Assembly: GCA_003989075.1 (NCBI GenBank)
Contig: RXIX01000013.1
Location: 1-49,275 of the forward strand
Source: Candidatus Competibacteraceae bacterium
GTDB taxonomy: Bacteria > Pseudomonadota > Gammaproteobacteria > Competibacterales > Competibacteraceae
Length of the DNA: 49,275 nt
Direction of reading: 5' to 3'
A program made the translations under genes and the position numbers. Below, in pieces: positions 1 through 49,275 of the stretch. The notes beneath the pieces were generated by a model, which worked only from the letters and a program-made list of their open reading frames with translations, made no database searches and was not told the origin of the DNA. Each line of letters opens with the position of its first letter. Within the stretch, counting starts at the first letter, position 1.

Positions 1-300
1 ACAGGGGAATACAAAACCACAAAAAAAATCCTAAAAACACCCAAAAAAAATATTAAAAAAGACAAGACAATCATTATATTCAATTGATATTTTTTTAACA
101 TATATCACTTCTCGTGATTTAAAGTTTTTTGATGTTCCAGATTATAGAGATCCAAGAAAAGCTGTATGACGGGTTGTGGCATTTTGAGAATGCTATGGTT
201 TTTTTTACACCAGTCGCCTGAAATTCTGGCACAGGGCATTACTAAATCGCTTAAAAAATCAGAGAAATAAATTTAACAGCCATAAAAACCTTATAAAAAT
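1..300. other. AT-rich stretch without a supportable gene
   Basis: This stretch is strikingly AT-rich with many A and T runs. Only short open frames of a few dozen codons occur on the plus strand, none with a recognisable product. A small plus-strand hairpin (GCATT/AATGC around 179-193) is followed after five bases by a run of eight T (199-206), which resembles a weak terminator, but no plus-strand gene is visible before it. It lies downstream of the minus-strand coiled-coil gene and probably continues the AT-rich glycan locus beyond the window. Confidence 0.5.
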
Positions 301-861
301 TTAGCTTTCAGACACACGCATAGATTTAATCAATCGACTAAACCAACGCAGTGGTTTAGTAATTTTCCACGAATTTGATTCTCGCATTTCCACTAGATTA
401 GCATTTAGTGTAGCAGTTTGATTTTCCAGCAAAGATAATTTTTCGAGACAGGACTCCAATTCAACACAAAGCCTGCGCTGCTCAACTTGATTTTCGACCA
501 ATTCAGCTGCAATACGACCCTGCTCTGATTTGCAATCAGTCAGGGCGGCAGTTAATCGATCCATCTCGGAATGTCGCCATATTTGCTCATTTTTTAACTG
601 TTGAAAAATATCTGCAAACCCTTGAATATCAGCCTTAGAGAGATTTTTATGCTTATATTCAATAGCGATAACGCTCTGCAAAGCTTCCAGCAAATCCGAT
701 CGGCCTAACGAACTAATAGCAATACCAAAATCCAAATAAAAAGGATAATAAAAATCTGATCTTAAAATCAGTTTTTGCCAATCCACCGAAAAACAGGATC
801 CAATTTTTTTTTGCATTGGATTTATGTATTGCAGGAGATAATCATCCGATATCATGATCAT
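301..861 (-). CDS. Small coiled-coil protein of glycan cluster, unknown function
   Basis: I do not recognise a catalytic domain in these 186 residues. The middle (about 80-155) is rich in Glu, Gln, Leu and Asn with heptad-like spacing, so a coiled coil is likely. The end carries the motif NSWKITKPLRWFSR. Motifs of the type S-W-(K/R)-x-T-x-P-L-R-W are common at the end of proteins encoded in O-antigen and rhamnan loci, often after a coiled coil. The ATG at 861 overlaps the stop of the upstream glycosyltransferase (ATGA), which implies translational coupling. A second ATG at 855 is possible. It may be a scaffold or chain-length partner of the neighbouring enzymes, but that is inference. The gene is AT-rich like its neighbours. 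Confidence 0.75.
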   Translation of the reverse strand: MIMISDDYLLQYINPMQKKIGSCFSVDWQKLILRSDFYYPFYLDFGIAISSLGRSDLLEALQSVIAIEYKHKNLSKADIQGFADIFQQLKNEQIWRHSEMDRLTAALTDCKSEQGRIAAELVENQVEQRRLCVELESCLEKLSLLENQTATLNANLVEMRESNSWKITKPLRWFSRLIKSMRVSES

Positions 862-2801
862 ATTCCCGAATCAACCATGTGACTAGAAAGCCTTCTCAAA
901 AAGTCTACTAATAAATCGTTGCATTCTGATACAGACAAATCCCAATCAAAAAGACAAGCATGCGGATAATCAGCTAAACGCTCGACAAACGCTCCCAATC
1001 GAGGAGCAATAATAGGCAATCCAGTACATAAGGCGTAGCTAAGCGTGTAAGAGTATGTTTCCGGCCACTGTGCAGGAAAAAAAATCAAATCGGGCCGTTC
1101 TCTTGCAATCAGCACGGGCAATTGTGCATCATCATATGGACCAGTGAAAGATAGTGGAATATATGGTTCATGTCGAACATCACGATCGGCATGTCCAATT
1201 ACCCGGAAAAACAACGGTAATCCTCGTGTTTGAGCATCAACAGCACAAGCCTCCAGCCGATACAGTCCTTTTGCAGGAGTCAATCGCCCTAGTACTAGAA
1301 TCTTAAGTTCGCCGTTCAAGGAACCAGGTGCTAAGCAATTAGATACAATAGATTCTGGATGCGGTAAAACAATATAGTGGCTATCAGGAACGTACTTTTT
1401 CATCCGTTCCAGAACATCTTGTGAAGGAACAATGACACGATCAGCACCAGTCAACAACTCCGCGAAAAGGGTACGCCAAGTCAGAATATCTAATCCCCAG
1501 AGGGCAGGTCGTTTAGCCAAGCATGCATTACATCCGTCTACATTAGGCTCTTCACAATAACGGCCATCCTCAAACGTCAAGGTATATTGTGGGCATATCG
1601 GATAATAATCGTGCAAGGTAAAATCATAGGATAAGTTTAAATTTTTTGGAAGTTGCAGAATCTGTCTATTCAGACCGATAATATGGTGAAAGTGAATTCT
1701 TACAACACCGAGTGACTCAATAAAATCAACTAGTTTTGTATAATCATATGGTAAAGAAAAATAAACGGTAAATTCTTCACCGTTTCTTGCCCATTCTATG
1801 CTAATGCCATCCGGACCATCTGATCTCGTCGGCCGCAAGACCATAACATCAAACATTGACTCCAAAATATCTGCCAAATCCCGAACATGCTTCTCCGTAC
1901 CACCACCCCAAGTATGCGTAACAAATAAAAGCTTTGATCGTGGTGAATTAGCTAATCGAAATGTATCAATACGGCGTCGCAAAATTTTCGCAGGATCACG
2001 TCGACAATGATCACCAATTAAATTCAGGTAATTAGGATAAAGACTCAATAATTTTTTTTCGGCCTCAGCACATAATATTTTCGTTTCAGACCCAAAGGAC
2101 ACACTACCATGATGATAAACAAAAGTATCCGAGCATAGAAGATGCCTAAATCCAATCTCCATAGCCCGCATACAAAATTCGTTTTCTTCCCCGTAGCCTC
2201 TTTCAAAAATTAGAGCATTAAAATAACCAACTTGATTAAGACAATCCCGCCGGACATACATGCAAAAACCTACAGCTGTAGGTATCTCAATACTTAAGCC
2301 TTGGTTGATACAAGCAAATACATCGTCCAGAACAGCCAAAGGCCATTCCGTAGACAATGGGTTATTTTGCAAGAAACGTGGATAACTACAGATTGTGGCG
2401 TTATTAGAAAATGGCGTCACAGCGCCAACCATTGGATCGCTATAAGCGCAACGACGCAATCGATCCAGCCAGTTACCATGAACCTCGGTATCACTATTAA
2501 GTAAAACCACATCACGATCAGAGTGAAGAATCATGCCGCGATTAACAGCATTAACAAAACCAGTATTAACTGGATTTCGCAATAACGTAATGGCATCGGT
2601 CTCTGCTAAATTGATTAGCCAAGCCGATAACTCTGGCTCCGGGCTACAATCATCTATCACTACAATCTCAATCGGTATCTGCTGCGGAAATGCCAGTACA
2701 CTCTCCAGACAACGCTGGGTTTCAACTAAACCCCGATAAACTGGAATAATTATATCTACTTTAGTTTCACAAATCGGCAGTGATTCAACATGAATAGACA
2801 T
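858..2801 (-). CDS. Two-domain glycosyltransferase (GT2 + GT4)
   Basis: The protein (647 aa from ATG 2801) joins two glycosyltransferase modules. The first about 260 residues are a GT-A (family 2) domain. It opens with VDIIIPVYRG, has IEIVVIDDCS, a metal-site type motif LLNSDTEV and an acidic GEENEFCMRA catalytic motif, as in rhamnosyltransferase-like enzymes. The second half is GT-B (family 4 style): KLLFVTHTWGGGTEKHV starts a Rossmann domain, GRLTPAKGL begins the nucleotide-sugar half, and FFPAQWPETYSYTLSYAL is the E-x7-E-like region. It probably adds two sugars in turn to a surface polysaccharide. ATG 2801 has an AGGA about nine bases upstream; a GTG at 2807 is less likely. It lies 11 bases after wzt in the same operon. 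Substrates cannot be read from the sequence. Confidence 0.88.
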   Translation of the reverse strand: MSIHVESLPICETKVDIIIPVYRGLVETQRCLESVLAFPQQIPIEIVVIDDCSPEPELSAWLINLAETDAITLLRNPVNTGFVNAVNRGMILHSDRDVVLLNSDTEVHGNWLDRLRRCAYSDPMVGAVTPFSNNATICSYPRFLQNNPLSTEWPLAVLDDVFACINQGLSIEIPTAVGFCMYVRRDCLNQVGYFNALIFERGYGEENEFCMRAMEIGFRHLLCSDTFVYHHGSVSFGSETKILCAEAEKKLLSLYPNYLNLIGDHCRRDPAKILRRRIDTFRLANSPRSKLLFVTHTWGGGTEKHVRDLADILESMFDVMVLRPTRSDGPDGISIEWARNGEEFTVYFSLPYDYTKLVDFIESLGVVRIHFHHIIGLNRQILQLPKNLNLSYDFTLHDYYPICPQYTLTFEDGRYCEEPNVDGCNACLAKRPALWGLDILTWRTLFAELLTGADRVIVPSQDVLERMKKYVPDSHYIVLPHPESIVSNCLAPGSLNGELKILVLGRLTPAKGLYRLEACAVDAQTRGLPLFFRVIGHADRDVRHEPYIPLSFTGPYDDAQLPVLIARERPDLIFFPAQWPETYSYTLSYALCTGLPIIAPRLGAFVERLADYPHACLFDWDLSVSECNDLLVDFLRRLSSHMVDSGI

Positions 2802-2812
2802 GATCACATTTC

Positions 2813-4231
2813 CTATACCAGTATCACTGGTTCATCTTCGCGAATTTCAACAGTCAACTCGATGTTTAGCATGGGAATACCAATTAACCCATGATGAACA
2901 CTACTAGCATGGGATTTAAAAATAAGAGCATCATTACGCCAACAATGAATAACGTGATCTTGCTGAGTACCAGAAGCCACAGCCACATCAACTGAGTAAT
3001 CCCCAATAGGCAGAACCGGCATATTAAACACAAAACAGGCAGTTAAAAACTGACCATTAGTTATTGAAAGAGGTTTTGCAGCATAAGTTAAGTAAGTATT
3101 ATCACCAAATAAATTCTGACCGAGTCGGTCCTTAATAAAAAAGCCAATGATCGGGCTATCAACATCCATAATTGCTAATGCACGCACCATCAATCGTACT
3201 TGTTCACCACCCACAACCCATAGTAATACACGCCCCAACTCATCTTCAAACTGAACACTTTCAATCTGAATTGCACCAACCCCATAATCTTTAGCTTCGC
3301 GACGAAAGGCAAAAATCTCAATATCGTTTCGGAACTTAGTTTGATTAATAATAGATAACCTTTGATCAAAGGTTTCAACTGAGGATTTATGAGAAGCAGT
3401 GTTTTGACTTTTCTTTAAATAATTATTTTTAACCATTTTTTCCGCAATCCCCCCGAATTGCTGGGTCTCGCGCAAAGTCGCCAAATAATGCTCACATACA
3501 TCCTTTGCTGATCCTGTCTCCTGCAATTTACCATGATCTAACCAAAGGACACGGTCACATAAATTAACTACGGCACTGGTATCATGACTAACAAAAAACA
3601 AGGTCCCGCGCTCCTGGAATTTACGCAGAAAGCGCATGCACTTTTGAACAAAAAAAACATCGCCGACTGCAAGAGCCTCATCGATGATCAAGACGTCTGC
3701 GCGAACATGAGCAATAACAGAAAAAGCAAGCCGAACCGCCATACCACTCGAATAGGTCTTAACAGGCTGATCAATAAAATCTCCAATATCAGCAAATTCA
3801 ATAATTTCCGGCAAGTACTGCTCAATCTCTACATCACTTAATCCCAAAATCGCAGCATTGAGATAGACATTTTCTCTCCCAGTAAACTCCGGATTAAAAC
3901 CAGTACCTAGCTCTAATAATGCTGCTACTCGACCACTGACTGTCATACAGCCAGTAGTAGGCGTCAGCGTACTACAAAGCAACTTAAGCAGAGTAGATTT
4001 ACCAGAGCCATTACGACCAATAACCCCAATCGTTTCACCACGTCGCACTGAAAATGATATATCCTGTAATGCCCAGAATTCACGATAATAGCAACGTCGG
4101 CCACGCCACAGCATTTGCTTAAGACGATCCTGTGGCCGTTCATAAATGTGATAGCATTTACCAATTGCTTGTGCCTCAATGACAAGCTCTACATTCTGCT
4201 CTACTGATGCTGACATAACCTCAGAGGACAT
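2813..4231 (-). CDS. wzt: ABC transporter ATPase for polysaccharide export (Wzt-like)
   Basis: This is the nucleotide-binding subunit of an ABC exporter for lipid-linked O-antigen or similar glycan. Visible motifs (numbering from ATG 4231) are Walker A GRNGSGKST at about 72-80, signature YSSGMAVRLAF near 160-170, Walker B VLIIDE at 180-185 and the switch FVSHDTSAV. After about residue 290 a separate beta-rich C-terminal region contains GFFIKDRLGQNLFG. This matches the Wzt C-terminal carbohydrate-binding domain that recognises the finished chain end before export. Length (472 aa) suits long Wzt forms. ATG 4231 has AAAGG eight bases upstream and overlaps the end of the permease gene; ATG 4216, behind GAGG, is an alternative. 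Permease and ATPase are surely co-translated. The exported polymer is unknown. Confidence 0.9.
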   Translation of the reverse strand: MSSEVMSASVEQNVELVIEAQAIGKCYHIYERPQDRLKQMLWRGRRCYYREFWALQDISFSVRRGETIGVIGRNGSGKSTLLKLLCSTLTPTTGCMTVSGRVAALLELGTGFNPEFTGRENVYLNAAILGLSDVEIEQYLPEIIEFADIGDFIDQPVKTYSSGMAVRLAFSVIAHVRADVLIIDEALAVGDVFFVQKCMRFLRKFQERGTLFFVSHDTSAVVNLCDRVLWLDHGKLQETGSAKDVCEHYLATLRETQQFGGIAEKMVKNNYLKKSQNTASHKSSVETFDQRLSIINQTKFRNDIEIFAFRREAKDYGVGAIQIESVQFEDELGRVLLWVVGGEQVRLMVRALAIMDVDSPIIGFFIKDRLGQNLFGDNTYLTYAAKPLSITNGQFLTACFVFNMPVLPIGDYSVDVAVASGTQQDHVIHCWRNDALIFKSHASSVHHGLIGIPMLNIELTVEIREDEPVILV

Positions 4232-5078
4232 CAGCAAAACCTTTACGAGTACGAGCAAACCACCATGTACCTGCCAGCATGGTTAACATCCCTACAAGTA
4301 AGCTGATTAGATAAGGTATACACGCAGGCAATTGACCAAACAGCATAATACCACGAGCCTGCTCAATAGCCAGCGCAAGAGGATTGAGTTGCAACCAAGG
4401 ACGGATAAACTCTGGTAAGGCATTTATTGGATAAAAAACTGGACTTAAAAACATCAACAACTGCACCAAGGGCGCTATCAATTGTTGAATATCCCGAATA
4501 TATACACCCAGTGAGCATAAAAAACTGCTCAGCCCTAAAGCAAAAAATAGTAATGGCAGAACAACCATCGGCAGCAGAAAAACTGTCCAATGTGGTGCTT
4601 GACCTATAGAAAACTGCAGCAAAAGAATAGCCAGAAAAGTAACCACAAGCGTTAGACAAGCTGACGCCACCATTACTACTGGCAGCATTTCCAGTGGAAA
4701 AACTACATTTTTAACATAACCCGAATGAGATAGAATAAAACCGGGGGCGCGACTGAGACACTCTGCAATAAAATTATAAAGAGCCATTCCAATAAATAAG
4801 ATTAACGCCAATTCACCCAGCGAACCACTTCCCTGCGTTTGGCCTGCCCAGCGTATCTTAAAAATAATTCCGAAAAAAAAAGTAAACACAAGCAAAGACA
4901 ACAATGGCAATAAAAAAGACCATAGCAGTCCCAAATAGGAACCCTGATAACGCTCAGAGAAATCGCGCTTTAGCAATTTTAGAAACAATTGCCGATACAA
5001 CCAACACTGACGTATGGTCTGCAACTCCATCCATTCTGAACCAATTCCTGATGATGTCATTGGAGCGTGCATAGGCAT
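4221..5078 (-). CDS. wzm: ABC-2 type polysaccharide export permease (Wzm-like)
   Basis: This inner-membrane partner of the following ATPase is about 285 aa. It has the typical layout of an ABC-2 permease: a cytoplasmic start with the amphipathic LKLLKRDFSERYQGSYLG (the conserved R-D-x-x-x-R-Y-x-x-S-x-L-G pattern), then about six hydrophobic segments. The segment with SPVFYPINALPEFIRPW and NPLALAIEQAR is characteristic of Wzm/TagG/KpsM-like proteins. Together with Wzt it moves undecaprenyl-linked glycan across the inner membrane. The frame is open upstream into the preceding gene, but ATG 5078 (start MPMHAPM) avoids overlap with the GT41 gene; ATG at 5066 or 5060 cannot be excluded. It is AT-rich compared with the window as a whole. 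Confidence 0.9.
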   Translation of the reverse strand: MPMHAPMTSSGIGSEWMELQTIRQCWLYRQLFLKLLKRDFSERYQGSYLGLLWSFLLPLLSLLVFTFFFGIIFKIRWAGQTQGSGSLGELALILFIGMALYNFIAECLSRAPGFILSHSGYVKNVVFPLEMLPVVMVASACLTLVVTFLAILLLQFSIGQAPHWTVFLLPMVVLPLLFFALGLSSFLCSLGVYIRDIQQLIAPLVQLLMFLSPVFYPINALPEFIRPWLQLNPLALAIEQARGIMLFGQLPACIPYLISLLVGMLTMLAGTWWFARTRKGFADVL

Positions 5079-5100
5079 ATTTTTATTCCAGATCAAACCA

Positions 5101-7824
5101 TTACAAACATGTGCTGGATAGCGGCGGAACATGCAATGGTGCAGGTTGTAAACCCTGAGTATGACGTGCCCACATCAAATCATAAGCACGCTCCAGATGC
5201 CTGGCAAACCGCTCGGTGTTAAATAACGGCTTCCGCAAGCGATTTTCAGCCAGCTTTTTCTTCAGCATACTCAGTTCTTCCGGATGAGTTGCTAAACGAA
5301 CAGCGAGTTGCTCATACTCATCCAAAGAATGCGTGATAAGTTCTGGTAAACCGATCGCATGCAGAAGACTGGCAGCCACCCGTGCTGGAAATGCTTCGCC
5401 GATGCAGGTCAACACAGGAACACCCGCCCACAAGGCGTCACTGGCTGTTGTATGGGCGTTATATATGTAGGTATCGAGAAAAAGATCGGCTAACTGATGC
5501 CGCTCCAGATGTTGTGCCTTAGGTAAATAGCCGGCGAAAATCAAACGTTCACTGGCAATACCATGAATAGCAGCCTGTTGGCGCAGGCGATCCGGGGCTT
5601 CCTCACTTTTGCAGTACAACCACAATACTGCATCTGGCACCTGCTCAAGAATACGCATCCAAATTCTAAACATCTTTGGCTCAAGCTTCTGGATCTGATT
5701 AAAGCTACAGAATATGAAGCCTCTCTCTGGCAAACCGCAATCAGTTCGACTAATACCCGTCCCAGCAATTTCCTGCCAGCAGTCATTAACCTGATAGCAT
5801 TCAGGCAACCAAACAGGCTGCTCAGTATAAAAACCAGTCTGGTCTGTCGGCAGGACAACTGAATCAGCAAGCAGATAATCAATAAAACGCGCGCCGCTAC
5901 TGCCTGGAAAACCCAACCAGCTTACCTGTACAGGCGCCGGTCGCAGCACAAAAATCTCCGGGCGGGCAAAATTAGTATACCCCATCAAGTCAATCAGTAT
6001 ATTGATGCCATCACTTTGAATTTGCCGCACCGCATCAGCATTTCCTACAGTAGATAAATCGATAAAATGTTCAGTATTATCCCTGATCTGGCGGTAATAA
6101 GCGCTGCCGTCACCCTTGCACAGGGAGTATACATAAACTTCAAAACGCTGATGATCATGACAGCGGAACAGCGAGCGTATCAAATGCGCGGTTGGATGGT
6201 CACGAAAATCGGCTGAAATGTAGCCGATCCTTAAGCGAGCCGTATTAATTATTTCTCTATTAGATTTCCCTACTTCATTAAACCCATTCTGCGTTGTACT
6301 CAACAATTTTTCTATCCATTCCGCCTCACGGCGAGCAATAGCTAGTCGCAGCGCACTAGAAATTGGTAGAAATAGGGCCCGAAATGGCAATAATGGTGAG
6401 GGTTGATCGCGGGACAGGGATTGATCAATCAGACGCTGAATCATAGCAATCCGATTCTCGTAATCCTGCCAGTCGGCATGCTCAAGCCGGCGAAACTCAA
6501 AGCCAACTCTGATTAATTCAGGGGTTACAGGTAGCGGCATGGAATCCACCGGCCGAACCTGAGCAGATCCATCATGATACAGGCTGCGAAAAGCATGTGA
6601 ATCAGTGCAATCAGCAGCGGCAAACTCTATCCGGGCCTCTTCAAAGCGATCCAGCAAGGCTAGAGTTTCACCACGCTTGGCATGAAATTGCCACTCGCTT
6701 TGTATGCTAGCGGGCAATGAATCCAGCAGTGCCAAAGCATCCTGAAATCGGCCGTTGGCATTAAAAGCCGCAACCACAGCTATCATTGACAGATGACTAT
6801 GATCCTTGGCCACTGCCAACAACCGCTCTGCTACCTCCAGCGCACTATAATAGCGCTCCTGGTCTAACAGGATAGCAACTCGACCACGCAGTAATGATGG
6901 ATGATCCGGATACCAGGCTAAACCTTGGTCGATCCAAAGCAATGCCTGAGCTGATTGTCCCTGTTGCAGCAGGGTTTCGCCAGCGACCAGCATAATATCA
7001 ACTGCTGAATGCTTGCCAGTCCGCAATACATTAGCCGTATCCAGAGCTTCTCGATAACGGCTCAGGTAAAGCAAGGCTAGACCACGATTCTGCAATGCCT
7101 TGGCATGATCCGGTTGCTTCGCCAGCAGTTGATCAAGGGTTGCCAGTGCTTCTTCATATCGCTTCAAATCCAGCAAAATAGCTGCTCGATTCAATAGAGC
7201 GGAAGAGGAATCCGGACAAGTTGCCAGAGCCGCATCGACCGCTGCCAATGCTTCTACCGGTCGCTGCAATGCACGCAAAACCGCTGCTTGATTAATCAGA
7301 GCAACAGCATATTGCGGTCTTAAGGCCAGCGCCTGACCAAATGCTGCGAGCGCTTCTTCATGCCGGCCAAGACCAAATAGGGCTGATCCACGGGTCGAAT
7401 ATGCAACCGGCTGATGATCATCCAGGATCAGCGTTGCATCGACTGTCGCCAGTGTGTCTTCGAAGCGCTCCAGCCGCAATAATGCCATGCTTTTATTCAG
7501 CAGGGCGGCCAGATGATTACCATCCTGATAGCTCAGGACCTGATCAGCCAATTGCACAGTTTGTGCGTATTGACCTAATCCGAGCATGGCCGCTGAGGCC
7601 AGCAGAAGAGCGGCTGGATTATGCGAATCCAGCCGCAGCACGTGCTCCAGTCCCTGCAAACATTCCCTGTATTCATCCAGATCATAATTCAACTCAGCAA
7701 GACGCAGCCAATAGCCCGGGTTCTGCGGAGCCAACTGGCAGATCCGCATGTACAGGTTTTTAGCCTGTCTGATTTGGCCTCCAGCAGCTAGCCGGTGCGC
7801 TTCCTCAAGCAGTGCATCAAGCAT
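5101..7824 (-). CDS. TPR / SPINDLY-type (GT41, OGT-like) glycosyltransferase
   Basis: This 907-residue protein has an N-terminal superhelix of about ten 34-residue TPR units (roughly 1-400; for example YSTRGSALFGLGRHEEALAA) and a C-terminal GT41 catalytic region like O-GlcNAc transferase. Diagnostic pieces are LRIGYISADFRDHPTAHL with the conserved His, VQVSWLGFPGSSG followed by FIDYLLAD, and the UDP-sugar half with FCSFNQIQKLEP, HTTASDALWAGVPVLT and FPARVAASLL. Family members transfer GlcNAc or other sugars to proteins (eukaryotic OGT; bacterial adhesin or flagellin glycosylation), or act in polysaccharide loci. Here it lies between exported proteins and an ABC glycan exporter, so either a protein or a lipid-linked acceptor is possible. 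It is cytoplasmic, with no signal peptide. GC content is intermediate. Confidence 0.9.
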   Translation of the reverse strand: MLDALLEEAHRLAAGGQIRQAKNLYMRICQLAPQNPGYWLRLAELNYDLDEYRECLQGLEHVLRLDSHNPAALLLASAAMLGLGQYAQTVQLADQVLSYQDGNHLAALLNKSMALLRLERFEDTLATVDATLILDDHQPVAYSTRGSALFGLGRHEEALAAFGQALALRPQYAVALINQAAVLRALQRPVEALAAVDAALATCPDSSSALLNRAAILLDLKRYEEALATLDQLLAKQPDHAKALQNRGLALLYLSRYREALDTANVLRTGKHSAVDIMLVAGETLLQQGQSAQALLWIDQGLAWYPDHPSLLRGRVAILLDQERYYSALEVAERLLAVAKDHSHLSMIAVVAAFNANGRFQDALALLDSLPASIQSEWQFHAKRGETLALLDRFEEARIEFAAADCTDSHAFRSLYHDGSAQVRPVDSMPLPVTPELIRVGFEFRRLEHADWQDYENRIAMIQRLIDQSLSRDQPSPLLPFRALFLPISSALRLAIARREAEWIEKLLSTTQNGFNEVGKSNREIINTARLRIGYISADFRDHPTAHLIRSLFRCHDHQRFEVYVYSLCKGDGSAYYRQIRDNTEHFIDLSTVGNADAVRQIQSDGINILIDLMGYTNFARPEIFVLRPAPVQVSWLGFPGSSGARFIDYLLADSVVLPTDQTGFYTEQPVWLPECYQVNDCWQEIAGTGISRTDCGLPERGFIFCSFNQIQKLEPKMFRIWMRILEQVPDAVLWLYCKSEEAPDRLRQQAAIHGIASERLIFAGYLPKAQHLERHQLADLFLDTYIYNAHTTASDALWAGVPVLTCIGEAFPARVAASLLHAIGLPELITHSLDEYEQLAVRLATHPEELSMLKKKLAENRLRKPLFNTERFARHLERAYDLMWARHTQGLQPAPLHVPPLSSTCL

Positions 7825-7851
7825 GAGTGATCTGATGTCGTCAATAGGACG

Positions 7852-8337
7852 CTAACGGCTGGTCTCGTGATACCACTGCCCATCAAGCAGTATCCAGGGA
7901 TCTTCAATGGTCTGGCGTATCCAGCCCAAGGTCCCAATGCTCACCTCGGCGCTGATCCGGGTAAATCCCTTCTCACCCTCGATTTTTACTTCCTCGACCT
8001 TAACCTTGCGCACTGGTAATCCCTGCAGTGACATGGCATTTTCCAGCTTGAGCCAGCCACCAGGCCGGGCAGCCGATTCCAGATCGTACAAGGTTCTGAT
8101 ATCGCGCGCCTGCCGCGCCTCCCAGTAGCGATCGACGCGCTCCTTGAGAACCTTCAACTGCTCCGCTGATGCATTCTGGTCGCTCACGGATGCTGCAGGC
8201 TTGCTGTCCTCTGCAGGCGCCGGTTGACTCGCATTCTGAGTTGGCGGCGTCGGCTTGGGCTCTTCAGCACCAATCGCTGCAATGGGCGATATGCATACGC
8301 TCAATAGCGCTAACAGACTGAGGTATTTCTTCAACAT
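7852..8337 (-). CDS. Small exported protein, unknown function
   Basis: The predicted product has 161 aa. It starts with a clear signal peptide (MLKKYLSLLALLSVCISPIAAIG, cleavage probably after AIGA or nearby), then a Pro/Ala/Ser-rich linker (about 25-55), then a compact domain ending in DPWILLDGQWYHETSR. The domain begins VDRYWEARQARDIRTLYDLE, a helical start with a small beta-rich remainder that recalls NTF2-like folds; this is a guess from pattern. ATG 8337 was chosen because GAGGG lies about nine bases upstream and the signal peptide starts there; the frame is open further upstream. It begins 16 bases after the PPIase stop and ends 27 bases before the GT41 gene, so it is likely in one operon with them. 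I do not recognise the family. Confidence 0.8.
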   Translation of the reverse strand: MLKKYLSLLALLSVCISPIAAIGAEEPKPTPPTQNASQPAPAEDSKPAASVSDQNASAEQLKVLKERVDRYWEARQARDIRTLYDLESAARPGGWLKLENAMSLQGLPVRKVKVEEVKIEGEKGFTRISAEVSIGTLGWIRQTIEDPWILLDGQWYHETSR

Positions 8338-8353
8338 AAGCACTTCCCTCTTT

Positions 8354-9403
8354 TCAGGGCGCCGCCTGCGGCACTGCATTCTTCAATTCCGGCATTTCCA
8401 CAGTCACGACAATCTGTTTGGCCAGTTTCCAGGCGTAATCTTCACGGGCCTTGGCTTGCGCATCCTGTTGCATGCGACTGATGATGTTATCGCGCACATT
8501 GACATAGGGAGCCACCATCGCATCCCGCTTGTCCTGCACCAGGATGATTTCATAGCCTACTGCAGATTCCAGCACTGCGGAAAACTGGCCCACTGAGAGC
8601 CCTTCAACCGCTTTCTTCAACCAGGCATCCTTTTCCGGCTGCATAAAGCCCATGTCACCCTTGGCGACTTTTCCCAGGGGATTCTCAGTCAATTGTTCCG
8701 CCAGTACTGAAAAGGATTCACCGGCCTGCAGACGCTTGAGTGCATCCTCAGCCTTGGCTTTGACCGCGGCTTTAGTCTTCTCATCAGCATTCTCCGGGTA
8801 CCGGAACTGGATCTGACTCACCCGCACCATGGCGGGAATGCCAAACAGCTCTGGATGCTGCTGATAGTACTGATACAGTTCCGCTTCAGGTGGAATGGCT
8901 GTCGGTTTTGGAAAATACCGGCCGGATAGCTGCTGATAAGCCTGCAGATAATCCTGGGCATTCGGAGTCCGATCCTTCGGCAGCAGGCCCTCCTGGCGCA
9001 TGCCCTCTTCGATCAAGCGATCCACGATCATCTCATGCAGAATATCGGTTTTTCCGGAAACCGTTCTGGCTTTCAGGACCAGTCGGGTATCCTGCTTGAT
9101 ATAGTTCATGAACTGCTCAACCGTAATCTTGCGACCACCAACCTGCGCCATCACCACTTCCGGCACCTTGTCGCTCGGAGCTGTTTTTTCAGCGGTCTCG
9201 GACGGGGTGATTTGGTCTCGGCGAGCCGGTTTATCAGCAGCCTGATTGGGCGATGCGGAGGGTGCGGAAACCACCGGTTGAGCCGCGACTGGAGCAGGTG
9301 CGTCAGCAGCCTCTGCATGCCGCTGATACAGAGTTGCCACCATCATCGTCGGAACACTCACCGTTGCCGCAAGCACGGCAGCCGTCGCTACTCTGCTGAT
9401 CAT
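8354..9403 (-). CDS. Exported parvulin-type peptidyl-prolyl isomerase (PpiC/EpsD-like)
   Basis: The protein (349 aa) has an N-terminal hydrophobic signal or anchor (MISRVATAAVLAATVSVPT), a Pro/Ala-rich stretch to about residue 90, a SurA/PpiD-like helical chaperone part (VEQFMNYIKQDTRLVLKAR and DILHEMIVDRLIEEGM), and a rotamase domain. In the latter VRVSQIQFRY, FSVLAEQLTENP, KGDMGFMQPE and YEIILVQDKRD match parvulins. It would help fold or ferry exported proteins in the periplasm. ATG 9403 follows a strong GAGGAGAGATA ribosome site; the frame runs farther upstream but without signals. Related enzymes occur in exopolysaccharide (EpsD) and secretion loci, which suits the surroundings. Its client could be the adjacent exported proteins. 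Confidence 0.87.
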   Translation of the reverse strand: MISRVATAAVLAATVSVPTMMVATLYQRHAEAADAPAPVAAQPVVSAPSASPNQAADKPARRDQITPSETAEKTAPSDKVPEVVMAQVGGRKITVEQFMNYIKQDTRLVLKARTVSGKTDILHEMIVDRLIEEGMRQEGLLPKDRTPNAQDYLQAYQQLSGRYFPKPTAIPPEAELYQYYQQHPELFGIPAMVRVSQIQFRYPENADEKTKAAVKAKAEDALKRLQAGESFSVLAEQLTENPLGKVAKGDMGFMQPEKDAWLKKAVEGLSVGQFSAVLESAVGYEIILVQDKRDAMVAPYVNVRDNIISRMQQDAQAKAREDYAWKLAKQIVVTVEMPELKNAVPQAAP

Positions 9404-9482
9404 TATCTCTCCTCGTTCTATTTGAAATCGCTTGGTCGCCAATAGGCTGGCCGGACCACTGTTCATCCACAAACCATCTTTA

Positions 9483-10727
9483 TCAATTTGGCTTGGCTGT
9501 TTCGGTTTGATTGACCAGCAGTTTGCCGAAAGTATCCCACAATGGCCCATAAATAAGCTGGGAATCCAACTCACCCCGGCTGGCAACTACGGCATCAAGC
9601 CAGCCATCACTATCCACATCAGCCAGTTCGACTCGATTCGGCGGATTTTTCAGCGGCAACATTATAGTATCGAAGCTACCCGGCGATTCCCGGCGTTCCC
9701 GGTACAACACCAGCGCACGAATCCCTCCCGCCAGCAGATAGCGGCCACCCTGATCCTGACCCACCGCCAGCGTATGCACACCCACCGGCCCTGGATAGGA
9801 GATCGGTTGACTTTGGGTAAATTGCCCCTGTCCATCATTCAGCAGTACGACGATTGTCGGCTGCGTGGACATCGGCACCAGCAGATCGATTTTGTTATCC
9901 TGGTTGATGTCCATCGGCACGACATGACGCGGCCAACCGTCCTTCAAATCGGCCAACTCGCGCAAGCGCGGCGTCTGTTCGGGACCGGCGTACTCGATTG
10001 CCCAAACCTTGCTGTCCCAGAATGTCGGGAAAACCAGTTCATTGATCCCATCGCCATTCAAGTCAGCTACACGTGCCGGCCGTGGATCCTTGCTCGTTGG
10101 AATCTTCACAACGGATTTGGCCTGGCCCTGTTCCGGGTCGAAATCGCGCACCAATGTCAACGCTGAGCCCGTATAAGGCATGACCGCCAGGCTCAAGCGG
10201 CCCCAATCGGGCCAGACAAACGGCGTGCTGCCCAGCGGATGATCCTGGTTATTATCGGACACCAGGCTCAACATCCCATCAGGCTGTGCCGCAACCACCC
10301 GGAGCTTGCCTATCCCTTCGCCATTGATCAGGTAGCGCTTCGGGGCGCCAGGTAGCGCGATCGTATCGTTTGGATGAAAACCAGTGATTTCCTGCGCCTC
10401 ATTCGCTACAAAGCGCCGGTTTTCCACTTGGCGGAAAACCCGGATTGAATTGTCGCCATGGGAGGTAAACGCCAGATCAAGGCGGCCATCACCGGTCAGG
10501 TCGTCGACGAGGACGTGAAACGCTCCTTCCGCTACCAGAAAACGGCTATAGCGGCCATCCGGGTCGTCCCGGACGGGCTGTGTTGCAGTAGGGTCCGCAG
10601 ATAAAGGAGCCTGAGTCGTCTGGACGGGCGCAGTCTGATCTTGTACAGGGGCAGCTACTGATAACTGTATATCCGCCAGAAACCAAAATCCCATCATCAA
10701 GGTCAATAGAATTTTTTTTTGCATCAT
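9483..10727 (-). CDS. Exported FG-GAP/VCBS-like repeat protein
   Basis: The product (about 414 aa) starts with MMQKKILLTLMMGFWF, a signal peptide ending near LSVAA. Several repeats of beta-propeller type with calcium-binding-like Asp motifs follow: LTGDGRLDLAF, LNGDGINELVFP, INQDNKIDLLVP and VDSDGWLDAVV. These are the D-x-(D/N)-x-(D/N)-G-x-x-D pattern of FG-GAP/VCBS repeats seen in integrin-like and secreted adhesive or lectin-like proteins. ATG 10727 has GGGG eight bases before it. It is placed 79 bases upstream of the PPIase gene. Secreted beta-propellers often need a type II system, which is encoded nearby, so this is a candidate substrate; that is inference. No enzyme motif is visible. 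Confidence 0.83.
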   Translation of the reverse strand: MMQKKILLTLMMGFWFLADIQLSVAAPVQDQTAPVQTTQAPLSADPTATQPVRDDPDGRYSRFLVAEGAFHVLVDDLTGDGRLDLAFTSHGDNSIRVFRQVENRRFVANEAQEITGFHPNDTIALPGAPKRYLINGEGIGKLRVVAAQPDGMLSLVSDNNQDHPLGSTPFVWPDWGRLSLAVMPYTGSALTLVRDFDPEQGQAKSVVKIPTSKDPRPARVADLNGDGINELVFPTFWDSKVWAIEYAGPEQTPRLRELADLKDGWPRHVVPMDINQDNKIDLLVPMSTQPTIVVLLNDGQGQFTQSQPISYPGPVGVHTLAVGQDQGGRYLLAGGIRALVLYRERRESPGSFDTIMLPLKNPPNRVELADVDSDGWLDAVVASRGELDSQLIYGPLWDTFGKLLVNQTETAKPN

Positions 10728-10752
10728 ATGGCATACCCCGTCCCCAAAAAAC

Positions 10753-10780
10753 AAAAACGGCGCACGAAGCGTACGCCGTT
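10753..10780 (-). terminator. Intrinsic terminator of the 347-aa exported protein gene
   Basis: On the minus strand an 11-bp stem (one mismatch) built from AACGGCG and CGCCGTT with a short CTTCG-type turn is followed directly by TTTTT. It lies about 50 bases after the stop of the upstream gene and just before the start of the FG-GAP gene, so it separates the two transcripts at least in part. Confidence 0.8.
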
Positions 10781-10829
10781 ATTTGTTGCGGACACTCAAA
10801 CGAGTATCCGCAGTTACTGCTGGCAGAGC

Positions 10830-11873
10830 TTAATTCCCCGTCGGCGGAGTAATCACACCACGCTCTTGAGCCAGTTCGGTCTGAATCTGCTCTTGGGTGG
10901 AACCCGCAACACCGACCAGACTGAAGGCAAAACCGCCACGCGACTGGTTGGGGGTGGTGGTGGACGTGTAGCCATCCTTGAGGTTGAACAGCACAAACCC
11001 GGTATCAGCCAGGCCATCCACGATCGTGCCCGTGTAAATACCCTTGCCGGTCGCCGTGGGCGACACTTGCAGGATGTTTAGCTCATTCGGGATGCTAGTC
11101 CGAGCCGAGAAGGCCACTTCATTGCCATCATAAACCAGGATACCCTGGGTTTTGCGCGCATCGCTGTTTTCCGGGAACCACAGCACGAAATCGGTGCTGC
11201 CCACCGGGTTGGCGCCCAGATAGTAACGCAGGCTGAAGAGGCCCGCATCACCGGTGTTGACCGGCAGCTCCATGCCAGCCGTGACCGGGTTGACATCACT
11301 CACGAATGCGCCGTTGTGCTCCACTTCATCACGGTCATCATCATCGACATCGTCGATCATCGGAAGCACAGGGATGTAGGCCTGAGTAGCCCAGTTGCCC
11401 CGGATCTGATAGGCAGCCGCATACAGAATCTTGCCACTCGGCACAGTGGGAGATGCATCGTTATCAGTGATCACCAAGTAGCCCGGGGTGTTCTGAGCGC
11501 TGGGCAGATTCGCGGTGATGGCAGCGAAGTCGAAGGGTACGAAGTCTTCGCAGGTCACGGGCAGGGTGCCGTCAACGATCTCGACACTCTTAATATCGAA
11601 GAAATACCAGTGCAGCTTGCCGGCGCAGCTGGTGCTGGTCTTGGCGGAAGCAGTCAGGGTCGGGAACTGGAGCTGGTCAACCGCAACCTTATCCGGGCTG
11701 GCACTGATGATGCCAACCATGGTATTGATCTTGCCGGAGCCGGTCGTGATCACGTACGGAACCAGCAGCGCGTCGCCCGGCTCACCCTGGATCACCGCCT
11801 GAGCAGCGCCGGAAGCGCCAAGAGCAGCCGCGACTGCCGCCGCTACACCAAACTTCTTGAACTTCGTCAACAT
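10830..11873 (-). CDS. Exported protein of unknown function, probably well expressed
   Basis: This 347-aa protein starts with a textbook signal peptide, MLTKFKKFGVAAAVAAALG, ending in SGAAQA; the mature protein would begin VIQGEPGDALLVPYVI. The mature part looks beta-rich, with two early Cys, a phrase LHWYFFDIKSVE, and a very acidic patch at about 168-180 (DDVDDDDRDEVE). Proteins that open with a similar 'G-(D/E)-A-L-L-V-P' phrase occur as unnamed exported proteins in related bacteria, as far as I recall; no function is known to me. It has a strong AAGGAG ribosome site, its own promoter-like sequence and terminator, and lies just downstream of gspD. It may be a type II secretion substrate or a surface protein. 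Confidence 0.85.
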   Translation of the reverse strand: MLTKFKKFGVAAAVAAALGASGAAQAVIQGEPGDALLVPYVITTGSGKINTMVGIISASPDKVAVDQLQFPTLTASAKTSTSCAGKLHWYFFDIKSVEIVDGTLPVTCEDFVPFDFAAITANLPSAQNTPGYLVITDNDASPTVPSGKILYAAAYQIRGNWATQAYIPVLPMIDDVDDDDRDEVEHNGAFVSDVNPVTAGMELPVNTGDAGLFSLRYYLGANPVGSTDFVLWFPENSDARKTQGILVYDGNEVAFSARTSIPNELNILQVSPTATGKGIYTGTIVDGLADTGFVLFNLKDGYTSTTTPNQSRGGFAFSLVGVAGSTQEQIQTELAQERGVITPPTGN

Positions 11874-11936
11874 GTCGTAACTCCTTGAGGTTGCTTCGCA
11901 CGAGCGCTTATCGAAAAAGCTTAACTACTGTTCCGA

Positions 11937-11965
11937 AGACTACATGGAAACTTAGCCGGTGTCAA
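11937..11965 (-). promoter_or_regulatory. Sigma70-like promoter for the 347-aa exported protein
   Basis: On the minus strand a perfect TTGACA -35 box (11965-11960) is followed after 17 bases by TAGTCT (11942-11937), a weak -10 box. Transcription would start near 11930, giving a leader of about 57 bases. A small hairpin (GTTGC/GCAAC) lies upstream at about 11981-11995. The AT-rich 248-base gap between gspD and this gene supports an independent promoter. Confidence 0.55.
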
Positions 11966-12121
11966 CACTACAACATCATTTTGTTGCTTACGCAACAGCT
12001 TTTATCCTTACAACAAAAGAACGGCTTGTGCGTAATTTATCGGATAGCAAGCCTAAAATGCAAGAATGACTTGTATCTTAGCAGATTATCTCTGCAGCCG
12101 TTGTTCTGCTGCAACAGCAAA

Positions 12122-14506
12122 TCATGACGCGGGCAGCACCGGCACCACCAACTGCATCTTGCGCTTGATCTCCTCGGTTGCCTGGGTGGCCTCCTGGCTG
12201 TCCTGTACCACCCGGGGCGTGATCAGCACGATCAGCTCGGTACGATCGACGGTCTCAGTGGTATTGCCAAACAGCGCACCAACCACCGGGATCTTGTACA
12301 GCACCGGGATACCGTTTTGTCCGTCGCTACGGTTATCACGGATCAGCCCGCCCAGCACCAGAGTCTGGCCGCTCTTGACCGTGACTTTGCTCTGCACGCT
12401 ACGCTGCAGGAACGAGCGCTGCTTCGAGGCCACCGAACCGGTCTGAGCGACATCGACCAGCGGCCCAACATCAGTCACCAGTTGTTTGATCGTCATGTTG
12501 ACCATGCCACCGGTGTGGATCTGCGGCAACACGTCCAGTACCACACCGGTATCTTTGTAGGTAGTGCCGCCCGAAGTGGTGACATTATTGACCGTGGTCG
12601 TGCCGGAAGGAATCGGCTGCTGGGTACCCACCTGGATCACCGCCTGCTGGTTATCCTGCACCATCACCTGCGGCGAGGACAGCACCTTGACCTTGGAATC
12701 GCTGGCCAGCGCGGTTAACAGCGCGTTGACCTTGCCGGAGGTATCGGCGACTGCGTAGGAAAATTGCCCGGATGAGATGTTCTTGAGCGCGTCGGTCAGG
12801 TTCAGGGTATTGGTCAGGCCCAGTGAGCCATAGCCGGTCTGGTCACTGCCGATGTAGTTATTGAAAAACCACTGCAAACCATACTGCAGGTTACCCGTCA
12901 GGGTCACTTCGGCGATGGTGGCCTCGATCAACACCTGGCGCGGGCTGACGTCGATCTTTTCCAGGGTGGAATTGATACGCTCGTAGTTCTGCGCCGTGGC
13001 CCAGATCAGCAGGGAATTGTTGTCGGTATCGGCAACAATCCGCACTTCTTCCATGCCAGCACTGGGACCGCCGGCACCGATACTGCTGACTCCCGATCCC
13101 GATCCGCCGCCGGCGCGGTTGCTGCCGCTGGTCGTACTGGTACCGGTTCCGAAGCCGCCACCGCTGGCACCGCCCAGACTGCTGCTCACGCTACTGCTCG
13201 AACCACCCAGAGTGCTGGCACTGCTCGACAGGGACGAAGTGCCCGTGCCGCTGCCCAGACTGCTCGAACCGCTCAGGCCACCCGACAGCCCACCACCGCT
13301 GGACAACTGGGTTGATTTCAGACCCGGCGCTACTTCGCCACCGCGCCCGGTTCCGGTTCCACCACCCAGGTTAAACAAGCCGTTAAGCAACTCGGCCATG
13401 TACGCCGCACGGTTATGCTGCACGTGATACACATACAACCGTTCGCCACCAATGCCATCCAGCCGTTCGATCCAGGTCGCGACTTCGCGCAGGTATTCCT
13501 TCTGCGGCGTAATCACCAGCACCGCATTCAGCTTGTTCAGCGGCACGAAACGCAGCAGCCCGGCGATTGGCGTCCCGGACCCCTCGCCCAGCAACTGATT
13601 CAACTGGGTGGCCATGGCCTGGCTATCGACATTGCGCAGCCGGAACATGCCGATCGACATGCCCTTCAGCCAATTGACGTCAAAGGTGTCAATGGTGGAC
13701 TGCACGCCGGTGAGTTCCGTCGCAGTGCCGGCCAGCACCAGCAGGTTGCGATTGGTATCGGCGCGCAGGACACCGCCCTCGGGGAGAAAGGGCGCGATGA
13801 TGGTCTGCATCTCGGCGGCGCTGACATAACGCAAGGGAATGATGCGCACGCCAAAACCGACGCCGCCGCCTCCCAGACGCGCGCCCTGGTTGCCCAGACG
13901 CACGGCACCAGCCGCAGGCACCACCCGGTACACGCCACCCTCGCGCACCAGCACGGCATTATTCATGCGCAGCAGGGTTTCCAGAGTCGGCAGCAGTTGA
14001 TCGGCGGCCAGTGGCCGACTGGTCTGCACCGTCACCTCACCCTGCACCTGTGGGTCAATGACGTAGTTTTCCTTCAGCGTCTCGAACACCACCTTGACCA
14101 CGTCGCGAATGCTGGCGCCTTCAAAGTTAAGCGTCACGCCTGCGCCCGGCGCCGTGGCAGTCACCGCTGCCGGCTTGGCAGCGGCGGCGCGGTTGATGAA
14201 CTGGCCGCTGCCCGAGGCCACCAGGCTGGCCGGCGATGCGGTTTCAGTTCCGGTTTGCGCATCCGGTTGCGTAAACGAAAGGGTCTCAACCGCGGGGCCT
14301 GGCAATGGCGTTGCCGTCAATTGCAACGGTGTGCCCGCTGCCGGATGACTCGTCGGCGCTGGCGCTGCCGCGTTCGGATCCACCGTACTGGCCTGATCCG
14401 TCGTCTCGGGGGGCGTGGCGCAGGCGCTCAGCAGCAGCGCCAGCACCAGCCCGGGGGCACGCGATGTAACGGAGGTTCTGCTCAATGGACTGTGCTCTTC
14501 TTGCAT
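12122..14506 (-). CDS. gspD: Type II secretion secretin GspD
   Basis: GspD forms the outer-membrane channel of the type II system. The chosen ATG 14506 gives 794 aa with a lipoprotein signal (VLALLLSAC, lipobox Cys near residue 29). Then come N0 (VTLNFEGASIRDVVKVVFETL), N1-N3 modules with repeated phrases such as AAEMQTIIAPFLPEGG and VVITPQKEYLREVATWIERL, and the secretin domain (VLIEATIAEVTL; VLSSPQVMVQDNQQAVIQVG; VKSGQTLVLGGLIRDN; VLIVLITPRVV-like end). Between residues about 380 and 482 a Gly/Ser-rich, low-complexity insertion interrupts the N3 region. The open frame runs 95 codons upstream inside gspC but is Cys/Arg-rich nonsense. It starts 7 bases after the gspC stop. As a predicted lipoprotein it may not need a separate pilotin. 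Confidence 0.95.
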   Translation of the reverse strand: MQEEHSPLSRTSVTSRAPGLVLALLLSACATPPETTDQASTVDPNAAAPAPTSHPAAGTPLQLTATPLPGPAVETLSFTQPDAQTGTETASPASLVASGSGQFINRAAAAKPAAVTATAPGAGVTLNFEGASIRDVVKVVFETLKENYVIDPQVQGEVTVQTSRPLAADQLLPTLETLLRMNNAVLVREGGVYRVVPAAGAVRLGNQGARLGGGGVGFGVRIIPLRYVSAAEMQTIIAPFLPEGGVLRADTNRNLLVLAGTATELTGVQSTIDTFDVNWLKGMSIGMFRLRNVDSQAMATQLNQLLGEGSGTPIAGLLRFVPLNKLNAVLVITPQKEYLREVATWIERLDGIGGERLYVYHVQHNRAAYMAELLNGLFNLGGGTGTGRGGEVAPGLKSTQLSSGGGLSGGLSGSSSLGSGTGTSSLSSSASTLGGSSSSVSSSLGGASGGGFGTGTSTTSGSNRAGGGSGSGVSSIGAGGPSAGMEEVRIVADTDNNSLLIWATAQNYERINSTLEKIDVSPRQVLIEATIAEVTLTGNLQYGLQWFFNNYIGSDQTGYGSLGLTNTLNLTDALKNISSGQFSYAVADTSGKVNALLTALASDSKVKVLSSPQVMVQDNQQAVIQVGTQQPIPSGTTTVNNVTTSGGTTYKDTGVVLDVLPQIHTGGMVNMTIKQLVTDVGPLVDVAQTGSVASKQRSFLQRSVQSKVTVKSGQTLVLGGLIRDNRSDGQNGIPVLYKIPVVGALFGNTTETVDRTELIVLITPRVVQDSQEATQATEEIKRKMQLVVPVLPAS

Positions 14507-14513
14507 CACATCA

Positions 14514-15077
14514 TCATCGTGGAATCGGCAGCGCAGATGGCAGCGCCGCGGGATTCGGCGGCGGCATGCCACCGGTCGTCGCCGACCCCGGTTTTTTCGG
14601 AGTTGCCGACGGTCGCAGCAGCGGCAACTCGCGAGTCTGATCGCCCTTGCGCAGCACCACGCGATCGGCCCGCACAGCGTCCAGACGCCAGCCATCGACC
14701 TGCTCACCCTGGCGAATCCGCACCACTTTTTCCTTGGGATCCTGCGGGCGCAACAGCGCGGCACTTCGACCGGGCAGCAGCACCACGCCAATCAGATCCA
14801 GCGGGCGCTCGACGCTTTCCGGTGCGGGTGGCGGCGGCAACGGTTCATCCTGCTCAGGGCGGCGCGCTTCGACAAACAGCGGCCGCGCGTTGATATCCTG
14901 GTAGCGCGCTGCTGCCGGCGGTCGGAATGATTCCTGCAGCGGCACTGTAACGGTTGCAGGCGCAACCGCAGGCCGCGCCGGCAGACGCGGTGGATGGCGC
15001 CATTCCAGTATCAGGCTCGCACTGGCCGCAAGTGCGACCATGAACCAGAACAGTGCCCAGAACCATCGCGCCGACAT
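14514..15077 (-). CDS. gspC: Type II secretion inner-membrane protein GspC (short form)
   Basis: The product has 187 aa: a single N-terminal membrane helix (FWALFWFMVALAASASLIL), a Pro-rich periplasmic linker, a homology region with the pattern PLDLIGVVLLPGRSAALLR and KVVRIRQGEQVDGWRLDAV, then a Pro/Ala-rich tail. The homology region is the piece of GspC that touches the secretin N0 domain. No PDZ or coiled-coil domain follows, so it is a short GspC (XpsN/'protein N'-like). It starts immediately at the gspM stop and is followed by gspD, as expected for partners that bind each other. Placing C-D at the end of the operon rather than at the front differs from the Klebsiella or Vibrio order. Confidence 0.85.
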   Translation of the reverse strand: MSARWFWALFWFMVALAASASLILEWRHPPRLPARPAVAPATVTVPLQESFRPPAAARYQDINARPLFVEARRPEQDEPLPPPPAPESVERPLDLIGVVLLPGRSAALLRPQDPKEKVVRIRQGEQVDGWRLDAVRADRVVLRKGDQTRELPLLRPSATPKKPGSATTGGMPPPNPAALPSALPIPR

Positions 15078-15674
15078 CTAGCCGCCTTCCCGGGGCAGAT
15101 AGCCCGACACTTCAAACTGCGCGTTCAATTGCACCCGCGTATAGTTTGCGCTCTCATTATTGGGCAGCCGTGGCCGGAACAGTCGGGCGCTCAATTCGAG
15201 ATTATCAATAAAAAGCAGGGGCTGTTGCGTTTCCAGCGCATATAGAATGCCCTGCAGCGCAGAAACACCACACTGCACACCAACACCGATACTGATGCGC
15301 AACACCCCGCCCTCTTCAACCACCGGCAGCACCTGCGCGCTCAACAGCTCACCGCCTGCAGCTTCAACCGTTCTCTTGACGCGCTGCTGCAGCTCAGCCG
15401 CAGCCAGCGGCGGTGCATTCCCCGGCAGGAACTGAGCGGCGTTGCTCTGGTCAGCGCGCAGATCGGCAATCACCTGTTCCAGCTGTGGCTTCAGCGCCGC
15501 CATCCGCTGTAGGCGCAACAGCCGATCCTGCAACTGCTCAATGTGGGCCTGATAGAAGCGGTGCTGCTCCAGCCACAGCCGTCCGCCCAGTGCCAGCAGC
15601 GCCAGCAGCGCCAGCAGCAGCAGCAGCGCTGCCAGACGCTGCACGATTCCCGGCGTCGCAGTCGTAGCGCTCAT
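15078..15674 (-). CDS. gspM: Type II secretion protein GspM
   Basis: This 198-aa bitopic protein has a short cytoplasmic start, a Leu/Ala-rich membrane helix (LAALLLLLALLALLALGG), a coiled-coil-like stretch (HIEQLQDRLLRLQRMAAL) and a ferredoxin-like periplasmic domain ending PREGG. It is the GspM/PilO-type partner of GspL in the inner-membrane platform. Its ATG overlaps the gspL stop (ATGA) and gspC starts directly after it, so the three are co-translated. Assignment rests on architecture and position; sequence alone is weakly diagnostic. Confidence 0.85.
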   Translation of the reverse strand: MSATTATPGIVQRLAALLLLLALLALLALGGRLWLEQHRFYQAHIEQLQDRLLRLQRMAALKPQLEQVIADLRADQSNAAQFLPGNAPPLAAAELQQRVKRTVEAAGGELLSAQVLPVVEEGGVLRISIGVGVQCGVSALQGILYALETQQPLLFIDNLELSARLFRPRLPNNESANYTRVQLNAQFEVSGYLPREGG

Positions 15675-16756
15675 GGCTGCTCCGGCGCAATGCGCGCACC
15701 GAGAACAAAACGCTCCTTGCCGCTGCGGCGATCATTGGTCACCGGCGAGGCAAAGGCTGCACCACTGAACAGCTTTGAATTCTCAATCAGACCGATCATT
15801 ATCGAAGCATTAGCGGCCTGGCCGATTATCTGCAGGGTGTCATTCCTGACCTGCAGCCGCTCCAGCCAGGCGCTATCCGGTACCACTGCCGTCAATTCGC
15901 GCAGCACATCGATGAGCGATGGCCGACTGCGCTTTTTCTGCAGCAGAAAGCGCGAAGACTCAATCGATTTTTCCAGGCGCTCCTGCAAGGCAAGCACCTG
16001 ACCGCCTTGGCGCTGCAGGGTCTCAACCTGTTTCTGCAGCGTAGTCACCAGCGTCCGTTGCTGCCATAAGGGCAACAGAATCGCCGCTACCACCAGCATC
16101 AGGCTCACACTCACCAGAGCTGCATACAAGCGCGCCGCCAGCATGCCGCGCCGGGGCCGCTGTTCTGGAGGCAACAGGTTCAGACCCACACGGCAGCCGG
16201 CGACATCAACAACATCCGGGACCACGCCAACTGCCGCCAGTGCCGCCAGTGCGTGATCTACATCTGGACGCGGCAGGGCGGTCAGCTCGACCCGGATGCG
16301 CCGCTGCTCAGGGTAATGCTCGACAGGCAGGACATCGTAATACAGTTGCCCCACCGTGAAGGGTGTCAGGCGATCCATCTCAAAACCCAGCACCTGCCGC
16401 AGCCTGCCTGCTGCCGCCTCCGGCAGAGTCACACTGCGCACCAGCGCCTGGTCGGCGGCGAGTCGCAACACAATATGCACTGGGTGCTCGGCACGAATCC
16501 GCTTGCGCAGCAGCTCCCGCTCCAACTCGGACCAGGACCACTCCGCAACCCGCTCCAGCGATGCCGGACCATTGCGCTGCCGCGACAGAACCAGACCCTC
16601 CGGACCTGGTTCCAGAACCACCTGCCGGGCCACCCCCGACAGCGCACGGCGCAGGCGTGCCGGCAGCCACGCCAGCAAACCCTGGCGCCACCAGCGCCAG
16701 AAGGCGGCGAGGCTCCAGTCGGAACCAATCTTGACTTGCAGCTTCGATGCGCTCAC
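15671..16756 (-). CDS. gspL: Type II secretion protein GspL (PilN-like)
   Basis: The product has 361 aa from a GTG at 16756. A cytoplasmic part to about residue 200 contains VTLPEAAAGRLRQVLGFEMD and LPPEQRPRRG, phrases typical of GspL/PilN-like actin-fold remnants. Then comes a membrane helix (LYAALVSVSLMLVVAAILL), a coiled coil (LVTTLQKQVETLQRQGGQVL) and a periplasmic PilN-like domain (SLIDVLRELTAVVPDSAWLE; LQIIGQAANASIMI). GspL docks the GspE ATPase to the membrane and pairs with GspM, whose gene overlaps its 3' end by four bases. A gap of 63 bases to gspK is among the longer ones in this operon. The cytoplasmic domain is shorter than in classical GspL. Confidence 0.85.
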   Translation of the reverse strand: MSASKLQVKIGSDWSLAAFWRWWRQGLLAWLPARLRRALSGVARQVVLEPGPEGLVLSRQRNGPASLERVAEWSWSELERELLRKRIRAEHPVHIVLRLAADQALVRSVTLPEAAAGRLRQVLGFEMDRLTPFTVGQLYYDVLPVEHYPEQRRIRVELTALPRPDVDHALAALAAVGVVPDVVDVAGCRVGLNLLPPEQRPRRGMLAARLYAALVSVSLMLVVAAILLPLWQQRTLVTTLQKQVETLQRQGGQVLALQERLEKSIESSRFLLQKKRSRPSLIDVLRELTAVVPDSAWLERLQVRNDTLQIIGQAANASIMIGLIENSKLFSGAAFASPVTNDRRSGKERFVLGARIAPEQP

Positions 16757-16819
16757 GAATACCCACGTCTATAGGAAAACACCATTACCCGACCGCCGCC
16801 GCACGTCTGGAGCATAAAC

Positions 16820-17716
16820 CTAGCGCGCCGGATACCAGGACAGCGTGCGCGCTGCCTGTCCCGGCGGCGGATTGCGGGTCGTGGCCACGACCTCAACGCC
16901 CGCGACGGTGCCGGCGCCGGTCTCAGCCAGGGCAGTGATATGATAACTGCCCGATTGGCTGCCGGAAAAAAAAGATTGCTGCTCATCCACGGTTGGCAGC
17001 GGCGGCGCGATCCCCTCGCCAGCAGTACGGACACGTGCGGCGCTGTAATCGGCCAGCGCCTGCTCATTCAGTCCGGTCACCGCCTGCAGCGTCGCCACCG
17101 TAGCCAGCAGCGGATTGATACCGGAGATGCGCGTTGCCACAGTCGCCTGCGCGGCCAGACGCCGGGCGATTTCCGGATCCAGACCCAGCACCTGCTGCAA
17201 CTCCTCGACGCTTTCAAACGGCGCATTCTTGGGACCGACGCGACCGGCGGCCTGATAGGCGGCGCTCTCAGCGCCCTGCGGGCGTGGCTCGTCATCGGGA
17301 TCGCGCCAGTCATCGATCGCCGCTACCAGCCGCTCCAGATCACCCTCGGCGACACCGAGATTGCGCAATACCTGCTGCAGCATGCGCGGGTCGGCCTTGT
17401 TTAGATTGATACGCCCGGCGGCGTCCTCAATGCTGATCCGCACCCGATGCTCACCAAAGCGCCAGTCACGCCAGTCACCGTTAGCCGGCCAGTTGCGCTG
17501 GCTCTCCGGATCGCGCTGCCAGGCCAGGGCATAGGCCACGCCCGCCTCGGCCAGGGCCCGCGCCTGCGCGCGCTCGACCGCGCCGGTTGCCAGCCGGGTC
17601 TCGACGCGCATCGAATAGGCAAAGGCGCCCGCCATCACCGCCAGCAGGGTTACGATCCACAGCACGATCACCAGCACCATACCGCGCGACTGCGGCTTGC
17701 AGACTCGCCGCTTCAC
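16820..17716 (-). CDS. gspK: Minor pseudopilin GspK
   Basis: GspK caps the pseudopilus tip. From GTG 17716, whose GTGA overlaps the gspJ stop, the product is about 298 aa. A basic leader ends in RG, then the prepilin-type helix MVLVIVLWIVTLLAVMAGAF. The conserved Glu at +5 is absent, as usual for GspK. The periplasmic part has the family phrases AGRINLNKADPRMLQQVL and AIDDWRDPDDEPRPQGAE, then a helix-hairpin-helix-like part (NAPFESVEELQQVLGLD). ATG 17680 inside the leader would remove the cleavage site, so the GTG is preferred. Neighbours are gspJ upstream and gspL downstream. Confidence 0.92.
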   Translation of the reverse strand: MKRRVCKPQSRGMVLVIVLWIVTLLAVMAGAFAYSMRVETRLATGAVERAQARALAEAGVAYALAWQRDPESQRNWPANGDWRDWRFGEHRVRISIEDAAGRINLNKADPRMLQQVLRNLGVAEGDLERLVAAIDDWRDPDDEPRPQGAESAAYQAAGRVGPKNAPFESVEELQQVLGLDPEIARRLAAQATVATRISGINPLLATVATLQAVTGLNEQALADYSAARVRTAGEGIAPPLPTVDEQQSFFSGSQSGSYHITALAETGAGTVAGVEVVATTRNPPPGQAARTLSWYPAR

Positions 17717-18339
17717 AGTTGTACGCCTTCGCTCAGCGCCACCACCAGATCCGGCCACGGCACACCCTCCAGATTCAGGTTCAGGCGCACCAGCAGCGGC
17801 CGCCGCTCGGGGTTGGCCCACTCACTGCGCCAGCGCGGTGGCTGTGGATTGTTCTGTTCCACTTCGGCGCCAAAATAACCCCACTCCACCGCTGTAACGC
17901 CCTTAAGCAAAACCGTTTCCCGTTCCTCGCCGGCCTGCGGATCGGTAGGCAGGTAGGGACGCCAGCGTAACAGCAACTGGCCGTCGCGGGTTTCCAGCCG
18001 CAGCCGGTACAGGCCACCCTGGCCCAGGTGCGCCAGCATCGGCACCACGAATTCGACCGTTTCCGCATCGCCGCGAAAGGCCACGGTCCGGGTCTGCTGC
18101 GGACCCGGCCCTTCCATCTGATACACGGTCAGTGATTGCAGCAGTTGGCGACGCAGGAAATCCTGCACCAGACGCAGGCGATTGGTGGCCTCGGCGCGCC
18201 GCTCGCCGCTGTCCCAGCCATTCAGCCCCAGGCGCAGACCGCTGTAGAGCAGCACCAGCACCAGACCCATCAGGGTGATGGCCACCACCAGTTCCAGCAG
18301 GGTAAAGCCGGTCTGCCGCCGACTGCGTCCGGCATGCAT
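17713..18339 (-). CDS. gspJ: Minor pseudopilin GspJ
   Basis: The product has about 208 aa from ATG 18339, which shares one base with the gspI stop (TGATG). A short basic leader (MHAGRSRRQTG) precedes the cleavage and methylation motif FTLLELVVAITLMGL. The globular domain contains LRLVQDFLRRQLLQSL and ends VALSEGVQL. GspJ forms the tip complex with GspI, GspK and GspH. A longer frame upstream lies inside gspI and lacks signals. Confidence 0.92.
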   Translation of the reverse strand: MHAGRSRRQTGFTLLELVVAITLMGLVLVLLYSGLRLGLNGWDSGERRAEATNRLRLVQDFLRRQLLQSLTVYQMEGPGPQQTRTVAFRGDAETVEFVVPMLAHLGQGGLYRLRLETRDGQLLLRWRPYLPTDPQAGEERETVLLKGVTAVEWGYFGAEVEQNNPQPPRWRSEWANPERRPLLVRLNLNLEGVPWPDLVVALSEGVQL

Positions 18340-18749
18340 CAGCGTCCATCCACAGTCGCGACAGGCGCCAGTTTCAGGGTTTCCAGCCGCACCGACCGGG
18401 TCTGCATCAGTCCTGCCCACGACACTTCCACCTCCACCCGATAGGCACGCACCCGGGTTTTCTCCACATCGGGCAGACCTTCGCTATAGGTACTGATCAC
18501 GCTGCGCCATGAAAACTGCTCATTGACCGGACCGCTGCGCTCGCCATCGACCAGGGGCACCTCGGTGCCAATCGCCGCCAGAATCGATTCGGCATAGAGC
18601 GTCGCCCGGGTATAGTCATCACTGATGCCAGCATTGCGCAGGCCATTGGCAAACACCTGCAGCAGCACGCCCAGCGATACGCTGAGAATGGCAAAGGCCA
18701 CCAGCACCTCCAGCAGGGAAAAACCGCGCTGCCGATCCGCCGCACTCAT
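18339..18749 (-). CDS. gspI: Minor pseudopilin GspI
   Basis: This 136-aa pseudopilin opens MSAADRQRG, then FSLLEVLVAFAILSVSLGVL, the prepilin peptidase site with Glu at +5. The rest is a small domain (NGLRNAGISDDYTRATLYAE; AYRVEVEVSWAG), matching GspI length. Its ATG overlaps the gspH stop by four bases (ATGA) and its own stop overlaps the gspJ start. GspI starts the assembly of the tip complex. Confidence 0.93.
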   Translation of the reverse strand: MSAADRQRGFSLLEVLVAFAILSVSLGVLLQVFANGLRNAGISDDYTRATLYAESILAAIGTEVPLVDGERSGPVNEQFSWRSVISTYSEGLPDVEKTRVRAYRVEVEVSWAGLMQTRSVRLETLKLAPVATVDGR

Positions 18750-19222
18750 CGGGGCGCGTCCTGTTCGATGATGGCGATGGCACCCGTGAGCCAGTCAACA
18801 GTTACCCGATAGCTCAACCGGGCATTCGCGACCGTGATCGCCCCGCCCGTGGAACTACCATCAGGGAAAAAGCGGATACTGCCTGCCGCGCGGTCATTCA
18901 CTTCCACCTCGGCGGTGTCGAGGGTAAGAGCCACATCAGCCGGCAAGGCGATAGTGCGCGGATCACCACTGACCGCGAAGCGATGCGCGGCCAGGTCCAG
19001 GGTCAGCAGCGCATCCCGCCGGGAGCTAATGGCCTCATTACGGGCATTACGCAAGCCGGCGGCCAGTTGCCGCGCCGCACCACGCAACTCGGTCGCGCCG
19101 CTCATCCCGGACAGCAGCGGCGGCACCAGCGCCACCAGCAGCACCCCGATCACCAGCGCCACCAGGATTTCCAGCAGGGTAAAACCGCGCTGCCCGCTTC
19201 GATCCGCCCGCATCCGCGTCAC
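18746..19222 (-). CDS. gspH: Minor pseudopilin GspH
   Basis: This 158-aa pseudopilin has a basic leader MTRMRADRSGQRG and the N-terminal helix FTLLEILVALVIGVLLVALV. The later segment ARQLAAGLRNARNEAISSRR is typical of GspH/FimT-like proteins, and GSIRFFPDGSSTGGAI is the well-known GspH C-terminal phrase. It lies 10 bases after gspG and overlaps gspI by four bases. GspH links the tip complex to the GspG filament. Confidence 0.93.
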   Translation of the reverse strand: MTRMRADRSGQRGFTLLEILVALVIGVLLVALVPPLLSGMSGATELRGAARQLAAGLRNARNEAISSRRDALLTLDLAAHRFAVSGDPRTIALPADVALTLDTAEVEVNDRAAGSIRFFPDGSSTGGAITVANARLSYRVTVDWLTGAIAIIEQDAPR

Positions 19223-19232
19223 GCGTCACCGT

Positions 19233-19667
19233 TTACTGCCAGCCCAATACATCCTGATTTTCGCCATCGCCGCCCTCGGCGTTATCAGCACCCAGCGAAT
19301 ACAGGTCAAAGGCACCGTGCTGGCCGGGCACGCGGTACTGGTAGTCATTGCCCCAGGGATCCTTGGGAATCAGGTTCTTGCGCAGGTACGGGCCGTTCCA
19401 GCGATTCGCGCCCGGCGGCTGCATCACCAGCGCCTGCAGGCCCTCGTTGCTGTTTGGGTAGCGGCCCATATCCAGGCGGAAGGCATCCAGCGCGGTGCTG
19501 AAATCCTCAATCTGCAACTTGGCGGTCTTGGTGTTGGCGCCGCCGAGGTATTTCATGACCTGCGGCCCGACCAGTCCAGCCAGCAGACCGAGGATCACCA
19601 GCACCACCAGCAGCTCAATCAGGGTGAAGCCGCGCGCGCGGCGGAGAGGGTTCTGCTTCATTGGCAT
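19233..19667 (-). CDS. gspG: Major pseudopilin GspG
   Basis: GspG builds the body of the pseudopilus piston. From ATG 19667 the protein has 144 aa: leader MPMKQNPLRRARG, cleavage before FTLIELLVVLVILGLLAGLV, then a calcium-binding globular part with RYPNSNEGLQALV and PWGNDYQYRVPGQHGAFD and the end LYSLGADNAEGG. ATG 19661 is an equal alternative. It is separated from gspF by 89 bases, the widest gap in the pseudopilin run, and that gap contains a strong inverted repeat. Confidence 0.95.
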   Translation of the reverse strand: MPMKQNPLRRARGFTLIELLVVLVILGLLAGLVGPQVMKYLGGANTKTAKLQIEDFSTALDAFRLDMGRYPNSNEGLQALVMQPPGANRWNGPYLRKNLIPKDPWGNDYQYRVPGQHGAFDLYSLGADNAEGGDGENQDVLGWQ

Positions 19668-19690
19668 CCATCTCAAAAGGTTTAAAAGAC

Positions 19691-19751
19691 AAAGGGTGAA
19701 AGGCCAAAGGTCAAACGCGGCGCGCGGCACGCCCTGCGCCTTTCACCTTTT
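19691..19751 (-). promoter_or_regulatory. Inverted repeat in the gspF-gspG gap
   Basis: Perfect 10-base arms GGTGAAAGGC (19695-19704) and GCCTTTCACC (19738-19747), extended by A/T pairs after one mismatch, enclose about 33 GC-rich bases. On the transcribed strand the hairpin is followed by a T-rich run (CTTTGTCTTTT). It could be an internal attenuator or an mRNA-protecting structure that sets the dose of the major pseudopilin apart from gspE-gspF. Confidence 0.55.
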
Positions 19752-19756
19752 GCCTC

Positions 19757-20977
19757 TCAAAACGCCAGTTCATTCAGACTGAGGATCGCTACCAGGATCG
19801 ACATGATGATGCCGGCGATGACCACGCCCAGTCCCAGAATCAGCGCCGGCTCCAGCAGGGTCAGCAGGCGCTTGACCGCAGTCTGCACCTCACCGTCATA
19901 GGTATCGGCGACCTGCAGCAGCATCTCCTGCAACTGGCCGGTTTCCTCACCCACGCGGATCATCTGCACGGCCAGCTTGGGAAAATCGCCGGCCTCCAGC
20001 AGCGGATCGGCCAGACCACGCCCGGTCTTGACGTGCTCGGCAACCTCGCCCAGCGCCGCCGCCAGCACTTGATTGCTCAAAGTCTCGCGCACGATGGTCA
20101 GCGCATTGAGCAGCGACACGCCATTGCCCAGCAGAGTGCCCAGGGTCCGCGACAGGCGCGCGGTTTCCACCTTGGCGATCAGGTCGCCAAACAGCGGCAG
20201 GCGCAGAAACCAGCGATCCCAGCGGGCGCGGCTGGCCGGGCGGCTCATCTGTTGGCGCAGCAACGCCACCAGCAGCACGACCCCGATCGCTCCAACCCAG
20301 CCGTAATGGCGCAGACCATCGCCCAGGGCAATCACAATCTGCGTGGCCAGCGGCAGCGCCTTGCCGGCATCGGCAAAGAGGCGCTGGAACTGCGGCACCA
20401 CGAAGGTCAGCAGGATAATCACCGACAGTGCCGACACCGACAACAGGATCATCGGGTAGATCAGCGCCGAGGTCACGGTCTCGCGCAGCGCCTGCGAACG
20501 CTCCAGAAAATCGGTCAGGCGCTTGAGCACCACGTCCAGCGCACCGCCCACTTCGCCGGCGCGGATCATGTTCAGGTAGAAGCGCGAGAACGCCCCCTGC
20601 ATCTCCAGAGCATCAGCCAGATTCGAGCCACCGCGCACCCTTTCCTGCACCCGCTCAAGCAGGGCCTTGGCCTGTTGGTCATCACTGACGCCGATCAGGA
20701 TGGTCAGCGCCCGATCCAGCGGCATGCCGGCATGCAGCAGATTGCCCAACTGCTGGGTGAGCAACAGCACCGTCTTACGCGAGAGTGCCCGGCTTTTGCT
20801 GAACAGTGGCTGACCCCATCCACCGCCCAGCAGACCGCCCCTGGCCTCGCTGACCGCCAGCGGCAGCAGGCCACGATCACGCAAGTGCTCAACTGCGGCC
20901 TCCGCGCTGGGCGCTTCGATCGCATCGCGCAGCACCTCGCCGGCGCTGTCTACGGCCTCATAGCGATAGCGCGGCAT
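19757..20977 (-). CDS. gspF: Type II secretion inner-membrane platform protein GspF
   Basis: This polytopic protein has 406 aa and the usual GspF plan: start MPRYRYEAVDSAGEVLRDAI, two homologous cytoplasmic helical domains (LLLTQQLGNLLHAGMPLDRAL and TARLSRTLGTLLGNGVSLL) with the paired phrases NMIRAGEVGGALD and QMIRVGEETGQL, and three hydrophobic segments (SALIYPMILLSVSALSVIIL; WVGAIGVVLLVAL; PALILGLGVVIAGIIMSIL). It couples the ATPase to pseudopilus growth. Its ATG follows the gspE stop with no gap. Confidence 0.95.
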   Translation of the reverse strand: MPRYRYEAVDSAGEVLRDAIEAPSAEAAVEHLRDRGLLPLAVSEARGGLLGGGWGQPLFSKSRALSRKTVLLLTQQLGNLLHAGMPLDRALTILIGVSDDQQAKALLERVQERVRGGSNLADALEMQGAFSRFYLNMIRAGEVGGALDVVLKRLTDFLERSQALRETVTSALIYPMILLSVSALSVIILLTFVVPQFQRLFADAGKALPLATQIVIALGDGLRHYGWVGAIGVVLLVALLRQQMSRPASRARWDRWFLRLPLFGDLIAKVETARLSRTLGTLLGNGVSLLNALTIVRETLSNQVLAAALGEVAEHVKTGRGLADPLLEAGDFPKLAVQMIRVGEETGQLQEMLLQVADTYDGEVQTAVKRLLTLLEPALILGLGVVIAGIIMSILVAILSLNELAF

Positions 20978-22678
20978 TTACACGGTGTCCTGTTCCTGCT
21001 GGGTGGTCACACGCAGCACTTCCTCGATGGTGGTCAGACCGGCCACCGCCTTGCGCAAGCCATCCTCGTACATGGTGTCCATGCCCTCGCGCTGCGCCTC
21101 GGCCTGCAGTTGACCGGCATCGGCATGTTTGAGCACCAGCCGGCGCAGCGCATCGCTCATCACCAGAAATTCCATGATCGCCGCCCGGCCACGATAGCCG
21201 GTACCACCGCAGTGCTCACAGCCGACCGGCTGATACAGGGTGATGGCGGGCGAATCGCTGAAGCGCTGCAGGCGCAGCTCCGCGACCAGCTCCGGCAGGG
21301 CCGGATAGGGCTGGCGGCAATGCCGGCACAGCAATCGCACCAGGCGCTGGGCGAGAATGCCGCTGATGGTTGAGGTCAGCAGATAGTCATCGACGCCCAT
21401 GTCGAGCAGGCGGGTCACGCTGCCGGCGGCGTCGTTGGTGTGCAGGGTGGACAGCACCAGATGCCCGGTCAGCGCCGATTGCACGGCAATGCCGGCGGTT
21501 TCCAGATCGCGCATTTCGCCGATCATGATCACGTCCGGATCCTGGCGGACGATGGCGCGCAGGGCGCTGGCGAAGGTCAGATTGATCTGCGGCTTGGCCT
21601 GAATCTGGTTGATGCCTTCCAGTTGATACTCAACCGGATCCTCGACGGTGAGAATCTTGCGCTCCGGGGTATTGAGGGTTTGCAGCGCCGTGTACAGCGT
21701 CGTGGTCTTGCCGCTGCCGGTCGGTCCGGTCACCAGCAGAATGCCGTGCGGCAGATCCAGCACCTGGCGAAAACGCTTGAGCATCGTCGGGCTGAAGCCG
21801 AGCACCTCGAAATCCAGCACCACGCTGGCCTTGTCGAGGATGCGCATCACCACGCTTTCCCCCCACAGGGTCGGCACGGTGGACACGCGCAGGTCGATTT
21901 CCTTGCCCTGTGCACGCAACTGGATGCGCCCGTCCTGCGGCAGGCGCCGCTCGGCGATATTCAGCTTGGCCATGATCTTGATGCGCGAGATCACCGCCGC
22001 TGACAGGCGCGATGGTGGCGATTCCACCTCGCGCAACACGCCATCGACCCGATAACGCACCTTGAGCCGGTTCTCGAACGGCTCGATGTGGATATCCGAG
22101 GCGCGCGATTCCACGGCGCGGGCGATCATCAGATTGACCAGGCGGATCACCGGCGCTTCGCTGGCCAGATCCTTGAGATGCTGGATCTGCTCCTCGTCGG
22201 TCAGATCCTCGGCCAGGCCGATGGAATCGACGATCTGGCCCATGGCAGAGCGGCCACTGCCGTACAGGCGTTCGAAGGCCACTTCCAGTTCCGAGGGAAT
22301 CGCCACCCGCGGCAGGATGGTCTTGCCGGTGGCCAGCCGCAGCGCGCCCAGGACATAGTCGTCGGTAGGATTGGCCAGCGCCACCACCAGACCCTGTGCC
22401 TCCTCGGCCAGCGGAATGGCGCGCGCATCCTTGAAAAAGCGCGGCGACACCTCGCGGTCGAGCACCGGCGTATCCGGATAATCAGCCGGGCGTACCAGCG
22501 GCAGTTGCAACTGCGCTGCCAGGGCTTCGGCCATGTCGCGCTCTGAAACCAGCCCGAGCTTGACCAGCAGGATATCCAGGGGTTCACCGCTGCCTTCCTG
22601 CACGCGCCGGGCACGCTGCAGGTCGGCTTCGGTCAGTTTCTGCTGGGCGACCAGCAGATGGCCAAGATCAGCGGACAT
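20978..22678 (-). CDS. gspE: Type II secretion ATPase GspE
   Basis: This cytoplasmic hexameric ATPase powers pseudopilus assembly. ATG 22678 gives 566 aa; a GTG at 22687, behind GAGG, is also possible. The N-terminal GspE_N domain (LGHLLVAQQKLTEADLQRA) is followed by the N2 part and the motor. Motifs are ASDIHIEPFENRLKVRYRVD, Walker A GPTGSGKTTTLY, the Asp box ILTVEDPVEY, Walker B VIMIGEMRDLETA and the His box LSTLHTNDA. The zinc motif has the pairs CRHC and CEHC, about 30 residues apart. It starts 15 bases after rmlD, so T2SS expression appears tied to the rhamnose genes. Confidence 0.96.
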   Translation of the reverse strand: MSADLGHLLVAQQKLTEADLQRARRVQEGSGEPLDILLVKLGLVSERDMAEALAAQLQLPLVRPADYPDTPVLDREVSPRFFKDARAIPLAEEAQGLVVALANPTDDYVLGALRLATGKTILPRVAIPSELEVAFERLYGSGRSAMGQIVDSIGLAEDLTDEEQIQHLKDLASEAPVIRLVNLMIARAVESRASDIHIEPFENRLKVRYRVDGVLREVESPPSRLSAAVISRIKIMAKLNIAERRLPQDGRIQLRAQGKEIDLRVSTVPTLWGESVVMRILDKASVVLDFEVLGFSPTMLKRFRQVLDLPHGILLVTGPTGSGKTTTLYTALQTLNTPERKILTVEDPVEYQLEGINQIQAKPQINLTFASALRAIVRQDPDVIMIGEMRDLETAGIAVQSALTGHLVLSTLHTNDAAGSVTRLLDMGVDDYLLTSTISGILAQRLVRLLCRHCRQPYPALPELVAELRLQRFSDSPAITLYQPVGCEHCGGTGYRGRAAIMEFLVMSDALRRLVLKHADAGQLQAEAQREGMDTMYEDGLRKAVAGLTTIEEVLRVTTQQEQDTV

Positions 22679-22693
22679 GGGCAACACGCGGCC

Positions 22694-23572
22694 TCAGGCG
22701 CCTGCATCCAGCAGCGCGTCCAGCCCGGCCTGCCACGGACGCGGCCTGATGCCGAAACGGTCGGCAAGCTTGCTGCAATCCAGCACCGAGTTCAGCGGCC
22801 GGCGGGCCGGCGTTGGATAATCGGTGGTCGCGATGGCGGTCACGCGCTGCACGGGCAGCGTCTCACGAGCGCGGGCACTGGCCACGATAGCGCTGGCGAA
22901 GCCGTGCCAACTGGTGAGCGGTGCGCCGCCATAGTGATAAATGCCCCAGGCGTCGCGGGCATCGATTTCGGCACTGCGCCCGGCCAGTTCCAGCAGCACA
23001 TCGGCAATATCGCCGGCGAAGGTCGGACAGCCCTGCTGATCGGCGACCACACGCAGTTCCTCGCGCTCGCGGGCCAGACGCAGCATGGTCTTGACGAAGT
23101 TGTGACCGTGCACGCCAAACACCCAACTGACCCGCAGGATCAAATGCCGGGGCAGGATCTGGCGCACCGCTTCGTCGCCGGCCAGCTTGCTGGCGCCGTA
23201 CACGCCCAACGGCGCCGGGGCATCGTTTTCAAGCCAGGGACCGGCCTTGCTGCCGTCATAGACGTAGTCGGTGGAAATATGCAGCAGCGGGATATGCAGG
23301 CGCTGACATGCGGCGGCCAGATGCGCCGGACCGTCGCGATTGACCGCAAAGGCCAGCGCCGGCTCCTGCTCGGCCTTGTCCACGGCGGTATAGGCGGCGG
23401 CGTTGATCAGCACATCGGCGCCGCTGGCAGCGAGCGCCGCGTCAACAGCGGCGGCATTGCTGATATCCAGCTCGGCCACATCCCAGGCCAGCACCTCATG
23501 ACCCAGCAGCGGCGCGCGCCGGACCAGTTCCCAGCCGACCTGACCGCCGGCCCCGGTGACGATGATGCGCAT
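22694..23572 (-). CDS. rmlD: dTDP-4-dehydrorhamnose reductase RmlD
   Basis: RmlD catalyses the last step of dTDP-L-rhamnose synthesis, NAD(P)H reduction of dTDP-6-deoxy-L-lyxo-4-hexulose. The 292-aa SDR protein starts MRIIVTGAGGQVGWEL (GxxGxxG dinucleotide site). It shows VLINAAAYTAVDKAE, the catalytic STDYVYDG and YGASK (Tyr-x-x-x-Lys), and LRVSWVFGVHG. It begins four bases after the rmlC stop and ends just before gspE. Confidence 0.95.
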   Translation of the reverse strand: MRIIVTGAGGQVGWELVRRAPLLGHEVLAWDVAELDISNAAAVDAALAASGADVLINAAAYTAVDKAEQEPALAFAVNRDGPAHLAAACQRLHIPLLHISTDYVYDGSKAGPWLENDAPAPLGVYGASKLAGDEAVRQILPRHLILRVSWVFGVHGHNFVKTMLRLAREREELRVVADQQGCPTFAGDIADVLLELAGRSAEIDARDAWGIYHYGGAPLTSWHGFASAIVASARARETLPVQRVTAIATTDYPTPARRPLNSVLDCSKLADRFGIRPRPWQAGLDALLDAGA

Positions 23573-23576
23573 GCCT

Positions 23577-24134
23577 TCAGCCCTCGTAAATCGGCAGATT
23601 CTCGACGCTCTGCGCCGCCAGCCTTGGATTGGCCTGATCCTTGGCCGACAGCGTCACCTCGCGCAGCGGCCAGTCGATGCCGACATCGGGATCGTCCCAG
23701 GCAATGCCGCGCTCTGATTGCGGGTGATAGTAATCGCTGCACTTGTAGAAGAAATCAGCCTCGTCGGACAGCACGCAGAAGCCGTGGGCGAAGCCGGGCG
23801 GTACATAGAGTTGTCGGTGTTCGATATCATCCAGCACGCAGCCAAACCAGCGGCCAAAGTGTGGCGAACCGCGCCGAATATCCACCGCCACATCGAACAC
23901 TGCGCCGCGCGTCACCCAGACCAGCTTGCCCTGCGGCTGCACCAGTTGATAATGCAGGCCGCGCAGCACGCCGCGTCGCGAGCGCGAATGGTTATCCTGA
24001 ACGAAACGCGCCGGCAGGCCGGCCTCGTGATAGCGCGTCGCCTGCCAGGTTTCCATGAAGAAGCCGCGCGCATCACCAAAAGCTTTCGGCTCCAGCAGCA
24101 GCACGCCGGGCAAACCGGTGTCGATGATGTTCAC
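23577..24134 (-). CDS. rmlC: dTDP-4-dehydrorhamnose 3,5-epimerase RmlC
   Basis: The 185-aa cupin converts dTDP-6-deoxy-D-xylo-4-hexulose to the L-lyxo form. Family signs are [19 protein letters not shown] at the start, the catalytic His in [25 protein letters not shown], and the Tyr-bearing [17 protein letters not shown]. Its ATG overlaps the rmlA stop by four bases (ATGA), and rmlD follows four bases later. Confidence 0.96.
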
Positions 24135-25015
24135 GATGCAATCCTCCGATCCAGCAGTTCGCGCAGATAGTCGCCGTAGCCGCTCTTGGCCAGTGGCGCG
24201 GCCAGACGCAGCAACTGCGCATCGTCAATAAAGCCCATCCGCCAGGCCACTTCCTCGGGGCAGGCGATTTTCAGGCCCTGGCGCTGTTCGACGACCTGCA
24301 TGAAATTGGCCGCCGCCAGCAGCGATTCATGGGTGCCGGTGTCCAGCCAGGCATAGCCGCGGCCAAGCAGTTCCACATTGAGTTCGCCGCGCTCCAGGTA
24401 GACCTTGTTGACGTCGGTGATTTCCAGTTCGCCGCGCGGCGAGGGACGGATATTTCTGGCGACGTTGACCACGTCGTTATCGTAGAAATACAGACCGGTC
24501 ACCGCGTAATTGGACTTGGGCGCCTTCGGCTTTTCCTCGATATCCATCGCCCGGCCGCTGGCGTCGAAACTGACCACGCCATAACGCTCCGGGTCGCGGA
24601 CGTAATAGCCAAACACCGTTGCGCCCCGTTCGCGGCTGGCCGCGCGGCGCAGCACCGCCGACAAACCCTGGCCGTAGTAGATGTTGTCGCCGAGGATCAG
24701 GCAGGCCGGATCCTGGCCGATGAACTGTTCACCGATCAGGAAGGCCTGCGCCAGACCATCTGGGCTGGGTTGCGCGGCGTACTGGAAATTCACACCCCAT
24801 TGGCTGCCATCGCCAAGCAGGGTCTGATAGGCCTCCTGATCGCGCGGGGTGGTGATGATGAGGATGTCGCGGATATCGGCCAGCAGCAGGGTGGCGACCG
24901 GGTAATAGATCATCGGCTTGTCGTAGACCGGCATCAGCTGCTTGCTGACCGTGAGGGTCAACGGGTGCAACCGGGTGCCGGAACCGCCGGCGAGAATAAT
25001 GCCTTTGTATGCCAT
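24131..25015 (-). CDS. rmlA: Glucose-1-phosphate thymidylyltransferase RmlA
   Basis: RmlA makes dTDP-glucose from glucose-1-phosphate and dTTP. From ATG 25015 it has 294 aa, the family length. The signature [16 protein letters not shown], then [49 protein letters not shown] and [10 protein letters not shown] are all present. The frame runs 58 codons farther upstream without homology-like content. This is the first gene of the rml-gsp run; its ribosome site is weak. The next enzyme, RmlB, is not in this window, so rmlB must lie elsewhere (or the pathway is completed by a paralogue). Confidence 0.95.
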
Positions 25016-25125
25016 GGCGCGCGGCTCGAACGGGCTGGGGTGGAAGCGGGCAAAAGCGTTAAGGCCCGGAATCTTACCCGCTTTCCCGCCCGGCTGCACT
25101 GCCGTTTCACCATCGCGGACGCAAC

Positions 25126-25166
25126 GCAGCCGTTCGGGGCGGGCCTGACGAACCCCAAACGGCTGC
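25126..25166. repeat. Inverted repeat in the rhlE-rmlA gap
   Basis: Arms of 14 bases, GCAGCCGTTCGGGG (25126-25139) and CCCCAAACGGCTGC (25153-25166), pair with one mismatch around a 13-base loop. No T-run follows on either strand, so it is not a classical terminator. It could still fold in the leader of the rml-gsp transcript. The rest of this 209-base gap shows nothing I can name. Confidence 0.45.
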
Positions 25167-25224
25167 TCGTGCCATCGGATGTGCTGCATTCACCCTGTGC
25201 TACGGCCGGGGTGAACGGAGTTGC

Positions 25225-26622
25225 TTAGCGCGGGCGGCCTGCGCTTAGACGTGGCGCGCTCGCACGGGCGGTTGATGTGCCGTGGCTGTGACCGTGGCCA
25301 TTGCCACGGCGTGCCGGCGCATGCGCGGCCGTAGACGGGCGACCGTTGCCCTGCTGCCCACGCCCCGGATTCTGCCGCGGCGCATCGGCGCGGGCGGATA
25401 CATGCGGTGCGCGACCGGGCATGGACCCGCCGCGGTTGTTGCGACCATTGGGAATCGGCTCGGCCTTGATGCGCGGGTCAGGCTCGAAACCGGGCAAGGT
25501 CTCCTTGGGCAGGGCACGCTTGAGCACCTTTTCAATGTCAGCCAGCAGCTTGTGCTCGTCCACGCACACCAGCGATACCGCTTCGCCCTCGGCGCCGGCG
25601 CGGCCGGTGCGGCCGATACGGTGAATGTAGTCCTCGGGGACGTTGGGCAATTCAAAGTTGACCACATGCGGCAACTCAACAATGTCGATGCCGCGCGCGG
25701 CGATATCGGTCGCGACCAGCACCGGCAGTGCGCCGCCCTTGAACTGCGCCAGAGCATGCGTGCGCGCTGACTGGCTCTTGTTGCCATGAATCGCCAGGGC
25801 GGCGATGCCGTCGCGGCTGAGCTGATCAGCGAGGCGATTGGCGCCGTGCTTGGTGCGGGTGAACACCAGCACCTGCCGCCAGCGGTTTTCGCGGATCAGA
25901 TGAGCGAGCAGTTCGCGCTTGCGCTCACGGTCAACCAGGTGCACCCGCTGGATCACTGCTTCAGCGGGCGCGTTGCGACGGGCCACTTCGATCAGCGCTG
26001 GACGATTGAGCAGGCTGTCGGCCAGGGCGCGAATCTCGTCGGAAAAGGTCGCCGAGAACAGCAGGTTCTGCCGCTGCCGGGGCAACAGCGCCAGCACTTT
26101 CTTGATGTCGTGGATGAAGCCCATGTCCAGCATGCGGTCGGCTTCGTCCAGCACCAGAATTTCGACCCGCGACAGGTCCAGGGTACGCTGGCTGGCATGG
26201 TCGAGCAGGCGGCCCGGCGTGGCAACCAGGATATCGACCCGACCGCGCAACTGCTGGATCTGCGGCTGGATGCCCACGCCGCCAAACATGACCATCGATT
26301 TCAAATTCACATATTTGCCATACTCGCGCACGCTCTCCTCGACCTGGGCGGCCAGTTCGCGGGTGGGCGTCAGGATCAGGGCGCGAATCGCCGCGCGACC
26401 GCCGGCATTGGCAGCACGGCCCCGGTCAGCGGCGAGGCGTTGCAGGATCGGCAGGGTAAAACCGGCGGTCTTGCCGGTGCCGGTTTGCGCACCGGCCAGC
26501 AGGTCGCCGCCCGCGAGCACGGCAGGGATCGCCTGGTGCTGAATCGGGGTGGGTACGGTGTAGCCACGTTCCGTGACGGCACGAACGAGGGCATCGGACA
26601 AACCAAGGGAAGCAAACGACAT
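25225..26622 (-). CDS. rhlE: DEAD-box ATP-dependent RNA helicase RhlE
   Basis: The 465-aa enzyme unwinds RNA duplexes in ribosome maturation or mRNA decay. All helicase motifs are present in order: Q motif [10 protein letters not shown], motif I AQTGTGKT (about 43-50), Ia [40 protein letters not shown] and [12 protein letters not shown]. The tail (about 385-465) is basic and low in complexity (Arg, Gly, His, Ala), as usual for RhlE, and would bind RNA. ATG 26622 has GGAG five bases upstream. It stands alone between the glmS terminator and the rml-gsp operon. Confidence 0.94.
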
Positions 26623-26777
26623 GAGACTCCAGAATCAAGGCAGCATCGGCCAGTCGCCGGGTCGCGGCGCCAGTCTTCGGCGGATGATGGGGAATTTACC
26701 AGGATGGGCGCGGCTCGGGAGACTGGAACAATTGCCGCGTGGCGTGAGTTTAACAGGATTGCGCCGGGCCTGTTGGA

Positions 26778-26810
26778 TTAAAACACCCCTCTCCAGCCGG
26801 GAAAGGGGTG
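26778..26810 (-). terminator. Intrinsic terminator of glmS
   Basis: On the minus strand a 10-bp stem (CACCCCTTTC with GAGAGGGGTG, one G-U pair) and a seven-base loop are followed by TTTTAA. It starts about 17 bases after the glmS stop and separates glmS from rhlE. Confidence 0.85.
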
Positions 26811-26826
26811 GAAAGGCGCAACCCGC

Positions 26827-28662
26827 TTACTCCACCGTCACCGATTTGGCCAGATTGCGCGGCTGATCAACATCGGTACCTTTGAGAATGGCGACGTGAT
26901 AGGCGAGTAGTTGCAGCGGCACGGTGAACACGATCGGTGCGATCGATTCCGGCACCGCGCCCAGCGCCAGCACATGAGTATCGACGCCGCGCAGATGGGT
27001 ATCCACCTCGCGGTCGGCAAACAGGAACAGCACGCCGCCGCGCGCGCGCACTTCCTGCAGATTGGACAGCACCTTTTCCAGCAGTCCGTCCCTGGGCAGC
27101 ACGCACACCACCGGCATGTCGTTATCCACCAGCGCCAGCGGCCCGTGCTTGAGCTCACCCGCTGGATAGGCCTCGGCGTGAATGTAGGAAATTTCCTTGA
27201 GCTTGAGCGCGCCTTCCATGGCCACCGGATACTGCGGGCCACGCCCCAGAAACAGGGCATGATGCTTCTCGGCAAAGTGCTCGGCCAGCCGCTCGATAGC
27301 GCCATTCAGCGCCAGCGCTTCTTCCAGTGCCTTGGGCAGGCGCTCCAGATCCCGCGCCAGCACTGCTTCATCGGCTTCGCTCAGACCATGCCGCCGACCC
27401 AGCGCCAGCGCCAGCAGCCGCAGCGCCACCAGTTGCGTGGTAAAGGCCTTGGTCGAAGCCACGCCAATTTCGCGGCCGGCACGGGTCAGCAGGACCAGTG
27501 CTGATTCACGCACCAGCGAGCTTTCGGCGACGTTGCAGATGGCCAGGGTGGACAGATAGCCGCGTTCCCTGGCGGCGCGCAGGGCAGCCAGGGTGTCGGC
27601 CGTCTCACCGGATTGGGAAATGCTGACGAACAGCGTCCCCGGTGGGGTCACGCCACGCCGGTAACGATATTCGCTGGCCACTTCCACCGTGCAGGGCACG
27701 CCCAGGCTTTCCAGCCAGTAGCGGGCTACCAAGCCAGCGTGATAGCTGGTGCCGCAGGCGACGATGTGTACGCCCGCAGTCTGGTCGAATACCGCATTGG
27801 CGTCCGGCCCGAAGCTGTCTTCCAGCAGTCGGCCCTGATGAATGCGGCCCTCCAGGGTTTCCGCAACCACACCCGGCTGCTCGAAAATTTCCTTAAGCAT
27901 GAAATGGCGATAGTTGCCCTTGCCAACCGCACCGCCCTGCTGCGCGGCATAGGACAGCGGTCGCTCCACCCGCAGCCCGGCGTGATCGTAGATCGTGAAA
28001 CCGTCGCGGCGCACCTCGGCGATATCGCCCTCGTCGAGAAACACGAAAGTCTGGGTGACCGGGGCCAGGGCGAACACGTCCGAAGCAATAAAATGCTCCT
28101 CGATACCGATGCCCAGCACCAGCGGACTTCCGGCGCGCGCGGCGATCAGACAATCCGGCTGGGTGCGGCAGATCACGCCGAGGCTATAGGCGCCGGTCAG
28201 GCGGGTCACCGCCCGCTGCACCGCCACGCGCAGATCGTCGGTATCGCGCAGGCATTGATCGATCAGGTGGGCAACCACTTCGGTATCAGTGTCGGACTCG
28301 AAGCGATAACCAGCGGCGATCAGTTCGGCCTTGAGTTCCTGATAGTTCTCGATGATGCCGTTGTGCACCACCGCCACCGCGTCATTGCTGACATGTGGAT
28401 GGGCGTTGCGCTCGCAGGGTTCGCCATGCGTCGCCCAGCGGGTGTGGGCAATGCCCAGCGGACCGCGCACCGGTTCCGCGCGCAGACGTTCGGCCAGAGC
28501 CTGCACCTTGCCCACCGCGCGCAGGCGATGTAACTGACCATCGCGGCTGTCGACGGTAACGATGCCTGCCGAGTCATAGCCGCGGTATTCGAGCCGCCGC
28601 AGCCCTTCAAGCAGGATGGGCGTGACATTGCGTTCAGCGATGGCGCCGACGATTCCACACAT
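26827..28662 (-). CDS. glmS: Glutamine-fructose-6-phosphate aminotransferase GlmS
   Basis: GlmS makes glucosamine-6-phosphate, the entry to UDP-GlcNAc for peptidoglycan, lipid A and surface glycans. ATG 28662 gives 611 aa starting [12 protein letters not shown], so the catalytic Cys is exposed after Met removal. The glutaminase half shows [20 protein letters not shown] and [11 protein letters not shown]. Two SIS domains follow ([49 protein letters not shown]) and the C-terminus is [10 protein letters not shown]. Upstream in-frame codons are Cys/Trp/Arg-rich noise overlapping ackA. A good terminator follows. I saw no glmS ribozyme, which is a Gram-positive feature. Confidence 0.97.
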
Positions 28663-28703
28663 GGACGATACCTGAAAGGAAGGAGAAAACAGCAGATTAG
28701 CGA

Positions 28704-28723
28704 CTTGTCCCCTGGGGAACAAG
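28704..28723. repeat. Near-palindrome in the glmS leader
   Basis: CTTGT-CCCC-T-GGGG-A-ACAAG is symmetric apart from the centre base and one bulged A. It lies about 42-61 bases upstream of the glmS ATG, between ackA and glmS. It could be an operator or a leader hairpin; no regulator is suggested by the sequence alone. Confidence 0.4.
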
Positions 28724-28747
28724 CCGCCGCTGGACCGTCGCTTCGGT

Positions 28748-29947
28748 TCAGTTGCCCAGCACCAGCCGCCGGGCATGACGGGCGATGACCAGCTCCTCAT
28801 TGGTCGGCAGCACCCACACCGCCACCCGACTGCCGGGCTGATCGATGCGCATGGCGTGGCGCTCGTTTGCAGCCGCGTCCATGGCGACGCCCAGCCAGGC
28901 CGCGCGGGCGCAGACCTGTTCGCGCACCGCCGCCGCATGCTCACCGATGCCACCGGTGAACACCAGCGCATCCAGCCCGCCCAGCACTGCGGTCAGGCTG
29001 CCCAGTTCCTGGGTGATGCGATAGGTAAAGTGCTCCACCGCCAGCCGCGCCTCGGGTTCCGGACTGGCCAGCAGTTCGCGCATGTCGTTGCTGATCCCCG
29101 ACAGGCCGAGCAGACCGGATTGCTTGTAAAGCAGGTTGGTCAGTGCCTTGGCATCCAGACCGTGCTGTTCCATCAGGTAAATCAGCACGCCCGGATCCAG
29201 GCCACCGCTGCGTGTGCCCATTGGCAGGCCATCGACGGCGGTAAAGCCCATGGAGCTGTTCACGCTGCGGCCATCGTGCATCGCGCACATGCTGGCACCA
29301 TTACCCAAATGCGCTACAACTACTCGCCCGGTCGCCGGCGTGCCCATGCGCGCGGCCAGAGCACCGGCGATGTATTCATAGGACAGACCATGAAAGCCGT
29401 AGCGCTGCACGCCTTCATCGCGATAGACGCGCGGCAGGGCAAACAGCCGCGCCAACTGCGGCTGGCTGCGATGGAAGGCGGTATCGAAACAGGCCACCTG
29501 CGGCAGATCGGGGCGCACTGTACTCAGGGCGCGAATCCCAGCCAGGTTGTGCGGCTGATGCAGCGGCGCCAGCGGCACGAAGGCCTCCAGCCGCGCCAGC
29601 ACCTCCGGGCCAAGCAACTGCGGATCGCTGTAATCCTCGCCGCCATGCACCACGCGATGCCCGACCGCCACCACCTCGGGCAGGCCCGGGGTTTCCGCCA
29701 GCCAGCCAAGCAGCTCGCGCAACGCCGCCTGATGGGTGTAGACCTGACCGGCCGGCGCCGCGGGCCAGCGATCGACCAGCACCTGCCGCGCATGATCACG
29801 GGCCACGAAATGCGGCCGCTCGCCACCGATGTTTTCCTGCAGACCGCCGCACACCAGCTCCAGCTCGCCACCATCGGCCGGCAGGGCGAATACCGAAAAC
29901 TTGATGCTCGACGAGCCCGCGTTCAGAACCAGCAGACCCTGAGCCAT
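28748..29947 (-). CDS. ackA: Acetate kinase AckA
   Basis: AckA interconverts acetate plus ATP and acetyl phosphate. The 399-aa protein starts [20 protein letters not shown] (N-A-G-S-S-S). It carries [58 protein letters not shown] and [10 protein letters not shown], all acetokinase motifs. ATG 29947 overlaps the upstream Pta stop (TGATG) and has GAGGAAG about eight bases before it, so ackA is coupled to the fused Pta gene. An in-frame GTG at 29950 is less likely. Confidence 0.96.
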
Positions 29948-31335
29948 CACAGCTTCCTCTTGCGGTTGGCGTGCAGCACGGCCAGCGCGCAGGATGCCAT
30001 GCGGGTCAGGGCGCCATCGGCGCGACTGGTCAGCACGATCGGCACCCGCGCGCCCAGCACCAGCCCGGCGGCCTGCGCCTCGGCCAGATACTGCAACTGC
30101 TTGGCGATCATGTTGCCGGCTTCCAGATCCGGCACCAGCAGAATATCGGCATCGCCGGCCACCTCGGATTTGATGCCCTTGGTCTTGGCCGCCTGCTTGG
30201 AAATGGCGTTATCAAAGGCCAGCGGTCCGTCGAGCACGCCGCCGGTGATCTGGCCGCGATCGGACATCTTGCACAGCGCCGCCGCATCCATGGTTGCGCG
30301 CAGCTTGGGCGTGACCGTCTCCACCGCCGACAGGATCGCCACCTTGGGCCGGTCGGTGCCGATGGTCTGCGCCAGATCGATGGCGTTCTGCACGATGTCG
30401 CCCTTGGTGAGCAGGTCCGGGTCGATGTTGATCGCCGCGTCGGTGATGATCAGCAGCTTGGGATAGGTCGGCACATCCATGACGAACACATGGCTGATGC
30501 GGCGTGCGGTACGCAGGCCCGTATCACTGCGCACCACCTGGCCCATCAGTTCGTCGGTGTGCAGGCTGCCCTTCATCAGAATGCCGGCCGCGCCGCTGCG
30601 CACCAGTTCCACACCCTTGGCGGCGGCGGCATGGCTGTGCGGCACATCCAGAATCTCAAAACCGCTGATATCGACACCGGCGGCGGCGGCGGCTTCCAGA
30701 ATCTTGCTCTTGGGCCCGACCAGGATCGGCTCGATCAGACCCGCCTGCGCCGCACCGGCCGCGCCTTCCAGCGACACTGAATCCACTGGATGCACCACTG
30801 CCGTGCGCACCGGCGGATGCTGCGCGGCCATGTCGATCAGCTTCTTGTGGCGGGCACCCTGTTCATGGAAATGCACATCCGGCAGGTCGATCAGCGGGCG
30901 ATGGATCTTGCGCGCCGGCGCCTGCACCTTGGCCGTGCCTTCGAACACCCGCTCATCGTTCTGGTTGAGACCGATGCATTCCAGGAGCACGGTGCGGTCA
31001 GCCGGCTGCTTGGATAGCACCGTCGCCTTGACCCGCAAGGTGTCGCCGACATGCACCGAGTGCAGAAAGCGCAGGTCCTGCGAGCGGTATACGGTGCCGG
31101 CGCCAGGCAGATAGGTGCCGAGCACGCCGGAAATCAGCGACGCGCCGAGCAGGCTATGCGCTACCACCTGCTGACCGCTCTGTTCAGCAGCGTATTGCTC
31201 GTCGATGTGGGTCGGGTTCATGTCGCCCGACAACAAGGCAAACAGCTCGATATCCCTTTTGCTGAGCAATTTGGAAATGTTGGCCGTCTGGCCAACGGTA
31301 ATTTCGTCAAACGTGTAATTTTCAACAAAGTCCAC
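29947..31335 (-). CDS. MaoC hydratase-like / phosphate acetyltransferase fusion
   Basis: Two domains are joined. Residues about 1-140 form a MaoC (R-hydratase) hot-dog domain: DEITVGQTANISKLLS, LSGDMNPTHIDEQYA, VVAHSLLGASLISGVLG. Residues about 165-462 are a Pta/Ptb-type phosphotransacylase: VHPVDSVSLEGAAGAA, ILMKGSLHTDELMG, RRISHVFVMDVPTYPK, ADILLVPDLEAGNM and VPIVLTSRADG. This is the known 'bifunctional enoyl-CoA hydratase/phosphate acetyltransferase' family, paired with AckA for acyl-CoA to acyl phosphate to acid plus ATP. GTG 31335 with GGGA seven bases upstream is preferred; a TTG at 31371 lacks a good site. Whether the substrate is acetyl-CoA or a longer acyl-CoA is open. Confidence 0.93.
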   Translation of the reverse strand: MDFVENYTFDEITVGQTANISKLLSKRDIELFALLSGDMNPTHIDEQYAAEQSGQQVVAHSLLGASLISGVLGTYLPGAGTVYRSQDLRFLHSVHVGDTLRVKATVLSKQPADRTVLLECIGLNQNDERVFEGTAKVQAPARKIHRPLIDLPDVHFHEQGARHKKLIDMAAQHPPVRTAVVHPVDSVSLEGAAGAAQAGLIEPILVGPKSKILEAAAAAGVDISGFEILDVPHSHAAAAKGVELVRSGAAGILMKGSLHTDELMGQVVRSDTGLRTARRISHVFVMDVPTYPKLLIITDAAINIDPDLLTKGDIVQNAIDLAQTIGTDRPKVAILSAVETVTPKLRATMDAAALCKMSDRGQITGGVLDGPLAFDNAISKQAAKTKGIKSEVAGDADILLVPDLEAGNMIAKQLQYLAEAQAAGLVLGARVPIVLTSRADGALTRMASCALAVLHANRKRKL

Positions 31336-31454
31336 GGCTATTCCCGAAGCGCTTGATTGTTTTGGGCTCAAATCCGGTTGCGATGCCCGCTGGACATGCT
31401 CGGTTTGTGCATCGCACCACGCAGCTTAACGCCGTGTCCGGGGCAGTTGCAAAC

Positions 31455-31494
31455 GAAACGGCCGGCTGCTGCGGACATGACGCAGCAGCCGGCC
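31455..31494 (-). terminator. Terminator-like perfect hairpin after galU
   Basis: Perfect 14-base arms (31460-31473 and 31481-31494, GGCCGGCTGCTGCG and its complement) enclose the seven-base loop GACATGA. On the minus strand it is followed by GTTTCGTTT, a modest T-rich tail. It lies 25 bases after the galU stop. Confidence 0.75.
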
Positions 31495-31518
31495 GACCGG
31501 CTTTACTGAATGTGCTGT

Positions 31519-32436
31519 TTACTCGGCGTTGCCGGGCGGGAAGCCGCCGCCGATGCGCTGCGGCAGGGATTGCAGGTAGGTACGGAACTCGTCGCCGAGT
31601 TCCGCGTGCTGCAGGCCGTACTCGATGGTAGCGATCAGGTAGCCGATCTTGCTGCCGCAGTCGTAGCGGCGGCCGGAAAATTCATAGGCCAGTACCTGTT
31701 CCTCATTGAGCAGCGCGGCGATGCCATCGGTCAGCTGAATTTCGTTGCCGGCGCCCCGCGGGGTCTTTTCCAGCAGCTCGAAAATACGCGGGGTGAGGAT
31801 ATAGCGGCCGACCACGGCCAGATCGGAGGGCGCATTTTCCGGCTTGGGCTTTTCGACAATACCGTCGACATTGCTCAGCCGGGTGGCGAAGGGCAGCGGG
31901 TGGACAATGCCGTATTTGTTGGTTTCCAGGGGTGGCACACGCTCAACGCCGAGGATCGAGCACTGATACTTGTTGAAATGGCGGGCCATCTGGGTCAGTG
32001 CGCCGCCTTCGACGCGGTCCTCGGCGATCAGGTCATCGGCGAGAATCACCGCAAAGGGTTCGTTACCGACCACCGGCCGCGCGCACAGCACGGCGTGGCC
32101 GAGACCGAGCGCTTCGGCCTGACGGACATAGACGCATTCCACCCGGGGCGGGACGATGTTGCGCACGATCTGCAGCAGCTCGGTCTTGCCGCGGGTTTCC
32201 AGCTCCACTTCCAGCTCGTAGGCCTTGTCGAAGTGATCGGCGATGGCGTTCTTGGTGCGGCCGATGATAAACACCAAAGTCTCAACCCCGGCCTCGACCG
32301 CTTCCTCGACCGCGTACTGAATCAGCGGCTTATCAACAATCGGGAGCATTTCCTTGGGGCTGGCCTTGGTCGCCGGCAGGAAGCGCGTTCCGAGACCGGC
32401 CACGGGGAATACCGCCTTGCGTACTTGCCGTTTCAC
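31519..32436 (-). CDS. galU: UTP-glucose-1-phosphate uridylyltransferase GalU
   Basis: GalU makes UDP-glucose for surface glycans and trehalose or galactose routes. GTG 32436, behind GAGG eight bases upstream, gives 305 aa starting with [20 protein letters not shown]; the next piece [20 protein letters not shown] is the family signature. [46 protein letters not shown] and [18 protein letters not shown] are also present. Upstream in-frame ATG codons would add a non-homologous leader. It is a monocistronic unit between a clpB terminator and its own terminator. Confidence 0.95.
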
Positions 32437-32522
32437 CTTGTCTACCTCGCTGGTTATGGTTCTATCGCCATGCTGCTTGTTATGGCGCTGCATTGTCCGG
32501 CAACGCACCGGACCGGACAAGC

Positions 32523-32544
32523 AAAAAACCCCGCCGCAGCGGGG
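32523..32544 (-). terminator. Intrinsic terminator of clpB
   Basis: On the minus strand GCCCCGC-TGCG-GCGGGG is followed directly by six T. It begins about 20 bases after the clpB stop. A classical strong rho-independent terminator. Confidence 0.92.
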
Positions 32545-32564
32545 CTTTCGCCTGCACCACCCGA

Positions 32565-35162
32565 TTACTTCTCCAGCCGCACCGCGCCACCCTTGCTGAA
32601 GCTCAGGCCCTCCGGTCCAGCATCGACAACCACGGTATCATCCGGCCCGAACTCACCGCCCAGAATGCGCCGCGCCAGCGGATTCTCCAATTCCTGCTGA
32701 ATCGCCCGCTTCAAGGGCCGCGCGCCGTAGACCGGATCGAAGCCGGCCTCGCCCAGCCTGTCCAAGGCCGCATCGGTGATTTCCAGGCCCATCTGCCGGT
32801 CGGCCAGCCGCTTGCGCAGATAACCGATCTGAATATCGGCAATCGCCCGAATCTGCTCCCGCCCCAGCGGATGGAACACCACCACTTCGTCGATCCGGTT
32901 GACGAACTCGGGCCGGAAATGATCCGCCACCTGCGCCATCACCATGCTCTTCATCAGCGGGTAGTTGTCCTGCGCCGCCAACTCTTGAATCATCTGCGAG
33001 CCAAGGTTGGAGGTCATCACCACCACGGTATTGCGGAAATCCACCGTGCGGCCCTGACCGTCGGTCAGCCGGCCATCGTCCAGCACTTGCAGCAGCACGT
33101 TGAACACATCCGGGTGCGCCTTCTCGACCTCGTCCAGCAGGATCACGGCATACGGCCGCCGCCGGATCGCCTCAGTCAGATAACCGCCTTCCTCATAACC
33201 GACATAGCCGGGCGGCGCACCGATCATCCGCGCCACCGAATGCTTCTCCATGAACTCGGACATATCGACCCGCACCAGCGCTTCCTCGGTGTCGAACAGG
33301 AACTCAGCCAGCGCCTTGCACAGTTCGGTCTTGCCGACGCCGGTCGGGCCGAGGAACAGGAATGAGCCGTTGGGCCGGTTGGGATCGGACAGTCCCGCGC
33401 GCGAGCGGCGAATGGCGTCGCTCACCGCCTTGACCGCCTCGGTCTGCCCAACGACCCGGCGCTGAATCGCCTCCTCCATCCGCAGCAGCTTATCGCGTTC
33501 GCCTTCCAGCATCTTCGCGACCGGAATACCGGTCCACTTGGACACCACTTCGGCGATTTCCTCGTCGGTCACCTTGTTGCGCAGCAGCGTGAACGCCGCG
33601 TGCTCGACGACGCCAGTCTGCGCCAGCTTGCGCTCCAGTTCCGGAATCCGCCCATAGCTCAGTTCCGACATCCGCGCCAGATCGCCGGCACGGCGCGCGG
33701 TTTCCAGTTCCAATCGCGCCCGTTCCAATTCTTCCTTAACCTGGGCCGAACCGTGCAGCGCCAGCTTTTCCGCTTTCCACACCTCCTCAAGATCGTTGTA
33801 CTCGCGCTCCAGACGGCTGATTTCCTGTTCCAGCAGCCCGAGGCGCTTTTTCGACGCCTCATCACTTTCCTTCTTCAGCGCCTCGCGCTCGATCTTGAGC
33901 TGAATCAGCCGCCGTTCCAGGCGATCCATTTCTTCGGGCTTGGAATCGATTTCCATGCGAATCCGCGAACCGGCCTCATCGACCAGATCAATCGCCTTGT
34001 CGGGCAGATTGCGATCGGTGATATAGCGGTGCGAGAGCGTAGCGGCGGCCACAATCGCCGGGTCGGTGATCTCGACGCCGTGATGAATCTCGTAGCGCTC
34101 CTTGAGCCCACGCAGAATGGCAATGGTGTCCTCAACGGTCGGTTCATTGACCAGCACCTTTTGAAAGCGCCGTTCCAGCGCTGCATCCTTCTCGACGTAC
34201 TTGCGGTATTCGTCCAGCGTGGTCGCGCCGATGCAGTGCAGTTCGCCACGCGCCAGGGCCGGCTTGAGCATGTTGCCGGCATCCATCGCGCCTTCGGCCT
34301 TGCCGGCGCCGACCATGGTGTGCAATTCATCAATAAACAGAACGATCTGCCCTTCCTGTTTCGACAGATCCTTGAGAACCGCCTTGAGCCGCTCCTCGAA
34401 TTCGCCACGGAACTTGGCCCCGGCGATCAGCGCACCCATATCCAAGGCCAGCACCCGCTTGTGCTTGAGGCCCTCTGGCACTTCGCCATTGATGATGCGC
34501 TGCGCCAGCCCTTCGACAATTGCGGTCTTACCCACGCCCGGCTCGCCGATCAGCACCGGGTTGTTCTTGGTGCGGCGGGCCAGGACCTGAATGGTGCGGC
34601 GAATCTCGTCATCGCGACCAATCACCGGATCGAGCTTGCCCTGCTCGGCGCGCGTGGTCAGGTCGATGGTGTATTTTTCCAGCGCCTGCCGCTGATCCTC
34701 GGCATTCTGATCCTCGACCTTCTGGCCGCCGCGCATGGCCTCAATGCCGCGCTCGATCAGGCTCCTGGTCGCGCCAGCCTTGCGCAGCAAAGCGCCCAGT
34801 TCGCCCTTGTCTTCCAGCGCGGCCAGCACAAACAGTTCGGAGGAGATGTAGCTGTCCTTGCGCTGCTGAGCCAGCTTGTCGGTCAGGTTCAGCAAACGGG
34901 ACAGGGCATTGGAAACCTGCACATCGCCGCCAGCGCCCTCGACGCGCGGCAGACGGTCGAGCGCTTCGCCAAGCTGGGAGCGCAGCAGATTGACGTTGAC
35001 ATCGGCCTGGGCGAGCAGGGGCCGCACCGTGCCGCCGTCCTGATCGAGCAGTGCTGCCAATACATGCACCGGCTCGATGAATTGATGGTCGCGGCCCACC
35101 GCCAGACTCTGAGCGTCGCTCAGAGCCAATTGAAACTTGCTGGTCAGTTTGTCCATGCGCAT
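32565..35162 (-). CDS. clpB: ATP-dependent disaggregase ClpB
   Basis: ClpB pulls proteins out of heat-induced aggregates with DnaK. The 865-aa length and plan match the family: N-domain repeats ([20 protein letters not shown]), first AAA+ module with Walker A GEPGVGKT and [13 protein letters not shown], the long coiled-coil M domain (about 400-530, very rich in Glu/Arg/Leu), second AAA+ with [34 protein letters not shown] and the pore phrase GYVGYEEGG, and the arginine/sensor region [12 protein letters not shown] and [13 protein letters not shown] 35162 (MRMD, like MRLD of known ClpB) follows GGGGA at eight bases. A sigma32-type promoter lies upstream and a terminator downstream, so it is a single-gene heat-shock unit. 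Confidence 0.97.
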
Positions 35163-35198
35163 GCGTGCGTTCCCCGTAAAAACGTAATTTCCCTAGTG

Positions 35199-35225
35199 AA
35201 TAGGGGTGGTTTTACGGAATTCAAG
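35199..35225 (-). promoter_or_regulatory. Sigma32-type heat-shock promoter of clpB
   Basis: On the minus strand CTTGAA (35225-35220) is separated by 13 bases from CCCCTATT (35206-35199). This matches the RpoH consensus (CTTGAA, spacer near 13-15, CCCCAT-T) closely. The start point would lie near 35192, about 30 bases before the clpB ATG. Confidence 0.8.
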
Positions 35226-35287
35226 ACAGCAGGCCATGGCCCACACCCCAAGCCCGCTACGGAGCAAGGGGTGCACGGGCACGCCCG

Positions 35288-38200
35288 CTAGCCCAGCCAG
35301 CGCCGGGCATTGCGGAACAGGCGCAGCCACGGCCCGTCCTCGCCCCAGCCATCGGGATGCCAGGAATGCTGCACGCTGCGGAAGACCCGTTCCGGATGCG
35401 GCATCAGCAGCGTGAAACGCCCATCACGGCTGCACAGCCCGGTGATGCCGTCCGGCGAGCCATTCGGATTGGCCGGATAGGTGCACGCCGGTTGACCGTA
35501 ATGGTCGATAAAGCGCAGCGCGACCACACCCGCCGCCCGCGCTGCCGCTGGCCCATCGGCATCGCGAAATTCGGCGCGGCCTTCCCCATGCGCGACGGTG
35601 ATCGGCAGGCGCGAGCCGGCCATGCCCTGCAGGAACAGCGATGGCGACGGCAGCACCTCGACCAGGCTCAGGCGCGCTTCAAATTGCTCAACCCGATTAC
35701 GCACGAAGCGCGGCCACAGATCGGCGCCGGCGATCAGCTCATGCAGATTGGAGAACATCTGGCAGCCATTGCACACCCCGAGACCGAAGCTGTCGGAGCG
35801 GGCAAAGAATGCGGCGAATTCATCACGGGCACGCGGATTGAACAGGATCGACTTGGCCCAGCCCTCGCCGGCGCCCAGCACGTCACCATAGGAAAAGCCG
35901 CCACAGGCCGCCAGACCCTGGAAATCGGCCAGCGATACCCGCCCGGCGATCAGATCACTCATGTGCACATCGACCGCAGCGAAACCGGCCCGATCAAAGG
36001 CGGCGGCCATTTCCACCTGACCATTGACGCCCTGCTCGCGCAGGATCGCGACCCGCGGTCGTACATCGCTGGCGATGAATGGCGCGGCCACATCCTCGGC
36101 AGGATCGAAACTCAGCAGCACGCTCAGGCCCGGATCGGCTGGATCACAGGCCGCATCAAAGGCCTCACGGGCACAGTCGGGATGATCACGCAACGCCTGC
36201 AGGCGATAGCTGGTTTCCGACCAGGCGCGGCGCAATTCGGCACGCGACCCGGTGAATACGGTTTCCCCGGCGAAGCGCAGCCGCAGATCATCGCTGGCAT
36301 TGGGCGCACCAATCACATGGCAGCACTCCCCCAGACCGGCAGCGGCCAGCGTGGCCAGCACCGCCGCGCGATCGCTGACCCGGACCTGCACCACCGCGCC
36401 CAGCTCCTCGGCGAACAGCGCCGGCAGCAGCTCCTCACCGAGATCGTCGAGCAGCACAGTCACGCCGCAGCCGCCGGCAAACATCATCTCCACCAGCACC
36501 GCCAGCAGACCGCCATCGGAGCGATCGTGATAGGCCAGCAGGCGGCCGCTGGCGTTGAGCTGCTGGATGGCGGCAAAGAAGGCGCGCAGATCCGCAGCGG
36601 AATCGACATCCGGCACCGCCTCACCACACTGGTTGCAGACCTGGGCCAGCGCCGAACCGCCCAGGCGATTCCGGCCACGCCCCAGATCAATCAGGATCAG
36701 ATCGGTATCGCCACGATCGCGGCGCAACTGCGGGGTCAGGGTGCGGCGCAGATCAACCACCGGCGCGAAGGCCGAGACGATCAGCGACAGCGGCGCAACC
36801 ACGCTCCTGTGCGCACCGTCGTCCGCCTCCCAGACCGTGCGCATCGACAATGAATCCTTGCCGACCGGAATGGCGATGCCCAGCGCCGGGCACAGCTCCA
36901 GACCGACCGCGCGCACGGTATCGAACAGGCGTGCATCCTCGCCAGGATGTCCGGCGGCCGCCATCCAGTTGGCCGACAGCTTGACATCACCGAGCTTGTC
37001 GATACGCGCCGCCGCGATGTTGGTCAGCGCCTCGCCGACCGCCATGCGCCCCGAGGCCGGTGCATCCAGCACCGCCAGCGGCGTGCGTTCGCCCAGCGCC
37101 ATGGCCTCGCCGCTATCGGTGTCGAAGCTGGTCGCGGTCACCGCGACATCGCTGACCGGCACCTGCCAGGGCCCGACCATCTGGTCGCGACACACCAGCC
37201 CGGTAACGCTGCGATCACCAATGGTGATCAGAAAGCTCTTGTCGGCCACGGCAGGCAGGCGCAGCACCCGCACCACCGCCTCGCCCAGATCAAGGCCACT
37301 CAGGTCCAGCGGCCGGGGCGCGACCGGCTCGCGGGTCACGTCGCGCTGCATCCTCGGCGGTTTGCCGAACAGCACGCTCATTGGCAGATCCACCGGCCGG
37401 TTGTCGAACTGGCGATCGCTGACGATCAATTGTGCGTCGCCCCCGGTGGCAACACCGATCAGCGCGTAGGGGCAGCGTTCCCGTTCACACAGCGCCCTGA
37501 AGGCGGCCAGACCCTCGGCGGCAATCGCCAGCACATAGCGCTCCTGGGCCTCGTTGCACCAGATCTGCATCGGCGACATGCCCGGATCGGCGTTGGGCAC
37601 CGCACGCAGTTCAAAATCACCGCCGCGCCCGGCGCCATGCACGATTTCCGGCACGGCGTTGGACAGGCCACCGGCGCCGACATCGTGCACCGACAGGATC
37701 GGATTATCCGCACCCAGGGCGGTGCAGCGGTCGATCACTTCCTGAGCGCGACGCTGGATTTCCGGGTTGCCGCGCTGCACCGAGGCAAAGTCGAGATCCG
37801 CATGGGAACTGCCCGCCGCCATGCTGGAGGCTGCGCCGCCGCCAAGACCAATCAGCATCGCCGGCCCGCCCAGCACCACGATGGCCGTGCCCGGCGGCAG
37901 TTTAACCTTGTGCACATGCGGCTCGCGGATATTGCCCAGGCCGCCGGCGAGCATGATCGGCTTGTGGTAGCCGCGCCGCTGGCCATCGGGCCCGTCATCC
38001 TCGAAGCTGCGGAAATAGCCGGCCAGATTGGGGCGACCAAATTCGTTGTTGAACGCCGCCGCACCAAGCGGCCCGTCCAGCATGATGTCCAGCGCCGTAG
38101 CGATACGTTCGGGCTTGCCGTAGTCGCGTTCCCAAGGCTGGATAAAACCGGGAATGCGCAGGTTGGACACCGAGAAGCCGCACAGACCGGCCTTGGGTTT

Positions 38201-39175
38201 GGCGCCACGCCCGGTTGCGCCTTCGTCGCGAATCTCGCCACCGGAACCGGTGGCCGCGCCGGGAAAGGGTGAAATCGCGGTCGGGTGGTTATGGGTCTCG
38301 ACCTTCATCAGGATATGCACCGCTTCCCGGTGATAGCGGTACTCGCCATCGGCGGGATCGGGGAAGAAGCGCCCGGCGGGAAAACCGCTCATCACGGCGG
38401 CATTGTCGCTATAGGCCGAGAGCACGTCGTCGGGATGACAGGCGTGGGTGTGGCGGATCATCGCGAACAGCGATTGCGCCTGGGCGACGCCATCGATTAC
38501 CCAGTCGGCGTTGAAGATCTTGTGCCGGCAATGCTCGGAGTTGGCCTGGGCGAACATCATCAGCTCGACATCGGTCGGGTTGCGCGCCAGGCGGGTAAAG
38601 CTGTCGAGCAGGTAGTCGATTTCGTCACCGGACAGCGCCAGGCCCAGCTCATGGTTGGCCGCGATCAGGGCAGCGCGGCCACCGCCCAGCACGTCCACGC
38701 TGTTCAGCGGCGCCGGTTCGGCCTGGGCGAACAGCATGGCGGGATCTTCGTCCGGCGTTAAAACCGCCTCGGTCATGCGGTCATGCAGCAGCGGCTTGAG
38801 CGCGGCCTGCTCGGCAATGCTCAGTAGCCGCGTAGCCTGCACAGACCAGGCAATGCCGCGTTCGATGCGCCGCACTTGATGCAGGCCGCAGTTATGGGCG
38901 ATATCGGTAGCCTTGGACGACCAGGGCGAAATGGTGCCGGGCCGCGGGATCACCAGCAGGCTCAGCGCATCGGGCAGGCTGCGCCGCGTCGCGCTGGGGC
39001 CATACTCCAGCAGCCGCTCCAGCACCGCGCGTTCGTGGTCATTCAGCGACCCATCGACGAAATGCACGTATTCGGCGTAAAGGTCAGTCACGACCGCAAC
39101 CTGCCGCTGGACCACGGTCAGCAGTTTTTCCAGGCGAAACGGTGACAGAGCGGGGCTTCCACGGAAACGCAGCAT
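35288..39175 (-). CDS. purL: Phosphoribosylformylglycinamidine synthase PurL
   Basis: PurL performs step four of purine synthesis, FGAR plus glutamine and ATP to FGAM. At 1295 aa it is the large single-chain type of gammaproteobacteria. Visible parts are the PurS-like N-terminus, the linker with [20 protein letters not shown], the ATP-site phrase [39 protein letters not shown], and the glutaminase end with [16 protein letters not shown], the nucleophile in GVCNGCQMF (Cys near 1135) and the closing [13 protein letters not shown] 39175 lies 10 bases after GAGGAG; a GTG at 39184 sits too close to it. It ends 62 bases before the clpB promoter. Confidence 0.96.
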
Positions 39176-39268
39176 CGCGAGCACTCTCCTCGGGCAGGCG
39201 GGAAGCGCCGATGATACAGCATAGGGCGCGCTGCGGAACGGGCGTGGCGCGTGCGGTATGCGCCGCCG

Positions 39269-41533
39269 CTACTTGCCGATCCGCAGCAGCCCACCCAGTC
39301 CGTGCTGGTCGAGGAAGGCGTTGGCACAATCGCGGATGGCGGCGGCGCTATCCAGGATCAGCACCTCATCAAGCAGGGCCTGAGCGGCCTCATAGCGGAT
39401 GCTGCGGATCAGCCACTTGATCTTGAGCAGGCTGCCCAGGTTCATGCTCAGACTGTCCACACCCATCGCAGTGAGCAGCAGGGCACCGGCCGGATCGCCG
39501 GCCATCTCACCGCAGACACTGACCGGCTTGCCGACCGCGCGTACCCGCTCGACCACCTGACGAATCGCCGCCAGCACCGCCGGATGCAGCGGATCGTAGA
39601 GCTTGGCGACCCGGTCGTTGTTGCGATCCACCGCCAGCAGATACTGGGTCAGGTCATTGCTGCCGATCGAGGCAAAATCGACCAGCCGGATCAAAGCATC
39701 GATCTGATACACCGCCGAAGGCACTTCAACCATGATGCCCAGCCGGGGCATGCGCACCACCAGACCCTCAGCCTCCAGTTCAGCGCGGGCACTGTCCAGC
39801 AGCGCCAGGGCCTCGCGCAACTCCATGACACTGCCAATCATTGGCAACAGAATCGACAGATTGGCGTAATGGCTGCCGGCGCGCAGCATCGCCCGCAACT
39901 GGGTCTTGAACAGGTCCGGCTGATCGAGACTGATGCGGATACCGCGCCAGCCCAGATAGGGATTCTGTTCACTGATCGGAAAATAGGGCAACGGCTTGTC
40001 GCCACCGATGTCGAGGGTGCGCAACACCACCGGATGCGGGTCCATGATGCGCAGCACCCGGGTATACAGCGTGGTCTGCTCCTCCTCGCCGGGGAAGCGG
40101 TCACGCAGGAAAAAGTGCAGTTCCGAGCGGTACAGACCCACGCCGCGCACGCCGCTGTTGCGCGCCGCGGCGATATCAGCGAACAGGCCGGAATTGGCAT
40201 GCAGCGCCAGGCCATGGCCATCGAGGGTTTCGGCGGGCAGGTCGCGCAGGTGCTGCAGGCCCTGCGACAGTTCCGCCTCCTCGGTGATCAGCTTCAGATA
40301 TTCCTGGCGCAGCGCCGGGCTGGGCTGGATGCACACCCGCACCGTATAGCCGTCGACCACCACCTCGCGGCCGTTCAAGCGTCCCGGAGGCAGATTGCTA
40401 ACCCCAAACACCGCCGGCACGCCCAGGCCCCGCGCCAGCAGAGCAACATGCGAAGCGCCGGTGCCGCGCACCGACACCAGACCCTTGAGCTTCTCCGGCG
40501 GCACATCCAGCAGTTGCGAGACGCTGATTTCCTCGCCCATCAGAACGGCATTATCGGGATACTGACGATCGACGGTCTGCTCTTCATGCAGGCGGTTGAG
40601 CAGGCGCTGGCCGAGATCGAGGATATCGGCGGCACGCTCGCGCAGATAAGGGTCGTCCATCTCGGTGAAGATATTGGCGTATTCGAGCACCGTAGCCCGC
40701 AGCGCGCCCGGCGCCCAGTTGCCGGTGTAAATGCGCTCCAGAGTGCCATTGACCAGACTGTCGCTGCTCAGCAGCAGCGCATAGGCGTCAAACAGGGCAC
40801 GGTCACCGGCCGACAGCAGCAGACGCATCCGCTCGCTCAGGCGCTGCAGCTCGGCCAGTTCCGCCGCAACCGCCTGGCGAAAGCGCGAGGCTTCGGCATC
40901 GACGTCGTCGATATCCTTATCCGGCACCCGCTCAAGGGCGGCACTGGGAAACACCACCACCGCTTCGCCGATGGCCAGACCCCGGGCGCTGGCCACCCCT
41001 TCCAGAAACAGGGTACCCGAGAGCGCGTCGCCATCGAGGCGATCCAGGGCCTGACGGATCTCGGTCTGGTTGATGCAGCCGGCCAGCTGCGCCGCCAGCG
41101 TCACCAGGAAGGATTCCTCATCGGCGGTGTACTTGCGCTGCTCGCGCTGCTGCGCCACCAGCACGCCGAGCACCTTGCGGCGGCGGATGATCGGCACGCC
41201 AATGAAGCCGTGAAAGGGCGCCTCACCGGTGGCGGCAATGTAGCGGAAGGCAGGATGGGCGGGGGCGTTTTCGACGTTGACCGGTTCGACGCGGCTGGCG
41301 GCCAGTCCGGTCAGGCCCTGGCCGATCTTGAGGCGCACCTTGCCGACCGCACCCGGACGCAGGCCGTCACTGGCCATGAGCACATGCTCGCCGCGGGCGT
41401 GATCGGTCATATACACCGAGCAAACATCGGTATGCAGAGCAGCCTTGACCTCAGCGACGACCACATTGAGCGCCTCGCCAAGATTGCGGGTTGCGTTGAT
41501 GTCCTGCACGATGCGCCGCAGGATGTCCAACAT
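39269..41533 (-). CDS. ptsP: GAF-domain PEP phosphotransferase PtsP (EI-Ntr)
   Basis: PtsP starts the nitrogen-type phosphotransferase chain, passing phosphate from PEP to NPr and EIIA-Ntr. The 754-aa protein has an N-terminal GAF domain (about 15-160: VCSVYMTDHARGEHVLMASD; IKIGQGLTGLA-like LKIGQGLTGLAA) and then enzyme I: the phospho-His site GTGASHVALLARGLGVPAV (His near 362), YRSELHFF, DIGGDKPLPYF, and the PEP-binding end with GIMVEVPSAVYQID, IGSNDLTQYLLAVDR and VCGEMAGDP. ATG 41533 follows GAGGA. It comes 44 bases after rppH, the same pairing as in E. coli. Confidence 0.96.
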   Translation of the reverse strand: MLDILRRIVQDINATRNLGEALNVVVAEVKAALHTDVCSVYMTDHARGEHVLMASDGLRPGAVGKVRLKIGQGLTGLAASRVEPVNVENAPAHPAFRYIAATGEAPFHGFIGVPIIRRRKVLGVLVAQQREQRKYTADEESFLVTLAAQLAGCINQTEIRQALDRLDGDALSGTLFLEGVASARGLAIGEAVVVFPSAALERVPDKDIDDVDAEASRFRQAVAAELAELQRLSERMRLLLSAGDRALFDAYALLLSSDSLVNGTLERIYTGNWAPGALRATVLEYANIFTEMDDPYLRERAADILDLGQRLLNRLHEEQTVDRQYPDNAVLMGEEISVSQLLDVPPEKLKGLVSVRGTGASHVALLARGLGVPAVFGVSNLPPGRLNGREVVVDGYTVRVCIQPSPALRQEYLKLITEEAELSQGLQHLRDLPAETLDGHGLALHANSGLFADIAAARNSGVRGVGLYRSELHFFLRDRFPGEEEQTTLYTRVLRIMDPHPVVLRTLDIGGDKPLPYFPISEQNPYLGWRGIRISLDQPDLFKTQLRAMLRAGSHYANLSILLPMIGSVMELREALALLDSARAELEAEGLVVRMPRLGIMVEVPSAVYQIDALIRLVDFASIGSNDLTQYLLAVDRNNDRVAKLYDPLHPAVLAAIRQVVERVRAVGKPVSVCGEMAGDPAGALLLTAMGVDSLSMNLGSLLKIKWLIRSIRYEAAQALLDEVLILDSAAAIRDCANAFLDQHGLGGLLRIGK

Positions 41534-41577
41534 GGAACCGTCCTCAAAGCAGGGCGACAGACTTCACACGGAATGCT

Positions 41578-42309
41578 TCAGCGCCGCGACAGACGATGGG
41601 AATGCGGCGTGGATGGGCACGGCGGACACTGCGGCTCTTCCCGCGGTGGCGCCACAACCGGTACCTCCAGCGTATCATCGGCGACGATGGTACGTCGCGC
41701 TGAGATGACCATGCGGGTAATCACTGGATGCTGGCCCAGCTCCAGCCGACGCAACGGCAACACCACAGCCTGCTTGCGCATGACACGGACCTGGGGGGAT
41801 TCCACCGCTGGCGTGTCCGGCGCATGGATCTGGCCATCGACAAACAGCAGCGGCGCCAGTTCGTGCAGAGCCCGCCAGTAGACATGGCGCTTAAACGATA
41901 CCACGGCGCGCAGCGGATACCAGTAGTCCACCCACTGCCAATGGTCGAATTCCGGACGGTCGGTCAGATCCAGGCGCACCGCATCCTCGCCGCCGAGCAT
42001 GCGCAGCAGGAACCAGACCTGTTTCTGGCCGATGCAGGGCGATTTGCCCCCCCGGCGCACCAGACGCTTGGGCAGACGATAGCGCAGCCAGCCCTTGGTG
42101 CAGCCAATCACCTGGACATGCTCCGGGCGCAGCCCCACCTCTTCGGCCAGTTCGCGAAACATGGCCTGCTCAGGCGACTCATCTGGCCGGATCCCACCCT
42201 GGGGAAACTGCCAGGAGTACTGTCCAATCCGCCGCGCCCAGAACAGGCGCCCTTCGGCGTTGCACAGAATGATGCCGACGTTAGGCCGGTAACCCTCCGA
42301 ATCGATCAC
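41578..42309 (-). CDS. rppH: RNA pyrophosphohydrolase RppH with C-terminal extension
   Basis: RppH removes pyrophosphate from mRNA 5' ends and so starts decay. The GTG-initiated product opens [19 protein letters not shown], followed by SWQFPQGGI and the Nudix box (about 38-60; key residues G38, the REL-EE core in [10 protein letters not shown]). [15 protein letters not shown] and [12 protein letters not shown] are also family phrases. Usual RppH has about 160-180 residues; this one has 243, with an extra tail of some 70 residues (hydrophobic-basic, then Pro/Cys/His/Arg-rich) of unknown role. The rppH-ptsP order is conserved in gammaproteobacteria. Confidence 0.93.
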
Positions 42310-42601
42310 GGTGCCAACCGATTTTTTGCAATGAATTGTTCATCGTATTTTTCCATACCCGTCAAGCATTGCGCCACTGAAATCCACGCGAACCCGGCCA
42401 CGGGCCGCGCCCAGGGCCATGCAGCCTGCCCATTCAGCTCGGAACCTTCCATACCGGCCCCAGCCGCTTACCCGAATTGCGCGAAAAGCCTCGCCCTTAC
42501 TTCGGCTTCGCTCAGTACAGGTCAGAGCGGGGATGGATCGCGCGGCGAACGCAGTTCGCCTGATTTTTTCTATACTGCCTGAGTCGGCCCTCGCGATGAC
42601 G
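42310..42601. other. Divergent gene-free region, left half
   Basis: Between rppH (minus) and the alpha-2-macroglobulin gene (plus) no convincing gene lies here. The stretch next to rppH (42310-42360) is AT-rich and probably holds its promoter. Around 42480-42600 the sequence has fragments such as CTTCGGCTTCGCTCAGTACAG and CTCGCGATGACG, which resemble pieces of widespread small dispersed repeats built around GTCATYGCGAG; this is pattern memory, not proof. An orphan terminator-like hairpin at 42544-42569 is listed separately. Confidence 0.4.
42544..42569 (+). terminator. Orphan plus-strand terminator-like hairpin
   Basis: GGCGAAC-GCA-GTTCGCC (7-bp perfect stem) is followed by TGATTTTTT on the plus strand. 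No plus-strand gene is seen upstream; rppH runs the other way. It may end an unrecognised small RNA, or be part of a repeat. Confidence 0.5.
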
Positions 42602-42839
42602 CTACCGACGGTAGTTCGCTCTTTGGCAACTCAAGGTATGCGGTTGTCTTCGGAAGACGAAGACGTAAAACCTTAATCGTGTTCAAAAGCATTTGCTTTC
42701 GGCCCACCTGTTGCCGGTAGGTTGCGCCACCGACCGACGTGTTCGGTCGGGGAGATCAGAGAACATTCAGTGTTCTCGGTACGGGGCATCGTACCCTCTA
42801 CAGAGAAATCCTCGTCCTTTAGGCCGGGGAGAATGTCAA
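42602..42839 (+). mobile_element. IS200/IS605-type right-end remnant with omega-RNA-like hairpins
   Basis: A chain of hairpins runs to the right end: CTACC/GGTAG (42602-42614); GTCTT/AAGAC near 42636-42648; a perfect 8-bp stem CCGACCGA/TCGGTCGG (42730-42750); 7-bp GAGAACA/TGTTCTC (42759-42777); 6-bp GGTACG/CGTACC (42778-42795); and a final CC-TTTA-GG-centred stem (42810-42829). It finishes with GGGGAGAATGTCAA. Right ends of TnpB-bearing IS605/IS1341 elements carry just this kind of 'CCTTTAGG hairpin then GAxGTCAA' end, and it forms the 3' scaffold of the TnpB guide (omega) RNA. No tnpA or tnpB gene is present; the frame around 42600-42676 (VVRSLATQGMRLSSED) could be a decayed TnpB C-terminus. 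The left border is uncertain. Confidence 0.5.
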
Positions 42840-42909
42840 AATTCTCAGCATCAGACTTGCCGGATTCGCCCCACCGTGCTGTCCGTCCCTTATGCCCCAG
42901 GAGTCCGCA

Positions 42910-45900
42910 ATGCGCCGTTCCCTGCTGTATCCACTTCTGCTGCTGGCCCTGCTGTTATCCGGGCGCGTTCACGCCCTTGACGATGTACCCCAGGCCATCG
43001 CTGCCGCCCAGTATCTACAGCTCATCCGCGATGGCCGCGATCCGGCCGGACGCAGCATCGCCATCTTGCGCCAGCAGGCCGAGCAACTGGCGCAGCAGCA
43101 GAACTGGCCATCAGCCATCGAGCGCTATGAGACGGCGCTGGCCACCGGCCAGGCACCGGCGCTGCTATGGCTGGACCTGAGTCAGGCCTGGCAGCGGCGC
43201 CTGCAGAGCACGACCGACAGCACCCTGCAGCAGCAGGCCCGGCAGCGCGCCCAGCAGGCGGCCTGGAATGGTCTGGAGGCGGCGCGCGCACCCTTTGAAC
43301 GCGCCCGCGCCCTGTTCCGGCTCGGTGAGCTGTACGATCAGGCCAAGAATTCCCGCCAGGCACTGGCCGCTTTCCGTGAGGGCCTCGATCTTGAGGATGA
43401 ACCGCGCATCGCCAAGCGCTATCAGGAGCTGGCTGCGGCGCTGGCCTTCCAGATCAAGGGCGTCGAGGTTGATTCGGACAGTGCTACGCCGAAAATCTGC
43501 CTGAACTTCTCCGACGATCTGTCCCGCGATCGGCGCGTGCATTACGAGGATTATCTGCTGATACAACCGGCAATCAGTGCCGTGGTCAGCGCCAGCGAGC
43601 AAAAGCTGTGCATCGAAGGCGTGCGGCATGGCCAGAGCTATACCCTCACCACCCGGCCCGGCATTCCCGCCGCCAATGGCGACCAGACCCGCACCGGTCA
43701 GGAGTTCACCGCCAAGGTCGAGGATCGTGAACCAACCCTCGGCTTTCGCGGCGCCACCTATGTGCTGCCGCGCAGCGGCGGCCAGCAGTTGCCGTTGACC
43801 AGCGTCAACGTTGACAAGGCGCGGCTGCGGGTACTGCGCATCAATGATCGCAACCTGCTGCACGAGATCGAAAAGCGCCGCATCACCCAACTGCTCGACG
43901 GCTATGACCTGAACGCCATCGCTCAGCGTTCCGGCGAACAGGTCTGGATCGGCACGCTGAGCCTGAACAGCGCCGAGCGCAATCAGGATGTCACCACCGG
44001 TATTCCCATCGAACAGATCCTGCCCAACCCGCAGCCGGGCATCTACATCGTCGCCGCCGAACCGGCCGGGGCCGATGCCGATGATTATGAGAATCGCGCC
44101 ACCCAGTGGCTGATCGTGTCCGATATTGGCCTGTTCACCCTGCGCGGCAGCGATGGTCTGCATGTGTTCGCCCGCTCGCTGGCCAGTGCCCAGCCGCTGG
44201 CCGGGATCGAGCTGCGCCTGTACGCGAACAACAACAGTGAGCTAGGCAAAGTGGTCACCGATCGCCAGGGCTATGCGCGCCTTGATCCGGGCCTGTTGCG
44301 CGGCGCGGGCGGCCGCGAACCGGCGGCGCTGATGGCCTTTGGCAAGGACGATTACAACATGCTCGACCTGACCCGGCCGGCCTTCGATCTGAGCGACCGG
44401 GGCGTCGAGGGCCGCGCCGCGCCCGGCGCGACGGATGCCTTTCTCTATACCGAGCGCGGCATCTACCGGCCCGGCGAGACCGTGCAGCTCATGGCGCTGC
44501 TGCGCGACAGCCGCGGTTATGCCGCTGGGCAAACGCCGCTGAGCCTGAAGGTCTTCCGGCCCGACACGGTGGAAATCGCTGCGCCGCGCCCCGGTACGCC
44601 CGCGCTGGGCGGCTATCCGGCGCAACTGCCGCTGCCGGCAAACGCGCGCACCGGCACCTGGACGGTCAAGGCCTACACCGATCCGGCTGGCGATCCGGTC
44701 GGCCAGGTCGAGTTCCAGGTGGAAGATTTCATCCCGCAGCAGCTCAAGCTGGAGCTGAAGACCGCCGCCAGCGTACTGCGCCCCGGTGAACCGGCCCTGG
44801 TCGATCTCGATGGCCGTTTCCTGTACGGGGCGCCGGCGGCCAGCCTCAAGGCCGAAGCGGAAGTGGTGCTGCGCGAGGATCCCAACCCCTATCCGGCCTT
44901 CCCCGGCTATCGCTTTGGGCTGGCGCAGGAGCGCTGGAATGCACAGCGTTTTCCGCTGGCGCTGGCGGGCACCGATGCCCAGGGCAAGGCACAGGCCCAG
45001 CTCAGCCTGAACGAAATCCCCGATACCACCCGGCCATTGCTGGCGCGGCTGCGCGTGTCGCTGTTCGAGCCGGGTGGGCGACCGGTGACGCGCAGCCTGG
45101 ACCTGCCCTATCGGCCACGGCCATTCGCCATCGGCATCAAGCCGCGCTTCAGCGATGAAGGCGTGCGCATCGGCCAGGAAGCCGCCTTTGACGTGCTGGC
45201 CGTGGATGCCTTTGGCCAGCCACAGGCGCACAGCGGGCTGCGCGCCGAACTGGTGCGCGAGGAATATCAGTACTACTGGTATCACGACGAAGGGCGCTGG
45301 AATTACAAGCTGGTGATCCGCGACAGCACGCCGCTGCGCAGCCAGGCGCTGGACCTGAACGCCGGCGCGGCAACGCCCATCAGCCAGCGCGGGCTGGACT
45401 GGGGCCGCTATCGCCTCGACGTGCTCGATCCAGCCAGCGGCGTAGCGTCCAGCCTGCGCTTTACCGTCGGCTGGTTCGATAAACCCGGCGATGACGACAC
45501 CCCTGATCAGCTCAAGGTGACCCTGGACCAGCCGCGCTATCAGATCGGCGACACGGCCCGGGTGTTTATCCGCGCCCCGTTCGCCGGCGAGGTGCTGCTG
45601 AACGTGGTCGGTGACCGGCTGTGGTTGAGCCGCACGGTCAGCATCCCGGCTGAAGGAACCACGGTGGACCTGCCGATTCCGGCGGAATGGGGGCCGGGCG
45701 TGTATATCGCCGCTACTGCATTCCGTCCGGCCGCGACCAGTGCCAACACGCCGCGCGGCCCGGGGCGGGCGATTGGCGTCGCCTGGCTGGGCCTGGATCC
45801 GGCAGCGCGCACCTTGAATGTGGCGCTTGAGGCGCCGGCTGAATGGACACCGCGCCAGACCGTCGAACTGCCGGTGCGCGTCAGTGGCCTGGAAGCGGGC

Positions 45901-48126
45901 CAGCCGGCCTATCTGACCGTGGCCGCCGTCGATGAGGGCATTCTGCAACTGACCGATTTCAACAGCCCCGACCCGGTGAGCTATTTCCTCGGCAAGCGCC
46001 GCCTGGGCGTGCAACTGCTTGACCTGTACGGCAAGCTGATCGAGAGCAACGGTCGCCCCGGCCAGCTCAAGGTCGGTGGCGATGCCGAAAGCCGCCAGCT
46101 CGATGCCTCGGGGCTGCGCACGGTCAAGACCCTGGCGCTGTTCTCGGGACCGGTGGCGCTGGATGCTCAGGGTCAGGCGCGCATCCCGCTGACGCTGCCC
46201 GATTTCAATGGCCAGTTGCGGCTGATGGCGGTAGCCTGGGATCGCAATCGCCTGGGCCGTGCCGAAGCTGCGCCGCTGGTGCGCGATCCACTGGTGGCGC
46301 GTCTTTATCTGCCGCGCATCCTGGCGCCGGAGGATGAAAGCCGCGTGACCGTGACGGTGCAGAATCTGAACGCCGCACCCGGCGATTATCAGGTGCGCCT
46401 GCAGGGCAGCGGCGCGGTGCGGGTCGATGCACCGGCTGAATTCACCTTCAGCGTTGCCGCTGACAGCGCCCCGGCCGCCATGCGTCAGGTTTTCACCCTG
46501 CGCGGCCAGCAGCCGGGCGCCGGGCAGTTGCAGTTGCAGGTTGACGGCCCACAGGGTTTCAGCCTGCGCCACGATGCCGATATCAGCGTGCGTCCGGCGC
46601 AGGCTCTGAGCAGCCAGCGCAGTGCACAGCGCCTGAATCCGGGTGAAAGTCTGCGCCTTGATGCGGCACGCCTGGCCAGTTTTGTACCCGGCACCGGTGC
46701 GCTGCGGCTGAGCGTGGCCAGCCGGCCCAATCTCGATGTGCCGGCGCTGCTCGCCCAGCTCGACCGTTATCCCTATGGCTGTTTGGAGCAGACCACCAGC
46801 CGCGCCCTGCCGCTGCTGTATTTCAATCAGGTCGCCCAGGCCTGGGTCGGGCAGCAGGCGACCGAGGCCGGGCTGCGGGCGCGGGTGCAGGAGGCAATTA
46901 CCCGCATTCTCACCCTGCAGGATGCCGGCGGCGGCTTTGGTCTGTGGAATGCGGACAGCAGTATCGACACCTGGCTGTCGGCCTATGCCATGGATTTCCT
47001 GGTGCGCGCCCGCGAAGAGCGCTATCTGGTGCCGGACAATGCCTATCAGAGCGGACTCAAGTATCTGCAGGAGCAGGTCAACGCCGGCGATTTCGATCCC
47101 GAGCCGCTGAGCTGGCGCGCCTATAGCCTGTATGTGCTGGCGCGGGCGCAGAAGGCCGCCATCGGTGATCTGCGCTATCTGCACGATCAGTATCTGCGCA
47201 AGTTGCCGACTGCATTGGCGCAGGCGCAATTGGGTGCGGCGCTGGCCCGTTATGGTGAACTGGGCCGGGCGCGGGAGGCGTTCAACGCGGCATTGGAGCG
47301 CGGCGAGCGGGAGCGGGCTGTGGTGCATGATTACGGCAGCACGCTGCGCGACCGGGCGGCGCTGCTGACGCTGCTGACCGAATCGGGATTGCTGGCGGAA
47401 CGGGTGCCAGGTTTGACCGAGGACTTAACTGCCAGCTTCAATGCCCGCCGCTACACCAGTACTCAGGAACAGGCTTGGCTGCTGCTGGCGGCGCGCAGTC
47501 TGTTCGGACAGGCCGGCAGTCTGCGCGTGGCGGTGAATGATCAGGTGCGCAACAGTGATCCGCTGTATCTGGCGCCGGATGCCGCGACTCTGGCCACGGG
47601 TCTGTATCTGGTCAATCAGGGCGATCAGCCGGCCTGGACGACGCTGGATCTGAGCGGTGTGCCCAGTGCCATTCAGGCGCCGGCGCAGGAGGGTTTCCGC
47701 ATCAGCCGCCGCTATTACAGTCGCTCCGGTCAGCCGGTGGACCCGGCGCAACTGCGCCAGAATGATCTGGTGGTGGTGGTGATCAGTGGCGAGGCGCAGG
47801 GCAGCGAAGGCCAGCAGGCGCTGGTGGTGGATCTGTTGCCGGCGGGGCTGGAAATCGAGAATGCGCGCTTGGCGCATAACGCTTCGACCGGTGAGTTGCC
47901 TTGGCTGGGTGAGTTGAGCACGGCGCTGCATACCGAGAGCCGCGATGATCGTTTTGTTGCCGCGCTGGATATTGAGGCGGGCGAGAAGCGCAGCTTTACC
48001 CTTGCCTATCTGGCGCGGGCGGTAACACCGGGCCGTTATCAGCAGCCGGCGGTGTTCGTTGAGGATATGTATAAGCCCTGGCAGTTTGGGCGCGGCGCGA
48101 TGGGCGTGGTGCAGATCAGCGAGTGA
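42910..48126 (+). CDS. Periplasmic alpha-2-macroglobulin with thioester motif
   Basis: Bacterial alpha-2-macroglobulins trap attacking proteases in the periplasm. This one has 1738 aa from ATG 42910, which follows AGGAG by six bases. It has a signal peptide (RRSLLYPLLLLALLLSG, then RVHA) without a lipobox Cys, so it looks soluble rather than membrane-anchored. Residues about 25-170 resemble TPR-type helical hairpins (NWPSAIERYETALATG; RALFRLGELYDQAKNSRQAL). A series of macroglobulin domains follows, with the MG2-type phrase FLYTERGIYRPGETV, and VDEGILQLTDF. The complement-like domain has the thioester YPYGCLEQTTSRALP (Cys near residue 1291, CLEQ) and GGFGLWNADSSIDTWLSAY. The usual partner pbpC is not next to it. 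It is the first plus-strand gene after the direction switch. Confidence 0.95.
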   Translation: MRRSLLYPLLLLALLLSGRVHALDDVPQAIAAAQYLQLIRDGRDPAGRSIAILRQQAEQLAQQQNWPSAIERYETALATGQAPALLWLDLSQAWQRRLQSTTDSTLQQQARQRAQQAAWNGLEAARAPFERARALFRLGELYDQAKNSRQALAAFREGLDLEDEPRIAKRYQELAAALAFQIKGVEVDSDSATPKICLNFSDDLSRDRRVHYEDYLLIQPAISAVVSASEQKLCIEGVRHGQSYTLTTRPGIPAANGDQTRTGQEFTAKVEDREPTLGFRGATYVLPRSGGQQLPLTSVNVDKARLRVLRINDRNLLHEIEKRRITQLLDGYDLNAIAQRSGEQVWIGTLSLNSAERNQDVTTGIPIEQILPNPQPGIYIVAAEPAGADADDYENRATQWLIVSDIGLFTLRGSDGLHVFARSLASAQPLAGIELRLYANNNSELGKVVTDRQGYARLDPGLLRGAGGREPAALMAFGKDDYNMLDLTRPAFDLSDRGVEGRAAPGATDAFLYTERGIYRPGETVQLMALLRDSRGYAAGQTPLSLKVFRPDTVEIAAPRPGTPALGGYPAQLPLPANARTGTWTVKAYTDPAGDPVGQVEFQVEDFIPQQLKLELKTAASVLRPGEPALVDLDGRFLYGAPAASLKAEAEVVLREDPNPYPAFPGYRFGLAQERWNAQRFPLALAGTDAQGKAQAQLSLNEIPDTTRPLLARLRVSLFEPGGRPVTRSLDLPYRPRPFAIGIKPRFSDEGVRIGQEAAFDVLAVDAFGQPQAHSGLRAELVREEYQYYWYHDEGRWNYKLVIRDSTPLRSQALDLNAGAATPISQRGLDWGRYRLDVLDPASGVASSLRFTVGWFDKPGDDDTPDQLKVTLDQPRYQIGDTARVFIRAPFAGEVLLNVVGDRLWLSRTVSIPAEGTTVDLPIPAEWGPGVYIAATAFRPAATSANTPRGPGRAIGVAWLGLDPAARTLNVALEAPAEWTPRQTVELPVRVSGLEAGQPAYLTVAAVDEGILQLTDFNSPDPVSYFLGKRRLGVQLLDLYGKLIESNGRPGQLKVGGDAESRQLDASGLRTVKTLALFSGPVALDAQGQARIPLTLPDFNGQLRLMAVAWDRNRLGRAEAAPLVRDPLVARLYLPRILAPEDESRVTVTVQNLNAAPGDYQVRLQGSGAVRVDAPAEFTFSVAADSAPAAMRQVFTLRGQQPGAGQLQLQVDGPQGFSLRHDADISVRPAQALSSQRSAQRLNPGESLRLDAARLASFVPGTGALRLSVASRPNLDVPALLAQLDRYPYGCLEQTTSRALPLLYFNQVAQAWVGQQATEAGLRARVQEAITRILTLQDAGGGFGLWNADSSIDTWLSAYAMDFLVRAREERYLVPDNAYQSGLKYLQEQVNAGDFDPEPLSWRAYSLYVLARAQKAAIGDLRYLHDQYLRKLPTALAQAQLGAALARYGELGRAREAFNAALERGERERAVVHDYGSTLRDRAALLTLLTESGLLAERVPGLTEDLTASFNARRYTSTQEQAWLLLAARSLFGQAGSLRVAVNDQVRNSDPLYLAPDAATLATGLYLVNQGDQPAWTTLDLSGVPSAIQAPAQEGFRISRRYYSRSGQPVDPAQLRQNDLVVVVISGEAQGSEGQQALVVDLLPAGLEIENARLAHNASTGELPWLGELSTALHTESRDDRFVAALDIEAGEKRSFTLAYLARAVTPGRYQQPAVFVEDMYKPWQFGRGAMGVVQISE

Positions 48127-48141
48127 TGTCAGGCCCGCTTG

Positions 48142-48175
48142 CCTGATGGGCCTCGGCCATGCGTGAGGCATCAGG
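48142..48175 (+). terminator. Possible terminator of the alpha-2-macroglobulin gene
   Basis: CCTGATGGGCCTC (48142-48154) pairs with GAGGCATCAGG (48165-48175) apart from a two-base bulge. It lies 15 bases after the stop, but no T-run follows, so its role as terminator is unsure. Confidence 0.4.
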
Positions 48176-48209
48176 GTAGTGCTTCAACCGACATCAAATG
48201 ACTTCGCAG

Positions 48210-48288
48210 GTAGGGTGGATAAGGCGCTTGCGCCGCATCCACCAACCCTTGCCCAAGAAGGTGGATGCGCTTCGCTTATCCACCCTAC
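48210..48288. repeat. Large inverted repeat, GTAGGGTGGATAAG type
   Basis: The left arm GTAGGGTGGATAAGGCGC (48210 onward, to 48243) and the right arm ending GCGCTTCGCTTATCCACCC-TAC (48260-48288) are near-complementary over about 30 bases, with a 16-base centre. Sequences of this kind (GTAGGGTGGATAAGCG...) occur as dispersed repeats in many proteobacterial genomes. It marks the right flank of the alpha-2-macroglobulin gene. Confidence 0.75.
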
Positions 48289-48327
48289 TCCATCCGTCAA
48301 TTTAATCGGGTTGCAGCAGGAGATATT

Positions 48328-48417
48328 CGGGATATGCCGCGCTGGGGCCTTGTTTCAATTTGAAATAGGGTTGCAGCGCGGTATTTCATTTTGCAACCGC
48401 GCCGATTTCATATCCCG
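48328..48417. repeat. Nested inverted-repeat structure
   Basis: Outer arms CGGGATATG (48328-48336) and CATATCCCG (48409-48417) enclose further pairs: CCGCGCT with AGCGCGG, and GGTTGCA with TGCAACC, which compete with GCGCGGT/ACCGCGC. The segment could fold into alternative structures. It may be a small non-coding RNA, a MITE-like repeat or a regulatory element before the methyltransferase gene. Confidence 0.5.
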
Positions 48418-48563
48418 TGCGGCGGTCGCCATGCAGGGTGTTTCCAGGCGACCAACCCTTTGATGTTTTGCGCTTTTACAATAGGGTCGGCATCAGTACG
48501 CTGCTTGGCATGGGAAGTGTTCTTGTTTTAATTCCGTCCAACTTTGATGAGTGCTGTGCTGTC

Positions 48564-48737
48564 ATGCCTGCGCTACCGCCGATCCCGCCTGCTGTTCCGC
48601 CGCCGCTGTCGGCATCGCCCGAACAGCTTATCGAGGAGCGCCGTGAGCAGGAGCGATTGCTGCGCATGATTGATGCGCTAATCCTCGCTTATCGCCAGCC
48701 TGTGGTGACTGTTATCATGGAGCGGAACCTGAAGTAG
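48564..48737 (+). CDS. Doubtful 57-aa ORF upstream of mod
   Basis: ATG 48564 opens a 57-codon frame: a Pro-rich start (MPALPPIPPAVPPPLSASPE), then a charged helix-like part (QLIEERREQERLLRMIDALI) and an end VVTVIMERNLK. No clear ribosome site is visible. A longer in-frame start at 48417 gives 106 aa but includes sequence that looks like the repeat region. It ends 48 bases before the methyltransferase ATG on the same strand, so it could be a small partner protein or a chance frame. I do not recognise it. Confidence 0.35.
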   Translation: MPALPPIPPAVPPPLSASPEQLIEERREQERLLRMIDALILAYRQPVVTVIMERNLK

Positions 48738-48785
48738 TTCATCCGACGCGCTCCATATACGGGAACAATCAAACAAAGGAATCCC

Positions 48786-49275
48786 ATGCCGCTTTTACAT
48801 TGGTTGACGCGCGAGGAGGATATTCATCGCGCCGCCCATGCACCCTATCGCCTTCTCGAAGCAGCACCTTTGTCCCACGGCGACCGCGACACCGGCAATA
48901 TGCTCATTCAGGGCGATAATCTGGACGCACTGAAAGCCCTGCTTCCCTACTATGCCGGAAAAGTGAAGTGCATCTACATTGATCCGCCCTATAACACTCG
49001 CAGCGCTTTTGAGCATTACGACGATAATCTGGAACACAGCCAATGGCTGGCGATGATGTATCCGCGCCTTGAGCTTTTGCGCAAATTGTTATCCGAGGAC
49101 GGGAGTATCTGGGTTTCAATTGACGATAACGAGGGGCATTATCTCAAGGTCATTATGGATGAGATTTTCGGGAGGAAAAACTTTGTCTCTAACATAATTT
49201 GGGAAAAGGCGGATTCCCAACGAAATTCCGCGAAACAATTCTCATCGGACCATGACCATATTTTAGTGTATTCCA
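48786..49275 (+). CDS. mod: Type III-like DNA adenine methyltransferase (Mod), N-terminal part
   Basis: The gene starts at ATG 48786 (AAAGGA five bases upstream) and runs off the window after 163 codons. It begins with a target or linker segment, then GNMLIQGDNLDALKALLP and the catalytic motif IDPPYNTRSAF (DPPY at 66-69), DGSIWVSIDDNEGHYLK and ENF-like KNFVSNIIWEK, and SSDHDHILVYS. This order (DPPY before the SAM-binding FxGxG) is that of beta-class N6-adenine methyltransferases such as type III Mod. A restriction partner (Res) would be expected to its right, outside the window. It probably opens an accessory restriction-modification locus; GC content here is lower than in the neighbouring core genes. 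Confidence 0.92.
   Translation, partial: MPLLHWLTREEDIHRAAHAPYRLLEAAPLSHGDRDTGNMLIQGDNLDALKALLPYYAGKVKCIYIDPPYNTRSAFEHYDDNLEHSQWLAMMYPRLELLRKLLSEDGSIWVSIDDNEGHYLKVIMDEIFGRKNFVSNIIWEKADSQRNSAKQFSSDHDHILVYS

Follow-up and report, generated by a model that had tools for sequence, protein, structure and literature searches.

The window, a 49,275-nucleotide stretch of DNA, contains a 368-bp gene-less element of the IS200/IS605 type, the interior of which encodes an RNA supported by covariation. The 3′ part of this RNA is homologous to the end of a tnpB gene together with the right end, and the RNA is likely to provide a guide (omega-RNA) in trans for TnpB proteins encoded elsewhere in the genome. 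The data show both ends of the element, its copies and the RNA fold; they also show that its 3′ domain is homologous to tnpB elements whose ends match, and that the genome has a tnpB frame with the expected catalytic residues. The use to which the RNA is put is most likely as a guide of TnpB acting in trans.

Ends and copies of the element

The element was assigned to positions 42472-42839 of the + strand, as the repeat runs from TTAC (42468-42471) to TCAA (42836-42839), and full-length matches to it were found in the own genome and in other genera. It is located between a − strand open reading frame (ORF; 41578-42309, encoding a putative NUDIX-like protein) and a long + strand ORF starting at 42892 (encoding a putative alpha-2-macroglobulin-like protein). 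Neither tnpA nor tnpB is present inside it. According to PMC5934647, the signals of IS608 are TTAC, AAAG, GAAT and TCAA; all four occur in the element family, with AAAT for GAAT in the window copy. The left flank TTAC (+ strand) corresponds to the IS608-type left cleavage site described there and is also the expected TAM. The left end (42485-42532, + strand) contains the guide tetranucleotide AAAG (42485-42488) and putative palindrome arms (42489-42496 and 42525-42532), such that at 42468-42488 the AAAG comes after TTAC and before the left-end (LE) palindrome, as in IS608. TTAC followed by CCGAATTG is also found at L002, L003, L004 and L068, while L082 has TTAC and then one C fewer and L064 has CTAC in place of TTAC. 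A 24-nt insert in the left end (42499-42522) is also present on contigs C51 and C3, and the left part of the element matches stretches adjoining tnpA/tnpB loci of the own genome (L008, L009, L011 and L012). Further left-end matches in the own genome lie on C144, C148, C70, C58 and C64; those on C148, C70 and C58 are interrupted by a gap, as in the window copy.

The right guide tetranucleotide (42806-42809, + strand) is followed by the right end (42810-42839, + strand), which consists of a palindrome (42810-42829, the CCTTTAGG-centred stem) and the TCAA end (42836-42839); the sequence GGGGAGAATGTCAA covers 42826-42839. The tetranucleotide is GAAT in eight, GAAG in one and AAAT in three (the window copy L001, L072 and L073) of the 12 right ends parsed. 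These 12 right ends have 12 different flanks, and the predicted guides therefore differ among the copies. In addition to AAAT for GAAT, the window copy has a mismatch in the right-end (RE) stem, so its mobility may be lost. With near-terminal palindromes, several copies and no transposase gene, the element has the attributes of a PATE.

The own genome (G000) is a member of the Candidatus Competibacteraceae, a family placed within the Gammaproteobacteria by NCBI. A search of this genome with positions 42560-42880 revealed four further places, with full-length matches on C38 and C36 and a match on C51 that is cut by the contig end. Some match at E ≤ 0.001 was present in 21 of 39 genomes of the family (own genome included). 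Five of these genomes, from four genera (G000, G013, G014, G029 and G038), contain nine copies in all that are full or nearly so, each spanning about 300 nt or more of the query of 350 nt. A pattern scan of genome contigs, from which records of the own genome were possibly excluded, gave ten stretches, including ones in Contendobacter odensis and Competibacteraceae UBA2788, apparently on the same contigs as in G013, G014, G029, G034 or G038. The model R1 had matches in 7 of 40 genomes of the order and, in a sample of 369 from the class, in 3. Three copies with a shortened 5′ part, L080 (G029:C55), L073 (G034:C444) and L071 (G013:C295), still finish in the right end with TCAA. The orientation of the copies relative to neighbouring genes showed no clear bias. 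Distant-mode searches of plasmids (with L111 and the window RNA) and of phages (with L111 only) gave no match, and the scaffold pattern had no matches in viral contigs. A single viral-contig match to the module pattern (L113) was rejected; judged from its sequence only, it resembles phage coding DNA and has no other features.

An earlier note on this DNA had described a lone right end at 42602-42839. The feature is real, the range given for it was too narrow (the true element is 42472-42839), and the left end had been missed, as matches span 42468-42839. That no tnpA or tnpB is in place was confirmed for the element, and the related ends which the note proposed to look for elsewhere in the genome were found, including those on C38, C36 and C51.

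Just 5′ of the RNA, a terminator scan identified a hairpin followed by a T-rich tract (42544-42568, + strand). It is not significant by count since one was found and 0.7 are expected in shuffles; such a terminator-like hairpin could stop read-in from upstream. A weak −10-like TATACT is present at 42571-42576 (+ strand) with no −35 at threshold, and a sigma-70 promoter scan passed no promoter and gave no clean one for the RNA.

The interior RNA and its relation to tnpB

The structured RNA, which we interpret as a streamlined omega-RNA scaffold, was mapped to 42583-42839 of the + strand by covariation and by the covariance model R2, the position of its 5′ end being provisional. Folding of the single sequence was only moderately better than that of shuffles (z −2.28 for 42466-42840 and −2.39 for 42580-42840). 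Pair counts were made on nine of the 16 R1 matches from the order search, all full copies, aligned with MAFFT without the use of structure, and the consensus has 78 pairs. Partial or contig-cut matches (L071, L072, L073, L074, L080, L082 and L095) and the contig-cut L004 were left out of these counts; L095 (26.6 bits) was viewed as sequence and excluded from the alignment. With the caveat that this alignment is also the source of the structure, that the copies are related and that cells and not events are counted, 94.9% of cells are paired (88.8% in shuffles), 19 pairs have double changes (10.4 in shuffles) and there are 45 double-change cells (15.2 in shuffles), with none of 500 shuffles as high on any of the three measures. 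Further pair types number 50 against 44.7 in shuffles (4 of 500 as high). In a slid control, with partners shifted by 1-3 columns, 40-46% of cells were paired and 3-7 cells had double changes. As L001, L066 and L070 have one whole hairpin block in common, the double-change cells within that block count one event repeatedly. The shape of the interior RNA is conserved on the + strand by compensatory changes across four genera.

Helix 8 (42727-42752, + strand) is the richest in double-change pairs (6 of 11), several unrelated sequences forming one shape in the nine-copy alignment; helix 7 (42700-42724, + strand) was also drawn from the covariation. G-U is the commonest pair at 9 of the 78 positions and is invariant at three; since the conserved G-U pairs would be C-A mismatches on the opposite strand, the + strand is likely to be the RNA strand.

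The covariance model R2 was constructed from six full copies of other genera only (alignment A6). Against the 49-kb window it gave 42622-42812 as its sole match at E ≤ 10 (199.1 bits, E 9.2e-67), it scored the other Competibacteraceae copies tried from 223 down to 30 bits, and three HEARO loci used as negatives gave no match at E ≤ 1. Searches of Rfam at gathering thresholds found nothing in the window. Below its gathering threshold, HgcC (RF00062) matched the right end in the window (22.1 of 50 bits, E 0.0053) and four of six loci searched, namely L066, L070 and the tnpB elements L063 (32.3 bits) and L076. L066 also had a match to sot0042, L065 and L002 had no Rfam match at E ≤ 0.5, and HEARO, the IscB omega-RNA (RF02033), was rejected as an identity for the element, which gives no match to it.

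At the 3′ side, the final 67 nt of the query have counterparts at the 3′ ends of tnpB elements from G000 (C44), G029, G038 and G011; the right end on C3 matches as well, but contains an insert. R2 finds helix 9 (42759-42777, + strand) and helix 10 (42778-42795, + strand; GTACGGGGCATCGTAC, matching the final tnpB codons, with covariation) in all six close tnpB elements searched (L056, L057, L063, L076, L077 and L081; E 0.00012-0.00021), and R1 finds both helices in the same six at E 0.0003-0.00073. The arms of the GAGAAUG/CAUUCUC pair of helix 9 are 54 nt apart in the six tnpB elements compared with 5 nt in the model, and in L063 this 54-nt spacer codes for the HDRDVN motif and a portion of the zinc finger. 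The shortening would have occurred in the gene-less element and not in the reverse direction. Helix 10 of L081 is formed by GAUU/AAUC compared with GUAU/AUAC elsewhere, a compensatory change inside coding sequence. The more distant tnpB of G011 (L079) was aligned by R2 with many gaps (E 0.00054), and L131, the tnpB of G154 that is the parent of the class B RNAs described below, had no R1 or R2 match at E ≤ 10. On the evidence of these alignments the 3′ part of the element is homologous to the end of tnpB plus the right end. For helices 7-8 and the tnpB zinc-finger codons, 0 to 87 of 500 shuffles were as high over the 12 pairs tested, and homology between them is tentative.

The successive hairpins, the CCTTTAGG-centred stem and GGGGAGAATGTCAA reported earlier are all present, with the covariation of the nine copies as the decisive test. 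The suspected decayed TnpB tail proved real as homology to the tnpB end (helices 9 and 10), and the idea of an IS200/IS605 right end that doubles as the scaffold of a TnpB guide RNA is backed by the tnpB 3′-end homology and the conserved fold. The boxA-like stretch and 45-nt module at the 5′ side were absent from the tnpB elements compared, so the RNA is not simply their omega-RNA; as this 5′ part also recurs in unrelated RNA families, the element is not a plain deletion.

Candidate partners are encoded in the own genome, which has six OrfB_IS605 matches. The tnpB on C3 has ends that match those of the gene-less element, and its product matches NCBIfam guided_TnpB (235.6 bits) and solved TnpB chains such as 8bf8, which we take to be the ISDra2 TnpB. 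The catalytic residues of the C3 protein (D, E-alt, D) lie in IDLG, at a Glu separated by six residues from the first CxxC, and in HDRDVN; it is without the canonical RuvC-II Glu, the Glu being at the alternative position described in PMC10711439. Rearranged clades are not necessarily inactive (PMC10278001). Of the Y1 TnpA matches in the own genome, one is in an 81-aa frame near a contig end and the other is weak, and the presence there of an intact TnpA with such ends is uncertain. ORFs that appear Y1-like by eye adjoin tnpB in G038 and G029.

A 5′ module common to three RNA families

The 5′ part of the RNA contains GCTCTTTGGCAA (42618-42629, + strand), a putative boxA-like stretch identified by comparison with TGTTCTTTGAAAA of the own ITS and with TGCTCTTTAACAA of the class A RNAs of G154. 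In the G000 ITS, GTTCTTTGAAAA is found at the expected place of boxA, and GCTCTTTGGCAA is for this reason called only boxA-like. It is followed by a 45-nt module, AAGGTATGCGGTT-stem-GTAAAACCTT (42631-42675, + strand), that is common to two other RNA families. These came to light through G154, an unrelated genome from another family, which was also matched by R1. Among 369 genomes of the class, only G000 and G154 contain the motif GGTATGCGGTT-N-GTAAAACC, the former four times and the latter fourteen times, and the reversed-motif control gave zero; a search of the four-genome order of G154 again gave 14 copies.

In G154 the module leads two multi-copy families, class A (L109, L110, L114, L116, L118, L125, L153 and L154) and class B (L120, L122-L124, L126, L127 and L155), which differ in their tails and ends. 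Six of these module-led loci were searched against Rfam and had no match at E ≤ 0.5 over the RNA. Among the eight class A copies, TGCTCTTTAACAA, presumably an E. coli-type boxA, precedes the module in four, has one change in three and is absent in one, and the ends are GTGTCAA in five, GTGTTAA in one and cut or different in two. The seven class B copies have a CTCCAA end (four), close variants of it (two) or no such end (one); six of their tails match the 3′ end of L131, an open tnpB frame of 415 aa, and the seventh matches other tnpB remains. No source tnpB for the class A tail was found among the 21 TNB loci of G154. These 21 Cas12f1-like TNB matches (L131-L151) include many short or partial ones, and the genome is full of tnpB remains. 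At L122/L137 (G154:C87), a decayed tnpB tail lies directly 5′ of an RNA that begins with the module and has a second tail of its own, which looks as though the RNA unit was attached to an older element. A weak HEARO-like match (26 bits, E 0.068) is present in L120 at 520-827 (G154:C27), about 700 nt from the class B RNA.

The module was aligned in 24 of its 26 copies (L003 and L004, identical to L002 there, were omitted). There are 59 double-change cells compared with 22.8 in shuffles (0 of 500 as high) and at most 11 in slid controls. The number of double-change pairs (8 compared with 6.7) and of further pair types (15 compared with 16.1) give no support, as 78 and 440 of 500 shuffles, respectively, were as high.

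Since the module recurs before the window RNA, class A and class B, one leader heads three scaffolds. We tentatively suggest that this leader (AAGGTATGCGGTT-stem-GTAAAACCTT, preceded by a boxA-like stretch in two families) and the three scaffolds, all with ends of the transposon type, could represent TnpB guide RNAs freed as stand-alone genes, forming a modular system in which many guides serve one nuclease in trans. Two or more of the scaffolds would stem from distinct tnpB genes, and the host genomes belong to two families of Gammaproteobacteria that are not related to each other. If this is true, the freed guide RNAs resemble a scattered CRISPR array made of transposon parts.

Alternative explanations, proposed use and known systems

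The RNA could instead serve something besides TnpB, either as a leader or regulator of a neighbouring gene or as an RNA that is bound by a host factor and carried by the element. The 5′ module with different tails in three families, the boxA-like stretch and a co-oriented ORF start within 140 nt downstream in 5 of 13 copies by crude ORF calling (L001, L002, L065, L067 and L072) would be in keeping with such a role, which is nevertheless unlikely given that the right end and TCAA terminate all nine aligned copies and that the flanking ORFs vary from copy to copy.

An inert deletion scar of an IS605 element, or plain PATE, in which the tnpB core was lost, the ends and tail remain and the structure is a leftover, was one of the options in the earlier note. 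There are precedents both for fused-end PATEs and for IS605 remnants that retain a C-terminal piece of tnpB (PMC3119063 and PMC7290912), and the window copy has the altered right guide AAAT and the 24-nt LE insert. A scar is quite improbable, however, because compensatory changes keep the RNA shape across four genera (45 such cells, 0 of 500 shuffles). There are also invariant loop stretches among the aligned copies, and where no left end is recognised the RNA is kept, fully in L065 and L066 and partly in L071. A folding constraint on single-stranded DNA as the TnpA substrate, and not on RNA, has a model in the IS608 ends, recognised as single-stranded palindromes (PMC5934647), but is very improbable, as 14 of the 19 double-change pairs are in the interior helices 5, 8 and 10 and 3 in the right-end palindrome (helices 12 and 13), and the conserved G-U pairs suit RNA.

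A gene-less element whose RNA guides a TnpB encoded elsewhere would combine two of the options raised earlier, a MITE moved in trans and an RNA used by a TnpB elsewhere in the genome, and this combination appears to be the best fit of the three. According to PMC8612924, the reRNA of ISDra2 spans the 3′ end of tnpB and the right end and continues into the flank for about 16 nt; TnpB is thought to cut the donor joint, which leads to the element being copied back. If the window RNA behaved in the same way, it would end within the flank that starts at 42840, and TnpB would be directed to TTAC+guide; the guide segment predicted in this way (42840-42859, + strand) is 5′ of the + strand ORF starting at 42892. 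TnpA provided in trans would have placed the element at a site after TTAC, and the RNA would be transcribed from the element and finish in about 16-20 nt of the right flank. TnpB loaded with this RNA would cut the emptied TTAC+guide site and repair from the sister copy would restore the element, which would in this way survive its own excision, just like an intact element. For the 5′ module, the predicted role is to replace the lost leader of the tnpB mRNA, in start and stability, and the boxA-like stretch to shield the untranslated RNA from early termination.

TnpB guides are usually regarded as coming from the tnpB mRNA of their own element. In the present case, a transposon lineage without both proteins would have kept and streamlined its guide RNA over genus-level divergence. 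If the RNA acts in trans, many guides scattered over the genome depend on a single TnpB, which is a natural step from transposon guides to CRISPR-like arrays. For E-alt TnpBs, the element is a compact scaffold already tested by evolution, and the common 5′ module makes the needs of a stand-alone omega-RNA directly testable.

Stand-alone omega-RNAs of IscB are known. HEARO is, like the element proposed here, commoner than its nuclease in the own genome, with 16 matches (10 above the gathering score; HEARO loci L014-L021) compared with one RRXRR/IscB match (L062/L022), whereas its fold and end differ. Seven of eight HEARO loci fetched are 49-156 nt from a contig end; as they adjoin contig ends and repeats break assembly, the lack of iscB genes may come from the assembly. 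PATEs with TnpB have reportedly also been studied in Geobacillus. In a literature search that covered titles and abstract openings and few subscription papers, no stand-alone TnpB guide-RNA element with such a leader was found to be described.

In boxA-led CRISPR arrays, boxA precedes untranslated guide RNA, as proposed for the window element, and is reported to help it (PMC7862264); the window element differs in being a single guide in a transposon, with a degenerate, putative boxA. The omega-RNA or reRNA of TnpB (ISDra2, IS605) has, like the window RNA, the tnpB 3′ end and right end, an RE hairpin within 10 nt of the end and a predicted guide derived from the flank, whereas the window RNA is outside any tnpB mRNA, has 54 nt of a helix cut to 5 and has another leader. 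The PATEs of the IS200/IS605 group (Haloquadratum and Halanaerobium) are likewise gene-less with both ends. Elements that lack a transposase but have palindromes like those of IS605 are described in PMC3119063, as are IS605 remnants in which a short C-terminal piece persists. A 271-nt PATE-like element of Halanaerobium retains, besides the RE, 28 nt of LE and the final 58 nt of tnpB (PMC7290912), a retention of the tnpB end and right end also seen in the window element. Unlike in these, the interior of the window element forms a conserved RNA that shows compensatory changes, in which one helix is shortened and to which a 5′ module belongs that was absent from the tnpB elements compared. PATEs are the nearest known kind, and what is new is the evidence of RNA maintenance and streamlining, and the common leader.
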